DNA of 64,000 bases, from assembly GCA_913060865.1 (NCBI GenBank), contig CAJXTU010000012.1, positions 1 through 64,000 of the forward strand. Reading direction: 5' to 3'. Shown one piece after another: positions 1 through 64,000 of the stretch; within the stretch, counting starts at the first letter, position 1, and each line of letters starts with the position of its first letter. The notes below the pieces were generated by a model. The model did not search any database. It worked only from the letters and a program-made list of their open reading frames with translations, and had not been told where the DNA came from. A program made the position numbers and the translations under genes. Source of the DNA: an uncultured Cycloclasticus sp. Lineage in GTDB: Bacteria > Pseudomonadota > Gammaproteobacteria > Methylococcales > Cycloclasticaceae.

Positions 1-11
1 CACACTGCATA

Positions 12-44
12 TCGTCGGCAGCGTCAGATGTGTATAAGAGACAG
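12..44 (+). other. Illumina Nextera read-1 adapter (artefact)
   Basis: Positions 12-44 match the Nextera transposase read-1 adapter. Its last 19 bases (26-44) are the Tn5 mosaic end AGATGTGTATAAGAGACAG, preceded by TCGTCGGCAGCGTC. This is library-preparation sequence left at a contig edge, not genomic DNA. Bases 1-11 are also suspect, and genomic sequence probably begins at about 45. Confidence 0.96.
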
Positions 45-90
45 CCAGATGAGCTACAAGCGCTTCAACATAATTATATATAAAGTAAAT

Positions 91-167
91 TGGTCGGGGT
101 GGAGAGATTCGAACTCCCGACCCACTGCTCCCAAAGCAGTTGCGCTACCAGGCTGCGCTACACCCCG
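91..167 (-). tRNA. tRNA-Pro (anticodon UGG)
   Basis: On the minus strand this 77-nt stretch folds as a tRNA. The acceptor arms CGGGGTG and CACCCCG pair over 7 bp, the discriminator base is A, and CCA is encoded at 93-91. The anticodon stem ACTGC/GCAGT encloses the loop TTTGGGA, giving anticodon TGG (proline). The T arm contains GTTCGAATC. It closely resembles E. coli proM. A strong sigma-70 promoter lies about 50 bp upstream. Confidence 0.96.
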
Positions 168-218
168 ACTACCTTCAGAAAAACTGCATAAATAATGCAA
201 TAAGTCTGTAGGTGGGCG

Positions 219-247
219 ATAATACGGCACATAGGAATTTTGGTCAA
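219..247 (-). promoter_or_regulatory. sigma-70 promoter of tRNA-Pro
   Basis: Read on the minus strand, TTGACC (247-242) and TATTAT (224-219) are separated by exactly 17 bp. A GC-rich stretch (CGCCC) directly follows the -10 box, as in stringently controlled stable-RNA promoters. The predicted leader before the tRNA is about 45 nt. This is a motif reading, not a mapped start. Confidence 0.7.
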
Positions 248-285
248 CGCTTCTTTAATAAAGAGCCTTAAAAAGTTTAAAAAAT

Positions 286-1140
286 ATGACATTTCAAAAG
301 ATTGATGGAAAAAAAATAGCTGCTGAGCTGAGAACGGCTATAAAAAAACAAACAGATGGCCGAATTGCTCGTGGTTTATCTAAACCCGGCTTAGCCGTTA
401 TTTTGGTTGGTGAAAACCCTGCATCCGAGGTTTACGTACGGAATAAATGCAATGCTTGTGAGGAAGTCGGTTTTTATTCGTTATCAAAAACCTTTCCTTA
501 CGGCGTTACTGAGGAAGAGCTACTTAATTTAATAGATGACCTCAATAATAATTCAGCCATAAACGGTATTCTTGTACAGCTTCCCTTACCTGAGCATATT
601 AATGAAGAAAAGATTATCGAAGCGATAGATCCTTTAAAAGATGTCGATGGGTTTCATCCTTATAATATTGGCCGTTTAGCACTCCGTATGCCTGTTTTAA
701 GGTCTTGTACACCTAAAGGCATTATGACGTTACTAAAAAGCACCAATATCCCTTTAGAGGGCAAGGAAGCTGTCGTTATTGGTGCTTCAAATATTGTTGG
801 GCGACCGGTGTCACTTGAATTATTAATGGCGCGTTGCACTGTCACTACGTGCCATAGTCGTACCATTGACCTTGAAGCGCACGTAAAGCGTGCAGATATT
901 ATTATCGCCGCTGTTGGTATTGCTGGGTTTGTTAAAGGTGACTGGGTTAAGCCGGGAGCCGTTGTGATTGATGTCGGTATTAATCGACTTGATACGGGGA
1001 AATTAGCGGGTGACGTTGATTATGAGGCTGCGTCAAAGAATGCGAGCTGGATTACACCGGTTCCCGGTGGAGTTGGCCCAATGACGATCGCCTCTTTATT
1101 AGAAAACACCTTGCAAGCAGCTGAATTACAGAGCAATTAA
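286..1140 (+). CDS. folD: Bifunctional methylenetetrahydrofolate dehydrogenase/cyclohydrolase FolD
   Basis: FolD interconverts 5,10-methylene-THF and 10-formyl-THF, supplying one-carbon units for purines and formyl-Met-tRNA in the cytoplasm. The 284-residue length is normal for the family. Visible signatures are [14 protein letters not shown] near residues 42-55 (including the catalytic lysine region), the QLPLPEH segment near 98-104, the Rossmann motif [12 protein letters not shown] and the C-terminal [16 protein letters not shown]. The ATG at 286 is used although its ribosome-binding site is weak. The gene converges with cysS, leaving 46 bp between the two stop codons. Confidence 0.97.
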
Positions 1141-1186
1141 ATAGCAGAATTAACAGGCTTCCAAGGGTTAGTTGCTCTTGCTTTAA

Positions 1187-2608
1187 TTACTGTGGTTGGG
1201 TCGCTAGGGTTGCGACATTAACCCTACGCCAGGTTGTTTCCGCACCCTTATCTTCAAGAATAATGCCCTGCTCTTTTAATGCATCGCGAATTTGATCTGC
1301 CAGCGCCCAGTTTTTATCTTCTTTTGCTTGAAGACGTTGGTTTATTTGAACATCAATCTCGTCATTACTAATAACGCTATCAGCCCCAGCGCTTGATTGT
1401 AAAAATTCTTCTGGGCTTTGGTTTAAAAGACCTAATGGTCCGGCCATTTTTAATAAATCCCCCGCTATTAGTGAGGCTTGTTCAGGGTTTAAGCTTTTTA
1501 ATTTATTTAGCTCATTAGCACATTCAAACATCACCGATATTGCTTTAGCAGAGTTGAAGTCATCATTCATTGCTTCTTCAAAACGCCTTATATAGTCAGA
1601 CTGAAGGTTATTTTGTATAGGTTTCACGTCTCGTAACGCAGTATAAAGCCGTTCTAGCGCAGAACGTGACTCATTGAGTTGTTCATCTGAATAATTCAAT
1701 GGGCTACGGTAGTGACTTGATAAAACGAAAAAACGAATTTCTTCACCACGATACTTTTTAAGCACATCACGTACAGTAAAAAAGTTACCTAATGATTTCG
1801 ACATTTTTTCATCATCAATACGGACAAAACCATTATGCATCCAGGTATTAACGTAACGTTCACCTGTTGCGGCTTCTGATTGAGCTATCTCATTTTCATG
1901 ATGTGGGAACTGTAAATCCATCCCCCCACCATGAATATCAAAGTGATTCCCTAAGCAGCATGTAGCCATTGCAGAACATTCAATATGCCAACCTGGGCGA
2001 CCCTGCCCCCATGGTGAAGTCCAGGAGGGTTCTTCTGGCTTGGCAGATTTCCATAGAACAAAGTCAAAGGGGTTGCGTTTATTATTATCAACATCTACCC
2101 GTTCACCTGCATTCATATCGTCTAATTTTCTACCTGATAATTGACCATAGTTTTCAAATGATTCAACTGAATAATAAACGTCATTATTTGGGCCGACATA
2201 AGCATTATTATTAGCAATCAATTTTTCGATCATGCTAATAATATTGTCAATTGAGTCAGTCGCTAAAGGTTCAAGGTCGGGAGGGAGCACATTTAATGAT
2301 GCCTCATCTTGATGCATTTCATCGGTAAACCGTTTAGTTAATTGTGTGAAATCTTCCTTCGCTTCAACTGACCTTGCGATAATTTTATCATCAATATCAG
2401 TAATATTGCGCACATACTTAACGTTATATCCTAAGTATTTTAAGTACCTTGATACGACATCAAAAACCACCATTACACGTGCATGGCCTATATGGCAAAA
2501 GTCGTAAACAGTCATGCCACACACATACAAGCTCACTTCACCCTTATTAATGGGAACAAAGGTTTCTTTTTGCTTTGTTAGGGTGTTATGTATTTTCAGT
2601 GCGCTCAT
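1187..2608 (-). CDS. cysS: Cysteinyl-tRNA synthetase
   Basis: This class I aminoacyl-tRNA synthetase charges tRNA-Cys. The protein has 473 residues, normal for bacterial CysRS. Visible motifs are the HIGH signature (CHIGHAR), the KMSKS loop (DEKMSKSLGNFF) and the zinc-site elements LYVCGMTVYDF, WHIECSAM and HHENEIAQSEA, which supply Cys/Cys/His/Glu ligands. It is divergent from the cyclophilin gene, with which it shares a 207-bp intergenic region. The cysS-ppi-lpxH neighbourhood is conserved in E. coli. Confidence 0.97.
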   Translation of the reverse strand: MSALKIHNTLTKQKETFVPINKGEVSLYVCGMTVYDFCHIGHARVMVVFDVVSRYLKYLGYNVKYVRNITDIDDKIIARSVEAKEDFTQLTKRFTDEMHQDEASLNVLPPDLEPLATDSIDNIISMIEKLIANNNAYVGPNNDVYYSVESFENYGQLSGRKLDDMNAGERVDVDNNKRNPFDFVLWKSAKPEEPSWTSPWGQGRPGWHIECSAMATCCLGNHFDIHGGGMDLQFPHHENEIAQSEAATGERYVNTWMHNGFVRIDDEKMSKSLGNFFTVRDVLKKYRGEEIRFFVLSSHYRSPLNYSDEQLNESRSALERLYTALRDVKPIQNNLQSDYIRRFEEAMNDDFNSAKAISVMFECANELNKLKSLNPEQASLIAGDLLKMAGPLGLLNQSPEEFLQSSAGADSVISNDEIDVQINQRLQAKEDKNWALADQIRDALKEQGIILEDKGAETTWRRVNVATLATQPQ

Positions 2609-2815
2609 ATTTCTAGTAAAAATTAATTAAGGGCGAATAATAACCGATTCATCTCTCGTCGGCATAGATCAAAAATTCATTTACAAGTATTTATACAGTT
2701 TATTGAGGTTTACAGTCATTAATATTTGTAGTGTAAAAATAAGATAAGTGAGCTTTATAAAAAAAGTATAAGAAGATAAGATACGGCACTTAATTTATCG
2801 CAGGAGTTCTTACTA

Positions 2816-3415
2816 ATGATCAATAAGCTAATTACTTTTTTAAAGGTAGCTACTGCTAGCGCATTACTTCTTTCAAACGCAACATACGCAACGGACACAA
2901 AAAACATGAGCATAACAAGCATTAAACTGACTACTAACCAAGGTGACATCGTTTTAGAACTCGATGCTGAAAAAGCCCCAAACACCGTTAAAAACTTCGT
3001 TACTTACGTAGAAGAAGGCTTTTATGAAGGTGTTATTTTTCACCGTATTATTCCAAACTTTATGGCACAAGGTGGTGGCTTTACGTCCGACTTTAAACAA
3101 AAAGACACCAACAGCCCTATTCAAAATGAAGCCGACAATGGCCTAGCAAATGATCGCGGCACTATTGCTATGGCAAGAACAGGCGACCCTCACTCAGCAA
3201 CAGGTCAGTTCTTCATCAACTTGGCTGATAATAGTTTTCTAAATCATAGTTCTAAAACTCAACAAGGTTGGGGCTATGCTGTCTTCGGTAAAGTGACTGA
3301 GGGTATGGATGTTGTGGATAAGATGGCAGCTATTCCTACTGGCTCAGGCGGTATGTTCCCTACTGACGTCCCACAAGAAGAAGTGATTATCGAAAAAGCT
3401 GAAGTATTAAAGTAA
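2816..3415 (+). CDS. Peptidyl-prolyl cis-trans isomerase, cyclophilin type, with signal peptide
   Basis: A 199-residue cyclophilin (family motifs [43 protein letters not shown]) that catalyses prolyl isomerisation. Residues 1-26 form a plausible Sec signal peptide: a basic start, a hydrophobic core ending [10 protein letters not shown], then TDT. That predicts a periplasmic enzyme. Its position between cysS and lpxH matches E. coli ppiB, which is cytoplasmic, so the family label ppiA or ppiB is left open. A strong AGGAG (2802-2806) sits 9 nt before the ATG at 2816, whereas the internal Met31 (MSITSIKL) lacks one, which favours the exported start. LpxH follows after 3 bp. Confidence 0.92.
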
Positions 3416-3418
3416 TTC

Positions 3419-4144
3419 GTGTCAAAACACGTTCATTTTATTTCAGATTTACACCTGACCCAAGATAGGCCAGAGACAACTCAACGATTTCTGGCTTATC
3501 TTGATTCTTTAGATTCATCAGTTTCCTACCTTTATATTCTAGGTGACCTGTTTGATGTTTGGGTCGGCGATGATGACCCTACTCCGCCGAATGAAACAAT
3601 TAAGGAAGCCCTTAATCAACTGACCACCAAAGGTGTTCAAGTTTACTTTTTACCCGGTAATAGAGATTTTTTAATCGGTAAAGAGTTCTTTAGTGCTACA
3701 AATGTCATTTGTTTGGGCGATGAATCTGTCATCGATTTATTTGGCATAAAAACGCTATTAATGCACGGTGATTTACTCTGTACTGATGATGTTGAGTATC
3801 AGCAATTTAGACAAGTGACGCACAACCCAGCTTGGCAGCAAAACATTTTATCTAAGCCCTTACAAGAGCGTTTGGCACTTGCCCAGCATTATCGGCAAGA
3901 AAGCCACTTGAATAAAAAAGATAAGTCTGCTGATATTATGGACGTTAATGAAACAGCCGTTATTGGTGTGCTTAAAAAGCATCATGTTTCGCGACTAATT
4001 CATGGCCATACACATCGTCCAAATATTCATATGCATGTTGTTAATGAGCAAGCCGCTGAAAGGTTCGTTTTAGCTGAATGGGATAGCGAGGGGAGTATTC
4101 TAGAGTGGAGCGAGACTGGCTATAGAATTATCACACTTAGCTGA
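3419..4144 (+). CDS. lpxH: UDP-2,3-diacylglucosamine diphosphatase LpxH
   Basis: LpxH hydrolyses UDP-2,3-diacylglucosamine to lipid X in lipid A synthesis at the inner membrane surface. The 241-residue protein shows the calcineurin-type metallophosphatase motifs in order: ISDLHL (metal Asp and His), LGDLFDVWVGDD, GNRDFL, LMHGDLLCTDD and the C-terminal HGHTHRP. The start is GTG, only 3 bp after the cyclophilin stop, so translation is probably coupled. It converges with the DUF455 gene. Confidence 0.96.
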   Translation: MSKHVHFISDLHLTQDRPETTQRFLAYLDSLDSSVSYLYILGDLFDVWVGDDDPTPPNETIKEALNQLTTKGVQVYFLPGNRDFLIGKEFFSATNVICLGDESVIDLFGIKTLLMHGDLLCTDDVEYQQFRQVTHNPAWQQNILSKPLQERLALAQHYRQESHLNKKDKSADIMDVNETAVIGVLKKHHVSRLIHGHTHRPNIHMHVVNEQAAERFVLAEWDSEGSILEWSETGYRIITLS

Positions 4145-4170
4145 ATTTCGCCTTTACCCTCATCAAACGA

Positions 4171-4989
4171 TTATTTGCTAGTTTGACGTTTATCTAAACG
4201 TTCCAGTTCTAGCAATTCAGTTTCTGTAAAGCCAGCTCTACGACGCAATGGTTTATTAAAGGGGCCTAATATTTGCCCTTTTAAATAATGTTCAATATTG
4301 TCAAAAAACACCTTTTCACGTTGAATATCATCTCGTTGACAGACGTAGTCAAGCCATTTCGTACCATATTCAACGTGCGTAACTTCATCCTCTAAAATAA
4401 TTTCTAAAATTTCAGCTGAAGCCGTATCTTTTTGGGCATAGAGTTTAACTAACATGGCAGGTGTTACATCAAGGCCACGAGCTTCAAGATAACGTGGAAC
4501 AAGCGACAATCGAGCAAGCAAATCATTTTCGGTCTTTACAGCCATACTCCACAAACCATCATGCGATGGAATGTCCCCATATGCGCAATCAAATTGAGTT
4601 AAATGGTCACAGAGCAGCTTAAAGTGTTTGCATTCATCATTCGCAACATATAGCCAGTCTTTATAAAACTGTTCAGGTAAGCCTTTAAAACGATAGGCAA
4701 TATCTAACGCTAGCTTTATCGCATTGAATTCAATATGCGCAATCGCGTGAATAAAAGAACGCTTTCCTGCTTCTGTTCCTAGACGTCTTCGCGGTAAGTC
4801 TCTCGGTGGTACGCAGATCGGTTTTTCTGGAAAACATACCCGTTCTACTGGCTGAACTATTCGACTGGATGGTTCAACAAATACACTGGTGGAACAACTT
4901 AATTCAAAAGCTTTTTGTGTCATCTCAATTGTTTCTTCAACTGATGATGTCAACAGTGCTTTTTCTATGTCATTAAATAAATCAGTCAT
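4171..4989 (-). CDS. DUF455 family ferritin-like protein
   Basis: This 272-residue protein matches the DUF455 family, a predicted four-helix ferritin-like fold. Candidate di-metal motifs are HAIAHIEFNAIKLALD, NDECKHF, YLEARGLDVTP and EDEVTHVEYG, which supply Glu and His residues spaced as in ferritin-like carboxylate-bridged sites. The biochemical role of the family is not established as far as I know, and none is assigned here. It is divergent from sthA across an 86-bp intergenic region. Confidence 0.88.
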   Translation of the reverse strand: MTDLFNDIEKALLTSSVEETIEMTQKAFELSCSTSVFVEPSSRIVQPVERVCFPEKPICVPPRDLPRRRLGTEAGKRSFIHAIAHIEFNAIKLALDIAYRFKGLPEQFYKDWLYVANDECKHFKLLCDHLTQFDCAYGDIPSHDGLWSMAVKTENDLLARLSLVPRYLEARGLDVTPAMLVKLYAQKDTASAEILEIILEDEVTHVEYGTKWLDYVCQRDDIQREKVFFDNIEHYLKGQILGPFNKPLRRRAGFTETELLELERLDKRQTSK

Positions 4990-5075
4990 CTATAAATACT
5001 CTTAGCTAAAGCAAGATTTTATCGCATCTGTTGTATACTTGTTTTAGCGTTTGTAAAAAATAATGAGAATAAGTA

Positions 5076-6488
5076 ATGAGTAAATATGATTATGATGTCA
5101 TCGTTGTAGGTACTGGCCCTGGTGGTGAAGGTGCGGCCATGAAAGCCTGTAAAGAAGGTAAGAAAGTTGCCATTATAGAAAAATATAAAGATGTTGGCGG
5201 TGGTTGTACTCATTGGGGAACCATCCCTTCAAAAGCCTTACGTCAAGCCGTTCAACGTGTTATCCAATTTAATCGAAATCGATGGTTTAAAGAGGCCTGT
5301 GGTGGTCCGCTCCACCTAACATTTCCGCAGCTTTTAAGTTCTGCTACCGACGTTATAAAAAGACAAGTCGACATGCGGAGTAGTTTTTACGAAAGAAACA
5401 ACCTCGACTTGCTTCATGGTACCGCTAGTTTTGTTGATGAAAACACCATGCTAATCAAGGCTAATGATGGCTCAAAGTCTAAAAAAATAAGTGCCAACGT
5501 TTTTGTACTGGCTCCGGGCTCTCACCCCTATCGGCCTGATGACGTTGACTTTAACCATCATAATATTTTTGATAGCGACACCATTTTGGGTCTAAATTTT
5601 ACGCCGCGTTCAATTACTATTTATGGTGCAGGTGTTATTGGTTCCGAGTACGCCTCAATTTTTCAAGGGCTTGGTGTTAAGGTTAACCTCATCAATACTC
5701 AAGCGACCTTACTGGCCTTTTTGGATGAAGAAATAGTGCATGCACTCAGTCATGACATGCGTAACCAAGGTGTTGTTATTCGCTCTAGCGAGGAATACGA
5801 TTCCATTGTGGGGGACGATAAAAGCGTCACGACGCATTTAGTGTCGGGCAAAAAAATCAAGACAGATATCTTCCTTTGGGCTAATGGCAGAACGGGTAAT
5901 TTTGAGGAATTAGCTCTTGAAAAAGTTGGCATTACACCTAATTCTCGTGGGCAAATTAACGTCAATGATCATTACCAGGTAGAGGGCAAAGAGCATATTT
6001 ATGCTGTTGGTGATTTTATTGGCTATCCCAGTTTAGCCAGTGCGGCGTATGATCAAGGCCGCTTTGCCGCTACCCATATTGTCAATGGTTCGTCTGATGC
6101 CAAATTGGTTAAAGATATTCCAACAGGTATATATACCAACCCAGAAATCAGTTCCGTCGGCTATACAGAAAAAGAGTTAACCGAACAAAAAGTACCTTAT
6201 GAAACCGGTTATTCACGTTTTGACTCACTGGCTAGAGCCCAAATTTCTGGAGAAACACAAGGTTTGTTGAAAATCATCTTTCACTCAGAAACGTTGCAAA
6301 TTCTGGGTGTGCATTGTTTTGGTGATCAAGCCGCTGAAATTATTCATATTGGCCAAGCCATTATGTCGCAAGAAGGTGAAGCGAATACCCTGCTCTACTT
6401 TACTAATACAACTTTTAACTACCCAACCATGGCTGAAGCTTATCGAGTCGCTGCCTTAAATGGTTTAAACCGTTTGGATAATCATTAA
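5076..6488 (+). CDS. sthA: Soluble pyridine nucleotide transhydrogenase SthA
   Basis: This cytoplasmic flavoprotein transfers hydride between NADPH and NAD+. It has 470 residues. The N-terminal FAD motif is [15 protein letters not shown]. The motif [16 protein letters not shown] carries a single cysteine where disulfide reductases have the CxxxxC pair, and that marks SthA within the family. The second nucleotide motif is [15 protein letters not shown], the FAD-binding YAVGDF lies near residue 310, and a C-terminal dimerisation domain follows. A TATACT element at 5033-5038 may be its -10 box, but no good -35 box is visible. Confidence 0.96.
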
Positions 6489-6548
6489 TTTAGTATTCAT
6501 GTTCAGGTCGTATAGTGTGGATACGTCAACTAAACTAAGGGTCTAAAT

Positions 6549-7238
6549 ATGAATAAATGGATTTTGTTATTAAGTTTAACTGTCATAACACACTCAACTT
6601 TTGCACATAATGTGCAGCTTGAAGGGATCGTCAACCTGCAAGCATCCGCTAGCATTGAAGTTGAAACGGATACCATGCAGGCAACCATAGCCGTAGAAGC
6701 TGAAAATTACGACCCGGCCGTACTGGCTGAGCAAATAAATAAAAAGATGTCTTGGGCGCTGAAAACAGCCGCACCTTTTAAAACCGTAAAAGTAAAAGGT
6801 GGCCAGTACACATCACACCAACTTTATAGTAAACGTATTTTCAAAGCATGGCGTGGCACTCAAACCATTACGCTAGAAAGTAAGGATAGTAAGCAACTAG
6901 GAAAACTCATCGGCTTGTTACAAAAAAAACTACTTATTAAATCTCTTCGTTACCAAGTCTCAAAAGAAAAATTAGCCGTTACTAAGCAGTTACTCACAAA
7001 ACAAGCGATTGCACAATTTAAGGCACAAGCAAAAATTATTACAAAAGAGTTTGATAAAAATAAATATGTAATCCACCAAATTAACATCAATTCAAACAAT
7101 CAGTATCGGCCCGTGCATTACGCAAAATCACGAATGCTTTCTAGTGCCATGTCTGATGAGGCCGCCCCTGCCAACCTGCAACAAAACTCATCCATTGTGC
7201 AGGTTAATATCAACGGATCCATTCGGATAATTAACTAA
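6549..7238 (+). CDS. SIMPL domain (DUF541) periplasmic protein
   Basis: A 229-residue protein with an N-terminal signal peptide (hydrophobic residues 3-19, probable cleavage after THSTFA). A SIMPL/DUF541-type domain follows, with beta strands such as LQASASIEVETDTMQATIAVEAE and a helix DPAVLAEQINKKM. Family members are exported and sometimes linked to oxidative-stress tolerance, but no specific role can be assigned. An AAGGG about 8 nt upstream supports the ATG. The gene precedes the nitrate module and appears independent of it. Confidence 0.8.
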   Translation: MNKWILLLSLTVITHSTFAHNVQLEGIVNLQASASIEVETDTMQATIAVEAENYDPAVLAEQINKKMSWALKTAAPFKTVKVKGGQYTSHQLYSKRIFKAWRGTQTITLESKDSKQLGKLIGLLQKKLLIKSLRYQVSKEKLAVTKQLLTKQAIAQFKAQAKIITKEFDKNKYVIHQININSNNQYRPVHYAKSRMLSSAMSDEAAPANLQQNSSIVQVNINGSIRIIN

Positions 7239-7276
7239 GGTTACGATAACAGTCTCACTATATCGTTTCTTCTTGC

Positions 7277-7322
7277 GCACCATTATAGTGCTACTTAGTT
7301 ATAGATAGCACTTTAATGATGC
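7277..7322 (+). promoter_or_regulatory. Tandem NtrC-type enhancer sites
   Basis: GCAC-N7-GTGC at 7277-7291 fits the NtrC dyad consensus. A second, imperfect dyad GCAC-N7-ATGC lies at 7308-7322. Their centres are about 31 bp apart, near three helical turns. They lie roughly 127 and 96 bp upstream of the start predicted for the sigma-54 promoter at 7384-7400, the usual enhancer distance for NtrC. Confidence 0.62.
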
Positions 7323-7383
7323 GACGCAATATTTACACTCATTACTGATCCTCCTTAAACCGTTGTATATGGCCAACATAAAG

Positions 7384-7400
7384 TTGGCATAGTCATTGCT
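7384..7400 (+). promoter_or_regulatory. sigma-54 (RpoN) promoter of the porin/nasT operon
   Basis: The sequence TTGGCATA-GTCA-TTGCT matches the sigma-54 consensus YTGGCACG-N4-TTGCW at all key bases, including the -24 GG and -12 GC. Predicted transcription starts near 7411, so the leader RNA begins just before the hairpins described below. With the upstream NtrC-type sites this implies activation under nitrogen limitation. Confidence 0.72.
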
Positions 7401-7419
7401 ATACAGTGTTCATGTGCTA

Positions 7420-7490
7420 TTTGCTTTATTAAAGGAATAACACCACTGTAACGGCGCAGTGATAACAACAATCATAATATGTAAAGCAAA
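7420..7490 (+). promoter_or_regulatory. ANTAR-type RNA leader upstream of the porin gene
   Basis: The second hairpin (P2-like) is CACTGT (7444-7449), hexaloop AACGGC (7450-7455), GCAGTG (7456-7461). The loop has A at position 1 and G at position 4, the ANTAR-target signature. A weaker first hairpin, TTATT-AAAGG-AATAA (7426-7440), ends 3 nt before it but has a 5-nt loop. A 9-bp long-range pairing (7420-7428 with 7482-7490) would enclose both and competes with the first hairpin. Known NasR/NasT-family leaders work by antitermination; that function is inferred here. Confidence 0.62.
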
Positions 7491-7492
7491 GA

Positions 7493-7524
7493 AGCTAACT
7501 CGGTGTACTCGTGTTGGCTTTTTT
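7493..7524 (+). terminator. Intrinsic terminator (attenuator) before the porin gene
   Basis: AGCTAAC (7493-7499) pairs with GTTGGCT (7513-7519). After a T-T mismatch CG pairs with CG, with a 7-nt loop at 7503-7509. The stem is followed by a T run to 7524. It lies inside the leader, 42 bp before the porin start codon, so it can act as an attenuator released by the NasT-like protein. Confidence 0.72.
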
Positions 7525-7566
7525 ATATTTTATGTTTTTTATAAAAAATTAATTTAGAGAGTTAAA

Positions 7567-8853
7567 ATGAAAATTAAGAGAAAAAGCCAATCGAACCCTG
7601 TGATAATTGGAGCCATCGCTAGCACAATGCTAATGACTGCTGCACCTTTAGCTCAGGCCGAAGAATCTTTATTAAGTGCCTTAACCAGTGGTAAAGCCAG
7701 TTACAGCGCTAGATTACGTTATGAAAACGTCGATCAAGATAACTTACCTGAAGAAGCTAACGCCTATACCGCTAGATTAACAGCGGCTTACAAAACGGGA
7801 TCATATTACGGGCTTGCTCTGTTTGGTGAAGTTGAAAGCGTACACAGTCTATTTAGTAATAACTACGCCCACAAATCTCAAGCAAAAGGTGCTACCTACC
7901 CTGTTATTGCAGACCCTAACGAAACCGAGTTAAACCAAGGTTACCTGTTTTATACAGGCCTTGAAAACACCTCAATGAAATTAGGTCGCCAGGCACTAAC
8001 ATACCGTGGTGCACCTTTTCATCGACATATTGGTACAGTCGCGTGGCGTCAAAATTGGCAAACACTTGATGCCTTCTCTATTTCTAATCAATCGCTAACA
8101 GATACAACTATCAATTATGCTTATGTTTGGAATGTGAACCGAATCTTTGGTGAAGATGCACCAGAACCTTTTGATAATTTTGACAGCGATTCACATTTAT
8201 TCAATGTTCAATATACCGGCTTTAAACCCGCAAAAATTGAAGCCTATGCCTACTTATATGATTTTGAAAACGGCGATGCTTTTTCAACTAATACATACGG
8301 CTTAAGAGTTAGCGGTGGTACTCCTGTCAGCGATAACACTAAAGTCATTTATACGGCCGAATATGCAACTCAGTCTGATGCTGCTGATAATCCTAATTCT
8401 ATTGATGCAGATTATATGTTGGCCGAATTAGGTACAAAAATGTCATTTAGTGGCCCTCTTAAAATGCTATTGCTTAAAGCAAGCTATGAGTTACAAGAAG
8501 GCAATGGTGGTGCAGACCGTTTTGTTACTATTTTGGGAACCAACCATGCTTATCAAGGTTGGGCAGATAAATTCTTAGTAACACCGGGTGATGGTGTTGA
8601 AGATATCTACTTAACAGCCGTTGCCCAAGCATACGGTATGAAATTTGTAGCGTCTTACCATGACTTTAGTTCAGACAATAACAGTTATGACTACGGTACT
8701 GAGTTTGATATTTTAGCCACAAAAAAAGTGAGTAAAAATTATACCGTAGGTCTTAAGTATGCTGATTACAACGCCGATAATAACGCCTTAAATATGGGCG
8801 CAACCGCAATTGATACAACTAAATTATGGGCATTTGTTAGCGCGAAATTCTAG
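7567..8853 (+). CDS. Outer-membrane porin-like beta-barrel (alginate-export type)
   Basis: A 428-residue protein with a signal peptide (residues 1-31, ending APLAQA before EESLL). It is followed by alternating-hydrophobicity strands typical of a beta barrel and a C-terminal aromatic residue (SAKF). The pattern around MKLGRQALTYRGAPFHRHIGTVAWRQNWQTLD in short pieces (LGRQ, RQNWQ) suggests the alginate-export/porin superfamily. Its place between NtrC/sigma-54 control sites and a nitrate-type ABC transporter suggests outer-membrane passage of nitrate or another nitrogen source. That substrate is inference. Confidence 0.8.
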   Translation: MKIKRKSQSNPVIIGAIASTMLMTAAPLAQAEESLLSALTSGKASYSARLRYENVDQDNLPEEANAYTARLTAAYKTGSYYGLALFGEVESVHSLFSNNYAHKSQAKGATYPVIADPNETELNQGYLFYTGLENTSMKLGRQALTYRGAPFHRHIGTVAWRQNWQTLDAFSISNQSLTDTTINYAYVWNVNRIFGEDAPEPFDNFDSDSHLFNVQYTGFKPAKIEAYAYLYDFENGDAFSTNTYGLRVSGGTPVSDNTKVIYTAEYATQSDAADNPNSIDADYMLAELGTKMSFSGPLKMLLLKASYELQEGNGGADRFVTILGTNHAYQGWADKFLVTPGDGVEDIYLTAVAQAYGMKFVASYHDFSSDNNSYDYGTEFDILATKKVSKNYTVGLKYADYNADNNALNMGATAIDTTKLWAFVSAKF

Positions 8854-8903
8854 CTAATACATCAATTTAGAAAAATTATCTGATAACGATTAATAGAAAC
8901 TTA

Positions 8904-9482
8904 ATGAAACCTAAAGTCCTATTATTTAACTCAACGGCTGATGAACTAGTAGATGTTCAGGAGCATTTATCTGACTCCATTTATGACGTCACAGCCGTTA
9001 CATCAGATTTAAGCGATATTAGCCGAGCTGCTCTATCAGGCACTGTGGACATCATCATGGCCGTTACGGATAAAAGGTTCGATCAGTTATTTAGTTGCAT
9101 ACAACAAATTAATTTACAGAACCCTATCCCCGTGATTGTCTTTACCTATGAAGACAGTAGAGACGTTATTCAATCTGCTATTAAGGTGGGCGTAAGCGCC
9201 TATATTGTTGATGGTCTTCAAGCAAAACGTATTGTTTCTATTATTGATACCGCTTGTTTTCGCTTTAATGAACAAAAACTTGTTAAAGATGAACTGGAAA
9301 AGACTAAAAACACATTAACTGAGCGCAAACTGATCGATAAAGCAAAAGGCATTGTTATGCAGCGCTCTAATATCAGTGAAAATGATGCATATAAAGCCAT
9401 GCGTAAAATGGCGATGGATAAAAACATCAAAATGGTGGAGCTTGCAAAAAGTGTCATTTCGGCGAGCGAAATTTTGGCATAA
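8904..9482 (+). CDS. nasT: NasT-like ANTAR-domain antiterminator
   Basis: A 192-residue regulator with an N-terminal receiver-like domain (about 1-120), a linker helix and a C-terminal ANTAR RNA-binding domain (about 130-190: LTERKLIDKAKGIVMQR, AYKAMRKMAMDK). The segment AYIVDGLQAKRI is typical of NasT proteins. The receiver lacks the usual acidic pair (F8 N9), and A53/V54 occupy the expected phospho-aspartate position, so it is probably phosphorylation-independent. NasT is normally held inactive by the sensor NasS when nitrate is absent, and no separate nasS is in view. It lies 50 bp after the porin gene, so it is likely under its own leader control. Confidence 0.88.
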   Translation: MKPKVLLFNSTADELVDVQEHLSDSIYDVTAVTSDLSDISRAALSGTVDIIMAVTDKRFDQLFSCIQQINLQNPIPVIVFTYEDSRDVIQSAIKVGVSAYIVDGLQAKRIVSIIDTACFRFNEQKLVKDELEKTKNTLTERKLIDKAKGIVMQRSNISENDAYKAMRKMAMDKNIKMVELAKSVISASEILA

Positions 9483-9528
9483 GTATTGCTTTATATTTTA
9501 TAAATGTAGTTGTAAGTAATAGCATTAC

Positions 9529-9547
9529 CCCCCCCCCGATATTCGGG
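9529..9547 (+). repeat. C9 homopolymer and short hairpin
   Basis: Nine consecutive C residues (9529-9537) run into a small hairpin, CCCGA (9535-9539) and TCGGG (9543-9547), just upstream of the second ANTAR leader. Homopolymers of this length are rare in the surrounding AT-rich sequence and are prone to slippage or sequencing error. Confidence 0.7.
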
Positions 9548-9559
9548 TTTAGAAATATC

Positions 9560-9590
9560 GACCATTTAAGGTCACAGGGCAAAGGCGTCC
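9560..9590 (+). promoter_or_regulatory. ANTAR-type RNA leader upstream of nrtA
   Basis: Two hairpins are separated by 3 nt. P1 is GACC-ATTTAA-GGTC (9560-9573) with a 6-nt loop that has A1 but T at position 4. P2 is GGGC-AAAGGC-GTCC (9577-9590) with the canonical A1/G4 hexaloop and one G-U pair. The 3' arm of P2 (9587-9590) is also the base of the downstream terminator, so the two structures are mutually exclusive. This is the antitermination layout known for NasR, EutV and NasT targets. Confidence 0.68.
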
Positions 9591-9636
9591 GTTAGCAAGT
9601 TTTCTTTAATAGAAGACGAGCTGCGGGCGTTTTTTT
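9586..9636 (+). terminator. Intrinsic terminator (attenuator) before nrtA
   Basis: A long imperfect stem pairs CGTCCGT (9586-9592) with GCGGGCG (9623-9629) and AGC (9594-9596) with GCT (9620-9622). After an internal loop, GTTTTC (9599-9604) pairs with GAAGAC (9612-9617) around TTTAATA. A run of seven T residues follows (9630-9636). It lies 28 bp before the nrtA start and overlaps the ANTAR P2 hairpin. Confidence 0.82.
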
Positions 9637-9664
9637 ATGGATTTTTATAATAAACAGGAAAAAA

Positions 9665-11056
9665 ATGAAACAAATTAAACAGACATTTATTAAGAAGGAT
9701 ATGGGAGGCTTGTTTAAAAGCTGCCTCGCAGGTTTAGCGCTTACAATCGCAGGTGGCTTAACGACTGCTCACGCTGTTGGAGAGCTGGAAAAAGATGAGC
9801 TTAAATTTGGCTTTATCAAACTAACCGATATGGCACCCTTAGCGGTGGCTTATGAAAAAGGTTTCTTTGAAGACGAAGGTCTTTACGTGACGATAGAACC
9901 TCAAGCGAACTGGAAAGTGTTGCTTGATCGTGTGATTGATGGCGAATTAGACGGCGCACATATGTTAGCTGGCCAACCTTTAGGCGCAACTATTGGATTT
10001 GGTACTAAAGCCGATATCATTACTGCCTTCAGTATGGATTTAAATGGTAACGCGATTACTGTTTCCAATGATATTTGGGCAGAAATGAAACCCAATATTC
10101 CTAAAGATGCAGCCGGCAAGCCTGTGCACCCGATTAGTGCAAGCGCACTGAAACCAGTTGTTGATCGGTATAAGTCCGAGGGAAAGCCTTTTAATATGGG
10201 TATGGTTTTTCCAGTATCAACACATAACTATGAATTACGTTATTGGTTAGCAGCGGGCGGTATTCACCCAGGGTATTATTCAAAATCGGATATTACCGGC
10301 CAAATTGATGCGGATGCCTTATTATCTGTAACCCCTCCTCCGCAAATGCCATCGACACTTGAAGCCGGTACTATTTATGGTTATTGCGTCGGTGAGCCTT
10401 GGAATCAGCAAGCCGTATTTAAAGGTATTGGTGTTCCCGTGGTCACCGATTATGAAATTTGGAAAAATAACCCAGAAAAAGTGTTTGGCGTTAGCGCAGC
10501 ATGGGCAGAAAAAAATCCAAATACACACAAAGCCGTTATTAAAGCCTTGATACGTGCAGCGCAATGGTTGGATGCTAATAACGATGCAAACCGTCCAGAA
10601 GCGGTGAAAATTCTTGCTCAATCTGAATATGTTGGTGCCGATTACGATGTTATTGCAAACAGCATGACCGGTACCTTTGAGTATGAAAAAGGTGACAAAC
10701 GTGCCTTGCCAGATTTCAACGTGTTCTATCGCTACTATGCCACCTACCCTTACTATTCAGATGCTATTTGGTACCTAACGCAAATGCGCCGTTGGGGACA
10801 AATTACTGAAGAAAAGTCTGATGATTGGTTCCACGAGATTGCGAAAAAAGTATACCGTCCAGACATCTACCTTGCAGCTGCTAAAGAACTGTTAGAGGAA
10901 GGCAAGATTGCTAAAGAAGATATGCCTTGGGATACAGATGGTTACCGTGCTCCACAAACTCACTTTATCGATAACATTAGTTACGATGGCCGTACACCTA
11001 ATGCTTACTTAGGTAAGTTCAAAATTGGTCTAAAAGGACAAGATACCGTTAAGTAA
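9665..11056 (+). CDS. nrtA: Nitrate-type ABC transporter substrate-binding protein (NrtA/CmpA family)
   Basis: A 463-residue periplasmic binding protein. Residues 1-37 form a Sec-type signal ending LTTAHA before VGELEKDEL. The mature part shows the NrtA/CmpA pattern: [24 protein letters not shown] in overlapping pieces, [23 protein letters not shown], and [12 protein letters not shown] near the hinge. The family binds nitrate, nitrite or bicarbonate; the flanking NasT-type regulation favours nitrate. An AGGA lies about 5 nt before the ATG. The gene is controlled by the leader and terminator directly upstream, and a hairpin separates it from the permease gene. Confidence 0.9.
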
Positions 11057-11077
11057 ATAACGGTATTCAAACGATTG

Positions 11078-11106
11078 GCACCCGTGATGATGCGGGTGCT
11101 TATTTA
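11078..11106 (+). terminator. Intercistronic hairpin between nrtA and nrtB
   Basis: GCACCCG (11078-11084) and CGGGTGC (11093-11099) form a 7-bp stem with an 8-nt loop, followed by TTATTTAA. It could be a leaky terminator or an mRNA-stabilising element. Either would keep the binding protein more abundant than the membrane components, as is common in ABC operons. Confidence 0.5.
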
Positions 11107-11125
11107 ACCAATCAGAGGTAACACT

Positions 11126-12277
11126 ATGTCTGTCAATACAGCATTAGAAGATAAAAATATGGAAAACACAGAAATGACCAAACCAGTAAGCTCACCCGCT
11201 GAACCCAATGAGGCTGTTGTGAATACGCCTGAAAAGAAGACCGCTAATGAAGGCGTTAAAGTCTCTGTCAAAATTAATAATTTTCTTGAACTCATCGGTT
11301 TTACTTGGTTTATACCCATCGTCAAATTATTAGCCGGTGAAAACCCGGTAGAACAATTAAAGGAAATAGTAAAAGTGGTCGGTGTACCCGTATTAGCGAT
11401 GCTGATTTTCATCGGTTTTTGGGACTGGGGTGCAGCCAAAATCCAAACAAGCCTGGGTGCCATTCCGGGTCCTGCTGCTGTATGGCAAGAAACAAAGAGC
11501 CTTGCCGCTGACCATTACAAAGAGAAAGAAAAAGAAATTGCTTTCTATAAACGTCAAGATGTTCGCAACGCTAAAAAGCTTGAGAAGAATCCAGACGCTG
11601 TTATTAAGGTTCGTGATTACACCGGTAAAGCCACTTACCCTCAACAAATAATGACCAGCTTATGGACTGTTTTCGCAGGGTTTTTATTAGCCTCTGTTGT
11701 TGCCATTCCATTGGGCGTTGTTTGTGGTTTGAGCCCTGCATTTAATGCGGCCATAAACCCCATTATTCAAATTTTCAAACCCGTTTCGCCACTCGCGTGG
11801 TTACCGATCGTCACGCTCATCGTGAGCGCACTGTACGTCGTTGAAGGTGAAGCAGCGTTTAGCAAGTCATTCCTTGTTTCAGCGATAACGGTCACGTTGT
11901 GCTCACTATGGCCAACACTTATTAATACAGCTGTTGGCGTTTCCACCATTGATAAAGATTTAATGAATGTATCAAAAGTACTGCAATTAGGTTGGTGGAA
12001 AACAGTGACTAAAATTGTTTTACCCAGCTCACTTCCATTAATTTTTACTGGTCTAAGACTCTCTTTAGGTGTTGGCTGGATGGTCTTAATTGCGGCAGAA
12101 ATGCTAGCTCAAAACCCAGGACTCGGTAAATTTGTTTGGGATGAATTTCAAAATGGTAGTTCTCAATCTCTTGGTAAAATTATGGTTGCTGTGTTCACCA
12201 TTGGTATTATCGGCTTTATGCTCGATCGCATCATGTTAACACTGCAAAAATACTTTTCTTACGGCGACGCAATGTAG
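11126..12277 (+). CDS. nrtB: Nitrate-type ABC transporter permease
   Basis: A 383-residue inner-membrane permease. The first ~45 residues are polar ([17 protein letters not shown]) and longer than in most NrtB proteins. Several membrane segments follow, including [16 protein letters not shown] and [20 protein letters not shown], with a polar insert between them rich in Lys and Glu. The cytoplasmic coupling motif reads [19 protein letters not shown], the usual EAA-loop region. AGAGG precedes the ATG by 7 nt. It lies 11 bp upstream of the double ATPase gene. Confidence 0.88.
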
Positions 12278-12288
12278 GGGAACTGAAT

Positions 12289-13968
12289 ATGTCATTTTTA
12301 GCACTTAACAATATAAGTAAATCCTACGGCAGCGGTCACAATAAAAGTGATGTGCTTAGCAATATTAATCTTGATATTAAAGAAGGTGAATTTGTTGCCA
12401 TTGTTGGTTTCTCCGGGACGGGTAAAACCACGCTCATTTCAACAATTGCCGGCTTAATCCAGCCCGATAGTGGTGAAGTCACCATGCAGGGTAAAAAAGT
12501 CACGGGGCCAAGTTCCGAACGTGGTGTTGTTTTTCAAAGTTACTCGTTAATGCCTTGGCTAACGGTTTTTGGAAATGTTGCTTTGGCTGTTGATTCGGTC
12601 TTTAGCGACCTATCCGCAATTGAGCGAAAAGAACGCATCGAGAAATACATCGATATGGTTGGTTTGTCTCACGCCACACATCGCCACCCTTCTGAGCTGT
12701 CGGGCGGCATGAGGCAGCGTGTTAACGTTGCTCGAGCATTGGCCGCCAGTCCAGATGTTTTGTTATTAGACGAGCCCCTCAGCGCGTTAGACGCACTAAC
12801 ACGTGCCAACCTTCAAGATGAAATCATTAGAATTTGGGAGCAAGAAAAGAAAACCGTTGTTCTTATTACCAATGATGTGGATGAAGGTTTGATTATGGCT
12901 GACCGGATTATCCCTTTAAATCCGGGGCCTAACGCCACTTTCGGTCCAGAATTCATTGTTGATTTACCACGCCCACGTGATAGAACAGCGATGAATCATG
13001 ATGAAAACTTTAAAAAATTACGCAGTGATATTACTCAATATTTAATGAGTGTCGGTATTGGAGATAATAATGATTCAGATAGTAATATTTATCATTTGCC
13101 GAATGTGCAACCGAATACCGCTAGTGATTTCGGCTTAAGCGATGATGAAAAACCAGACGCACTAAAGCCTTACGCTAACAATATTGGAGATAAAAAATAC
13201 TTAGAGTATTTCAATCTAACCAAAATTTATCCCACACCTAAAGGGCCATTAACCGTCGTCGAAAAATTTGAACTTAATATAGAAAAAGGCGAGTTCATTT
13301 CTATTATTGGGCATTCAGGCTGTGGTAAGTCCACCGTCTTATCAATGACTGCAGGGTTAACAGACATCAGCGATGGTGGTATTGTTTTGGATAAAAAAGA
13401 AGTCAGTGGCGCTGGCCCCGATCGAGCGGTTGTTTTCCAAGCCCCTAGCCTATTCCCTTGGTTAAGCGCTAAAGAAAATGTTGCCTTAGGTGTTGAGCGA
13501 GTCTATCCGCACTGTACCAAAGAAGAACGAAACAGCATTGTTGAGTATTATTTAAGTAAAGTAGGCTTAAGTGATGCGTTGAATAAGAAAGCCGCTGAAT
13601 TATCCAATGGCATGAAGCAGCGTGTAGGTATTTCACGAGCCTTCGCCCTCTCTCCAAAGCTTCTCTTGCTAGATGAGCCATTTGGAATGTTGGATTCCTT
13701 AACAAGGTGGGAACTTCAAGAGGTATTAATGGAAGTTTGGACACGTACCAAGGTGACCGCCATTATGGTCACCCATGATGTTGACGAAGCGATTTTGTTG
13801 GCTGACCGTGTGGTTATGATGACCAATGGACCCAATGCTAAAGTGGGTAAAGTTATGAAGGTAGATTTACCTAGACCACGTACACGTAAAGCGTTGGTGT
13901 CTCACCCTGATTATTATAAATATAGAGAAGAGCTACTAAGTTTCTTAGCGGAGTGCGATAACCATTAA
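12289..13968 (+). CDS. Tandem ABC ATPase of the nitrate-type transporter (NrtC/NrtD-like fusion)
   Basis: The 559-residue protein contains two complete ABC domains. Domain 1 has Walker [10 protein letters not shown] (about 40-48), signature LSGGMRQRV and Walker [13 protein letters not shown], but ITNDVDEG where the H-loop histidine should be. Domain 2 has Walker [10 protein letters not shown] (about 340), a divergent signature LSNGMKQRV, Walker [13 protein letters not shown] and a normal H-loop VTHDVDEA. In the head-to-tail ATP sandwich, one site would combine the two degenerate elements and the other the two consensus elements, predicting asymmetric hydrolysis. GGGGA precedes the ATG. The usual split nrtC and nrtD genes are fused here; no C-terminal NrtA-like domain is present. 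Confidence 0.9.
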
Positions 13969-13990
13969 GTTATTAAAAAATTAGACCCAT

Positions 13991-14021
13991 AAAAAAGGCG
14001 CTGTTTTAACAGCGCCTTTTT
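13991..14021. terminator. Bidirectional intrinsic terminator between nrtCD and acnB
   Basis: A perfect 9-bp stem, GGCGCTGTT (13997-14005) and AACAGCGCC (14008-14016), is flanked by six A residues on the left and five T residues on the right. It can therefore terminate transcription from both convergent genes. Confidence 0.9.
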
Positions 14022-14039
14022 CTTATCTTACTAATGACC

Positions 14040-16637
14040 TTAAGTGTTAACAGCGATCTCCACTGTATCAGCTAACTTTTGATACTCTTCGATTTGATCG
14101 AAGTTCAAGTAGCGATAAGTTTCTTCTGCCATTGTGTCAATTTTATTAGCATATTCCATGTACTCTTCTTTAGTTGGAATTTTTCCTAAAATCGCACCTA
14201 CTGCTGCTAGCTCTGCAGACGCTAAGTAAACAAAAGCACCGGTACCCAGACGGTTAGGGAAATTACGAGTAGAGGTTGAAATGGCTGTAGATTTTTCAGC
14301 AATACGCGCTTGGTTACCCATACATAATGAACAACCTGGCATTTCTGTACGTGCGCCCGATGTGCCGTAGATATTGTAATAGCCTTCGGCCGTTAATTGA
14401 GCTTCATCCATTTTAGTCGGTGGTGCAATCCAGAGGCGAGTCGGTATGACGCCACCAAATTCTTGCAATAAATTACCGGCTGCACGGAAATGACCAATAT
14501 TGGTCATACATGAACCGATAAACACTTCATCAATGTGTGTACCTGCAACTTCAGATAATGTTTTAACGTCATCAGGGTCATTAGGGCAAGCAAGGATTGG
14601 CTCGTGAATATCACTCATATTGATTTCAATGATTTCAGCGTATTCGGCATCCGCATCCGCTTCCATTAGTTCTGGGTTAGCCAACCACTCTTCCATTGAT
14701 GTAATACGGCGTTCAATCGTTCTAACGTCACCGTAACCTTCAGCAATCATCCACTTCAACATGGTGATGTTTGAATTCAAATACTCAATGATAGGCTCTT
14801 TGTTTAGCTTAATGGTACAACCCGCAGCTGAACGTTCTGCAGATGCATCAGATAATTCAAAGGCTTGTTCAACCTTAAGATCAGGTAACCCTTCAATTTC
14901 AAGAACACGACCAGAAAAGGCATTGATTTTGCCTTCTTTAGCCACCGTCAATAAACCTTGGTCAATCGCCGCTAATGGAATAGCATTCACCATATCACGC
15001 AAGGTAATACCCGGTTGCATTTCACCTGTAAAACGAACCAAGATTGATTCAGGCATGTCCAATGGCATAACCCCAGTTGCAGCAGCAAACGCCACCAAGC
15101 CAGAACCCGCAGGGAAAGAAATACCTAAAGGAAAACGTGTGTGCGAATCACCACCTGTACCCACAGTATCAGGTAGCAACATACGGTTTAACCACGAGTG
15201 AATGATGCCATCACCCGGACGTAACGGAACACCGCCACGATTCATAATGAAGTCTGGTAACGTGTGATGTGTTGTCACGTCTACAGGTTTAGGATAAGCG
15301 GCTGTATGACAGAAAGACTGCATTACTAAATCAGCTGAGAAGCCTAAGCAAGCCAAGTCTTTCAATTCATCACGCGTCATTGGGCCTGTTGTGTCTTGTG
15401 ACCCAACAGTTGTCATATGAGGTTCGCAATAAACACCGGCTCTAATTCCTTCCACACCACAGGCTTTACCGACCATTTTTTGCGCTAAGGTAAACCCTTT
15501 GCCACTGTCTTCATGAGACTCTGGTGTTCTGAATAAATCAGATGCGCCTAGTCCTAATGCTGTACGTGCTCGTAGGGTTAAACCACGACCAATGATTAAT
15601 GGAATACGTCCGCCGGCTTGAACTTCGTCAAGAATCACGTTTGATTTTAATTCAAATTCTGCGAGCAGGTCATCTGTACCACTTTTGGTTACTTTGCCTT
15701 CGTATGGGTAGATGTCAATCACATCATTCATATTAAGCTTAGATACATCCATTTCAATCGGTAATGCGCCAGAATCTTCCATTGTATTAAAGAAGATAGG
15801 CGCAATTTTGGCACCAATACAAACACCACCGCCACGTTTATTTGGAACATAAGGAATATCGTCACCCATAAACCATAAAACAGAATTGGTTGCTGATTTA
15901 CGTGAAGAACCAGTCCCCACAACATCACCAACATACGCAAGTGGAATACCGTCTTTTTCCATTTCGTCAATTTGAACGATTGGGCCTTTCTCACCTGGTA
16001 TATCTGGGTTAATACCATCACGTGGCATTTTAAGCATGGCTAACGCATGTAATGGAATATCAGGGCGAGACCATGCATCTGGTGCAGGTGATAAGTCATC
16101 GGTATTGGTTTCACCGGTTACTTCAAATACTTTAACGGTTAACTTTTCAGCTAAGGGTGATTTGCTAGTAAACCATTCAGCGTCAGCCCAGGATTGTAAA
16201 ACACGTTTTGCAGCTGCGTTGCCTGCATCAGCTTTATCTTTTACATCGTGAAAAGCATCAAATACTAACAAAATGTGTGACAATTGATCAGCAGCAGTTT
16301 CAGCAAGTTCATCGTTATCGAGTAGGTCAACTAACGGCATAATGTTGTAACCACCTAACATAGTACCCAATAATTCTGTCGCTCTAGTCGGATCAATTAA
16401 TGGTGAAGACGCTTCACCTTTTGTTATCGCTGCTAAAAAACCCGCTTTAACATAAGCCGCTTCATCTACACCCGCTGGGACACGGTTAGTTATTAAATTA
16501 AGTAGGAAATCATCTTCGCCAGCAGGTGGCGCTTTTAATAGTTCAACAAGTCCAGCAACTTGGTCGGCATTTAATGGCTTTGGAACAATACCTAGGGCGG
16601 CACGCTCTTCTACATGTTTACGATATTCTTCTAACAC
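14040..16637 (-). CDS. acnB: Aconitate hydratase B
   Basis: AcnB isomerises citrate and isocitrate in the TCA cycle and may also cleave 2-methylaconitate-pathway substrates. The 865-residue length equals E. coli AcnB. The protein starts [21 protein letters not shown] in short form (MLEEYRKHV), the B-type N-terminal HEAT-like domain. The iron-sulfur ligands lie in [11 protein letters not shown] and in [10 protein letters not shown]. It is a single gene ending at a bidirectional terminator and is divergent from the NRDE gene. Confidence 0.97.
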
Positions 16638-16788
16638 TGATCACTCCTACGTTTAAAATAAGGCTTGTAAGTAAGCAAAGCTTACGAATTAAGGCGATTA
16701 TTTTAACATTTAGCACTCAAAATTGACAGGTTTGGCCAAGAGTGTTTTATATATTAAAATTTTATTTCATTCGGAAATCTTTTCATCT

Positions 16789-17547
16789 ATGTGTCTGATC
16801 GTTTTTAAATATCAACCTACAGAAGATAATAGGTTAGTCCTTGTCGCTAATCGCGATGAATATTATCAGCGTGAATCGATTCCGGCTGATTTTTGGAATG
16901 AACAACCGAATATTTTTGGTGGTATAGATGCAGTGGCAGGCGGCAGCTGGTTAAGTATTGATACATCCGGCCGTTTTGCAGCACTGACTAATGTACGTAA
17001 ACCACCCTATAAGGATTCTACAAAATTATCTCGTGGTCATTTAGTAAAGGACTTTTTATCTCAACACACCGCCGCCCCCGCTTTTATTAAACAGCTTGAT
17101 AATAACGGTAAAAACTACGGGCTATTTAATTTACTATTAATGGATAACAGCGGCCTGTGGCATTATTCAAATGATTCATGTGAGGCAACTAAAGTTTCTG
17201 CCGGTATTTACGGGCTTAGTAACGCCACACTAGACACACCTTGGCCAAAATTAACTACATCAGTAAAAACATTTGAAAAATCGCTGGCATTAAACAATGT
17301 GGATCAACTGCAATTGCTAAGCACGATGCAATCACAAACTAAACCAACTGATAAGGACCTACCCGATACTGGCATTGGCATTGAATTTGAGCGATTTTTA
17401 TCGCCCATATTCATACAAGGAGAAGAGTACGGCACACGATGTACGACGCTTTTAACAATAAGCAATACAACCGTTGATTTTACCGAAGTTAGTTATTCAC
17501 CAGATGGACAAATCAGTGGTGAAGTTCAACAAAAAATAGTTTTATGA
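16789..17547 (+). CDS. NRDE/TANGO2-family protein
   Basis: A 252-residue protein of the NRDE (TANGO2) family, recognised by its N-terminal MCLIVFKYQP, the ANRDEYYQR motif that names the family, and GGSWLSIDTSGRFAALTNVR in pieces (GGSWL, ALTNVR). I chose ATG 16789 rather than the ATG 66 bp upstream because family members begin MC at this point; Cys2 may be an N-terminal nucleophile as in related Ntn folds. Function is unsettled; animal TANGO2 has been linked to heme and lipid handling. Confidence 0.88.
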   Translation: MCLIVFKYQPTEDNRLVLVANRDEYYQRESIPADFWNEQPNIFGGIDAVAGGSWLSIDTSGRFAALTNVRKPPYKDSTKLSRGHLVKDFLSQHTAAPAFIKQLDNNGKNYGLFNLLLMDNSGLWHYSNDSCEATKVSAGIYGLSNATLDTPWPKLTTSVKTFEKSLALNNVDQLQLLSTMQSQTKPTDKDLPDTGIGIEFERFLSPIFIQGEEYGTRCTTLLTISNTTVDFTEVSYSPDGQISGEVQQKIVL

Positions 17548-17560
17548 TCAGCGCGACTTA

Positions 17561-17818
17561 TTATTTAAAAACCAACATAAAAATACCGACGAACAAAATA
17601 GGCACCAAAACATACAATAACTTAGCGGCAAACTTTTGAATGTTAATCGCTTTATCTTGAATTTCTTCTGACTTTTTGTTGATATTTTCAGCGCGTTCAA
17701 ACTGCACTTTTTGCATTTCCAGTGCTTTTTCCTGATTCAATAACACCTCTTTTTGTTGTTGCAGCTGAATTTCTTGATTAGCTACTAATTTTTTTAATAA
17801 CTCAACTAGCTCATCCAT
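17561..17818 (-). CDS. Small coiled-coil membrane protein, function unknown
   Basis: An 85-residue protein. Residues 1-60 are polar with a heptad-like Leu/Gln/Glu pattern (LVANQEIQLQQQKEVLL, EKALEMQKVQFERAE), suggesting a coiled coil. Residues 66-84 form one hydrophobic segment (LLYVLVPILFVGIFMLVF), giving a tail-anchored layout. I do not recognise a family. It converges with the NRDE gene, 13 bp away. Confidence 0.62.
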   Translation of the reverse strand: MDELVELLKKLVANQEIQLQQQKEVLLNQEKALEMQKVQFERAENINKKSEEIQDKAINIQKFAAKLLYVLVPILFVGIFMLVFK

Positions 17819-17890
17819 CCAATATCACCAGTAATAAAAAGCACATGATTCAAAATCGCTTGTTTCCTAACAATGACGAAAAAAACTGCC

Positions 17891-18622
17891 CTACCCCAGC
17901 TCAACGTTATGGTACACCTGTTGCACATCATCCAAGTCATCCAGCATGGCAATAAATTTTTCAAATAACTCCACATCATCGCCTGTCATTGAAGTAAACG
18001 CATGAGGAATAAACTGAATTTCATCCACTTCAAAATCAATATCGCCAAAACAATCTAGTAATGCTTGTTTCGCTTTAAAGTAGTCTGTAGGTGGTGCAAA
18101 AACGGAAATTTTACCGTCTTCATTCTCAATATCCGTTACATCTACGTCGGCATCCATTAACGCTTCAAATACTGCTTCATCGTCATCGTGCTTAAACACT
18201 AGAATAGCCGAATGATCAAACATATGGCTTACGCTACCCTGCGTGCCAATTTTACATTTGGTTTTGGTAAACGCTTGGCGAACATCGCCAAAGGTGCGGT
18301 TAGGGTTGTCGGTTAAGCAATCAATAATCGCCATACTACCGCCAGGGCCGTAACCTTCATAACGTGCGGGGGAATAATCCTCACCACCACCACCCTTCGC
18401 TTTATCAATCGCCTTATCAATCGCCTTATCAATCACGTGCGCGGGGACTTGGTCTTTTTTTGCACGATCAATCAAACTGCGTAGTGCCAAATTGCCTTCA
18501 GGGTCAACACCGCCCGATTTTGCACTAACATAAATCTCACGCCCATAACGGCTATACACCTTCGCCTTCATATCAGACGTTTTAGCCATAGACTCTTTGC
18601 GGTTTTGGTAGGCTCTGCCCAT
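17891..18622 (-). CDS. YebC/PmpR family regulatory protein (YeeN-like)
   Basis: A 243-residue YebC/TACO1-family protein. The N-terminus [19 protein letters not shown] and the motifs [20 protein letters not shown] (pieces [18 protein letters not shown]) and GSVSHMFDH fit. Family members act as DNA-binding regulators and, in recent work on YebC/TACO1, as translation factors for proline-rich stretches; which applies here is unknown. Residues near 65-76 read [12 protein letters not shown], one unit more than usual, caused by an in-frame 12-bp tandem repeat. The carboxy end has acidic stretches ([12 protein letters not shown]). Confidence 0.9.
18402..18434 (-). repeat. 12-bp in-frame tandem repeat inside the yebC-family gene
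   Basis: The plus-strand unit TTATCAATCGCC occurs twice in full (18402-18413 and 18414-18425), followed by a 9-bp third copy to 18434. Each unit encodes Ile-Asp-Lys-Ala on the minus strand. The relatives I recall have IDKAIDKA, so this looks like a one-unit expansion. Confidence 0.85.
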
Positions 18623-19135
18623 GGGATTGATACTCCGAATTGATTTATAAGGCGTTTATTCTAATGCTAAGCGCCCAACAAGTGAATGTGGAAAACAACA
18701 TTGAGTGATTAATACCAACGAGAATTAAGACTGTTCAATGGATTTAACACAAAATGCAAAACTAAGCCTAATGTATTTCAGCGTATTCACTAAACAATTT
18801 TACGGCAGGTAACGTTCCACCCTCTAACCTTGTTATCTAACATTACTAACGTTCATAGAGTAAGAAAATATACAAAAGATCATGTCATAGCAACCATAAA
18901 AGTTTTTTAAATAAGTATGATTTTTTATCCATATAAGCGAGCTAAATACAAAACGATTTTACCTTTGTTTCAAGATACGTTTAAAGTTCGTTGTTCGAGC
19001 TAGACTGAAGCGATTTTTTTATGGCATTCTTAATCTAACGATAATCAAGTGAGCTTGTCCACAGTGTTATTCCACTTTACCTACAAAACATATCACAATA
19101 GGATGTTTCTAAATTAAACCGGAAAATAATAATCA
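18623..19135. other. Intergenic region, 513 bp, no gene recognised
   Basis: This stretch separates the divergently transcribed yebC-family and lysR genes and marks the start of the accessory region. It is AT-rich. I see no open frame with a plausible start, no tRNA and no strong terminator. The promoters of both flanking genes must lie here, but none matches consensus well enough to place. Confidence 0.6.
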
Positions 19136-20041
19136 GTGATCAATCTAGCCAAAATAGATGTCAATTTACTTTATTTATTTAAACTGCTTTACGAGTACCG
19201 TAATATTAAAAAAGTTTCAGAGCTATTAGACATTTCACAGTCAGCTATTAGTCATTCGATGAAGAGGTTGAGGCTTTGCTTAGGTGATCAACTGTTTTAT
19301 CGGACATCATCCGGGCTAACTCCAACTCCTTACGCAGAAGAAATTTCAAAAACTATTGTTACTTGTTTTGATTCAATCCAGCAATCCATTAATTCCAACT
19401 TGAACTTTGACCCCTTAAAGAGCAAACGAGTTTTTAATGTATCGATGACTGATGTAGGAGAGATACTATTCTTGCCTAAATTAATATCGCATCTAGCCAC
19501 AGTGGCTCCCGATATTTCAATTGAGATTGTACGATGCAGCTCACAAAACATACAAAAAGAAATGGAGTTAGGTAACGTAGATATAGCGATAGGCTTGCTT
19601 CCCGAATTAAGTACAGGCTTCTATCAACGCAGATTGTTTACCCAGAAATATAAATTAATGTTGAGGAAAGAACACCCTTTACTCTCTGAAAAAATCACCC
19701 AAGATTCAATTCTAAACTATAAACATATATCAATTAGTTCTAAAGACACAGGCCATAGCATTATTGAAAAATACTTACAAAACAACCATATAAATAGAGT
19801 TGTGGCATCAAAGCTTACACACTTTATTGCCGTTCCCTATATTTTATGCGTTTCAGACTTTATTGCGACTGTCCCTGAAAAACTAGATGAGATGACCGGA
19901 ACTCATTTTGATGTAATAACAATAGATCATCCCCTACAGTTACCAGAAATACAGATTAATATATTTTGGCATGCAAGATTACATGAAGACTCAGCCAATA
20001 AATGGTTAAGAGGGTTGATCTTTGATTTATTCTCAGAGTAG
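19136..20041 (+). CDS. LysR-family transcriptional regulator
   Basis: A 301-residue LTTR. The N-terminal winged helix spans about residues 5-65 (DVNLLYLFKLLYEYRNIKK, then ISQSAISHSMKRLR as recognition helix and DQLFYRTSSGLTPTPYAEE). The remainder is the periplasmic-binding-like effector domain. The start is GTG with no clear ribosome-binding site, suggesting low expression. It lies 332 bp upstream of the FAD monooxygenase on the same strand, with palindromes between them, so that gene is its likely target. The effector is unknown; an aromatic compound would fit. Confidence 0.9.
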   Translation: MINLAKIDVNLLYLFKLLYEYRNIKKVSELLDISQSAISHSMKRLRLCLGDQLFYRTSSGLTPTPYAEEISKTIVTCFDSIQQSINSNLNFDPLKSKRVFNVSMTDVGEILFLPKLISHLATVAPDISIEIVRCSSQNIQKEMELGNVDIAIGLLPELSTGFYQRRLFTQKYKLMLRKEHPLLSEKITQDSILNYKHISISSKDTGHSIIEKYLQNNHINRVVASKLTHFIAVPYILCVSDFIATVPEKLDEMTGTHFDVITIDHPLQLPEIQINIFWHARLHEDSANKWLRGLIFDLFSE

Positions 20042-20267
20042 CTGCTTGACTGGAATACATTTTAAAATAATGAAATTTAGTCACTTTTAGACCTAATAAA
20101 ACCATCAGATATAGCAGCTAAATTTTAGCTCTCTCCAGAAACCACCAATTTAACTCTCTTGTTATTAGTCAATAACCCTTAACCGCTAGATAAGCATTTA
20201 ATTTTAACCAACCCCTGTCCATCTGTTGGTTTATAAAGAGTTATTTAGGTAACAGCAAACCCTTTTT

Positions 20268-20282
20268 ATGAATATTATTCAT
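20268..20282. promoter_or_regulatory. Perfect 15-bp palindrome, candidate LysR operator
   Basis: ATGAATA-T-TATTCAT is a perfect dyad with 7-bp arms about 90 bp before the monooxygenase start codon. LTTR recognition sites are typically such T-N11-A dyads. Assignment to the adjacent regulator is inference. Confidence 0.5.
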
Positions 20283-20289
20283 AAATAAT

Positions 20290-20313
20290 ATGATTTTCAT
20301 TAATTGAAATCAT
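20290..20313. promoter_or_regulatory. 24-bp imperfect palindrome, candidate LysR operator
   Basis: The arms ATGATTT (20290-20296) and AAATCAT (20307-20313) are exact inverted repeats, and the centre is nearly symmetric too (two mismatched pairs in 24 bp). It lies one turn downstream of the 15-bp palindrome. The pair resembles the recognition and activation sites used by LTTRs. Confidence 0.5.
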
Positions 20314-20373
20314 AAATATTAATGTGTAAATTTACTGAAACGTAATAACAAAAAAAACGATCTAGGAGAAAAA

Positions 20374-21600
20374 ATGAGTAATAAAAAATTTAGAATTGCT
20401 GTCGTTGGTGGGGGCATTGGCGGGTTAACGATAGCAATAGCGTTAAAACAACATGGCATTGATTGTAAAGTCTATGAGCAAACGGCAGAACTAAGAGAAG
20501 TGGGTGCAGCAATCGCTTTATCCGCCAATGCTATGCGCTTTTACGACCAATGGGGCTTAGGCCCAGCATTCGATAAAGTCGCATTTGAAGTAAGCGCGCT
20601 AATTTATCGCGATGGTAAAAGCGGTCGTGTTATTGGTAACCACCCTGCAGGCGCTGCGTACCGAGAACGATACGGCTCTCGCTATATAGGCATTCACCGA
20701 GCAGAGCTACAAAAAATTCTTTTCACTGAAGTGGGCATGGAAAATATTCATCTAAATAAACGCCTTTCAAATATTGATGATAGCGGTGATTGTGCTGTGC
20801 TACATTTCGAAGATGGCACGAGTGCTGAAGCAGATTTTGTTATTGGCGCTGATGGTGTTCGATCTAAAGTACGAGAATTAATGCTTGGCTACGATGATTA
20901 CCTTTATGCCGGTTATAGTGCTTTTAGAGCCATTGTGCCCATCGATAGTTTACCTAGCCTGCCAGACCCTAGCGCCATTCAATTTTGGATGGGCGATGGT
21001 TGTCATTTACTTCACTACCCTATTGGGGGAGATAGAAATGGCGATATTAATTTCTTTTTAGTTCAAAGAGACCCTGCACCTTGGCCGCATAAAGAATGGG
21101 TTGCTCCTGCCATTGATGGCGAACAGCTTAAATATTTTGGTGATTGGCACCCCGCTGTGGTTGAAATGCTATCGTCAGCAACGGTTGATACCCGATGGGC
21201 CATGAACTACCGCATGATGTTGGGTCGTTGGAGTAAAGGTCGAATGACACTGCTGGGTGATGCCGCACATTCAATTGTTCCACACCATGGCCAAGGTGCA
21301 AACCAATCGATTGAAGACGCGGTTGTGCTGGCGGACTGTCTTGCTGATAGAGGCAAGGGCTCACTATCTGATATGCAAGAACGTTACGAGCGCTTACGAC
21401 GTGGACGAGCACGTAAGGTTGTGTATGCATCAGTAACGACGGGTGATATGTTGCATCTTCCAGAGGGGAAGATGAGAGATCAACGTGATGCACGCTTGGC
21501 ATCAAAAGAGGCTATGGCAAATCACCTTGATTGGATCCATGGGTTCGATGCCAGTAACTTTGCTGAGCCCAGTGATCGAGAAGGTGGTACTTGGATGTAA
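20374..21600 (+). CDS. FAD-dependent aromatic-ring monooxygenase family protein
   Basis: A 408-residue class A flavoprotein hydroxylase. Visible motifs are the dinucleotide fold VVGGGIGGLTIAIAL (about 10-24), the DG motif VIGADGVRSKVRE (about 158-170) and the GD motif TLLGDAAHSIVPHHGQGAN (about 290-308). Overall shape is closest to salicylate 1-hydroxylase and 3-hydroxybenzoate 6-hydroxylase types; the substrate cannot be read from the sequence. It is strongly initiated (AGGAG 5 nt before ATG), follows a LysR gene and ends at a clear terminator. No other ring-cleavage gene is in view. Confidence 0.88.
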   Translation: MSNKKFRIAVVGGGIGGLTIAIALKQHGIDCKVYEQTAELREVGAAIALSANAMRFYDQWGLGPAFDKVAFEVSALIYRDGKSGRVIGNHPAGAAYRERYGSRYIGIHRAELQKILFTEVGMENIHLNKRLSNIDDSGDCAVLHFEDGTSAEADFVIGADGVRSKVRELMLGYDDYLYAGYSAFRAIVPIDSLPSLPDPSAIQFWMGDGCHLLHYPIGGDRNGDINFFLVQRDPAPWPHKEWVAPAIDGEQLKYFGDWHPAVVEMLSSATVDTRWAMNYRMMLGRWSKGRMTLLGDAAHSIVPHHGQGANQSIEDAVVLADCLADRGKGSLSDMQERYERLRRGRARKVVYASVTTGDMLHLPEGKMRDQRDARLASKEAMANHLDWIHGFDASNFAEPSDREGGTWM

Positions 21601-21660
21601 TGTTTTAGTCATGGTTAAAATCGACGATTAACCAAGCTTAAGATACGTAAAATATACTGA

Positions 21661-21695
21661 GAGCAGTATCGAATTGATACTGCTCGACTCGTTTT
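21661..21695 (+). terminator. Intrinsic terminator after the monooxygenase gene
   Basis: A perfect 10-bp stem, GAGCAGTATC (21661-21670) and GATACTGCTC (21676-21685), encloses the loop GAATT. It is followed by GACTCG and a short T run (21692-21695). It lies 60 bp after the monooxygenase stop. Confidence 0.75.
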
Positions 21696-21755
21696 ATTAT
21701 GAGGGTTTTCTGCTTCAGAAGCAGATCTAATACTTGCGCTAATGAAGGTATAAGT

Positions 21756-21872
21756 ATGACTGAACGAAAAACTAAGTTGACTGCCCCAAGGTTTTCATAC
21801 GCACAGTTGATTGTTATGTTAAGTAGCTATTTGCACTTAGATGACCACATTACCGAGCTCTTATTGAGCTGA
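21756..21872 (+). CDS. Possible 38-residue ORF, unrecognised
   Basis: An ATG at 21756, preceded at 7 nt by AAGG, opens a frame of 38 codons (MTERKTKLTAPR near the start, HITELLLS at the end). I recognise no family. It sits between the monooxygenase terminator and the degraded acyl-CoA synthase, so it may be a remnant of a longer gene or chance. Confidence 0.25.
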   Translation: MTERKTKLTAPRFSYAQLIVMLSSYLHLDDHITELLLS

Positions 21873-21919
21873 GCCCCCATTTTATAATTTCGTCACCCTC
21901 ACATGTCGAACCTTGTGAT

Positions 21920-23780
21920 TCATATTCGTGTGACTTTCGCCTCAAACAGATAACTATTCAATATTTCTTGAAGTTTGCGTGCATCATCAGCTGTAGCATA
22001 TGCCAGTCTGACGTTCACGACCATACCACGGGTACCACCAATTCAACGTCCACTTTAGCGCCGTCAATGTGCTGTTCACTTAGTACTGCGTTGACCGAAC
22101 ATGCCACGGCGTCTTTACGTAGTTCAGGTTTATAAATTTTCCCAACCGCAGTCATTGGTATCGCCGGAATAACATAAATGTGTTTAGGCCAGGCTGGTCG
22201 TTCCCCGATGCTGGCTCCAGCATGTGCGTGAAGTTCTTCATCGCTGGCTGTTAAGTTAGGTAATAACTGCACGTAGCACACGGGGATTTCACCAGCATAT
22301 ACATCAGGCATCCCGACCGCTGCGGCAAGGGCTACTGCAGGGTGATTCTGCATGGCGTTCTCAATCATCAGTGGGTCGATGTTGTGAGCGCTTCTAATAA
22401 TCACATCCTTTGATCGCCCAGCTATGTATAGCCTGCCCTCTTCGTCTGTGTATGCAAGATCACCCGTCACCAATGCTCCATTCACGAATGTCCCTGCATT
22501 CTGATCCATGTTGCGATAGCCGGGAGATACGGTTGGCCCATCGATAACAAGTTCACCCACTTCTCCTATGTCGCATGTTGAACCTAAATTTCCGTCTGTT
22601 CTGCGACGTCGGATTATAACTTGCGTATAGGGGAAGCGAATCCCAATTGACCCCATGCCCCCTTCGCCATAAAACGGATTGCAAGAAATGAGTCCTGAGG
22701 CTTCAGTCATACCGTAGATTTCGCTGAGTGGCTTACCTGTTACGGCAACGAATTTTTCTCGAATGGCAACAGGAAGTGACGATGCGCCTGTCAAACCACA
22801 TCTGATAGAACTAATGTCTGCACCATCAATAGGTACGTCTATAAATGCACCGATAGATGTAGGTACACCGCCCACAAGTGTGGCTTTATAGTGCTCACAA
22901 ATCTGCCAAAATCGGGTTATCATAATTCGGTTTCGCAACCCAGCAGGCGACAACAGTAGTAGTTCCGAGCCAGAAAGAAACGCGCTTATTCCCAGAAAAA
23001 TTGTACCCGCGACATGAAACATCGGCAGGGTTGCTGTCATGATATCGTTTGGAGTGAGGCCAGCCAAGCTAGAGCAACCAAAACCAGGGGCAAGCTGGCC
23101 GTTATGTGTGTGAGCAGCTAATTTTGGCACGCCTGTTGTGCCACCGGTATGAAAATAGGTTGCAAGATCATCGCCTCGGCCATGTTGATCAACATGGCTA
23201 AACGGTCATCTGGTTGATTAGCAAGGGCGTCGAATAAATCGATGACATCATCAACGGGTTCACTTCCCGGTGGCGCTACCCGTATCAATATAAGATGTGG
23301 GAGCTGTCGTTTCAGTTCGAGCGATTTTCCCCATATATCGAGTTGAGGATGCGGCCCCAACGTGACGAGTATTTTTGCTTCTGATGCTTCTAGCAGGCTT
23401 TTGATATGATCTGGCTGCAGTAAAAAATTGATGGGTACCGCATAGCCAGCGGTTTCAGCACCCCAAAGAACGGCGTGTGTTTCTATCAGGGTTGGCAGCA
23501 TGTAAGCAACACCAGGGCGGGTGCCGCCCAAACTAGAGAATAAATTTGCTGATTGGCGTACAAGCCCCAATAACTGTGCATAATTTACGCTTCGGGGTTG
23601 CTCATCATCAGCTCCCCTCAGTAGCATTCTCAGTGCGGTGCGATCACCATAAGTTTTCGCAGCCTCAATAAAAACATCGTAGATACTGTCGCCAGGTAGG
23701 CGCTATTGGAGCGGCATTTCTTGTTCAAACCGCTCAACATCTGCCAATGTCTTTAATGGAATCTTAGGCAAATTAGTCAT
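21920..23780 (-). pseudogene. Fatty-acyl-CoA synthase (AMP-binding) pseudogene
   Basis: The decayed gene runs from ATG 23780 (AGGAG at 23790-23786) to TGA 21922-21920 and would have encoded about 620 residues. It has three lesions. An amber TAG at codon 26 (23705-23703) precedes RLPGDSIYDVF. A -1 frameshift lies near 23200-23202 (TTT on the coding strand where TTTT restores the frame), just before the ATP-binding motif YFHTGGTTGVPK. A second -1 shift lies near the C-terminus at about 22029-22031 (CCC where CCCC restores it), after which the true ending GMVVNVRLAYATADDARK follows. The motif IYGMTEASG and the signature YIAGRSKDVIIR are intact. The region looks more GC-rich than its surroundings, consistent with past transfer. 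Confidence 0.88.
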
Positions 23781-24115
23781 AATCTCTCCTTTGATCGTGC
23801 GTCGCGACCTCCATAATAGACTGATTAAACTGATTGCGATTCTGAATATTGAGACGACGCCCCTCAGTGAGTATCAAGTTCGTGTGATTTGTGTTCGGAA
23901 GCGCTGCGTAAAGGCATCTAATTGAATTATTTGTTAACCGCCCTCTTCCATACACAATAACGCTCTGAAAAGATTTAACAAGTTCTCCAATGATTTTAGG
24001 GATGATCTAAAAGGGTGAAATTACTTATCTTATTGCTTTTAATAGAATGCTTTTCGATTTTGCCCACCTACATAAATCATGTCTTTTTAAAGGTGGATTT
24101 TGACATTCTTACCAA
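23781..24115. other. Intergenic region, 335 bp, no gene recognised
   Basis: This lies between the pseudogene and the Rho-like gene, both on the minus strand. It contains the ribosome-binding site of the pseudogene and otherwise only short frames. A weak inverted repeat, CCACCT near 24064 and AGGTGG near 24092, has a long loop and no T run, so it is not called a terminator. Confidence 0.5.
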
Positions 24116-25060
24116 CTAACGGTTTAGCAGCTCTGCATTCGTTGGGTATGTTTCAAGTAACTCAGCAAGTTTTCTAGCAGCTTCTACAGGCTTAAGGTGG
24201 GTCAGCGCCCTTCGTAAAACTCTTACCTTGTCGATATCTTTTGAATTGAGAAGAAGTTCCTCACGACGCGTGCTACTTTTAGCAATATCCAACGCAGGGA
24301 AAATTCGCTGATCCGCAATCTCCCTCGATAAAACAATTTCCATATTACCCGTGCCCTTAAACTCCTCAAATATCACTTGATCCATCCGGCTTCCTGTATC
24401 AATAAGTATGGTCGCGATAATGCTCAGTGAGCCACCATTTTCAATATTTCTAGCGGCGCCAAACAGTTTCCTTGGCATTTCCATAGTTCTCGCATCCACC
24501 CCGCCCGACATCGTACGCCCGCTACTCTTTATCCCTGCATTATGTACTCGTGCAAGCCGTGTTAGAGAATCAATGACAATCATGACATTGTGACCTTCAC
24601 CAGCTTCCTTGCAGGCAGTGTTAAGTAAATCATTGGCTACACGAAGGTGTTTATCATAGCTGTCATCCGAGGATGAGGCATGTACTTGCGCCGGCACGTT
24701 GCGCTTAAAATCAGTCACTTCTTCCGGCCGCTCATCGATCAGTAGCGCATAAAGCTTTATGTCGGGGTAAGCCTTCCCCACCGCTTGGCAAATATGTTTT
24801 AAAACGGTTGTTTTCCCGCAGCCCGGTGGTGCAACAATCAACCCTCGTTGACCCATACCTATTGGCGTAATCAAATCCATCGCACGCGTGGTGAGTTGAT
24901 CAGACCCTAATTCTAGACGAATGCACTCAGAAGGATTAATCGCTACGCCATTTAAAAAACGCTTTTGCGGGTCTTCATCAGGTACATCCTTGATGACCCT
25001 CTTGGATTCTTTTGGGACTATATTTCTTTTTACCTTCAAAGATAATGTTTTTTTCGCCAT
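24116..25060 (-). CDS. Rho-like ATPase lacking the N-terminal RNA-binding domain
   Basis: A 314-residue protein homologous to the ATPase part of transcription termination factor Rho, which is usually about 420 residues. Walker A is APPGCGKTT (77-85), followed by LLIDERPEEVTDFKR, a Q-loop-like HASSSDDSYDKHLRVA, Walker B NVMIVIDSLTRLARVHN, R-loop SSGRTMSGGVDARTM and FGAARNIENGGSLSII. Only about 45 residues precede the conserved RLELG start of the ATPase core, and these are Lys/Arg-rich (KKTLSLKVKRN). The N-terminal helix bundle and cold-shock OB fold that bind rut RNA in Rho are absent. The full-length rho is presumably elsewhere. Upstream lies an RRM gene on the same strand. Exact role unknown. 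Confidence 0.85.
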   Translation of the reverse strand: MAKKTLSLKVKRNIVPKESKRVIKDVPDEDPQKRFLNGVAINPSECIRLELGSDQLTTRAMDLITPIGMGQRGLIVAPPGCGKTTVLKHICQAVGKAYPDIKLYALLIDERPEEVTDFKRNVPAQVHASSSDDSYDKHLRVANDLLNTACKEAGEGHNVMIVIDSLTRLARVHNAGIKSSGRTMSGGVDARTMEMPRKLFGAARNIENGGSLSIIATILIDTGSRMDQVIFEEFKGTGNMEIVLSREIADQRIFPALDIAKSSTRREELLLNSKDIDKVRVLRRALTHLKPVEAARKLAELLETYPTNAELLNR

Positions 25061-25219
25061 GGTATTGCTTTGCAGCCTTAAATAATTAAGTGTTTTAGAC
25101 GGGTTTACAGAAGTTAACTCTGCACTCAGTTACACGACGTTATTGTAAATTTTCGTAAAACGGTGAATACAGCGAATGCACAAAAGGCACGTAGATCCCA
25201 GTGTCAACTGGCGTAATTC

Positions 25220-25468
25220 TTATATACTCTTATCTTCAGCTTTCTTAACACGTATCGTATTTCCAGCCACCTCTTTTTTATTAAGGTTTTTCATAGCAGC
25301 TTTTGCTTCGCCTGGTCTTGGCATTTCTACAAATCCAAAACCTTTAGATTCCTTACTAACGGAATCAATAATTAAACTACATGATTGGACCTGACCAAAC
25401 GCTTGAAACAAAACATTCAATTCTTCTTCTGTAGTTGAGCGAGCTAAGTTACGTACTAATATTTTCAT
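25220..25468 (-). CDS. Single-domain RNA recognition motif (RRM) protein
   Basis: An 82-residue protein consisting of one RRM. RNP2 is ILVRNL (residues 3-8) and RNP1 is KGFGFVEM (42-49), with the usual beta-alpha-beta spacing and the C-terminal strand GNTIRVKKAED. Such bacterial RRM proteins resemble the cyanobacterial Rbp family and are often cold-induced RNA binders. It lies 159 bp upstream of the Rho-like gene in the same direction and directly downstream of the cassette cluster, whose last attC ends 41 bp before its start. Co-transcription with the Rho-like gene is possible but unproven. Confidence 0.88.
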   Translation of the reverse strand: MKILVRNLARSTTEEELNVLFQAFGQVQSCSLIIDSVSKESKGFGFVEMPRPGEAKAAMKNLNKKEVAGNTIRVKKAEDKSI

Positions 25469-25508
25469 ATATACCTTAATGTTTTAGTCATTATCGACTG
25501 TGTTTTAT

Positions 25509-25572
25509 TTATAACCTTTAATTTAAAGGGCGCGCGTCTTTTTGCACGTCCGCTTTGACATGTTTGTTAGGT
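25509..25572 (-). other. attC-like integron recombination site C
   Basis: Read on the minus strand the site begins with ACCTAAC (25572-25566), a perfect RYYYAAC core. It contains GGACGTGCAAAAAGACGCGC, the imperfect central palindrome shared with the other sites, and ends with GTTATAA (25515-25509). It is 64 bp long. As in many cassettes, the gene's stop codon lies inside the attC, so the last residues (VQKDARPLN) are encoded by it. Confidence 0.72.
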
Positions 25573-25925
25573 GAGTATGTCAATCCCACCAATTTATTTA
25601 ATGCAAACCAGTTAATAATTATAGGGGATGCCGCTTTAGCGAACCCCCATATTTCATGACCACTTATTATGTCAGCATCAAGCACATCGACCATAAACAA
25701 GACCAAGAAAACAGCACCCAGAATACTTACAAATATATTTTTTAATGGCTTATTAGATACCAATATAATTATTATCGACATTAAAGCTAAAGCCCCATAA
25801 CAAACAGAAATCAAGCCAAACATAATGTCTACAAGAGATGCATCCTTACTAACCAAAACAGCCGACCCATATAAGATATAGCAGGCTGAGATCAGTATTA
25901 TTAGAAGTGTAAGAAAAATTTTCAC
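25518..25925 (-). CDS. Integron cassette gene: multi-pass membrane protein
   Basis: I place the start at GTG 25925, preceded by AAGGAG about 11 nt upstream, giving 135 residues. A longer in-frame start at 26063 would translate straight through the neighbouring attC site and is unlikely. The protein has about four hydrophobic segments (IFLTLLIILISACYILYG, FGLISVCYGALALMSIIIIL, IFVSILGAVFLVLFMVDVL, SPIIINWFALNKL). The C-terminal end VKADVQKDARPLN is derived from attC sequence. No family recognised. Confidence 0.7.
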   Translation of the reverse strand: MKIFLTLLIILISACYILYGSAVLVSKDASLVDIMFGLISVCYGALALMSIIIILVSNKPLKNIFVSILGAVFLVLFMVDVLDADIISGHEIWGFAKAASPIIINWFALNKLVGLTYSPNKHVKADVQKDARPLN

Positions 25926-25949
25926 TACGTTTTTAACTCCTTTTGTTCT

Positions 25950-26031
25950 ACCTAACGTTTGAAATAAGTGGCGCGCGTCTTTTTGCGCGTCCCAGTGAGT
26001 GATAGCGAACGGCTTAATGTACTTGTTAAAA
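25950..26031 (-). other. attC-like integron recombination site B
   Basis: An 82-bp site. On the minus strand it starts TTTTAAC (26031-26025), carries GACGCGCAAAAAGACGCGCG in its centre, then CACTTATTTCAAAC, and ends with a perfect GTTRRRY core, GTTAGGT (25956-25950). It follows the stop codon of the upstream cassette gene immediately. Confidence 0.75.
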
Positions 26032-26475
26032 CTATCTGGAAATGAAGAGAGCAACAACACCAATTACAGCACCAATTAAACCAGTTAGAGAAGTGATAAT
26101 AGGTACTAGTTGCTCATTTCGCATCTTTCTATAGCCCATAATTTTCTCCCTTAGATTTGATATTGCCTGATTAGAGAGCACTTTTCGATATGGATCTAGA
26201 CTTGAATCAATCCATGCTTTTTCATCATCCCATCGAGGGACTTCTATAAAGTGAACCTTTGCCAGGTCAACAAAATACTCAGTGGTTAGAACCTCTATTT
26301 CATAATCAACAATCTTAAGTTCCGTATTCTCTTCATGATAAATTCCGTAAATGTCGTCTTCACTTGCTTTCTCCGACCTCATCTTTTTCAGTTGACCAGC
26401 GAAAACCTTCCGAGTCTTGTTCCGATTACGAAAGAGATTAAAGAGCCTATATTTATATCGTATGTACTGAATCAT
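26032..26475 (-). CDS. Integron cassette gene: hypothetical protein with C-terminal membrane anchor
   Basis: A 147-residue protein that starts 7 bp after the attC core of the previous cassette, the normal cassette layout. The N-terminal 20 residues are basic (YIRYKYRLFNLFRNRNKTRK). The middle is soluble, and residues 126-146 are hydrophobic (IITSLTGLIGAVIGVVALFI), forming a tail anchor. I recognise no domain. Confidence 0.72.
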   Translation of the reverse strand: MIQYIRYKYRLFNLFRNRNKTRKVFAGQLKKMRSEKASEDDIYGIYHEENTELKIVDYEIEVLTTEYFVDLAKVHFIEVPRWDDEKAWIDSSLDPYRKVLSNQAISNLREKIMGYRKMRNEQLVPIITSLTGLIGAVIGVVALFISR

Positions 26476-26481
26476 CGTGTA

Positions 26482-26543
26482 GTTTTAACGTTTTAAATAA
26501 GCCACCGCGTCTTTTGCGGTCGGATTGATTTTTTTTGTTATAC
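26482..26543 (-). other. attC-like integron recombination site A
   Basis: A 62-bp site. On the minus strand it starts GTATAAC (26543-26537), whose bases include the PIN gene's stop codon. It contains CCGCAAAAGACGCGG, then TGGCTTATTTAAAAC, and ends GTTAAAAC (26489-26482). The cores deviate slightly from consensus, but the centre and the CTTATTT-AAAC-GTTA 3' half match the neighbouring sites. Confidence 0.68.
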
Positions 26544-27023
26544 ATTCAACTCATCAATTCTCAAAACAGAAAGCCCCAATTCCTCTGCTGCCAACTTAAT
26601 GCCTTTATCTTCAGTTATAAGCTGAGGGATTATTGAAGTTTTTAGACCAGCCATCATGCCTTTTTTAAGCGTGATTAATTGAAAGGAATCAGATAGGTCG
26701 ATGCCATGTTGCTCTGTAATCTTTCTTGATTGCCTAAAAGATTCATAATCGTAAAAAGAGAATTCCTCTAACTGAATATTGCCACCTTCAATTAATGCAC
26801 ATAGCTCAGCGCTTGCCGTTAAATAGTCCTTTTGGCTTATGGCATCAGTGCGGTTCTGTCTAGACCACTTGGTTTTTAATACACCAAGGGCTTCGTAGAA
26901 ACAAAAACTGGTTGTAATTGCAACCGATTCCAAATCTTCAAAGCTCTGTTGAAGTTCACTAGAGCCACTTTCTTTAATTACAAGCTTAACCAAACAATTT
27001 GCATCGTAGTAGTGAAATTTCAA
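26538..27023 (-). CDS. Integron cassette gene: PIN-domain protein (VapC-like)
   Basis: A 161-residue PIN-domain protein. The expected acidic residues are visible: D7 in YYDANCLVKL, E44 in CFYEALGVLK, D112 in IDLSDSFQL and E138/D139 in LITEDKGIKLA. These would form the metal-dependent RNase site. The start is TTG at 27023 with AAGGA 7 nt upstream. No antitoxin gene lies beside it. Family members are usually toxins of type II systems; this one could be a solitary cassette RNase or a toxin whose antitoxin was lost. Confidence 0.82.
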   Translation of the reverse strand: MKFHYYDANCLVKLVIKESGSSELQQSFEDLESVAITTSFCFYEALGVLKTKWSRQNRTDAISQKDYLTASAELCALIEGGNIQLEEFSFYDYESFRQSRKITEQHGIDLSDSFQLITLKKGMMAGLKTSIIPQLITEDKGIKLAAEELGLSVLRIDELNV

Positions 27024-27038
27024 TTAAGGTTCCTTTAT

Positions 27039-27075
27039 GTATAACAGTGTAAATAAGCGGAAGAAATGTTCCACG
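27039..27075 (-). other. Partial attC-like element upstream of the PIN cassette
   Basis: On the minus strand, CCGCTTATTTACACTGTTATAC resembles in pieces (GCTTATTT, then GTTATAC) the 3' half of the attC sites downstream. It precedes the PIN gene's ribosome-binding site at the normal distance. A matching 5' core is not visible, so the element may be degraded or truncated. Confidence 0.4.
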
Positions 27076-27140
27076 TATTTAGTGTACATATATGGAGCAT
27101 ATGTCCATGTACTGTCATATTAAGGGCCAAACATGGAACG

Positions 27141-28331
27141 CTACAGTGATGATAAGCCTCTATCTAAATCCGCTGTTATATCTGCAACATTTTCTAAGCC
27201 AACACCGAGGCGTAATAACGAATCTGTAATACCTGCTTTGCTTCGCTCTTCTTCGGTTAGTCGTCCGTGTGTGGTGGTGGATGGGTGAGTGATCATGCTT
27301 TTAACATCGCCTAAATTGGCGGTTATGGAGATCATTTGAGTGGCGTCGACGACTTTCCAAGCGTTTTCTTTGCCACCTTTTACTTCAAAGCTGACAATGC
27401 CGCCAAAACCGGTTTGCTGTTGCTTGGCCAGTTCGTGCTGGGGGTGGCTGGGTAGGCCTGTGTAGTAGACTTTTTCTACCATGGGTTGTTGCTCTAACCA
27501 TTGCGCGACGATAAGTGCATTGGAACAATGTTTTTCCATCCGTAGCGATAAGGTTTCTAAGCCTTTATGAAATACCCATGCATTGAATGGGCTCATGGTG
27601 TGCCCTGCTGTACGTAAGATGGGGTATATTTTTTCTTCTATTAGCGCATTATTACCGACCACTGCCCCACCAATACATCGGCCTTGACCATCTATATATT
27701 TGGTAGCTGAATGAACAACTAAGTCTGCGCCTAAGCTGAGTGGTTTTTGCAAAGCAGGTGTGCAATAAACATTATCAACAATCACTAAAGCATCATTTGC
27801 ATGCGCTAATTCAGCCAGTTTTTTAATGTCTGCCACGTTGCCGAGTGGGTTGGACGGTGTTTCTAAAAATAGGAACCTTGTGTTGGGTTTTATCGCTGCT
27901 GACCATGCGTTGATATCGTCTAAATCAACGAAGGTGGTTTCTACTGCAAATTTTTGCATGATGTTTTTGAACATCAAGGCGGTGTTGCCAAAGACACTGC
28001 GCGAACAGATAACGTGGTCACCAGCACTCAATAAGCCAAGGCAAACAACATTAATAGCGGCCATGCCGGATGATGTTGCCATAGCGCGTTCTGCGCCTTC
28101 CATAACGGCTAGGCGTTGTTCGAATGCTCTGACCGTTGGGTTGGTAAAACGCGAATAAATATTGCCTTCGGACTTTCCTGAAAATCGCTCGAAGGCATCT
28201 TGGGCGCTTTCAAATACATAGCTTGACGTTGGAAAAATGGCATCACTGTGCTCATTTTCTGGTGTTCTATGTTGGCCGGCTCTAATGCCTTGCGTTTCTA
28301 TGGAGTAGTCTTGCCAATCGATATCTGACAT
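27141..28331 (-). CDS. metZ: O-succinylhomoserine sulfhydrylase MetZ
   Basis: A PLP enzyme making homocysteine directly from O-succinylhomoserine and sulfide. It has 396 residues of the Cys/Met-metabolism PLP family. Motifs: YSRFTNPTVRAFEQRL near residues 59-74, SSGMAAI for cofactor phosphate, LFLETPSNPLG and the Schiff-base lysine in HSATKYIDGQGR. A location directly after purF is the classical metZ position in Pseudomonas and relatives, which favours MetZ over MetB. It is the last gene of the long minus-strand run. Confidence 0.92.
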   Translation of the reverse strand: MSDIDWQDYSIETQGIRAGQHRTPENEHSDAIFPTSSYVFESAQDAFERFSGKSEGNIYSRFTNPTVRAFEQRLAVMEGAERAMATSSGMAAINVVCLGLLSAGDHVICSRSVFGNTALMFKNIMQKFAVETTFVDLDDINAWSAAIKPNTRFLFLETPSNPLGNVADIKKLAELAHANDALVIVDNVYCTPALQKPLSLGADLVVHSATKYIDGQGRCIGGAVVGNNALIEEKIYPILRTAGHTMSPFNAWVFHKGLETLSLRMEKHCSNALIVAQWLEQQPMVEKVYYTGLPSHPQHELAKQQQTGFGGIVSFEVKGGKENAWKVVDATQMISITANLGDVKSMITHPSTTTHGRLTEEERSKAGITDSLLRLGVGLENVADITADLDRGLSSL

Positions 28332-28348
28332 AGGAGGACCTATTAAAA

Positions 28349-29857
28349 TTAGTGAGTATTATGTAGTTCGATCACGCTGGGATCTAAATCATTAACAGCT
28401 TTTTGCTCATCCGATCGACTCAAACCTTGTTCTCTAAGATACTGATCACTAACTGTTCCTGTAACATATTTCTGATTAAAACATGCAGCATCAAAATCGA
28501 CAATTTCTGGGTTACGCTTTCTGACCGATTCAAATAAATCATCTAATTCCTGATATATCAACCAGTCGGCACCTATGGCTTGTTGTACTTCTTCGCTAGT
28601 TCTATCATGGGCGACTAGTTCTTCAACGGCTGGCATATCTATACCGTATACATTCGGGTAACGCACTGCGGGTGCTGCTGACGCGAAATATACATTTTTA
28701 GCACCTGCTTCTCTGGCCAATTTAATAATTTGACCAGATGTTGTTCCTCTTACAATTGAATCGTCTACCAGGAGAACATTTTTGCCTTTAAACTCTAGGT
28801 CAATGGCGTTGAGTTTGCGCCTAACCGATTTTTTGCGTTCTTGCTGACCCGGCATAATGAAAGTACGGCCGATATAGCGATTTTTGATAAACCCTTCTCT
28901 GTATTTAACATCTAGCATATTGGCCAGTTGCAATGCAGATGTTCGACTGGTGTCAGGGATCGGTATAACAACATCAATATCGTGATCAGGTCTAATTCGC
29001 ATGATTTTTTCAGCTAATTTTTCACCCATTCGTAAGCGTGATTTATAGACGGACACATTATCTATAATGGAGTCGGGGCGCGCTAAGTAGACGTATTCAA
29101 ATATACAGGGTGTTAAACGAGGGTTCTCGGCGCACTGTTTAGTATGTATAACGCCGCCTTTTTTAATGAAAATAGCTTCGCCAGGTGCAATATCTCGACG
29201 TAATTTAAAGCCCAAGGTATCCATAGCAACTGACTCAGAGGCGATCATGTAGTCACTCCCTTCATCTGTTTCACGAACACCGAAGCAGATAGGACGAATA
29301 CCATTTGGGTCACGGAAACCAACAACACCAAATCCAGTAATCATCGCAACCACTGCATAAGCCCCTTCACAGCGTTTATGTACGGCTTCAACGGCTTTGA
29401 AAACATCTTTTTCGTTAAGCTTTAATTTACCTAAATGTTGTAATTCATGAGCAAATACATTCAATAAAATCTCTGAATCGGAGTTCGTATTGATATGTCG
29501 TTGGTCTTCAATAAAAAGTTCTTTTTTAAGCTTGGCCGCATTAGTTAAATTGCCGTTATGTGCCAATGTAATACCAAATGGTGAGTTGACATAAAAAGGC
29601 TGTGCTTCGGCTGAACTTGAACAACCAGCTGTTGGATAACGCACATGCCCGATGCCCATATTTCCTTTAAGTTCAAGCATGTGACTGGTTCTAAAAACGT
29701 CACGCACCAAACCATTAGCCTTTCGAAGGTGTAGTTGGCTACCATGACAAGTGACAATACCGGCAGCATCTTGGCCACGGTGTTGCAAAACCGTTAACGC
29801 TTCGTACAATTCTTGATTAACGCTCTGATGGGAAACGATACCCGTAATTCCACACAT
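28349..29857 (-). CDS. purF: Amidophosphoribosyltransferase
   Basis: PurF catalyses the first committed step of purine synthesis, PRPP + Gln to phosphoribosylamine. The 502-residue protein begins MCGITGIV, so Cys2 becomes the N-terminal nucleophile of the glutaminase domain after Met removal. The C-terminal half carries the PRPP-binding motif [15 protein letters not shown]. It lies between cvpA and metZ with short gaps (25 and 17 bp). Confidence 0.97.
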
Positions 29858-29882
29858 ATTTAATTCTGCCTTTTAATGAAAC

Positions 29883-30395
29883 TTAATATGAAAAATACCC
29901 GCTAACACCTTCTGGTATTTGCTCTCTTAACCAAATAGATAATTCTTGAAATGGTCCAATCAATGTTGATTCTACCCACCATGGATCTTGGGGTAATGGT
30001 GTTAATCCTGCCAATAATATTAAGACGGCCATAACAACGATTCCTCGCGCTATACCAAATAAAAAACCTGCGAACCTGTCGGTCCCTGTCAAGCCTGTTT
30101 TATCTACAATTTGACTGATTAAGTAGGACAACATAGCGCCTAACATCAACGTTAATAGTAACAAAATAACAAATGCCGCCGCGATTCTCACCGAGGGCAC
30201 GTCTATGTAATCAATTAAATAAATTGAAAAAGGCTGGCAAAACCTAATACCAACAATAATGGAAACAATCCAAGTGCCTAATGAAAAAGCTTCCTTGACT
30301 AAGCCTCTAAATAAGCCAATGAGTGCAGAAATAAAGATAATGCCGAGAATGACATAATCAATCCAAATTAAATTATTTAAAACGTTGGTAGACAC
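29883..30395 (-). CDS. cvpA: CvpA family inner-membrane protein
   Basis: A 170-residue protein with four predicted membrane segments (YVILGIIFISALIGLFRG, a segment near residue 35, FVILLLLTLMLGAMLSYLI, GIVVMAVLILLAGL). It matches the CvpA family named for colicin V production. It sits immediately upstream of purF, as in E. coli. The cellular role is not firmly known; purF-linked polar effects explain the original phenotype. Confidence 0.92.
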   Translation of the reverse strand: MSTNVLNNLIWIDYVILGIIFISALIGLFRGLVKEAFSLGTWIVSIIVGIRFCQPFSIYLIDYIDVPSVRIAAAFVILLLLTLMLGAMLSYLISQIVDKTGLTGTDRFAGFLFGIARGIVVMAVLILLAGLTPLPQDPWWVESTLIGPFQELSIWLREQIPEGVSGYFSY

Positions 30396-30403
30396 TGTTC
30401 AGC

Positions 30404-30928
30404 CTATGGGTATTGAACAACAATGGCTTTAGGAAGGCTCTGCTCCTTTTGAAGCTTTGTATTAATAACCTCGGCCTTCTCCTTGCTTAGTTCAGGCCCT
30501 ACTCTTACCCGAAATATATCACCACTTTTAATAGAGGACTGTTCCACAAAGGCTGTAAATCCTGCTGCCTTAAGTTTGCTTGCTAGAGCATTTGCGTTTT
30601 TTGAATCTGAAAAACTACCCACTTGAACGACCCATGCAGAAATACCTTCTACCGTTTTTGTTTGAGGTGGCTCTGGAATAGTTGGTTTAGATAGTTCGGT
30701 GATTTTAACGCCGGATTCTTTAGAAATAGAAACTGTTGCCAAAACCTCGTCTTCTTGCTCTGCTAAGGTGGGAATAATAGACTCAGGTACCTTTGGTGCC
30801 TCTGGAATTTCTATCGTAATGATGTCTGTGTTAGTCGGCTTGTGGCCTATTAACATGGGTACAAAAATAACAGCCAATGAAATAAGAATAACGGCGCCAA
30901 TTAAACGGTGTTTTAGAGGTTGTTCCAT
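30404..30928 (-). CDS. SPOR-domain protein (DedD-like)
   Basis: A 174-residue protein. An N-terminal membrane helix spans about 10-27 (LIGAVILISLAVIFVPML), followed by a proline-rich periplasmic linker and a C-terminal SPOR domain from about residue 97 (AWVVQVGSFSDSKNANALAS in part). SPOR domains bind denuded septal peptidoglycan, so a cell-division role is likely. Position between folC and cvpA matches dedD in E. coli. Confidence 0.9.
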   Translation of the reverse strand: MEQPLKHRLIGAVILISLAVIFVPMLIGHKPTNTDIITIEIPEAPKVPESIIPTLAEQEDEVLATVSISKESGVKITELSKPTIPEPPQTKTVEGISAWVVQVGSFSDSKNANALASKLKAAGFTAFVEQSSIKSGDIFRVRVGPELSKEKAEVINTKLQKEQSLPKAIVVQYP

Positions 30929-30967
30929 AAGAATTAACAGACTGTAATTGAGGAATGTTTGAGCGCA

Positions 30968-32242
30968 TTATAACGCTTCTAAACAAGCTTCTACCACATA
31001 AAAAGAGCCGAAACATATAACTAAATCATCCTTGTTTAACGTACGCCTAACATCCTGTAAAGCTAACTGAGTTGAATTATATTTCAAACAGTGTTGCGAG
31101 CAATCATTCACCAAGTAACGGTACAAATCTTTAGCAGGTAGAGATCGAGCCGAATCTAACGGTGCAATATGCCATTGATCTATTAGCCCAATAAACGGCT
31201 TAACTACGTCGCTTAACTGCTTATCCGCTAGAATAGAAAACACTGCATGAATGCGCCCTTTAACTTCCCTGCTCTTAAGAAATTGCGCTAATACCTCAGC
31301 AGATTCGGCATTATGAGCCACATCTAGAAAAATATCGGGCGCTGAGCTGATTTGCTGTAATCGACCTGATAACGTTGTATGTTGAAGGCCAAATTCGATG
31401 CTTTCTTTGTTAATGGGTATCGCAGCTTGAATGCTGGCTAACAAACTAATGACTGCGCTAGCATTTTGTATTTGGTGGTTACCTTGTAATACAGGCAGTG
31501 GATAACGGCCGACTAACGAATGATTAGCCTTTAAACACCAACTATTATCTTTAACCTTAAAATTAAAATCTCTACCCGCTAGTGTTAGTTGCGTACCTAA
31601 GCTGTTTGCGTATTCAATCAAACTAGCAGGAACCGTTGCGTCACCACAAACGGCCACTTGCTTAGCTCTGAAGATGCCTGCTTTTTCCAACGCAATTTGC
31701 TTACGATCATCGCCTAACCAATCAATATGATCGATGGATATACTGGTAATTAGTGCTGCATCAGCGTCAACTATATTCACCGCATCAAGGCGCCCGCCTA
31801 GCCCTACCTCAAGAATTTGTATAGCGACTTTTTGATGCTTAAAAATATCTAAGGCAGCCAGTGTACCAAATTCAAAATAGCTTAAACTGGTGGCTTCTCT
31901 TGCCTTATCTATTTTAGAAAAAGATGCTGTTAATAATGAATCTAGGACCGGTTTCCCGTTGACCCTAACACGTTCATTATAATGCCTTAAATGTGGCGTA
32001 CTGTAGACACCTACTTGATAGCCGGCAGCAATAAAAACCGCTTCAAGCATGGCAACACAAGAACCTTTCCCATTAGTCCCTGCTACAGTAATCGTATAGA
32101 TAGGATTCCCAGGTTCTGAGTTTAAGGCATTATAGACAGTTGCTACACGCTTTAAACCAAGGTCAATTTCCTTAACATGACCTTGCTCCTGCCAAGTTAG
32201 CCAATCATTAAGTGAAGATAACGCCGATAAGCCTGATGCCAC
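30968..32242 (-). CDS. folC: Dihydrofolate synthase/folylpolyglutamate synthase
   Basis: A 424-residue Mur-ligase-like enzyme that adds glutamate to dihydropteroate and to folates. Motifs: the P-loop VAGTNGKGSCVAMLEAV (about 50-66), YFEFGTLAALDIF, LGGRLDAVN and the His-containing DVAHNAES of the C-terminal domain. It is 11 bp downstream of accD and shares that transcript. Confidence 0.95.
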   Translation of the reverse strand: MASGLSALSSLNDWLTWQEQGHVKEIDLGLKRVATVYNALNSEPGNPIYTITVAGTNGKGSCVAMLEAVFIAAGYQVGVYSTPHLRHYNERVRVNGKPVLDSLLTASFSKIDKAREATSLSYFEFGTLAALDIFKHQKVAIQILEVGLGGRLDAVNIVDADAALITSISIDHIDWLGDDRKQIALEKAGIFRAKQVAVCGDATVPASLIEYANSLGTQLTLAGRDFNFKVKDNSWCLKANHSLVGRYPLPVLQGNHQIQNASAVISLLASIQAAIPINKESIEFGLQHTTLSGRLQQISSAPDIFLDVAHNAESAEVLAQFLKSREVKGRIHAVFSILADKQLSDVVKPFIGLIDQWHIAPLDSARSLPAKDLYRYLVNDCSQHCLKYNSTQLALQDVRRTLNKDDLVICFGSFYVVEACLEAL

Positions 32243-32253
32243 ACTAATACTTA

Positions 32254-33171
32254 TTACTGCTCTTCAATAATGTCTGGCACTAATTCAGCAACTGGCACAT
32301 CTATACTTTCTAATGAATGATGCCCCGCATGTAATAAAGAAAGAATTTCCGTGATCGTTGTGCGTAGTTCTCTACGGTCAATAATCATATCTATTGCGCC
32401 ATGTTCTAGTAGGAATTCACTACGCTGGAAGCCTTCTGGTAGCTTTTCGCTTACTGTCTGCTCAATAACTCGTTGCCCAGCAAAACCAACTAATGCGTTA
32501 GGCTCTGCAATATGTACATCACCCAGCATGGCTAAACTAGCGGATACGCCTCCCATCGTTGGGTCCGTTAACACAGATATAAATGGAATTTTTTTGTCCG
32601 CTAATTTCGCCAAGGCAGCACTGGTTTTTGCCATTTGAAATAGAGAAAACAAAGATTCCTGCATTCGCGCACCACCACTAGCGGAAAAACAGACCAATGG
32701 AATATTTGATTCTATCGATTGATTAACGGCGCGCACAAATCGCTCACCAACAACGGAGCCCATAGACCCACCCATAAACGAGAAGTCAAATGCGGCGGCA
32801 ACAAGCTCCATCTCCAGAACGGTCCCTTTCATAACGATTAGGGCATCTGTTTCACCGGTAGCTTTAACAGCAGCGGCATGACGATCTTTATATTTTTTGC
32901 TGTCTTTAAATTTAAGCGGGTCTAGTGACCTGACTTTTTCGCCAATTTCTTGCCTTCCAACTTCATCTAAAAATGAATCCAACCGAGCGCGCCCACTTAA
33001 ACGCTGATGATGATCACACTTTGGACACACATGTAAATTACTAACTAAATCTGTTTTATAAAGAACGCTTTGGCAGCTATCGCATTTACACCATAAGCCT
33101 TCTGGAACAGAGCCCTTTTTCTTGCCACTGAGTTGTATGCCAGACGGTATTAATTTTTCAAACCAGCTCAT
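32254..33171 (-). CDS. accD: Acetyl-CoA carboxylase carboxyltransferase subunit beta
   Basis: AccD with AccA transfers carboxyl from biotin to acetyl-CoA, giving malonyl-CoA for fatty-acid synthesis. The 305-residue protein shows the N-terminal four-cysteine zinc ribbon ([13 protein letters not shown] and [10 protein letters not shown]) and the crotonase-like carboxyltransferase core ([19 protein letters not shown] in part, [12 protein letters not shown]). It lies 19 bp after trpA. Confidence 0.97.
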
Positions 33172-33190
33172 AAAATCACCTAACCTTTAA

Positions 33191-34003
33191 TTATTGTGTG
33201 ACAGCGTCCATCGCTGTTCGCATTTCACTTAATAAACCAGCAATGGCTTCTTGCCCTTGCGCTTCATTATCTGAGTGATCTGTAATACAGTTTATTAGGG
33301 CACTGCCTACCACTACAGCATCGCCTATTTTAGCAATATTCGCGGCAATATCAGCATTTTTAACGCCAAAACCAATCGCGATAGGTAAAGGTGTCAGCCC
33401 TTTAATTTCTTGTATTTTGGTTTCAATATCATCTAACTCCAAATGTCCGGCTCCTGTCACCCCTTTCAGCGACACATAATAGATATAACCTTTTGCAACA
33501 GCAGACACCTTTTTTATACGGCTTTCATTACTAGTTGGGGATAATAAGAAAATAGGCGCTATACCATGTTGATCATACGCGGCTATTAAGTCAGCGCTTT
33601 CCTCGGGTGGAATATCAACGGTCAACACACCATCAACGCCTGCCTGTGCGGCTGTACTCGCAAACGTTTCATAGCCCATAAATTCAATAGGGTTTAAATA
33701 GCCCATTAAAATAACAGGGGTTATTTGATCAGTTTCTCTAAACGCACGAACAATTTCAATCACGCCTTTTAAAGACATCCCATTTGCTAACGCTCTTTCA
33801 CTGGCTTGTTGAATAACAGGGCCATCGGCCATCGGGTCTGAAAAAGGCACGCCTAATTCTATAATGCTCGCACCCGCTTTGACCATGTCATGCATACAAC
33901 TAAGGGTGAAATCGGCGTTTGGGTCTCCTGCCGTGATAAAAGGAACCAAGGCTTTTTGTTTTGATTCTTTTAGTGCTTTAAAGCACTTATCTAAACGACT
34001 CAC
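33191..34003 (-). CDS. trpA: Tryptophan synthase alpha subunit
   Basis: TrpA cleaves indole-3-glycerol phosphate to indole, passed to TrpB. The protein has 270 residues. Visible motifs are [11 protein letters not shown], the catalytic-Glu segment [18 protein letters not shown], and [14 protein letters not shown] with the second catalytic acid. Its ATG overlaps the trpB stop by 4 bp, implying coupled translation of the two subunits. Confidence 0.97.
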
Positions 34004-35232
34004 AGCTCAATCCCCTCTAATTTTGCAATGGTAAATATATCTTTATCCCCTCGACCGGATAAGCACACCAAGATTGTTTCATCCTTGTTCATTGTTTTTG
34101 CTAATTTAGTTGCATAAGCGATTGCATGACTAGATTCTAACGCTGGAATAATGCCTTCTACTCGTGTTAGTTGATGAAATGCAGCAAGCGCCTCGTCATC
34201 ATTAATGTTTACATAGTCAGCACGACCAATATCCTTCAACCATGAATGTTCTGGGCCTACACCTGGGTAATCTAAGCCGGCAGAAATTGAGTGCGTTTCA
34301 ATAATTTCTCCATTTTCATCAGCCATTAAATACGTTCTGTTCCCATGCAAAACGCCTGGTTTTCCGGCGCATAATGGTGCTGAATGTTGCCCTGTTTCAA
34401 TGCCTAATCCTGCGGCTTCAACGCCATAAATAGAGACAGCCTCATCTTCAATAAATGGATGGAAAAGCCCAATTGCATTTGATCCGCCGCCAACACAAGC
34501 AACTAGTGCATCAGGTAAACGCCCTGTTTTAGCCATCATTTGCTCGCGAGATTCACGCCCAATAATAGTTTGAAAATCTCTTACCATCGCAGGGTATGGG
34601 TGAGGCCCTGCAACTGTACCGATAATGTAGTAAGTATTATCTATGTTAGTCACCCAGTCTCTAAGTGCTTCGTTTAGTGCATCTTTAAGTGTTTGAGAGC
34701 CGGATGTAACCGCCACTACTTTTGCACCTAATAGTTTCATACGATATACGTTTGGCGATTGGCGTTGTATATCTTCTGCGCCCATATAGATAACGCACTC
34801 AAGCCCAAGTCTTGCGGCCACTGTTGCAGTTGCAACGCCGTGTTGGCCAGCGCCGGTTTCTGCAATAATTCGCGTTTTACCCATGCGTTTTGCAAGTAGA
34901 GCTTGACCAATGGTATTGTTTATTTTGTGCGCGCCAGTATGGTTTAAATCTTCTCTTTTTAAGTAGATTTGAGCACCACCGGTTTCTTTACTTAAACGCG
35001 CTGCGTGATAAATAGGCGATGGGCGACCTACGTAATCATGTAAGTCAGCATCCAACTCGGCAAGAAATTCAGGGTCTTGCATATACTTAGCGTATGCCTC
35101 ATTGAGTTCTTCTATTGATTCCATCAATGTTTCACCGACAAAAAGACCGCCATAAGGACCAAAATGGCCGCGTTCGTCTGGTAAGTTGTAATCTGTCACT
35201 ACTGCTTGTTTTTTTTTGTCACTCGTTGGCAC
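34000..35232 (-). CDS. trpB: Tryptophan synthase beta subunit
   Basis: A PLP enzyme that condenses indole and serine to tryptophan. The protein has 410 residues. The cofactor lysine lies in [19 protein letters not shown], the phosphate-binding glycine loop in [11 protein letters not shown], and the substrate motif [12 protein letters not shown] is intact. The start overlaps the trpF end by 14 bp. Confidence 0.98.
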
Positions 35233-35848
35233 GTTTTACCTCATGCATAAATTGTTTTATTAATAGGTGATCTTTTACACCCTTACTTTTTTCTACGCCG
35301 CTACTAACATCAACTCCATATACACCAGTATTTTGAACCGCGGCATAAACGTTTTGCGTATTAAGACCACCGGCCAATATAATGGGCAAGTTGCACTGTT
35401 TTGGTACTAGATTCCAATTGAACGTTTGCCCAGTACCGCCGTATTGCGCGCTGTCAAATGCATCAAGCAATAATCCAGATGCTGAACTATAAGTATCAGC
35501 AATATTATTTAAATTTGTTGTGTCACGCATTCTAATCGCTTTTAAATAAGGCTTGTTAAAAGATGTGCAGAAAGCCTCATCTTCATCACCATGGAACTGT
35601 AAAACATCAATCGACAGTTTATCTAAAGCTTCACTGACATAATTATGATCCGAATTAACAAATAACGCTACCTTGCTGATAAATGGGGGAATATTATTAA
35701 ATATAGCCTGAGCAGCTTGTACATTTAAAAAGCGTGGGCTTTTCTCATAAAAGACAAAACCCAAAGCATCAGCACCATAATGAATAGCCGCTAAGGCGTC
35801 GTCAAGTTGAGTAATCCCACAAATTTTTACACGTGTCCTTAAAGGCAT
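35219..35848 (-). CDS. trpF: Phosphoribosylanthranilate isomerase
   Basis: A 209-residue TIM-barrel enzyme of tryptophan synthesis. The catalytic Cys is in [12 protein letters not shown] (residues 8-19) and the catalytic Asp in [15 protein letters not shown]. The carboxy end [16 protein letters not shown] binds the phosphate. It overlaps truA by 10 bp and trpB by 14 bp, so the three genes are tightly coupled. Confidence 0.97.
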
Positions 35849-36663
35849 ATCTGTTTGCTCGCTAAGTTTTTCTCTATTGCGTCACTAAACGGTGAGAAGG
35901 CATCCAGGTTATCTAAACCGTATTCTTTAGGGTAGTAAACGCCTTTGAAATATAAACCATTCGGTAAGGCAGTGATGCCAGCTTGTTTACGGTCTTTTGC
36001 CTGTAAAACTTGTTGAGCAAACTCTGGAGGTTTTTCGCCTGTTCCTATGGGTAATAACGTACCAACAATATTCCTTACCATGTGATGCAAAAAGGCATTC
36101 GCAATAATATCAATGATGATTTTATCATCGATACGTTTAATAACAATTGAATGCATATGCTTTATTGGGGATTTAGCCTGACAACCCTGCGCTCTATAGG
36201 AAGTGAAATCATGAACACCCAATAAATAATTAGCACCGTGCTGCATTAATTTTTCATCTAACGGGTTAAAAATGGTGGTGACATGATGCCGGCTTAATGC
36301 CGACTTGACCCAACGATTCAATATTTCATAACGGTAATAACGTGCCGCCGCAGAAAAACGCGCATGGAAGTTATCAGCTACCTGCTTTATCCAAATAATT
36401 CGAATATCATCGGGTAAGTTTGAATTCGTGCCAAGCACCCATTGATGCATTTCTCGGTGCTTATTTGTTTCAAAGTGCACCACTTGCTCAAAGGCATGTA
36501 CGCCAGCATCGGTTCGCCCAGCACAAACAACTGAAACAGGGCTAGTGGCTAGAATAGATAAAGCAACTTCAACTTTTTCCTGAACAGTCTCGTGGGTATT
36601 TTTTTGTCGTTGCCAACCATGATATCGGCTGCCATCATATTCAACGCCTAACGCAAACTTCAT
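35839..36663 (-). CDS. truA: tRNA pseudouridine synthase A (38-40)
   Basis: TruA makes pseudouridine at positions 38-40 of the tRNA anticodon arm. The protein has 274 residues, with the catalytic Asp in CAGRTDAGVHAFEQVVHF and the motifs YDGSRYHGWQRQ and FLHHMVRNIVGTL. It is the first of the truA-trpF pair; overlap with trpF is typical of Proteobacteria. Confidence 0.97.
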   Translation of the reverse strand: MKFALGVEYDGSRYHGWQRQKNTHETVQEKVEVALSILATSPVSVVCAGRTDAGVHAFEQVVHFETNKHREMHQWVLGTNSNLPDDIRIIWIKQVADNFHARFSAAARYYRYEILNRWVKSALSRHHVTTIFNPLDEKLMQHGANYLLGVHDFTSYRAQGCQAKSPIKHMHSIVIKRIDDKIIIDIIANAFLHHMVRNIVGTLLPIGTGEKPPEFAQQVLQAKDRKQAGITALPNGLYFKGVYYPKEYGLDNLDAFSPFSDAIEKNLASKQICL

Positions 36664-36676
36664 AATGCTATATCGC

Positions 36677-37417
36677 CTAACAAAGACGAGCGTTACGCAT
36701 CAATACTTTCATATCACGCACAGCAACATCTAAACCTGTCATCAGCGCCCTTGAAATAATTGAGTGCCCTATATTGAGCTCTATTATCTCTGGAATTTTA
36801 GCAATCGGTTCAACATTATGATAATGCAAACCATGCCCCGCGTTGACTTGCAAACCAAGACTGTTCGCGTAAGTCGCAGCAGCAACAATTCTGTTGTACT
36901 CAGCGTCTTGCTGCAAATCACTTTTTGCATCTGCATAACAGCCCGTATGCAGCTCTAACATGGTCGCACCGGCTTCTTTTACTGCATCAATTTGTTCTTT
37001 ATCGGGATCAATAAAGGGAGAAATTAAAATCCCAGCAGATGATAAGGATGAGCAAGCCTGCTGTAACCGTTCGAAATTTCCAGAAACATCCAAGCCACCT
37101 TCGGTCGTTAACTCTTCCCTCTTTTCTGGTACTAAACAACAAGAATGAGGTTTTACATGACAGGCAATATCAATCATTTCATTGGTAACAGCCAATTCTA
37201 GATTTAAACGTGTATGAATATTAGAGGCAATATCACGTACATCTTGGTCATTAATATGTCGTCTGTCTTCACGCAAATGGATAGTAATACCATCAGCACC
37301 TGCTCGCTCTGCAACAAAAGCGGCATCTAATGGGGAAGGATATTCTGTGCCACGTGCGTTTCTTAATGTGGCAACATGGTCGATATTTACGCCTAGAAGA
37401 ATAGTATTTTTGTGCAT
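36677..37417 (-). CDS. pdxJ: Pyridoxine 5'-phosphate synthase
   Basis: PdxJ closes the pyridine ring of vitamin B6 from 3-amino-1-phosphohydroxyacetone and deoxyxylulose phosphate. The protein has 246 residues. The catalytic segments [28 protein letters not shown] and [12 protein letters not shown] are intact. It lies between recO and truA, the usual recO-pdxJ pairing. Confidence 0.97.
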
Positions 37418-37435
37418 AATGAGAAGGTTAAAGAA

Positions 37436-38128
37436 TTAAATAAAAAGGTCACGACTTTTCAGTATTTTACCATCCAACTGATGATCAATTAACCTTCTCA
37501 TAAGTCGCTTTGCTTGTTTAAGTTCAATTTCGTCGGTTAACTTATTATTGTTCAGGTTAATTAACATACTACCAAACACAGCATCAGGGTGATGACTAGA
37601 CTCAGGCTTTGGCCCTTGCCCTGCATAGTAAATATAGTGTTGGTCTGGTTTAATTGGTGAATTACTTTCTATATCGTAATCCAGTTGAAGGCCGTAACCT
37701 ATCTGTTCAAATAATACTTTTTCAAACTGTCTTAGATGAGCTTCTAAATAAGTGCAAGATGATAATTTGATAATAATATCTTTGAATGCGTCAAATAAAA
37801 CTGGGTGAGGATCATGTTTCTGCAATAGATTCAATATCAATTCGTTCACATAAAACCCGCAATACAAAGATGAGCCTTGAAGTTGTTTAATATTTAAGCT
37901 TTCTTCAATACCTGTTAACGTTTTAAGCTCATTCTTGCCAACCCATGACAACGACAGCAAGCGAAAAGCTTGTAGTAATGAGCCGTGTTTTGAATTTTTT
38001 GCTTTCGAGCCTTTCGACAGAATTGAAATAATCCCGTCATTTTGGGTAAAAACCTGATGAATTAGGCTATTTTCTTTAAATGATTGGCTTTTTAGAATAA
38101 AGCCGAGTTGCTGATCAACTCGATTCAT
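37436..38128 (-). CDS. recO: DNA repair protein RecO
   Basis: RecO loads RecA on SSB-coated gaps with RecR. The 230-residue protein has an N-terminal OB fold (FILKSQSFKENSLIHQVFTQ in part, SILSKGSKAKNSK) and a helical C-terminal domain. No zinc-binding cysteines are seen, as in E. coli RecO. It follows era after 42 bp. Confidence 0.93.
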   Translation of the reverse strand: MNRVDQQLGFILKSQSFKENSLIHQVFTQNDGIISILSKGSKAKNSKHGSLLQAFRLLSLSWVGKNELKTLTGIEESLNIKQLQGSSLYCGFYVNELILNLLQKHDPHPVLFDAFKDIIIKLSSCTYLEAHLRQFEKVLFEQIGYGLQLDYDIESNSPIKPDQHYIYYAGQGPKPESSHHPDAVFGSMLINLNNNKLTDEIELKQAKRLMRRLIDHQLDGKILKSRDLFI

Positions 38129-38170
38129 ACAATTTATATTTAGTAAGCAGTCTTATTAACCGTCAATGGA

Positions 38171-39073
38171 TCACTCAACCCCACGATAACCAAGACTAAT
38201 TAATTCTCGCTCATTGTCAGACCAATTCTTTTTGACTTTTACCCACAAATTCAAATACACCTTTGCTTCAAGCATTTTCTCGATATCTAAACGAGCTTGA
38301 GTGCCTATCTCTTTTAGTCCAACGCCTTTATCGCCAATAACTATATTTTTTTGCCCTTCTCTTTCGACCCAAATCACGGCATAAATGCGGGTAATTTTTT
38401 CTTCGACTTTGTATTGGTCAATACTGATACTTAAAGAATGGGGTATTTCTTGACCTAAACGGCGTATTAATTTTTCTCGTATGATTTCAGTCGCCATAAA
38501 ACGTTCAGAACTATCCGTTACCTGATCTTCGGGAAACATTAGGCCGCCCTCAGGTAAAAGCTTTAAAAGTAACGTTTCAAATTCGCCAAGTTGTTTACCT
38601 GTTAATGCAGAAATAGGAATAATTGATTTAAAGTCGTGCTCGAGACTAATCTTTTGAATAAACGGTAGTAACGCTTGTTTATCACTAATCTTATCAATTT
38701 TATTGATCGCTAATACAACGGGTGCCCCTTCGTTTTGTAACTTCTCAAGGATAGAGATATCAAGGTCATCCCACTGCATATCATCTTTAACCCAAACTAT
38801 AACGTCTACGCCCATAAGGCTGGTGTCAGCCGTTTTATTGAGGTATTTATTCAGCGCTCGTTTACCACCCAAATGCATACCAGGCGTATCAACATAAACA
38901 ACTTGTGAGTTATCTGTTGTTTTGATCCCTAAAATTCTATGGCGTGTCGTTTGAGGGCGCCTTGAAGTAATACTTATCTTTTGACCCAATAAATTATTTA
39001 AAAGCGTTGATTTGCCGGCATTTGGGGCACCAATCAGGGCAACAAAACCGCTTTTGAAGGGTTCTTTTTTCAT
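38171..39073 (-). CDS. era: GTPase Era
   Basis: Era assists 16S rRNA maturation and 30S assembly. The protein has 300 residues. GTPase motifs: G1 GAPNAGKST (about 15-23), G3 DTPG (in VYVDTPGMH) and G4 NKID. The C-terminal KH domain contains VIGDKGVGLKEIG. Its ATG overlaps the rnc stop by one base (TAATG). Confidence 0.97.
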   Translation of the reverse strand: MKKEPFKSGFVALIGAPNAGKSTLLNNLLGQKISITSRRPQTTRHRILGIKTTDNSQVVYVDTPGMHLGGKRALNKYLNKTADTSLMGVDVIVWVKDDMQWDDLDISILEKLQNEGAPVVLAINKIDKISDKQALLPFIQKISLEHDFKSIIPISALTGKQLGEFETLLLKLLPEGGLMFPEDQVTDSSERFMATEIIREKLIRRLGQEIPHSLSISIDQYKVEEKITRIYAVIWVEREGQKNIVIGDKGVGLKEIGTQARLDIEKMLEAKVYLNLWVKVKKNWSDNERELISLGYRGVE

Positions 39074-39744
39074 TAAAGTAAGCTCTCTAGAATTTTCGAT
39101 GCCGCTTTTTGTTCCGCTTTTTTTCGTGAACTTGCAGTCGCGTGTACTATTTCATTGAGGCAAGCAACCTCGCACTCAATTTTGAATTGTTGGTCGTGAT
39201 CTAAGCCCGTCGTAGAAATAACAGTATATTTTGGTACGGCTACACCACGCCCTTGTAAATATTCTTGTAATTGTGTTTTGGGGTCTTTTGTAGCCGTTTC
39301 TAGGCTTAAAAAGTCAAGTTGCTCTTTAAATACCGCAAGAACCCAAGATGTCGCCTCAGTTAAACCTTTATCTTTATAAATAGCACCAATTATGGCCTCT
39401 ACAGCATCCGACAGAATTGATGCACGGTGTTTTCCACCGCTTTTCATTTCACCCGGCCCAAGTACCAACTCATCACTTAATTTAAGTTTCTTAGCAACAT
39501 TCGCTAACGAATCTCTATTAACTAAGTGTGCTCGTAGTCGGCTCATAATCCCTTCATCGACCGTTGGGAATCGCTTGTAAATCTCATCAGCAACAACAAA
39601 GCCTAAAATAGAATCACCCAAAAACTCTAAGCGTTCATTATTATTTTGGCCAATACTTCGATGAGTTAACGCCTGCTCCAGTAGAGCATGGTCTTTAAAT
39701 GTGGCATTTATTTTCTTTTGTAGCCTGTTAGCATCAAAACTCAA
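39073..39744 (-). CDS. rnc: Ribonuclease III
   Basis: RNase III cleaves double-stranded rRNA precursors and some mRNAs. The protein has 223 residues. The signature NERLEFLGDSILGFVVAD carries metal ligands, with more in SDAVEAIIGAIYKDKG, and the C-terminal double-stranded RNA-binding domain ends KKAEQKAASKILESLL. It lies between the DUF4845 gene and era, as in lepB-rnc-era operons. Confidence 0.97.
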   Translation of the reverse strand: MSFDANRLQKKINATFKDHALLEQALTHRSIGQNNNERLEFLGDSILGFVVADEIYKRFPTVDEGIMSRLRAHLVNRDSLANVAKKLKLSDELVLGPGEMKSGGKHRASILSDAVEAIIGAIYKDKGLTEATSWVLAVFKEQLDFLSLETATKDPKTQLQEYLQGRGVAVPKYTVISTTGLDHDQQFKIECEVACLNEIVHATASSRKKAEQKAASKILESLL

Positions 39745-39763
39745 TATCTATTCCAATGTCAGT

Positions 39764-40132
39764 TTAAAGAGCGATGTCAAATGCGTCACTAAAGGTGAGA
39801 ACAATATCAACGTTCCCTATATAGTCCTTACGGACTTCGTACTCCACTTTCATCGTAATTTCACCAATCGAACGATTAATTTTGGCATCTTTAGCGCTAA
39901 TACTTGCAACCTGATTCATATCCAGTTTTTTCTCAAATAAGCCTCTAATTTGCCCCACTGTCATATTTTTAATGCTTGGGTCAGTTTCTATAGTTTCCAT
40001 CGCTTTTTGCACAGCTAAGTGCTCCATATAAACTGGAAAAACCTTTAATACGCTGAGGGTGACGATACCGATTAACCCAAAAACTAAAATGAGCCCGACA
40101 AGAGTAAACCCTTCTTGTTTTGATGAATTCAT
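39764..40132 (-). CDS. DUF4845 pilin-like membrane protein
   Basis: I start at the second ATG (40132), which has AAGGAG 8 nt upstream, giving 122 residues. The N-terminus KQEGFTLVGLILVFGLIGIV resembles a type IV prepilin processing site (G-F-T-L). The rest matches DUF4845, a family usually found between lepB and rnc. No role is established; the prepilin-like motif may be a plain membrane anchor. Confidence 0.82.
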   Translation of the reverse strand: MNSSKQEGFTLVGLILVFGLIGIVTLSVLKVFPVYMEHLAVQKAMETIETDPSIKNMTVGQIRGLFEKKLDMNQVASISAKDAKINRSIGEITMKVEYEVRKDYIGNVDIVLTFSDAFDIAL

Positions 40133-40158
40133 ACTATATTCTCCTTTCATAATTATCC

Positions 40159-40932
40159 TTAATGTATTGTGGAACCTAATCTTTTCCAGTCAACGCCTTG
40201 ATTGCTTGAATCCCAGTTCATCCAAATCATAAACGCCTTACCCACTATGTTTTCCTCTGGAACGGTTCCCCAATAACGGCTATCGTTACTATTATCACGG
40301 TTGTCCCCCATCATAAAATAGTGTCCTTCAGGTATTATTGTCTCACCTTCAATAGATGGTCGCTCACTCATAATTAGTATATCGTGCTCTTGAAGCGGCA
40401 ATAATTCACGCTGCAATAGTGAGTTCGTCATATTATCACCTTGCCCAACTCCCTGATATAAACCTAATGGTTCTTGTGAGATACGCTGGCCATTAATGTA
40501 AACATGCTTATCAAAATAACCTACTTTATCACCTGGCAAGCCAATGACGCGTTTAATGTAATCTAATGACGGGTTTTTTGGATAACGAAACACCATGATA
40601 TCGCCTCGCTCCGGTTTTCCAATATCTATTATTTTAGTGTTTACTACAGGTAATCGCACGCCATAAGAAAACTTGTTAACCAAAATAAAATCACCAATTA
40701 AGAGCGTTGGCATCATCGAGCTGGAAGGTATTCTAAAGGGCTCAACAATAAATGAGCGCAAGACCAAAACGAATAAAAGGACCGGGAAAAAAGACTTTGA
40801 GTATTCAACTAAGATCGGTTCTTTAGCGCTGAATAAATTGTTTTTTGATCGTTGCATCAACCAATAAACGGCTGAAATTATCCCCGTTAAAAAAGTGGCT
40901 AATGTTAGTGCGGCAGAAAAATCAAAATGCAT
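40159..40932 (-). CDS. lepB: Signal peptidase I
   Basis: LepB cleaves Sec and Tat signal peptides at the outer face of the inner membrane. The 257-residue protein has two N-terminal membrane helices, the catalytic Ser in IPSSSMMPTLLIGDFILVNK and the Lys general base in YIKRVIGLPGDKV. Box E is MGDNRDNSNDSRYWG. The start overlaps the lepA stop by one base. Confidence 0.97.
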   Translation of the reverse strand: MHFDFSAALTLATFLTGIISAVYWLMQRSKNNLFSAKEPILVEYSKSFFPVLLFVLVLRSFIVEPFRIPSSSMMPTLLIGDFILVNKFSYGVRLPVVNTKIIDIGKPERGDIMVFRYPKNPSLDYIKRVIGLPGDKVGYFDKHVYINGQRISQEPLGLYQGVGQGDNMTNSLLQRELLPLQEHDILIMSERPSIEGETIIPEGHYFMMGDNRDNSNDSRYWGTVPEENIVGKAFMIWMNWDSSNQGVDWKRLGSTIH

Positions 40933-42734
40933 TAGTCACTTCCTAGTTTTAGAACGGCTAAAAAGGCATCTTGCGGTATTTCAACATTCCCCACTTGTTT
41001 CATACGCTTTTTACCTGCTTTTTGTTTTTCTAATAATTTTCGTTTGCGAGAAATATCACCACCATAACACTTTGCTGTTACATTCTTTCTTAATGCTTTT
41101 ACTGAGGAACGAGCAATAATTTTTGCACCGATGGCTGCTTGAATAGCAATTTCAAACATTTGACGGGGAATGAGCTCTTTCATTTTATCAACAAGTTCCC
41201 GACCTCTATTCTGGCTAATATCTCGATGAACAATCAATGATAACGCATCCACCCTATCGCCATTGATAAGTATATCTAACTTAACCAAGGGTTCTGCTTG
41301 GAAACGTTTAAATTCATATTCAAACGAGGCATAACCACGGCTGACCGACTTCAATCGATCAAAAAAATCTAACACAACTTCACTCATTGGCATTTCATAA
41401 CTTAATGATACTTGCTTGCCCATATATTGCATTTTTGTTTGCACGCCACGCTTATCAATACATAAAGTAATAACACTACCTAAATATTCCTGCGGAACAA
41501 GAATATGAGCTTCTATGATCGGTTCACGTATTTCATTGACGGTTGAAATATCCGGTAGCTTTGCCGGGTTATCAACTTCAAGAACATCGCCATTATGCAA
41601 CAAGACTTGATAAATAACGGTAGGTGCTGTGGTGATAAGGTCTAAATCATATTCACGCTCGAGGCGTTCTTGGATGATTTCCATATGCAACATTCCAAGG
41701 AACCCACAACGAAAACCAAAACCAAGCGCATCGGATGTTTCTGGTTCATAATTTAAAGAGGCGTCATTAAGTTTTAATTTATTTAATGCCTCGCGAAGGT
41801 TTTCATAATCATTCGAGCTAGATGGAAACAGCCCTGCAAATACACGTGCTTGAACTTTTTTAAAGCCTGGCAAGGAAGTTTCTGAAGGATTACTCGAGAA
41901 CGTTATAGTATCGCCAACGGGTGCTCCATAAATATCTTTAATACCCGCCACCATAAAACCAACATCACCTGGGTACAGGGCATCAAGCACTTCTCTTTTA
42001 GGCGTAAAAACACCTACTTGATCCACAAGATGTATATCGTTTGATGACATCATTTTGATTTTCTGTTTCTTTTTTATAACGCCGTTAACAACTCGAATTA
42101 AAGAGACAACGCCTAAGTAATTATCAAACCAAGAATCAATAATAAGTGCTTGTAAGGGTGCATCTGGGTCGCCTTTCGGCGCCGGAACATTTTTGACTAT
42201 TTGCTCTAACACGAGCTCAACACCTAGCCCTGTTTTAGCACTAATTTGTGGCGCATCAATCGCTTCAATACCGATAATCTCTTCAACTTCTTCAGCTACG
42301 CGTTCCGGTTCAGCTGACGGTAAGTCTATTTTGTTCAATATAGGTAACACTTCAAGACCAAGCTCAATGGCTGTATAGCAATTTGCAACACTTTGCGCTT
42401 CTACACCTTGGGCAGCATCGACAACTAATAAGGCACCTTCACAGGCGGCTAAAGAACGTGAAACCTCATATGAAAAGTCCACATGGCCCGGCGTATCAAT
42501 AAAATTAAGCCTATAGGTTTTCCCATCATTAGCTTTGTAATGAAGTGTTACGCTTTGCGCTTTAATCGTTATGCCGCGTTCTCGCTCGATATCCATCGAA
42601 TCAAGAACCTGCTCCTCCATTTCTCGTTCACTTAATCCTCCACAAATATGGATTAAACGGTCGGCTAATGTTGATTTCCCATGGTCAATATGGGCAATAA
42701 TGGAAAAATTTCTTGTTAAGCTTATGTCTGGCAC
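40932..42734 (-). CDS. lepA: Elongation factor 4 (LepA)
   Basis: LepA is a ribosomal GTPase that affects initiation and back-translocation. The protein has 600 residues. GTPase motifs: [14 protein letters not shown], the switch segment [15 protein letters not shown] and NKIDLP. The C-terminal domain unique to LepA ends [21 protein letters not shown] in part. It is the first gene of the long minus-strand run and starts 124 bp after degQ. Confidence 0.98.
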
Positions 42735-42810
42735 ACTTTATCTCGTCAATATTGGTCGTAGACCGTGAATTTGTTAAATCGCATTAAAAATGCATCCGAT
42801 TAACTTAGCT

Positions 42811-42834
42811 AAAACGCCTCAAATGAGGCGTTTT
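42811..42834 (-). terminator. Intrinsic terminator after degQ
   Basis: A perfect 11-bp stem, AAAACGCCTCA (42811-42821) and TGAGGCGTTTT (42824-42834), has a 2-base AA spacer. T runs follow on the minus strand. It closes the rpoE-rseA-rseC-degQ operon and separates it from lepA. Confidence 0.88.
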
Positions 42835-42858
42835 GTAATACTGCCGACATTGTACCTA

Positions 42859-44256
42859 TTATTTTTTCAAAGCGAGGAAAATTGGGTTCCCTTGTCGATT
42901 AATTAGTATCGAAATGAACTTTCCGTCGCTTATTTCATTAGCTAACTTCTTAATATGATCCGTGTTTTTTACATATTGACCATCAATTTGCATGATCACA
43001 TCACCTGGACGAATACCTGCTTTTGAGGCTGCTCCACTTCCCACCGAGTCAACAATAACACCATACTTTTTTATATTTAACTGGCTACGTGTTTCTTTGG
43101 TTAAATCCTTTACCGACATTCCCAATGTCGTGTTGGTTTTCGAGTTCTTTTTTACCTTTGCAATGGCTTGTTCGTCTTCTGGAAGTTTTTCTAACGTTAC
43201 TGTCAAAACCTTAGCTTTTTTGTTACGGATGATTTTAACTTTGGCCTTATTAGTGATATTTGCAGAACCAACTAAGGGCGGCAATGAAGAAGAGCGATTA
43301 ATATTTTCACCATTAAATGCCACAATAACATCACCGACTTGAATACCTGCTTTTTCTGCGGGACTCCCAGGAATAACTTGAGCAACTAAAGCGCCATGTG
43401 GTTTATCCATATCAAATGACTCGGCTAATTCACGAGTAACATCTTGAATACGCACACCTAACCAACCTCGTAAGACATGACCCGATTTTTTTAACTGATG
43501 ACTAACATTCAACGCAACGTCTATCGGTATCGCGAATGATAAGCCCATAAAACCACCAGAACGACTATATATTTGTGAGTTAATACCAACCACTTCACCG
43601 TCTAGGTTAAATAATGGACCACCTGAATTACCTGGGTTGATAGCTACATCCGTTTGAATAAACGGCACGTAGTTTTCTTTTGGAAGACTTCTGCCTTTCG
43701 CGCTAACAATACCGGCAGTAACTGAACTGTCAAAACCAAACGGCGAACCGATAGCAAACACCCATTCACCAACCTTTAGCGATTTTGATGAGCCAAGCTT
43801 TACAACGGGTAGATTAGTCGCATCGACCTTCAATAGGGCAACATCAGTACGCTCATCACTACCAATTAACTCGGCTTTTAACTCTCTTCGATCTTGTAAG
43901 CGTACAAAGATTTCGTCAGCATTTTTTATAACATGGTGATTCGTTAATAAGAAACCATCCTCTGAAATGATGAAACCAGAGCCTAATGAGCGCGTTTCTT
44001 GTTGTCTGGGAATCTGTCCTTGGCCGCCAAAAAAGTGCCTCAACAAATCACTATAAGGTTGATTCTCTGGGAATTCGAACCCTTCAGGTAATACGCTTTG
44101 TTGATGAGCTTTTTGAGTCGTGCTTATATTAACTACCGCACTGCTGTTTTTTTCAACTAATGAAGTAAAATCGGGCAGGTTATTTGCTGTAGCGTGACTA
44201 AATGTAAGCAATAATAAAAATGAAACAACAACGTATCGACGAAAGCTCATATACAT
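42859..44256 (-). CDS. DegP/DegQ/MucD-type periplasmic serine protease
   Basis: An HtrA-family protease of 465 residues from the chosen ATG 44256 (AAGGA at 44268-44264, spacing 7; the upstream ATG lacks one). A signal peptide (VVVSFLLLLTFSHATA) precedes the trypsin-like domain with His in LTNHHVIKNADE, Asp in ERTDVALLKVD and Ser in NPGNSGGPLF. Two PDZ domains follow (LRGWLGVRIQDV onward and LGMSVKDLTKET onward). As MucD in Pseudomonas, it is the last gene of the sigma-E operon and degrades misfolded envelope proteins. Confidence 0.95.
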   Translation of the reverse strand: MYMSFRRYVVVSFLLLLTFSHATANNLPDFTSLVEKNSSAVVNISTTQKAHQQSVLPEGFEFPENQPYSDLLRHFFGGQGQIPRQQETRSLGSGFIISEDGFLLTNHHVIKNADEIFVRLQDRRELKAELIGSDERTDVALLKVDATNLPVVKLGSSKSLKVGEWVFAIGSPFGFDSSVTAGIVSAKGRSLPKENYVPFIQTDVAINPGNSGGPLFNLDGEVVGINSQIYSRSGGFMGLSFAIPIDVALNVSHQLKKSGHVLRGWLGVRIQDVTRELAESFDMDKPHGALVAQVIPGSPAEKAGIQVGDVIVAFNGENINRSSSLPPLVGSANITNKAKVKIIRNKKAKVLTVTLEKLPEDEQAIAKVKKNSKTNTTLGMSVKDLTKETRSQLNIKKYGVIVDSVGSGAASKAGIRPGDVIMQIDGQYVKNTDHIKKLANEISDGKFISILINRQGNPIFLALKK

Positions 44257-44298
44257 AACATGGTCCTTATTAAAACGATTTAACATAAATGGGGATTA

Positions 44299-44742
44299 TT
44301 AAAGTTTTTTCAATATAACGGGGTTGATTCTTTGCGGTTCAAGATGATTTTGAATTAAGTACTTAATTAGGTAATAACATCCACCAAACCCAAAAAGAGC
44401 CAACAAAATAGTCAATAATTCACTTTCAATACCTAACTGCGGACTTAACTGCTGCCCTAATAAAGCAAATAAAAACAGTACGCATAAAGGGGTAAAGTAA
44501 ATAAGCGCGGTCAAGCCCATAAAAATATTTTCCTTAATACCGATAACCACTCGATCCCCTTTTTCAAGCGACACTTCCGAGTACATTTTTAATTCAATTT
44601 CTTTCGCACCAAAGAATTTTGACAGTACTGACGTCGAGCACGACGCTGCTTCATTACATTGATGACAACTTGAACTTTGCGTGGTTAACACACTGACCCA
44701 GTGGTGCTTAACTGATTTAACAATAGCTATTTCTTCAATCAT
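44299..44742 (-). CDS. rseC: SoxR-reducing/RseC family protein (MucC)
   Basis: RseC has two central membrane helices (MGLTALIYFTPLCVLFLFAL in part, LLTILLALFGFGGCYYLI) and an N-terminal cysteine motif CHQCNEAASC. I use ATG 44742 (147 residues); a TTG 12 bases upstream is less likely. The family modulates sigma-E signalling and is also found in Rnf-linked SoxR-reducing complexes. It lies between degQ and the short ORF that replaces rseB. Confidence 0.9.
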   Translation of the reverse strand: MIEEIAIVKSVKHHWVSVLTTQSSSCHQCNEAASCSTSVLSKFFGAKEIELKMYSEVSLEKGDRVVIGIKENIFMGLTALIYFTPLCVLFLFALLGQQLSPQLGIESELLTILLALFGFGGCYYLIKYLIQNHLEPQRINPVILKKL

Positions 44743-44785
44743 CAGCGTTCTCAAAAATTATGTTGATTCCTACTTTTCGAATATC

Positions 44786-44980
44786 TCACGATACCACTAA
44801 TTCCATGCCGCAGGGACGAATGTAAACAGCACTCGACTGATACGATTGCCTTGGGAACATATTGATTATGTTGGCTAAAAAGATTCTAGCTGTTTCTTTC
44901 ACCCCTGTTGCCAGCACGTGAAATCTACGTACTGATAAGCACCCAAAAGTTATTAACTTAAAAAAAACCTTATACAACAT
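44786..44980 (-). pseudogene. Short ORF in the usual rseB position, possible RseB remnant
   Basis: Only 270 bp separate rseA and rseC, where rseB (about 320 codons) normally lies. The one frame here, 64 codons from ATG 44980, reads FHVLATGVKETARIFLANI, which I see as faintly like the C-terminal region of RseB/MucB. The remainder shows no similarity I recognise. It may be a decayed remnant, a new small gene or noise. Confidence 0.35.
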
Positions 44981-45024
44981 TATTTTTTGAGGGGTTGGAT
45001 AAGCAACAATGATTTAATTAGACG

Positions 45025-45483
45025 TTACCTTTTAAACGTTACTAATCGCGTATGTTGCGGCGTAGTTTTATTTTCAATTAACTCTTCATCCTGCATCTCT
45101 TCAAGCAGTATGACCTCATTGTTATCTGAATCAATTGATGCGATCGACGGAGAGCTTGTTGGGTTAGTCGAAAACAACCCAATATCGAAAATAACGATTG
45201 TAAAGAGAGCAAGTGAGGCCGCTAATGCAGTCACCACATATTTTTTATTTAATATGGGAGCCAAAATTGTGGGCTCAGCAAGAAGTTCGGTTTGGATATT
45301 ATGTAAAAATGATTCTTGGGCGACGGTACGTTCATTAAATGCATCTCGAATAAGAGCATACCGATCAAACTTTTCACTTAATGCTTTGTCATTCTCAATG
45401 GCTTTTAATAACTCTTCAGCCTCAGGTGAACTCAATTCATTATCCAATAACGATGATATTTGCTCTTTATATATGTCGTTCAT
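45025..45483 (-). CDS. rseA: Anti-sigma factor RseA/MucA
   Basis: A 152-residue protein. The N-terminal anti-sigma domain is NDIYKEQISSLLDNELSSPEA onward in part, with the conserved SLLDNELS. One membrane helix lies at about 84-103 (VVTALAASLALFTIVIFDIG), followed by a short acidic periplasmic tail (EVILLEEMQDEEL). It inhibits the adjacent sigma factor. The periplasmic part is only about 48 residues, shorter than in E. coli RseA, where it contacts RseB. Confidence 0.9.
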   Translation of the reverse strand: MNDIYKEQISSLLDNELSSPEAEELLKAIENDKALSEKFDRYALIRDAFNERTVAQESFLHNIQTELLAEPTILAPILNKKYVVTALAASLALFTIVIFDIGLFSTNPTSSPSIASIDSDNNEVILLEEMQDEELIENKTTPQHTRLVTFKR

Positions 45484-45502
45484 TGCTGGTTCCTATCTAC
45501 AT

Positions 45503-46075
45503 TTAATCGAGTAATGGCTTTAGAGCTTTATCTACTGTTTCACGTGCCCTGAATATACGTGAACGAACAGTACCAACTGGACAATCCATTTTATGTGCAA
45601 TTTCTTCATAGCTCATTCCATCTAACTCTCTATACCTAATCGCACTTTTTAAATCGTCCGGTAAAGATTCAATGGTTTGTTGAACCATCTTTCTAATTTC
45701 TTCACTCAACAGCAAATGTTCTGGCGTATCACCTTCTTTCAGTTTAAAGGCACCTTCAAAATTCTCTGCATCGTCAACATCCACCTCATGATCCGACGAG
45801 CGCCTTGCCCTAAAAACTAGATAATTCTTTGCCGTATTAACCGCAATTCTATACAGCCACGTATAAAATGCACTCTCTCCTCTAAAATTGGCTAACGCCT
45901 TATACGTTTTGATAAACACTTCTTGAGCAACGTCCTGCGCCTCACTTTCATCTCGTATATATCGACGAACTAACTGGATGATTCGCTGCTGATATTTAAT
46001 AACTAATTTATCAAACGCCTTTTTATCACCTTTTTTAACCCGCGCTATTAATAATTGATCATCTTGATCAGACAT
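45503..46075 (-). CDS. rpoE: RNA polymerase sigma factor RpoE/AlgU
   Basis: An ECF sigma factor of 190 residues from ATG 46075 (MSDQDDQLLIARVKKGD), the family's usual start; an in-frame codon 24 bp upstream is ignored. Region 2 reads DVAQEVFIKTYKALANFRG in part, and region 4 reads YRELDGMSYEEIAHKMDCPVG in part. It directs envelope-stress genes. It is divergent from nadB, exactly as in E. coli, and heads its own operon with rseA, rseC and degQ. Confidence 0.97.
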   Translation of the reverse strand: MSDQDDQLLIARVKKGDKKAFDKLVIKYQQRIIQLVRRYIRDESEAQDVAQEVFIKTYKALANFRGESAFYTWLYRIAVNTAKNYLVFRARRSSDHEVDVDDAENFEGAFKLKEGDTPEHLLLSEEIRKMVQQTIESLPDDLKSAIRYRELDGMSYEEIAHKMDCPVGTVRSRIFRARETVDKALKPLLD

Positions 46076-46118
46076 ACTTACACCTAAATATCTGATCAAA
46101 TAACACTAACTCTTGCCT

Positions 46119-46146
46119 TAAAGACAATGAGATTAAGGAGTAGTTC
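46119..46146 (-). promoter_or_regulatory. Candidate sigma-E autoregulatory promoter
   Basis: On the minus strand GAACTA (46146-46141) and TCTTTA (46124-46119) are separated by 16 bp. This resembles the sigma-E consensus GAACTT-N16-TCTGA at 7 of the 11 positions compared, with the -35 strong and the -10 weak. It lies about 44 bp before the rpoE start codon. Confidence 0.42.
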
Positions 46147-46246
46147 AATTGTTGGAAAGAAAAAATCAATTTTTTAATGAATCCGTGTAAAGTAGCTAAG
46201 TTTTCTATTATGGCCTTTTAGAGTCAGTCTAATCAAATAAATTAAT

Positions 46247-47854
46247 ATGTCAGATAACACATTTTCATATGACGTCATTATAATTGGTAGTGGTGCTGCA
46301 GGAATGGGGCTTGCACTCTCTCTTCCAAGCCATATCCAAATCGCGATACTTTCAAAGTTAAATATGTCTGAAGGAAGCACCTATTATGCCCAAGGTGGCA
46401 TTTCTGCTGTTTTAGATGATGCCGATTCACTTGATTCCCACCGAATAGATACTATCAGAGCGGGCGCTGGCCTATGCCATGATGATATTGTCGAATTAGT
46501 TGTTTCTCATGGTAAAGCCAGCATCGATTGGTTAATGGCTAATAATGTCCAGTTTTCAACGAACAAAAATATACGCTCGAATAATAAACTTCACTTAACA
46601 AAAGAAGGCGGGCATTCCTATAGACGAGTTGTTCACGCCGATGATTCAACCGGCCGAGCTGTCCAAACAGCGCTTAATGAGCAGATCCTTAATCAGTCTA
46701 ATATTAAGATTTTTGAGCACCATAATGTGATTGACCTAGTCACTAGCAAAGATAAAAAAACGGGCAAAAAGAGAGTAACAGGCTGTTATGTTTTAGATAC
46801 TAAAAAAGACGTTATTTTTAACATGAAAAGCCCTTGTGTCACACTAGCGACAGGCGGCGCCAGTAAAGTATATTTATATACTAGCAACCCTGATGTTTCC
46901 ACTGGCGACGGTATTGCAATGGCATGGCGTGCTGGATGTCGCGTAGCCAATATGGAGTTCATGCAATTCCACCCAACTTGTTTGTTTCACCCCGAAGCCA
47001 AATCTTTCTTGATCAGTGAAGCAGTCAGAGGTGAAGGTGGTTTATTGTTACTACCAGATGGCACACGTTTTATGCCGAACTTTGACAAGCGTGCTGAATT
47101 AGCCCCGCGTGACATTGTTGCCCGAGCGATTGACCATGAAATGAAACGCTTAGGTATCCCCTCTGTATTTTTAGATATTAGTCACCGTACGGCAAAGTTT
47201 ACAAAGTCACATTTTCCAATGCTTAATGAAAGGTGTCTAAGTTTTGGTTTTGATATGACTAAAGACCCGTTGCCCGTTGTACCTGCTGCTCACTATACTT
47301 GCGGTGGCGTTATGACCGATAGAAATGGACTGACTGACATCACTGGTTTGTATGCCGTTGGAGAAACCGCTTTTACCGGGTTACATGGTGCTAATAGGAT
47401 GGCCAGCAACTCAATTCTTGAATGTCTGGTTTTCGCAAAACAGGCCAGTATTGATATCACCAAGTTTTTGGAAGGTGCTGAAAGGTCATCTCGTATTAAA
47501 GCATGGGACGATTCAAAAGTTATCAATTCGGATGAAGCAATTGTGGTCTCTCATAACTGGGCTGAATTACGACAATTTATGTGGGACTACGTTGGTATCG
47601 TTCGAACCACAAAACGATTACAACGGGCTAAACATCGCATAACACTGTTAAAACAAGAAATAGAAGATTATTACAGCCATTTCCATGTGACGAGTGACTT
47701 TCTAGAATTAAGGAACCTTGTGACAACCGCTGAATTGATCATTGATAGCGCGCTACTTCGTAAAGAAAGCCGCGGCTTACATTACACACTTGACTACCCC
47801 AATACAGATGATAAAAACTTTAAAAAGGATACCGTGCTAAACCCTAGCAAATAG
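46247..47854 (+). CDS. nadB: L-aspartate oxidase
   Basis: NadB is a flavoenzyme oxidising aspartate to iminoaspartate, the first step of NAD synthesis. The protein has 535 residues. FAD motif IIGSGAAGMGLALSL near residues 11-25, YYAQGGISAVLDD, the substrate segment MQFHPTCLF and GGVMTDRNGLTDI are intact. It shares the family fold with SdhA nearby. It is divergent from rpoE. Its 3' end overlaps ygfX by 18 bp tail-to-tail. Confidence 0.97.
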   Translation: MSDNTFSYDVIIIGSGAAGMGLALSLPSHIQIAILSKLNMSEGSTYYAQGGISAVLDDADSLDSHRIDTIRAGAGLCHDDIVELVVSHGKASIDWLMANNVQFSTNKNIRSNNKLHLTKEGGHSYRRVVHADDSTGRAVQTALNEQILNQSNIKIFEHHNVIDLVTSKDKKTGKKRVTGCYVLDTKKDVIFNMKSPCVTLATGGASKVYLYTSNPDVSTGDGIAMAWRAGCRVANMEFMQFHPTCLFHPEAKSFLISEAVRGEGGLLLLPDGTRFMPNFDKRAELAPRDIVARAIDHEMKRLGIPSVFLDISHRTAKFTKSHFPMLNERCLSFGFDMTKDPLPVVPAAHYTCGGVMTDRNGLTDITGLYAVGETAFTGLHGANRMASNSILECLVFAKQASIDITKFLEGAERSSRIKAWDDSKVINSDEAIVVSHNWAELRQFMWDYVGIVRTTKRLQRAKHRITLLKQEIEDYYSHFHVTSDFLELRNLVTTAELIIDSALLRKESRGLHYTLDYPNTDDKNFKKDTVLNPSK

Positions 47855-48307
47855 AAGCTTTTTTCTATAAACCTTTAAGGCCACGCGCAAGTTTCTTTTT
47901 TCCTCGGCAGTCATACAGTCATTCGCCAGTATTAAATTGATATTTTTTGATTTGGATTGGAAGTGAAGAAAGTAAAGCGGGCCTAAAATAACACTGGTTT
48001 CTTTTAAACGGTACAGGTCTGAAGAGCCGTCACTATTAAACAAAGACCAACAACCATCAGACTTACAGTGTAGTTTCGCAACATTGCGATAACTTAATAC
48101 GCCACCTTGGTAGGTATAAAGAAACATGCCCGCTGTACCAACACTAAGTAAAGTTTGCAGAGTAACGTTTAGACCGTTTAACCAGCAAGCTATTAGCGTT
48201 AAAAAGAACGCGCCATAAATAATGAAATTAAGCGTTATAGATGCCCCTAACGTTATATCAAACGGTGGTATGGATTTTTTCAACGATATTAGCCACGTCT
48301 GGATCAT
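47837..48307 (-). CDS. ygfX: YgfX (CptA)-family inner-membrane protein
   Basis: A 156-residue protein with two N-terminal membrane helices (LNFIIYGAFFLTLIACWL, VTLQTLLSVGTAGMFLYTY) and a basic C-terminal tail (RVALKVYRKKLLF). This matches YgfX, the partner of SdhE/YgfY. It overlaps sdhE by 50 bp. Work in E. coli described YgfX as a toxin affecting MreB/FtsZ, but linkage to SDH assembly is also proposed. Sequence divergence is high, so the call rests largely on position. Confidence 0.72.
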   Translation of the reverse strand: MIQTWLISLKKSIPPFDITLGASITLNFIIYGAFFLTLIACWLNGLNVTLQTLLSVGTAGMFLYTYQGGVLSYRNVAKLHCKSDGCWSLFNSDGSSDLYRLKETSVILGPLYFLHFQSKSKNINLILANDCMTAEEKRNLRVALKVYRKKLLFARV

Positions 48308-48494
48308 CCGGCGTTATGTTGTACAGCATAAAACCGAGAATATCAGGATCTTCTATTTCTAGCAGTTTATTGAATGCTTCTTTTTCTCTTTCCGACAAGC
48401 CATCGTAGGATAACTCAACAAAACGAGTAAATAAAACATCAAGCTCTTTGACGCCACGTCGGCAACGCCAAAGGAGCTTTGATTTTTCAGACAT
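48258..48494 (-). CDS. sdhE: FAD assembly factor SdhE (YgfY)
   Basis: A 78-residue SdhE/SDHAF2-family protein. The conserved RGxxE motif is RRGVKELD (residues 12-19), which contacts SdhA and promotes covalent FAD attachment. The carboxy end DDPDVANIVEKI is typical. It is located directly after sdhB (one-base TAATG overlap), the expected site for its function. Confidence 0.93.
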   Translation of the reverse strand: MSEKSKLLWRCRRGVKELDVLFTRFVELSYDGLSEREKEAFNKLLEIEDPDILGFMLYNITPDDPDVANIVEKIHTTV

Positions 48495-49279
48495 TAAGCA
48501 ATCTTACGCTCAACTAAAAGTTTTTTGATTTCAGCAATTGCTTTTGCAGGGTTCAAGCCTTTCGGGCAGGTTTCCGTACAGTTCATGATGGTATGGCAAC
48601 GGTATAATTTAAACGGGTCTTCTAACTCGTCTAAACGCTCACCGGCATTTTCATCACGTGAATCGGCTAACCAGCGATACGCTTGCAATAAAATCGCGGG
48701 GCCAAGATAACGATCACCATTCCACCAGTAACTTGGGCAAGATGTTGAACAACATGCACAAAGAATACATTCATATAAACCGTCAAGTTGAGCGCGGTCT
48801 TCTTTTGATTGAAGACGTTCTTTATCGGGTGGCGGTGGTGTTGTTGATTGAATCCAAGGTTTGATTGATGCGTACTGAGCATAAAAGTGTGTTAAATCAG
48901 GCACAATATCTTTTACGACAGGCATATGCGGTAAAGGGTAAATCTTGATAGGCCCATCAATGTCACTGATATCTTTGGTACACGCTAAGGTGTTTTTACC
49001 ATTAATATTCATTGAGCAAGAACCACAAATGCCTTCTCGGCATGAACGACGAAACGTTAGCGTAGAGTCAATCTCGTCTTTAATTTTGATAATCGCATCC
49101 AATACCATCGGGCCGCAAGTATCTAAATCTAGATTATAAGTATCAACGCGAGGGTTTTCACCACTATCTGGATCCCAGCGATAGATTTCTACCACTTGAA
49201 TATTCGTTGCTCCTGCAGGCGCAGGATAGGTTTTGCCCTGTTGTACGACAGAGTTTTTTGGAAGTGTAAATTCAGCCAT
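48494..49279 (-). CDS. sdhB: Succinate dehydrogenase iron-sulfur subunit
   Basis: SdhB carries electrons from FAD to ubiquinone through three iron-sulfur clusters. The protein has 261 residues. Cluster ligands: [21 protein letters not shown] in two pieces (CREGICGSC and NTLAC, 2Fe-2S), [12 protein letters not shown] (4Fe-4S) and [15 protein letters not shown] (3Fe-4S). It sits after sdhA in the usual CDAB order. Confidence 0.97.
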
Positions 49280-49299
49280 TTATATATCCTCTTTAAGCC

Positions 49300-51093
49300 T
49301 TAGTAGACGCGCTTTTTAGGCGGAACAACATCAACATCATCTGACAATGTGTACATATGCACAGGTCGATAGTTGATACTGACTTTATTCTTGTCGTCAA
49401 ACCACATAATTGAATGCTTATGCCAGTTTTCATCATCACGATCAGGGAAATCTTCACGTGCATGACCACCTCGGCTTTCTTCTCTATTTAGAGCGCCTTC
49501 AATCGTGACTGCAGCTTGCGATAATAAATTATCAAGCTCCAGTGTTTCAATTAAATCAGTGTTCCAAATCAAGGACCGGTCAGACACTGAGACATCTTTA
49601 AATGATTCTTGGACTTCCCTCAGTTTTTCAACACCATCTTTCATAGACTCACCGGTTCTAAACACAGCAGCGTGTTTTTGCATGGTTTTTTGCATATCTA
49701 AACGAACTTCAGATGTTCTCTTTGAGCCATTTGCGTTTCTAAATTTATCTAAACGCGTTAATGCTTGTTCGCAAGCGTTTTCGGCTAAGTCAGGATGATC
49801 AGTATCAGGTTCAACCACTTCTGCAGCTCTAATTGATGCTGAGCGGCCAAATACAACTAGATCTAATAGGGAGTTTGAACCTAGTCTATTTGCGCCATGT
49901 ACAGACACACAAGCTGCTTCGCCAATCGCCATTAATCCTTTTACTACTTTATCGGGGTTATCTCCATCAAGCGTGACCACTTCACCCTTATAATTAGTGG
50001 GTATACCACCCATATTATAATGAACCGTTGGTAAAACAGGGATGGGCTCTTTGCTAACGTCAACGCCTGCAAATATTTTTGCACTTTCAGCAATACCCGG
50101 TAAACGTTCTTCAATAACTTCGGGGCCTAAGTGCTCCAAATGAAGGTGAATATGATCACCTTCTGGACCGACACCACGGCCTTCATTAATTTCAATGGTC
50201 ATCGAGCGACTCACAACATCTCGAGAAGCTAAGTCTTTAGCATTCGGTGCATACCGTTCCATAAAGCGCTCGCCTTTAGAGTTGGTTAAGTACCCACCCT
50301 CTCCTCGAACACCTTCAGTAATCAAACAGCCAGACCCATAAATACCAGTTGGGTGGAATTGAACAAACTCCATATCTTGTAATGGCAAACCTGCACGAAG
50401 GACCATCGCATTACCGTCACCTGTACAGGTATGCGCTGAAGTACAAGAGAAAAATGAACGGCCATATCCACCTGTTGCCATTACTGCCATATGTGAACGG
50501 AATAAATGTAACGTGCCGTCATCCATTTTTAACGCTAGTACTCCACGGCAAACGCCATCATCATCCATGATCAAGTCAAGCGCAAAATATTCAATAAAGA
50601 ATTCAGCGTCATGTTTAAGCGATTGTTGGTAGAGTGTATGAAGAATCGCATGACCCGTTCTATCGGCCGCTGCACATGTACGTTGTGCTGTTCCTTCGCC
50701 GTAGTTAGTTGTCATACCACCAAAAGGACGCTGATAAATTTTACCTTCTTCTGTACGAGAAAAAGGCACGCCATAGTGCTCTAATTCGACAATCGCAGGA
50801 ATCGCCTCACGACACATATATTCAATCGCATCTTGATCGCCTAACCAATCTGACCCTTTAACAGTGTCATACATATGCCAGCGCCAATCATCTTTACCCA
50901 TATTTCCCAAGGCCGCACTAATGCCACCTTGAGCAGCAACGGTATGACTACGTGTTGGAAAAACTTTAGTAATACAGGCCGTCTTTAGGCCCTTTTGAGC
51001 CATACCAAACGTTGCACGCAAACCAGCGCCACCTGCACCAACCACTACAACGTCGTATTTATGTTCGGTTATTTTATAATCTTCGATATTCAT
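49300..51093 (-). CDS. sdhA: Succinate dehydrogenase flavoprotein subunit
   Basis: SdhA oxidises succinate to fumarate, with FAD covalently bound to His. The protein has 597 residues. FAD motif [18 protein letters not shown], the FAD-linked His in [16 protein letters not shown], the substrate segments [20 protein letters not shown] in part and [15 protein letters not shown] are intact. It lies between sdhD and sdhB. Confidence 0.98.
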
Positions 51094-51099
51094 ACAGCT

Positions 51100-51480
51100 C
51101 TAGCCTCCAACGGCAATGCGTACCACAGCAATAATGCTTGCCGCAGCCAATAAAAATAATAATAGATTGGTGCCCATAATGGCAGCAATTCGCACAGCTT
51201 TACCACCAATGTAATCTTCATAAATAACTTGCATACCCAAAGCAGCATGATAAAACGCAGCAACGATTAAGCTGACAATTAGTGCAGCAGACCATGGCGA
51301 TCCAATACATTCTAATACGGTTTTATAATCAGACATGCTGAGCACAGCTACTTTGAATGCAAACCAAATCGTTAATGGAATAAGTGCAACCGCAGTGACA
51401 CGTTGGGCCCACCAATGATGCAAGCCTTCCTTTGCAGACCCTAACCCTTTAGCCTGTCCAAGTGGTGATCTTAAACTCAT
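51100..51480 (-). CDS. sdhD: Succinate dehydrogenase membrane anchor subunit SdhD
   Basis: A 126-residue protein from ATG 51480 (MSLRSPLGQAKGLG), which follows GGGAG and lies 1 bp from the sdhC stop; an in-frame start 33 bp upstream is rejected. It has three membrane helices (TAVALIPLTIWFAFKVAVL, SAALIVSLIVAAFYHAAL, MGTNLLLFLLAAASIIAVV). The heme or quinone His lies in FYHAALGMQVIYEDY. Confidence 0.93.
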   Translation of the reverse strand: MSLRSPLGQAKGLGSAKEGLHHWWAQRVTAVALIPLTIWFAFKVAVLSMSDYKTVLECIGSPWSAALIVSLIVAAFYHAALGMQVIYEDYIGGKAVRIAAIMGTNLLLFLLAAASIIAVVRIAVGG

Positions 51481-51481
51481 T

Positions 51482-51877
51482 TTATGCTCCCGCCGTGAAT
51501 AAAAATGCAACAACCCAAACTAAAAGGGTTAGAAAAACTGATGTGGCTAAAACGATATATGATGTTTTCTCAACTTCATCTTTTTCAAAACAATAACCAG
51601 CATCCCATACTAGATGTCTAATACCGTTTGCAAGGTGAAAAAATAAAGCAAATGACCAACCAAGCAAAATCAATCGCCCAAAAAAGCTACCCATAAATTG
51701 CTGTGCCGAATTAAATGATTCCTCGCCACCAGCTAATGCCATTAACCACCAAACTAAAACGATAGTTCCAAGCGTTAAAAATGCACCTGTCCCTCGATGA
51801 ACGATTGACAGTAATGCTGATAGAGGCAACTTATAAACATCTAGATGCGGTGAAAGTGGTCTGTTATTACTACTCAT
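51482..51877 (-). CDS. sdhC: Succinate dehydrogenase cytochrome b556 subunit SdhC
   Basis: A 131-residue membrane subunit. The signature RPLSPHLDVYKLP and SIVHRGTGAFL near residues 25-35, and the heme-ligand segment FFHLANGIRHLVWDAG, are typical of SdhC. It has three membrane helices. With SdhD it binds ubiquinone and heme b. Confidence 0.95.
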   Translation of the reverse strand: MSSNNRPLSPHLDVYKLPLSALLSIVHRGTGAFLTLGTIVLVWWLMALAGGEESFNSAQQFMGSFFGRLILLGWSFALFFHLANGIRHLVWDAGYCFEKDEVEKTSYIVLATSVFLTLLVWVVAFLFTAGA

Positions 51878-51918
51878 ATAGAATCCCTTGGTGACTAAAT
51901 ATTATTTAAAAAACTAAA

Positions 51919-52092
51919 TTAAAAATCGATGCATCGGCCATTTTTCTCCCAGTCTCCGTAGCGAGTTGGTTCGGGTCCAGACCGTCCATTTATTTCTTTT
52001 GTTAACTCAGGTTTAGTTTTACTCGTATCTTTCTCAGCCTCTTTCTTAGGAATCTTAGACACGTTCACTTGATTTGCAGCTTCTTTATTCAT
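51919..52092 (-). CDS. SDHAF4-type succinate dehydrogenase assembly factor (DUF1674)
   Basis: A 57-residue protein from ATG 52092. The C-terminal GPEPTRYGDWEKNGRCIDF is the hallmark of DUF1674/SDHAF4, which in eukaryotes and alphaproteobacteria chaperones the free flavinated SdhA. The N-terminus is lysine-rich. It is 41 bp upstream of sdhC on the same strand, so it is likely the first gene of the sdh operon; physical linkage strongly supports the functional call. Confidence 0.88.
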   Translation of the reverse strand: MNKEAANQVNVSKIPKKEAEKDTSKTKPELTKEINGRSGPEPTRYGDWEKNGRCIDF

Positions 52093-52234
52093 GAAATTCA
52101 ACCCGAAATAGAAGCTCGTTAGGTTAAAACATCAATCATTTATATTCAAGGTTATACTGGTACTTTTTTGTGCCGCAACATAAATTGTTTAGCGATACAA
52201 TACTATGTCCTAAACAACTCTAACTTTGAACAAC

Positions 52235-53107
52235 ATGAGCGCTACCACTGCATACAACCTCCAAAGCAAAAAGAGCATCATCTCCTTTACAGGGAAAGAT
52301 GCTGCAAACTTCCTACAAGGGCAAACAACCTGTGATGTATTAAGCTTAGACGATACTAACAGTGGTTTTGGAGCTTTGTGCAACCCTAAAGGTCGAGTTA
52401 TCAGTCTTTTTCATCTCGTGAAACGCGGTGAAATATTTTATATGACCCTTTCATCTGATTTATCCGCTTCTGTTATTAAACGCTTGAAAATGTTCGTTTT
52501 TCGGTCAAAGGTCATCATTGACGACGTAACAAGTCAGTTTATTATTCTTGGCGTTAACGAAGCATTACCTTTCGTATTAGAAAATACACTAAGGCCTTTA
52601 GCTAACATTCAATATACAGAACAAGATAATCTCGCTTTATTGCTTATTCCAACAAGCTGCACGGAGGAATTAAGTCATATCTTTGACATAGCCTTGAATG
52701 ATAACGAGTGGGATAAATGGCTAATATCTGCTTGCATTCCAGAAATAACACAAGAAACGAGTGAACAATTCATCCCGCAAATGCTTAACCTTGATGCATT
52801 AAAAGGCATTAGTTTTCAAAAAGGCTGTTATACCGGGCAAGAAGTTGTTGCTCGAATGCACTATAAAGGTAGTGTAAAGCGACGATTAGTCAGCTACCAG
52901 TCAGCGTCACCCTTTGTTATTGGGGAGCAACTATTTACCGGCACTGATACAAATAGCATCGGTACTGTTTTAAATTCCATACCTTCTGGTAATCAAACCC
53001 ATACAGGGCTTACTGTACTAAAAGTGCCGCTTATCAATGATCAGGAAATTTTGCTTAAAAATAACATCGCAATAAGCATACTCCTCCCAAAATACAAACT
53101 AGACTAG
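52235..53107 (+). CDS. ygfZ: YgfZ/GcvT-domain folate-binding protein
   Basis: A 290-residue protein from ATG 52235; the in-frame TTG 9 bp upstream is less likely. The motif GISFQKGCYTGQEVVARMHY contains KGCYTGQE, which defines YgfZ, with the catalytic Cys. YgfZ supports synthesis or repair of certain iron-sulfur enzymes together with folate. It is divergent from the sdh operon, whose SdhB and aconitase are potential clients. Confidence 0.93.
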   Translation: MSATTAYNLQSKKSIISFTGKDAANFLQGQTTCDVLSLDDTNSGFGALCNPKGRVISLFHLVKRGEIFYMTLSSDLSASVIKRLKMFVFRSKVIIDDVTSQFIILGVNEALPFVLENTLRPLANIQYTEQDNLALLLIPTSCTEELSHIFDIALNDNEWDKWLISACIPEITQETSEQFIPQMLNLDALKGISFQKGCYTGQEVVARMHYKGSVKRRLVSYQSASPFVIGEQLFTGTDTNSIGTVLNSIPSGNQTHTGLTVLKVPLINDQEILLKNNIAISILLPKYKLD

Positions 53108-53311
53108 ACAGCTATCAATCGTAGGTTTAGTTGTAGTGGTAAATCTTGTGAAACTACAGATAATGAAAATACAAGTCTTGTGGGATTAACGGATTTTCCA
53201 TTATTTTAAAGCGCAGCAAAAAATTAATGATATACAAATTGCGATGACTTAATGACTCATCGGTTGAAAAAAATATTATAAAAAGTTTACAAAATAGATG
53301 TTAAAAACTCG

Positions 53312-53893
53312 TTAACTTCCTGAATTTATTAAATTATTTAGATCAAATAATATATCCTCACTACTAGATGACTGGGTAGCCAACAAGCGCGCTTTAGCCT
53401 TTTTATCAAATATAAAAACTGCTCCACTATGAGAAACCTCATAATTTCCTTCATCATCAGTATCGCCATATCCAAACGTAACACGATAACGCTTGGTCAT
53501 TTCTTTTATGTCTGTTTCATCTCCTCGAAGGCCGATAAACGCATCACCAAAAATAGCCGTATAGTTCTTTAACTTTTCAACTGAGTCTCTTTCCGGGTCA
53601 ACTGAAATAAATAAAACCTTAACTTTTGACGCATTAGTATCGACTTTCTTCAATATGGCCGATAGTTGATGCATCGTTGTTGGGCAAATTTCAGGGCAAG
53701 AAGTGAAGCCAAAAAACACAGCAACTGTGTAACCTAGATAATTCTTTTCAGTCACTTTATTGCCATTTTCATCCGTTAGTTCAAACGTTAGATCTGGGAT
53801 AAGTCCTGTAATATTTGTTAAGCGTGTGGGTTCAGTTTTTGCGCAAGCAAACAAGGTTAACAATATACATAGCACCATAAACCGCTTAATCAT
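53312..53893 (-). CDS. SCO1/SenC-type copper chaperone lipoprotein
   Basis: A 193-residue thioredoxin-like protein. The N-terminal lipobox LLTLFAC places the lipid on Cys17. The copper ligands are CPEICP near residue 75 and the His in YEVSHSGAVFIFD. SCO proteins deliver copper to the Cu-A site of cytochrome c oxidase. It overlaps the preceding ctaG-like gene by 8 bp, giving a two-gene assembly unit. 204 bp separate it from ygfZ. Confidence 0.93.
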   Translation of the reverse strand: MIKRFMVLCILLTLFACAKTEPTRLTNITGLIPDLTFELTDENGNKVTEKNYLGYTVAVFFGFTSCPEICPTTMHQLSAILKKVDTNASKVKVLFISVDPERDSVEKLKNYTAIFGDAFIGLRGDETDIKEMTKRYRVTFGYGDTDDEGNYEVSHSGAVFIFDKKAKARLLATQSSSSEDILFDLNNLINSGS

Positions 53894-54716
53894 TTTTATA
53901 CCCTACTCTTTTTTGAAAATTTAACCGACGACGTAACACTAAAACCAATCCTAATACACTCATCATACTAGCCGGTATCCACGTAACAATTCCACCATAA
54001 ATCTGATCGACTAAGGGGCTGATAGGCCAAGCACGGCCGCACACATCATACACGTCATAAATAACTGAATCCGTTAACGTTAAATAAGCGCCTAATAATT
54101 GCTGTGGAATAACAACTACTAACATCATTATAATCCGAGTTTTAAAGCCCTTCGCTTCGCCATGCCAATCAGGCCCTAATACTAACCACCAAAATAAAAA
54201 ACCATCTAATAACATAGACCAATTCATCACATAATACAGTGTCTGGCTAAGCATTGCTGCAAAATGAATATCTGGTATTAACCATAGGTATATTAAGCCA
54301 ACGAATAAGAAAGGGGCAACGATAGGATGTTGAATTAAGCGATATAAACGCTCGCTCGGCCACTTAATAACAAGAGGCAATATTGTCCACTTTGGCCACC
54401 AAGTTGGAAGCCCTTTTGCACAGATTTCGATACCTCCCAGCACCATCAATAACGGCGCTAGGTGATGAAGAACCAAGTGCTGAAATCGGTGCACCCAGAA
54501 CATATATTGCGCAAGGTAATCAAGGTAGGTATGCGAAACAGCGTAAATTGAAATGAGACCTATATAAAAACTTAACGCTTGCCAATAAGTTTTAGCATTT
54601 CTTTGAGATTTTTTTATATCGGCAAGGCCTTTGGTATAAAACCAGCCCAGTAACAAAAAGGACAATACAAAAATAACTGAAAAATCCCACGGTTTTAAAT
54701 AGTCCAATAAATTCAT
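53886..54716 (-). CDS. Caa3-type oxidase assembly protein CtaG family
   Basis: A 276-residue multi-pass membrane protein (seven or so hydrophobic helices) from ATG 54716; an upstream TTG would add 21 hydrophobic residues. Motifs HRFQHLVLHHLAPLLM and LGPDWHGEAKGFKTR match the Caa3_CtaG family (copper-binding assembly factor), not the beta-barrel CtaG/Cox11. Position with SCO1 supports a role in Cu-B or Cu-A assembly of a terminal oxidase outside the window. Confidence 0.88.
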   Translation of the reverse strand: MNLLDYLKPWDFSVIFVLSFLLLGWFYTKGLADIKKSQRNAKTYWQALSFYIGLISIYAVSHTYLDYLAQYMFWVHRFQHLVLHHLAPLLMVLGGIEICAKGLPTWWPKWTILPLVIKWPSERLYRLIQHPIVAPFLFVGLIYLWLIPDIHFAAMLSQTLYYVMNWSMLLDGFLFWWLVLGPDWHGEAKGFKTRIIMMLVVVIPQQLLGAYLTLTDSVIYDVYDVCGRAWPISPLVDQIYGGIVTWIPASMMSVLGLVLVLRRRLNFQKRVGYKND

Positions 54717-54791
54717 TAATAACAAGGCTAAAAATGAAAAATTATAACAAACCTGAACGCCTGGGTAGCCTTTTAGCAAAAACTAAAAAAA

Positions 54792-54805
54792 TTGATATAG
54801 ATCAA
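54792..54805. promoter_or_regulatory. FNR/Anr-type binding site
   Basis: TTGAT-ATAG-ATCAA is a perfect match to the FNR/Anr consensus TTGAT-N4-ATCAA. It lies between the ctaG/SCO1 genes (minus) and the Yip1 gene (plus). The centre is 76 bp from the ctaG start and 125 bp from the Yip1 start, so it could serve either. Oxygen-dependent regulation of oxidase assembly would make sense. Confidence 0.68.
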
Positions 54806-54923
54806 GTTCAAAATAGAGACGCTAAATTGAAAAAGTGTTATGTTCTAGTTAAACAAACACCAGTTAGAACTTACCTATTACTTCAGTAATAATCAATAGT
54901 TTATAAAAAAATAAGGAAATAAT

Positions 54924-55520
54924 ATGATAATCAACCACTTAACAGGAAATTTTATAAAATCAGATAAAGAATGGATAAAGATTCGTGATAGAAAAATTAG
55001 TGTCGCAGAATGCTTTTATAAATACATATTTACCTTAGCCATAATTCCTGCAGCATCAGCTTTCATCGGTACCGTTTATATAGGCTGGGACATTGGCGAT
55101 AGGAATTTCAAATTCACCCTTGAAAGCACCCTTCCACTCGTTATCGGTTTCTATATAGCTTGTATTGTTGGTACTGCAATTATAGGTAAAGCAATTCATT
55201 GGATGGCAGCAACGTATGGTACAAGCAGAGACCTATCTACTTGTATGTTACTGGCTATTACTACCCTATCACCTTTATTTATTAGCGGCATTTTTGCAAG
55301 CATCCCCATACCATGGGTTATTTTCTTAACAGGACTTATTGCTATTGGGTACGGTGTTTATCTTTTATACACCGGTATACCTATCGTTATGGGTATCAAT
55401 CAAGAGAAAGGCTTTCTATTCGCTAGTGCTGTACTCACCATTGGTTTAGTGACTATTGTTGGCGTTTTAGTAACCACCGTCATTTTTTGGGCAATGGGCT
55501 TAGCGCCTATTCATGTTTAA
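54924..55520 (+). CDS. Yip1-family membrane protein
   Basis: A 198-residue protein with about five membrane helices (FTLAIIPAASAFIGTVYIGW, LPLVIGFYIACIVGTAIIG, LAITTLSPLFISGIFASI, WVIFLTGLIAIGYGVYLLYT, ASAVLTIGLVTIVGVLVTTV). The helical pattern and the motif GKAIHWMAATYGT resemble the Yip1 (DUF1282) family. No function is known in bacteria. AAGGA precedes the ATG by 8 nt. A perfect FNR-type box lies 119 bp upstream. Confidence 0.82.
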   Translation: MIINHLTGNFIKSDKEWIKIRDRKISVAECFYKYIFTLAIIPAASAFIGTVYIGWDIGDRNFKFTLESTLPLVIGFYIACIVGTAIIGKAIHWMAATYGTSRDLSTCMLLAITTLSPLFISGIFASIPIPWVIFLTGLIAIGYGVYLLYTGIPIVMGINQEKGFLFASAVLTIGLVTIVGVLVTTVIFWAMGLAPIHV

Positions 55521-55523
55521 AGC

Positions 55524-55561
55524 TTAAAAATGAAGACTAGAAAACACTTAGTTTTCTGGTC
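55524..55561 (-). terminator. Intrinsic terminator overlapping the lysS stop codon
   Basis: An 11-bp stem, GACCAGAAAAC (55561-55551) with GTTTTCTAGTC (55545-55535) on the minus strand and one G-T pair, is followed by TTCATTTTTAA. The lysS stop codon TAA (55550-55548) lies in the loop, so the hairpin uses the last coding bases. It closes the suf/prfB/lysS direction. Confidence 0.65.
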
Positions 55562-57056
55562 TCATATGAGGAAATAAAATAACGTCTCTGATAGAGGCGG
55601 AGTCTGTTAAAAACATCACTAAGCGGTCAATTCCAATCCCTTCACCAGCCGTTGGCGGCATACCAATTTCAAGCGCTCTAATATAATCTGCATCGTAATG
55701 CATTGCTTCATCATCACCTGCTTCTTTATCTTCGGCCTGCTGTTTAAAACGTTCTGCTTGGTCTTCTGAATCATTAAGCTCAGAAAAACCGTTAGCCACT
55801 TCTCTACCACCGACGAAAAATTCAAATCGGTCGGTTACAAAGGGATTCTCATCATTTCTTCGTGCTAAAGGCGAAACCTCAGTTGGGTACGCGGTAATAA
55901 ATGTTGGTTCATGTAATTTTTCTTCAACCGTTTTCTCAAATATCTCAATTTGAATTTTGCCTAGGCCGTAACTATCCTCTACCGGGATATTTAACCGTTC
56001 GGTAATTTTTAGTGCAGCTTCTTTAGTCGCTAGGTTTTCTTCGCTGATATCGCTGTTGTAATGCAGAATTGATTCAATCACAGTCATCCGTCTAAACGGT
56101 TTACCTAGGTCGTAATCTTCACCTTGATAATGTACAACGTTAGTACCCAGCACCTCAGACGCCAGTTTTCGTAACATGTCTTCAGTTAAATTCATCACGT
56201 CATTGTAATCAGCATACGCTTGGTAAAACTCCAGCATTGTGAATTCTGGGTTATGACGCGTTGAAAGACCTTCGTTTCTGAAGCTGCGGTTTATCTCAAA
56301 CACACGTTCAAAGCCACCAACAATTAAACGTTTTAAATATAATTCTGGCGCGATACGTAGGAACAGCTCCATATCTAATGCATTATGGTGAGTTGCAAAT
56401 GGTTTAGCTGTTGCGCCTCCAGGAATGACATGCATCATCGGAGTTTCAACCTCCATATAATCATTATCGACAAGATATTGACGAATAAAACTAACCACTT
56501 TACTACGAATTTTAAAAACATCACGTGATTGCCCATTCATGATTAAATCAACATATCGATGACGATATCGTTGTTCTTGATCAGTTAGACCATGGAATTT
56601 TTCGGGTAGCGGCTGTAACGATTTCGTCAGTAGTTGAATGGATGAAACTCGCACTGATAACTCATCCGTTTTTGTTTTAAATAAAACGCCTTCTACAGCA
56701 ATAATATCGCCAATATCCCAGCCTTTAAATGTTTGGTAATGCCCCTCAGGTAACGTATCACGCTGGACGAAAAGCTGCATACGTCCCGACATATCTTGTA
56801 CGTGTGCAAAACTCGCTTTGCCCATAACTCGTTTGGCCATTAAACGCCCTGCTAATGACACCTGCACTTGTTGTTCATCTAGTGCTTCTTTATCAAACTG
56901 ACTATATTCAGCGTGCAGTGATTCAGCATAGTGTTCACGCCTAAAGTCATTTGGATAGGCGTTGCCCAGTTTTTTTATTTCAGCCAGTTTTTCACGACGT
57001 ACAGCAATTAACTTATTCTCATCTTGTGTTGATTGATTCTGTTTTTGATCACTCAT
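55548..57056 (-). CDS. lysS: Lysyl-tRNA synthetase, class II
   Basis: A class II synthetase charging tRNA-Lys. The protein has 502 residues. It has an N-terminal OB fold ([20 protein letters not shown] in part), motif 2 [20 protein letters not shown] in part, and motif 3 [15 protein letters not shown]. It is 3 bp downstream of prfB, the conserved prfB-lysS pair. Confidence 0.97.
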
Positions 57057-57059
57057 AAC

Positions 57060-58158
57060 TTAAATTCCACTTTTTAAACTGGCTTCTATAAATTGGTCCA
57101 ATGCTCCATCGAGCACGGCCTGTGTATTGCCGGTTTCAACGCCGGTTCGTAAATCTTTAATTCGAGACTGATCTAATACATACGAGCGTATCTGACTTCC
57201 CCAGCCAATATCCGATTTACTTTCTTCTTGGGTTTGCTGATCGGCCATTTTCTTCTGCACTTCAAGCTCATACAACTTAGCTTTTAACTGCTTCATCGCT
57301 GTCGCCTTATTCTTGTGTTGAGAGCGATCGTTCTGACATTGAACGACTGTATTCGTTGGTTCATGTGTAATCCGCACCGCCGATTCGGTTTTGTTAACGT
57401 GCTGCCCGCCCGCACCACTAGCTCTATAGACATCTATTCTTAAGTCAGCCGGATTAATATCAATTTCAATATCATCATCAATTTCTGGCGACACAAAAAC
57501 AGCGGCAAACGACGTATGACGGCGGCTACCCGAGTCAAACGGGGATTTTCTAACCAATCGGTGTACACCAATTTCAGTTCTTAACCAGCCATAAACGTAA
57601 TCACCTTGAATAGAAATTGTCGCACTTTTAATACCCGCCACATCGCCCGCAGAGACTTCAATTAATTCTGTTTTAAAATTATGCTGCTCGGCCCAACGTA
57701 GGTACATACGCAAAATCATTTCGGCCCAGTCTTGAGCTTCTGTACCGCCAGAGCCTGATTGAATATCTAAAAAAGCGCTATTAGCATCCATATCGCCTGA
57801 GAACATCCGTTGAAATTCTAGATTTGCTACTTTCTTCTCGTACAGCTCTAAGTCAGCCTCAATGATTCCAACGGACTCATCATCACCCTCTTCAACGGCC
57901 ATTTCTAATAAGTCAGCTGCGTCGTCTAGGTCTTCATATAATTCAGTAAGGGTGTTAACGACGAGTTCTAATTGCCCTCTTTCCTTTCCTAAAGCTTGCG
58001 CATGGGCTGGGTCATTCCATGCCTCAGGGCTTTCAAGTTCTCTTAAAACTTCCGTTAAACGTTCTTCCTTTGTTTCAAAGTCAAAGATACCCCCTAAGAG
58101 AAACTGTCCGCTCTTTAAGGTCTGCAATTTTATTGGTAATTGGGTTTAGCTCACGCAT
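57060..58158 (-). CDS. prfB: Peptide chain release factor 2 (programmed +1 frameshift)
   Basis: RF2 releases peptides at UGA and UAA. Translation starts at ATG 58158 ([18 protein letters not shown]) and meets UGA after codon 25 (58083-58081). Here the ribosome shifts +1 at CTT-TGA-C, assisted by the internal Shine-Dalgarno-like AGGGGG. The AGGGGGTATCTTTGAC block is identical to that of E. coli. Total length is 365 residues, equal to E. coli RF2. SPF ([13 protein letters not shown]) recognises the stop codon and GGQ ([18 protein letters not shown]) triggers hydrolysis. Both 0-frame and +1 parts must be joined for annotation. Confidence 0.97.
58080..58097 (-). promoter_or_regulatory. prfB programmed frameshift signal
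   Basis: On the minus strand AGGGGG, a 3-nt spacer, and CTT-TGA-C form the autoregulatory +1 shift site. Low RF2 leaves UGA unoccupied and favours shifting, so RF2 controls its own synthesis. Confidence 0.95.
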
Positions 58159-58174
58159 AACAGAAAAACGTTAT

Positions 58175-58621
58175 CTATTCAGTTGTCACTGGTTCTTCAG
58201 AACCTTGCAATAAAGCATCTAGGGTGTGCCATGGTAAAGTCGCGCACTTAACACGCGCCGGGTATTCACAAACGCCTGCTAATACGGCTAATTTACCTAA
58301 CTCATCCATTTCAACCTTTTCACCTGTCGCCATTTTATGAAATAAGGCAAACAAATGTTGTGCTTCGTCTTCGGTTAAGCCTTTTACAATATCCGTCATT
58401 AATGACGCAGAGGCAGTAGAGATTGCACAACCTTGCCCTTGAAAACTAGCATCACTAATTTTGCCGTCCGCAAACTTTATAAATAACGTTAAACGATCGC
58501 CACATAAGGGATTAAAACCATCGATTTGACGATCCGCATCATCCATCGCACGGAAGTTTCTCGGGTTTCTATTGTGATCAAAAATAACTTCTTGATATAG
58601 GTCTCTTAAATCATCCAACAT
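58175..58621 (-). CDS. sufU: SUF system scaffold/sulfur-transfer protein SufU
   Basis: A 148-residue SufU/IscU-family protein. Three cysteines are conserved: NPLCGDRLTLF, GQGCAISTASASLM and VKCATLPWHTL, with a zinc-type Asp/Gly environment (CGDR). In Bacillus SufU is a zinc protein that accepts sulfur from SufS. Here it follows SufS with a one-base TAATG overlap. No sufE or sufA is in this cluster, so SufU likely takes the sulfur-transfer role. Confidence 0.93.
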   Translation of the reverse strand: MLDDLRDLYQEVIFDHNRNPRNFRAMDDADRQIDGFNPLCGDRLTLFIKFADGKISDASFQGQGCAISTASASLMTDIVKGLTEDEAQHLFALFHKMATGEKVEMDELGKLAVLAGVCEYPARVKCATLPWHTLDALLQGSEEPVTTE

Positions 58622-59862
58622 TAGCCAAACATCTCTATTAGGTTTTCAATTCCAGCCATTAAGGCATCCACTTCTTGGTGCGTATTATACATGGCAAAAG
58701 ATGCTCGAGCAGTGGCAGGTACTCCAAAAAAATCCATAACGGGCATTGCGCAATGGTGCCCAGCACGTACCGCTATACCTTGGTGGTCCATCATTGTTCC
58801 GATATCGTGTGGATGAATACCTTCTAGAACAAAAGATAAAATCGCACCTTTATTTTTAGCTGTACCAATAATTCTTAACTTTTTAATTCGCTTCGCTTGC
58901 TCTGTTGCGTACTCCAACAAACTATTTTCGTGTGCTGCAATCGCATCAATACCTATCTTATTGACATAATCAATGGCCGCACCTAAACCAATTGTCCCCG
59001 CGATATTTGGCGTGCCCGCTTCAAACTTATAAGGAACTTTGCTATAAACCGTCTTATCAAATGTGACGACGCTAATCATATCGCCTCCTCCTTGATATGG
59101 TGCCATCTGCTCCAGTTGTTCCATTTTTCCGTACAAAGCGCCTATGCCTGTTGGCGCATATAATTTATGCCCAGAAAACACATAAAACTCGCAATCAAGT
59201 GCTTGAACATCAACTGCAATGTGCGGAATGGCTTGTGCGCCATCCACAAGAACAGGGATATTGTGTTGGTGAAGTAGCTCAATCATTTGCTGGATCGGGT
59301 TAATCGTACCCAACGCATTCGACATGTGAGAGATAGCGGCAAACTTAGTTTTGTTACTAATCAGCGCTTCAAACTCTTCAAAGACCAACTCGCCCTGTTC
59401 ATTTATTGGCGCTACTTTTAATTTAGCACCGGTTTTTTCACATAACATCTGCCAAGGCACTATGTTTGAGTGATGCTCCATTGCCGTGATAAGAATTTCA
59501 TCGCCAACAGATATTTTTTCTGCAAATGCATTCGCAACCAAATTAATTGCTTCGGTTGCACCACGTGCAAAGACTATTTCTTTTTCTGAGCTAGCATTTA
59601 AAAACGTTTGTACCTTTTTACGTGCATTCTCGTACGATAACGTCGCCCGTTCACTTAGTGTATGTACACCTCGGTGAATATTGGCGTTATCATTCTGGTA
59701 ATATTGAACGATACTATCAATTACCGCCTTAGGTTTTTGACTTGTCGCTGCGTTATCAAGGTAAACCAATGGTTTACCACGAACTTGTTGATCCAGGACT
59801 GGGAAGTCCTGACGGATTCGCTCTACATCATAGGCCGCTATATTGTCTACTTGTTGATTCAT
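58621..59862 (-). CDS. sufS: Cysteine desulfurase SufS
   Basis: A PLP enzyme that releases sulfur from cysteine. 413 residues from ATG 59862, which overlaps the sufD stop as ATGA; the ORF could be extended 6 bp upstream to GTG. The PLP lysine lies in FSGHKLYAPTGIGALYG, the active Cys in RAGHHCAMPVMDFF, and the cofactor His in ITAMEHHSNIVPW. It belongs to the class II (SufS/CsdA) desulfurases that need an accessory partner, here SufU. Confidence 0.95.
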   Translation of the reverse strand: MNQQVDNIAAYDVERIRQDFPVLDQQVRGKPLVYLDNAATSQKPKAVIDSIVQYYQNDNANIHRGVHTLSERATLSYENARKKVQTFLNASSEKEIVFARGATEAINLVANAFAEKISVGDEILITAMEHHSNIVPWQMLCEKTGAKLKVAPINEQGELVFEEFEALISNKTKFAAISHMSNALGTINPIQQMIELLHQHNIPVLVDGAQAIPHIAVDVQALDCEFYVFSGHKLYAPTGIGALYGKMEQLEQMAPYQGGGDMISVVTFDKTVYSKVPYKFEAGTPNIAGTIGLGAAIDYVNKIGIDAIAAHENSLLEYATEQAKRIKKLRIIGTAKNKGAILSFVLEGIHPHDIGTMMDHQGIAVRAGHHCAMPVMDFFGVPATARASFAMYNTHQEVDALMAGIENLIEMFG

Positions 59863-61190
59863 AACCACTCTTTTTTTATCCCCGCTTGTGGGAAACGTTT
59901 AAGCAACTCATCTAACACAGCGAGTCGCAGAGGTTCGAAAGGGATATGCTCAATCATTTCATTTGCAAATGCAAAGGTCAGCATGTTTTTGGCCGTTTGT
60001 TCATCAGCGCCACGCGAACGTAAATAGAAAATCGCCGTATCGTCCAATTGACCAACGGTCACACCGTGGGCGCATTTTACATCATCAGCATAAATTTCAA
60101 GCTGAGGTTTAGCATCCGCCTCTGCGCGATCAGATAACAATAAGTTACGGTTGTTCATTTTCGCATCAGTCTTTTGTGCATCCTGCGCCACAATAATTCG
60201 ACCTTGAAACACACCACGCGAAGCATCGCCTAACACACCTTTATAAAACTCGTTGCTCACAGCGTGAGGTTGAGCATGATTAACGCGCGTATGATTATCC
60301 ATATGTTGACGATCCTGTCCAACGTACAGCCCATCTAAGGTGCAATCAGACGCTTCACCTAATGTTGCGTGTATTTCACAGCGTGATAAGCTCGCTCCGA
60401 ATGTATAGTTGTATTGATTGAAAATGGCATTCTTTTCAAGACGCGAATACACCCCCCCAATATGAAAGGCTTTTAAGGATTCCGCCTGAAAACGGTTATG
60501 CGTTAAATTTGCATTAGGCTCCACAACAACTTCAGTAATAACATTGGTGTGGTAACACGACGCTTCTACCGCATGAAAGGTTTCAATAACACTTGCTTTT
60601 GATGATGCTTTTGCAAGCACTAAATTTCGACTATTACTTAGTTTAAGCGCCGCCTCTTTTGATGAAATAAAAGCTAATTGAATCGGTTTTTCAAGCACTG
60701 TATTTTCTGCAATTGAAATAACGGCACCATCGGTAAATAAGGCTGTATTAAAATTAATAAAACCAAGCGCGGTTGATTCAACTGTTGAGTCCAATAAAGA
60801 CTTAACCAACGCTTCATGTTCAGACAAACCTTCACTTAACGCGGAAACAGTAACCCCATCAGGTAGCCCATCCATTGAAGAAAGTTCAGCTTGATAAAAA
60901 CCATCGACAAAGACGAGGTGGTAACAACCTTCTAATAAAACCGTCTTGACGAATGCTGCGTCAATCTTGCCTGCCTGTTCAGATACGGTGAACTGCTTTT
61001 TCTCAATCGGCGATATATTAGTATAACGCCACTCTTCTTCACGAAACGTTGGAAAGCCTGTGGCTGAAAATGTTTTAGACGCTTTCTTTCGTAGTTTATT
61101 TAACCAATCAACGTCATAGCCAATTAAATGGTTCTCTTGTGCTGACAACAAGCTCGTGTAATGCGCATTCGGTAAATGTGTAACAGACAT
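59859..61190 (-). CDS. sufD: Fe-S cluster assembly protein SufD
   Basis: SufD pairs with SufB and SufC in the SufBC2D scaffold. The 443-residue protein has the beta-helix core with HATLGEASDCTLDGLYVG and QNRNLLLSD-type strands (NNRNLLLSDRAEADAKPQLEIYADDV in pieces, ending KCAHGVTVGQLD), which is the SufB/D signature. It is 2 bp from sufC. Confidence 0.95.
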   Translation of the reverse strand: MSVTHLPNAHYTSLLSAQENHLIGYDVDWLNKLRKKASKTFSATGFPTFREEEWRYTNISPIEKKQFTVSEQAGKIDAAFVKTVLLEGCYHLVFVDGFYQAELSSMDGLPDGVTVSALSEGLSEHEALVKSLLDSTVESTALGFINFNTALFTDGAVISIAENTVLEKPIQLAFISSKEAALKLSNSRNLVLAKASSKASVIETFHAVEASCYHTNVITEVVVEPNANLTHNRFQAESLKAFHIGGVYSRLEKNAIFNQYNYTFGASLSRCEIHATLGEASDCTLDGLYVGQDRQHMDNHTRVNHAQPHAVSNEFYKGVLGDASRGVFQGRIIVAQDAQKTDAKMNNRNLLLSDRAEADAKPQLEIYADDVKCAHGVTVGQLDDTAIFYLRSRGADEQTAKNMLTFAFANEMIEHIPFEPLRLAVLDELLKRFPQAGIKKEWL

Positions 61191-61192
61191 AT

Positions 61193-61945
61193 TTAACTCG
61201 CCAATTTTTCATCAACCCAAGCATAACCCTGCTCTTCTAACTCGAGGGCTAATTCGGGACCACCCGATTTGACAACCTTACCGTGCGCCAACACATGAAC
61301 ATAATCCGGTTTAATGTAATCTAATAAGCGTTGATAATGAGTGATCAATACAAATGAGCGTTTAGGATCACGTAAACGGTTAACCCCTTCTGCTACAACT
61401 TGAAGTGCATCAATATCAAGACCCGAATCTGTTTCATCGAGCAGACATAACGTAGGCTCTAGTACGGACATTTGTAAAATCTCATTACGTTTTTTCTCGC
61501 CACCTGAGAAGCCTTCGTTAACGGCACGGTATAGAAATTTCTCATCCATATCCAAATCCTTCATCTTACCTTTCACCATGGAAATAAAATCCATCGCGTC
61601 CAGTTCAGCTAAACCTTGGAACTTACGAATGCCATTCAACGCGGCTTTAAGGAAATAGATATTGCTCACACCGGGTACTTCAACAGGGTATTGAAACGCC
61701 AAAAAAACACCTGCCCATGCGCGTTCTTCAACACTCATTTCAAATAAATCTTGACCGTTAAATAACACACGACCTTCAGTAATATCGTAACCTTCTCTGC
61801 CCGAAAGAATATACGACAGAGTACTTTTACCGGAACCATTAGGCCCCATAATTGCGTGCACTTCACCTGTGCCAATTTCTAAGTTAATACCTTTAAGAAT
61901 TTCTTTTCCGTCAACACTTACGTGCAAATTTTCAACCTTTAACAT
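61193..61945 (-). CDS. sufC: Fe-S assembly ATPase SufC
   Basis: An ABC-type ATPase driving SufBCD conformational change. The protein has 250 residues, with Walker A MGPNGSGKSTLSY (about 34-46), a SufC-type signature NEGFSGGEKKRNEILQM, Walker B LCLLDETDSGLD and the H-loop ITHYQRLLDYI. These features separate SufC from transporters. Confidence 0.97.
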   Translation of the reverse strand: MLKVENLHVSVDGKEILKGINLEIGTGEVHAIMGPNGSGKSTLSYILSGREGYDITEGRVLFNGQDLFEMSVEERAWAGVFLAFQYPVEVPGVSNIYFLKAALNGIRKFQGLAELDAMDFISMVKGKMKDLDMDEKFLYRAVNEGFSGGEKKRNEILQMSVLEPTLCLLDETDSGLDIDALQVVAEGVNRLRDPKRSFVLITHYQRLLDYIKPDYVHVLAHGKVVKSGGPELALELEEQGYAWVDEKLAS

Positions 61946-61971
61946 GTCTTTGTTCCTTAACTATTTATTTA

Positions 61972-63420
61972 TTAACCAACACTGCCTTCAAGACTAATGC
62001 CGAGTAGGGCCTGCGCTTCCACCGCAAACTCCATGGGTAATTCTTTAAACACTTCCTTACAAAATCCATTCACAATCATTGATACTGCATCTTCAGCTGA
62101 AATGCCGCGCTGCATACAATAAAATAATTGGTCTTCGCTGATTTTTGATGTGGATGCTTCGTGTTCAATTGTCGCACTGGGGTGTTTTGTTTCTATGTAT
62201 GGGAATGTATGAGCCCCACACTGATCACCCATTAACAAGGAATCACATTGTGTGTAATTCCGTGCATTTTCAGCATTACGTCCAATTTTAACAAGGCCAC
62301 GGTAGGTATTTTGGCCGTGCCCTGCCGAGATACCTTTTGAGATAATCGTACTGCTAGTGTTTTTTCCAACGTGCATCATCTTCGTACCGGTATCGGCTTG
62401 TTGATAATTATTGGTTAGCGCTACTGAATAAAACTCACCAACAGAATTATCTCCCTTCAAAACAACACTGGGGTATTTCCAGGTGATCGCTGAGCCTGTT
62501 TCAACTTGTGTCCAAGAGACTTTTGCATTGTCTTCGCGACAGTCCGCGCGCTTAGTAACAAAATTATAAATACCACCTAGGCCATTTTCATCGCCTGGAT
62601 ACCAGTTCTGTACCGTTGAGTACTTGATCTCAGCATCCTTCAAGATAACCAGCTCAACCACTGCCGCATGTAACTGATTTTCATCACGCATAGGTGCGGT
62701 ACAGCCTTCAAGGTAGCTAACATGGCTGCCTTCATCGGCAATGATTAAGGTTCGTTCAAACTGCCCCGTGTTAGCGGCATTAATTCTAAAGTAAGTAGAT
62801 AGCTCCATAGGGCAGCGTACGCCTTTAGGGATATAAACAAAGGAACCATCACTAAACACTGCCGCATTAAGTGCCGCATAAAAATTATCAAACTGAGATA
62901 CCACAGTACCCAGGTATTGTTTGATCAGTTCAGGGTGCTCCTTAACCGCCTCTGAGAAAGAGCAAAATATAACACCCGCTTCGGCCAACTTGTCTTTGAA
63001 TGTGGTCGCAACAGAAACACTGTCGAATACCGCATCAACAGCAACACCTGCTAGACGCATTTGTTCTTCTAAGGGAATCCCTAACTTATTATAAGTACTG
63101 ATCAACTCAGGATCGACTTCATCCAAACTCTTTGGCCCATCTTCCATGCTTTTTGGCGCAGAATAATAGCTGATATCCTGAAAATCTATTTTAGGAAATT
63201 CAACAAATGACCACTCAGGGTGCTCCATTGTTAACCAATGACGGTAGGCTTCTAATCGCCATTCGAGTAAAAACTCAGGCTCTTCTTTTATTGCTGATAA
63301 GGCTCTAATAACACCCTCATTTAAACCGGGCAAAAATGAATTAGACTCAATGTCCGTGACGAAGCCATCTTTGTACTCTTGGCCAATCATATTTTTTAAA
63401 TTTTCATTAGATGCTGACAT
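61972..63420 (-). CDS. sufB: Fe-S cluster assembly protein SufB
   Basis: The 482-residue scaffold subunit on which clusters form. Typical segments: [20 protein letters not shown] with the conserved Cys, [35 protein letters not shown] and [18 protein letters not shown]. It starts directly after the regulator stop codon and is 26 bp from sufC. Confidence 0.97.
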
Positions 63421-63891
63421 CTAGTTCTCCACTTTTAAATCATTTATTTTCACAGTCTCTGGCACGCTAAAACTCACCGCCTGTTGTCTAACGGGGGTAA
63501 CCATATCGGCCAAACTAACCGCCTCTATTGCCGTATAGACCGCTCGATTAATCAAATGCCAGTTACCTTTAATTTCACACGATGATTCTTGCTCACATAA
63601 ACCCGAAACCGTACTGCATTCAGTCATACTAATTGGGCCTTCTATCGCAGTGATAATTTCAGCAACGTTTGTTTCGCTAGGCTTTTTAGCTAATGCATAA
63701 CCACCTTTCGAGCCACGATGAGACACTAAAACATTGTTTTTTGTTAACAACTTCAGAATCTTGCTGACTGTTGGTAGCGCAACACCCGTTACGTTCGTTA
63801 AATCGGAAGCTGCATGAAACGCATCCGGATGATGGGCGATGTGCGTTAAAATAACGCTCGCATAATCTGTTAATTTACTAACTCTAAGCAT
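63421..63891 (-). CDS. Rrf2-family SUF system regulator
   Basis: A 156-residue Rrf2/IscR-like regulator of the SUF-linked subfamily. The winged helix spans residues 1-65 (KLTDYASVILTHIAHH in part; GVALPTVSKILKLLTKNNVL in part). Three cysteines, C92, C99 and C105, in TECSTVSGLCEQESSC match the cluster-binding positions of IscR. It probably senses iron-sulfur status and represses its own operon through the palindrome 10 bp upstream. Confidence 0.94.
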   Translation of the reverse strand: MLRVSKLTDYASVILTHIAHHPDAFHAASDLTNVTGVALPTVSKILKLLTKNNVLVSHRGSKGGYALAKKPSETNVAEIITAIEGPISMTECSTVSGLCEQESSCEIKGNWHLINRAVYTAIEAVSLADMVTPVRQQAVSFSVPETVKINDLKVEN

Positions 63892-63900
63892 GATAACCTC

Positions 63901-63929
63901 GTATATAGTACTATTTTAGTACTATATAC
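63901..63929. promoter_or_regulatory. Perfect inverted repeat, predicted operator of the suf operon
   Basis: The 13-bp arms GTATATAGTACTA (63901-63913) and TAGTACTATATAC (63917-63929) are exact inverted repeats around TTT. The core ACTATTTTAGT matches the centre of the IscR type-1 consensus (ACTRWWWYAGT), but the outer bases differ. It ends 10 bp from the regulator's start codon, where a bound Rrf2 protein would block expression of the whole operon. Confidence 0.8.
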
Positions 63930-64000
63930 TTTCACTGTATACGACTATTTGAAGTAAAACCAAATTAAATTGATAATAAAGGACGGTTTTAAGTCACTAA

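Follow-up and report, generated by a model that had tools for sequence, protein, structure and literature searches.

What controls a nitrate-uptake operon that carries the gene for its own ANTAR regulator, and to what input could that regulator answer? The question is raised by 250 bp within a 64,000-nucleotide stretch of DNA (the window), which belongs to a 2.43-Mb genome in 39 contigs that is 99.94% complete. A SIMPL gene (6549-7238) precedes this control region, and five genes on the forward strand follow it. The first encodes an Opr-like outer-membrane porin (7567-8853, 428 aa), for which the match to NF033923 (E = 2.4e-11) lies below the cut-off of that profile and a Pfam search returned no match. 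The second, nasT (8904-9482, 192 aa), was identified by its domain matches and encodes a receiver-like domain and an ANTAR domain, with valine in place of the receiver aspartate. Next come nrtA (9665-11056; PF13379, E = 7.5e-99), encoding the nitrate-binding protein of an ABC transporter, nrtB (11126-12277; profile match), encoding the permease, and nrtCD (12289-13968), which encodes two fused ATPase domains matching TIGR01184 in two stretches. The closest named relatives of nasT are in Cycloclasticus records L035 and L037 and in L036, a MAG labelled Methylococcaceae. NCBI taxonomy places Cycloclasticus under Thiotrichales; the order covered by our genome search is, we assume, Methylococcales in GTDB. 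Our best explanation, which we grade as a whole and consider probable, is that a Cycloclasticus-like bacterium uses these 250 bp to control a nitrate-uptake operon, with an Ntr/sigma-54 start, NasT-gated leaders, and a NasS-free input.

Elsewhere in the window, on the reverse strand, an AMP-binding (acyl-CoA ligase-like) gene (22015-23627) is split over two overlapping frames and looks broken. Also on the reverse strand, a Rho-like protein of 314 aa, recognized by eye (24116-25060), has the ATPase domain and gave no Pfam match for the N-terminal RNA-binding domain; it is possibly a short Rho paralogue. In an Rfam search of the window, a tRNA was the sole match, and at the control region only CrcZ appeared, far below threshold.

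A sequence-only reading of this DNA had placed two NtrC-like dyads, three helical turns apart, ahead of a near-consensus sigma-54 promoter, and we found both. Dyad 1 (GCACCATTATAGTGC, 7277-7291) and dyad 2 (GCACTTTAATGATGC, 7308-7322) were identified by pattern match, with 31 bp between their centres; such a pair is found at a single place in the 64-kb window and never in 100 shuffles. The promoter on the forward strand (TGGCATAGTCATTGCT, 7385-7400) has the form GG-N10-GC and matches TGGCAYRNNNNTTGCW exactly. Two dyads upstream of a sigma-54 site, each with at most one mismatch, likewise occur once in the window (0 of 40 shuffles), an arrangement of the NtrC/sigma-54 type. Both exact sigma-54 matches in the window lie within the porin-nasT-nrtA locus. 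Since sites with at most one mismatch are no more frequent than expected (3 observed vs 3.4 by chance), the weight of the match lies in its position and conservation. The -12 GC at 7398-7399 predicts a transcription start at about 7411. A sigma-70 promoter was also considered and rejected, the scan having found 4 sites against a shuffled mean of 8.4.

We compared eight leaders: that of the window, those of L042 to L047, which with the window make up seven Cycloclasticus loci, and that of L038, a distant MAG. In all eight, a sigma-54 site matching at 15 or more of 16 positions starts 45-63 nt before the first leader hairpin. Both half-sites of dyad 1 are kept in five of six aligned porin leaders, with L043 keeping the left half only. 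Dyad 2 is kept in the window, L042, and L044, has one mismatch in L043, and is degenerate in L045 and L046. The genome also carries an NtrC gene (694.8 bits against a cut-off of 558.6), and NtrC would presumably bind at the dyads.

Downstream of the predicted start lies a leader (leader 1) with an A1/G4 hexaloop hairpin and an intrinsic terminator, both of which the sequence-only reading had recognized. The hairpin, P1 (CACUGU-AACGGC-GCAGUG, 7444-7461), places A1 at 7450 and G4 at 7453 and is backed by folding, conservation, and covariation; its A1/G4 hexaloop is present in 8/8 leaders. The terminator (7492-7524) was identified by folding and has a U-tract in the window. The accessible text of Ramesh et al. 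2012 describes the ANTAR target as two A1/G4 hexaloop hairpins, the second overlapping a terminator, and gives AGCAANGRRGCUY as a common eut sequence (PMC3369931). A second hairpin, P2 (AGC-AAAGAA-GCU, 7485-7496), fits that eut motif at 12 of 13 positions, is further backed by covariation, and overlaps the 5' arm of the terminator. The named elements of the earlier anatomy thus stand at about the places given for them; missing from it were P2, a second control module before nrtA, and the absence of NasS, described below.

The segment 7411-7535 folds with a z score of -2.59, equalled by 3 of 200 shuffles. A mechanical terminator scan listed neither the terminator of leader 1 nor that of the second module, so both terminators rest on folding, and a two-hairpin scan with strict settings, in its first version, gave no entry for the window. 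The linker between P1 and P2 measures 23 nt in the window, 20-27 nt in Cycloclasticus, and 16 nt in L038. In the available parts of the eut reports, natural linkers are 5-12 nt and lengthening them cut or abolished antitermination (PMC3369931, PMC8934654); the linkers here exceed that range, which was measured in eut and need not apply to nas leaders. The segment 7420-7429 can, by folding, pair with 7481-7490, which would cover the 5' arm of P2 and some of the P2 loop. We dropped it as a conserved anti-P2 element, as by eye only L042 keeps part of it.

The second module lies between nasT and nrtA, all on the forward strand. An exact sigma-54-like match (TGGCATAAGTATTGCT, 9475-9490) overlaps the nasT stop codon and predicts a start at about 9501. 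This site is exact in four of the seven Cycloclasticus loci, and none was found in L045 to L047. Within this leader (leader 2), folding and comparison identified a degenerate P1 that has no G4 (GACC-AUUUAA-GGUC, 9560-9573), and a motif scan and comparison identified a nas-type P2 (GGGC-AAAGGC-GUCC, 9577-9590). P2 overlaps an intrinsic terminator found by folding (9581-9636), and the region 9520-9650 folds with a z score of -3.96, which none of 200 shuffles equalled. P2 has both A1 and G4 in 7/7 Cycloclasticus loci; in the adjoining hairpin the stem is preserved, but A1 and G4 co-occur in 0/7. Farther upstream, another hairpin has both residues in L045 and L046 only. In L038, the region between nasT and nrtA holds a sigma-54 site (15/16) and, by eye, two A1/G4 hairpins. 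A run of ten C at 9528-9537 in the nrtA leader of the window corresponds to about 4-5 C in relatives L042 to L045 and may reflect either a variable tract or an assembly error.

Covariation across homologous leaders, which had been suggested as a check, was found for P1 and P2 in the Cycloclasticus relatives and L038. The set comprised seven distinct rows from eight loci (the window equals L042 here), with P1 and P2 anchored by hand. Standard pairs filled 90% of the P1 and P2 pair cells, as against at most 43% when partners were slid, and five of the ten pairs changed on both sides; these two-sided changes occupy six cells, four from L038 and two from L047. The covariation score was reached by 1 of 500 shuffles and the number of further pair types by 47 of 500. 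Every one of the eight leaders has P1, P2, and a terminator stem after the sigma-54 site, and nasT lies behind its own leader in 7/7 Cycloclasticus loci, including L047, where there is no porin and the leader adjoins nasT directly. In P2, G4 is kept in 8/8 loci and A1 in 7/8, with loop positions 3, 5, and 6 varying. Taken together, these comparisons support a predicted Ntr/sigma-54 start and a putative ANTAR-type attenuator before porin-nasT. Given the anatomy of leader 1, the porin-nasT order, and the second module, we read the locus as a candidate antitermination leader of the ANTAR type, with the gene for NasT downstream of it.

NasT was the only ANTAR match found in the genome, and its N-terminal receiver-like domain joined to an ANTAR domain is the architecture of the NasS-NasT type. 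Its predicted fold has a mean pLDDT of 89.6 (seven sequences), and the closest structure is EutV bound to RNA. Eight of 11 EutV RNA-contact residues are identical in NasT, as matched by eye on the alignment. RNA binding by NasT, and read-through as its consequence, would be consistent with these features.

Several observations count against a simple version of the model: the 23-nt linker, the P2 stem of only 3 bp, the U-tract (seen in five of eight leaders and missing or broken in L043, L044, and L047), the failure of the mechanical scan to list either terminator, the G that begins the P2 loop in L047, the origin of all two-sided pair changes in L038 and L047 together with the 47 of 500 shuffles that reach the number of further pair types, the lack of a joint A1 and G4 in the hairpin beside P2 of leader 2, and an in-frame TAG close to the beginning of the ANTAR domain in L046 nasT (L037, Cycloclasticus sp. 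46_120_T64). Some of these would also fit leaders that are relics, with NasT regulation decaying in Cycloclasticus and sigma-54/NtrC acting alone through leaky terminators. Three of the seven Cycloclasticus leaders have the U-tract defect, leader 2 P1 has lost A1/G4, L046 nasT has its stop, and 11 of the 18 Cycloclasticus genomes have no nasT match (present in the other seven). Yet the P1 and P2 cores are held in all seven Cycloclasticus loci while the flanks largely diverge, and most ANTAR contact residues are kept, so that we regard decay as very unlikely.

We then turned from the leaders to the input of NasT. L038 has the order porin-nasT-nasS-nrtABC, and its NasS has no signal peptide by eye. 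With this NasS as the query, only nrtA was found in the seven Cycloclasticus genomes that have nasT; among the 11 without nasT, one (G027) gave a 19-bit match and ten gave none. Across 301 genomes of the order, at least 31 have a NasS-type best match among the matches listed, defined as at least 392 bits and reaching residue 400 or beyond. G110 (partial match) and G030 (289 bits, to residue 415, difficult to assign) were counted neither with nor without NasS.

We read the receiver aspartate in the best NasT match per genome for 78 of the 180 matching genomes, plus L038 to L041. The 78 genomes comprise the 31 with NasS among the matches listed, G110, and 46 without, the latter being Cycloclasticus, the other genomes with the highest scores, and a spread chosen by hand (six of the 46 are less than 90% complete). 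By the matches listed, NasT has the aspartate in 32/32 cases with NasS (L038 included) and in none of the 46 without, where the position is Asn in 37, Val in seven (all Cycloclasticus), and Ala in two. Cases with unclassified NasS status were set aside (G110, L039, and L040 with Asp; L041 with Asn). A quick-method tree with its long branches flagged gave two changes per trait; its starred branches provide a single independent pair. The association between NasS and the aspartate is therefore consistent but not statistically independent, with about two evolutionary changes behind it.

The sequence-only reading had made read-through depend on release of the NasT-like protein. This part was not supported, since none of the seven nasT genomes yielded a NasS and the receiver aspartate is valine. 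For the same two reasons, the release mechanism known from Paracoccus is left without a visible partner, and the input of NasT would differ from the established one, in which nitrate drives its release from NasS. To the extent that these genomes can tell, a release step of the NasS type is excluded. Conventional NasS-type nitrate sensing would require that NasS is too diverged for our query or that NrtA or another binding protein substitutes for it. The L038 locus, with a NasS gene beside the porin-nasT order, is in keeping with that idea, as are two further PF13379 genes in the genome that exceed the Pfam cut-off (59 and 25 bits). Against it, the query that gives at least 392 bits in NasS genomes finds only nrtA in the seven nasT genomes, the beginning of NrtA looks by eye like a signal peptide, and NasS and the receiver aspartate are missing together. 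We consider it unlikely and retain a NasS-free input as the preferred reading.

The surroundings of nasT were scanned in 82 loci with a strict motif, which requires a T-run and so misses the L047 leader and which is blind to leaders separated from nasT by a porin; a hairpin was found directly upstream in one locus, downstream in 20, and in neither position in 61. The upstream case (L060, 5597-7676, reverse strand), from a genome with NasS, has a nas-type hairpin and T-run immediately upstream of nasT, with an alginate-export-type porin next in order; judged by its motif, it is a second case of nasT behind a nas-type element. In family f8, presumably Methylomonadaceae, three genomes without NasS have a nas-type P2 and then a T-run before nirB-like genes (L048, 4790, reverse strand; L052, 9179; L053, 9324), and L052 has another such P2 and T-run before nrtA (6355, reverse strand).

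Within the genome that contains the window, nirB-nasA lies at a separate location (C15). A sigma-54-like site (15/16) starts 54-59 bp before the nirB start codon in 7/7 nasT genomes, with two of the start codons set by eye, and no A1/G4 hairpin was evident within the short nirB transcript of any of the seven. nirB looks to be controlled by sigma-54 alone, and NasT may therefore act only on its own locus. A scan of the genome for P2-like patterns gave 13 matches against 6 in the reversed control, namely the known site (C12) and 12 further matches. Further ANTAR leaders were sought at nirB-nasA and narK of the same genome, and none was seen; hexaloop hairpins there lie upstream of the promoter only. 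Near the narK start, an exact sigma-54-type site was observed (L144, 3548-3563, reverse strand), again with no ANTAR hairpin seen.

Such a local circuit could also work as a switch set by NasT dosage. NasT would then be constitutively active, the leaders would not report nitrate, and nitrogen limitation would evoke a delayed, possibly bistable response by positive feedback, the weaker leader 2 opening after leader 1. The joint absence of NasS and the receiver aspartate, the position of nasT behind its own leader in 7/7 Cycloclasticus loci, the degenerate P1 of leader 2, and the lack of a visible ANTAR element in the nirB transcript of 7/7 genomes would all fit. However, the receiver-like domain is whole and predicted to fold well, suggesting a retained role, and in the available description AmiC acts as the controlling partner of AmiR, itself a pseudo-receiver protein (PMC3369936). 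We view a pure dosage switch as possible but somewhat unlikely.

In the model that we prefer, NtrC and sigma-54 RNA polymerase would start transcription near 7411 under nitrogen limitation, and without active NasT the transcript would end at the terminator (7492-7524). NasT, made from the second gene behind the leader, would bind the A1/G4 hexaloops of P1 and P2. As P2 takes up part of the 5' arm of the terminator, formation of P2 would allow polymerase to continue through porin and nasT. nrtABC would be under a further gate of similar kind (the sigma-54-like site at 9475-9490 in the clade of the window, P2 at 9577-9590, and the terminator to 9636). NasT would work without NasS through a receiver-like domain that lacks the aspartate; we would expect some further partner or ligand to act on it, and read-through to depend as well on how much NasT is present, by positive feedback. 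Any response to nitrate is likewise hypothetical.

At slightly less than an even chance, and so tentatively, we extend this to an orphan class: Cycloclasticus and many f8 relatives of the same order would have a NasT without NasS and without the aspartate that answers to an as yet unnamed signal or to dosage. The Cycloclasticus NasT would use two serial ANTAR terminators, one with a eut-like and one with a nas-like P2, to gate its own production and the import of nitrate, leaving nitrite/nitrate reduction outside the circuit. The well-studied ANTAR antiterminators, in the sources available, take their input from a fused NIT domain in NasR, from the binding-protein partners NasS and AmiC, or from the histidine kinase EutW. 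For a NasT group that shows none of them, its switch becomes a testable question. The Cycloclasticus circuit covers porin and ABC transporter, with nirB apparently under sigma-54 alone, and would separate the control of import from that of reduction.

Much of this logic has precedents. The proposed novelty of the autoregulatory loop is overstated, as AmiR is encoded within the amiECBRS operon and controls the amiE leader of that same operon, according to the accessible account (PMC3369936). For Klebsiella nasF and NasR, to which the locus had been likened, combined Ntr and ANTAR control is described (PMC5424462). Serial ANTAR terminators are described in the available text on eut (PMC3369931). 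All three features (combined Ntr and ANTAR control, terminators of the ANTAR type in series, and a regulator encoded in the operon that it controls) are thus already known, and the interest that is left lies in the orphan NasT class and the self-gated, two-terminator uptake operon. In the portions of the open-licence literature covered by our search, including PMC3795266, PMC6759348, and PMC6956133 besides the reports cited here, we found no discussion of a NasT that works alone, nor of an ANTAR leader ahead of porin-nasT. In the accessible part of a report on Acidithiobacillus thiooxidans, nasT is named with nrtA, narK, and nirB, and nasS is not named (PMC2607301), so the gene pattern of nasT without nasS may already have been seen, uncommented.

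As far as the available parts of these reports describe them, four systems invite comparison. The locus shares a NasT-type ANTAR protein with the NasS-NasT systems of Paracoccus denitrificans and Bradyrhizobium. In Paracoccus, NtrC controls nasT through an NtrC-type site before that gene, and NasT controls the leader before nasA (PMC5424462). Unlike in those systems, no NasS was found here, nasT lies behind an ANTAR leader, and the receiver aspartate is lost. Like the eut locus of Enterococcus faecalis with EutV, it has several ANTAR terminators and a P2 that fits AGCAANGRRGCUY (PMC3369931); in contrast, the eut input is phosphorylation by EutW, the eut linker is 5-12 nt as against 23 nt here (PMC3369931), and a sigma-54 promoter is absent from the eut description that we compared. 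AmiR of Pseudomonas aeruginosa is similarly a pseudo-receiver ANTAR regulator inside the operon that it controls, but AmiC is its sensor partner and it responds to amides, not nitrogen supply (PMC3369936). Klebsiella nasF likewise combines Ntr control with an ANTAR attenuator before nitrate-assimilation genes (PMC5424462, PMC3369936). NasR carries its own nitrate-sensing NIT domain, whereas the regulator here has a receiver-like domain without the aspartate and is encoded behind its own leader.
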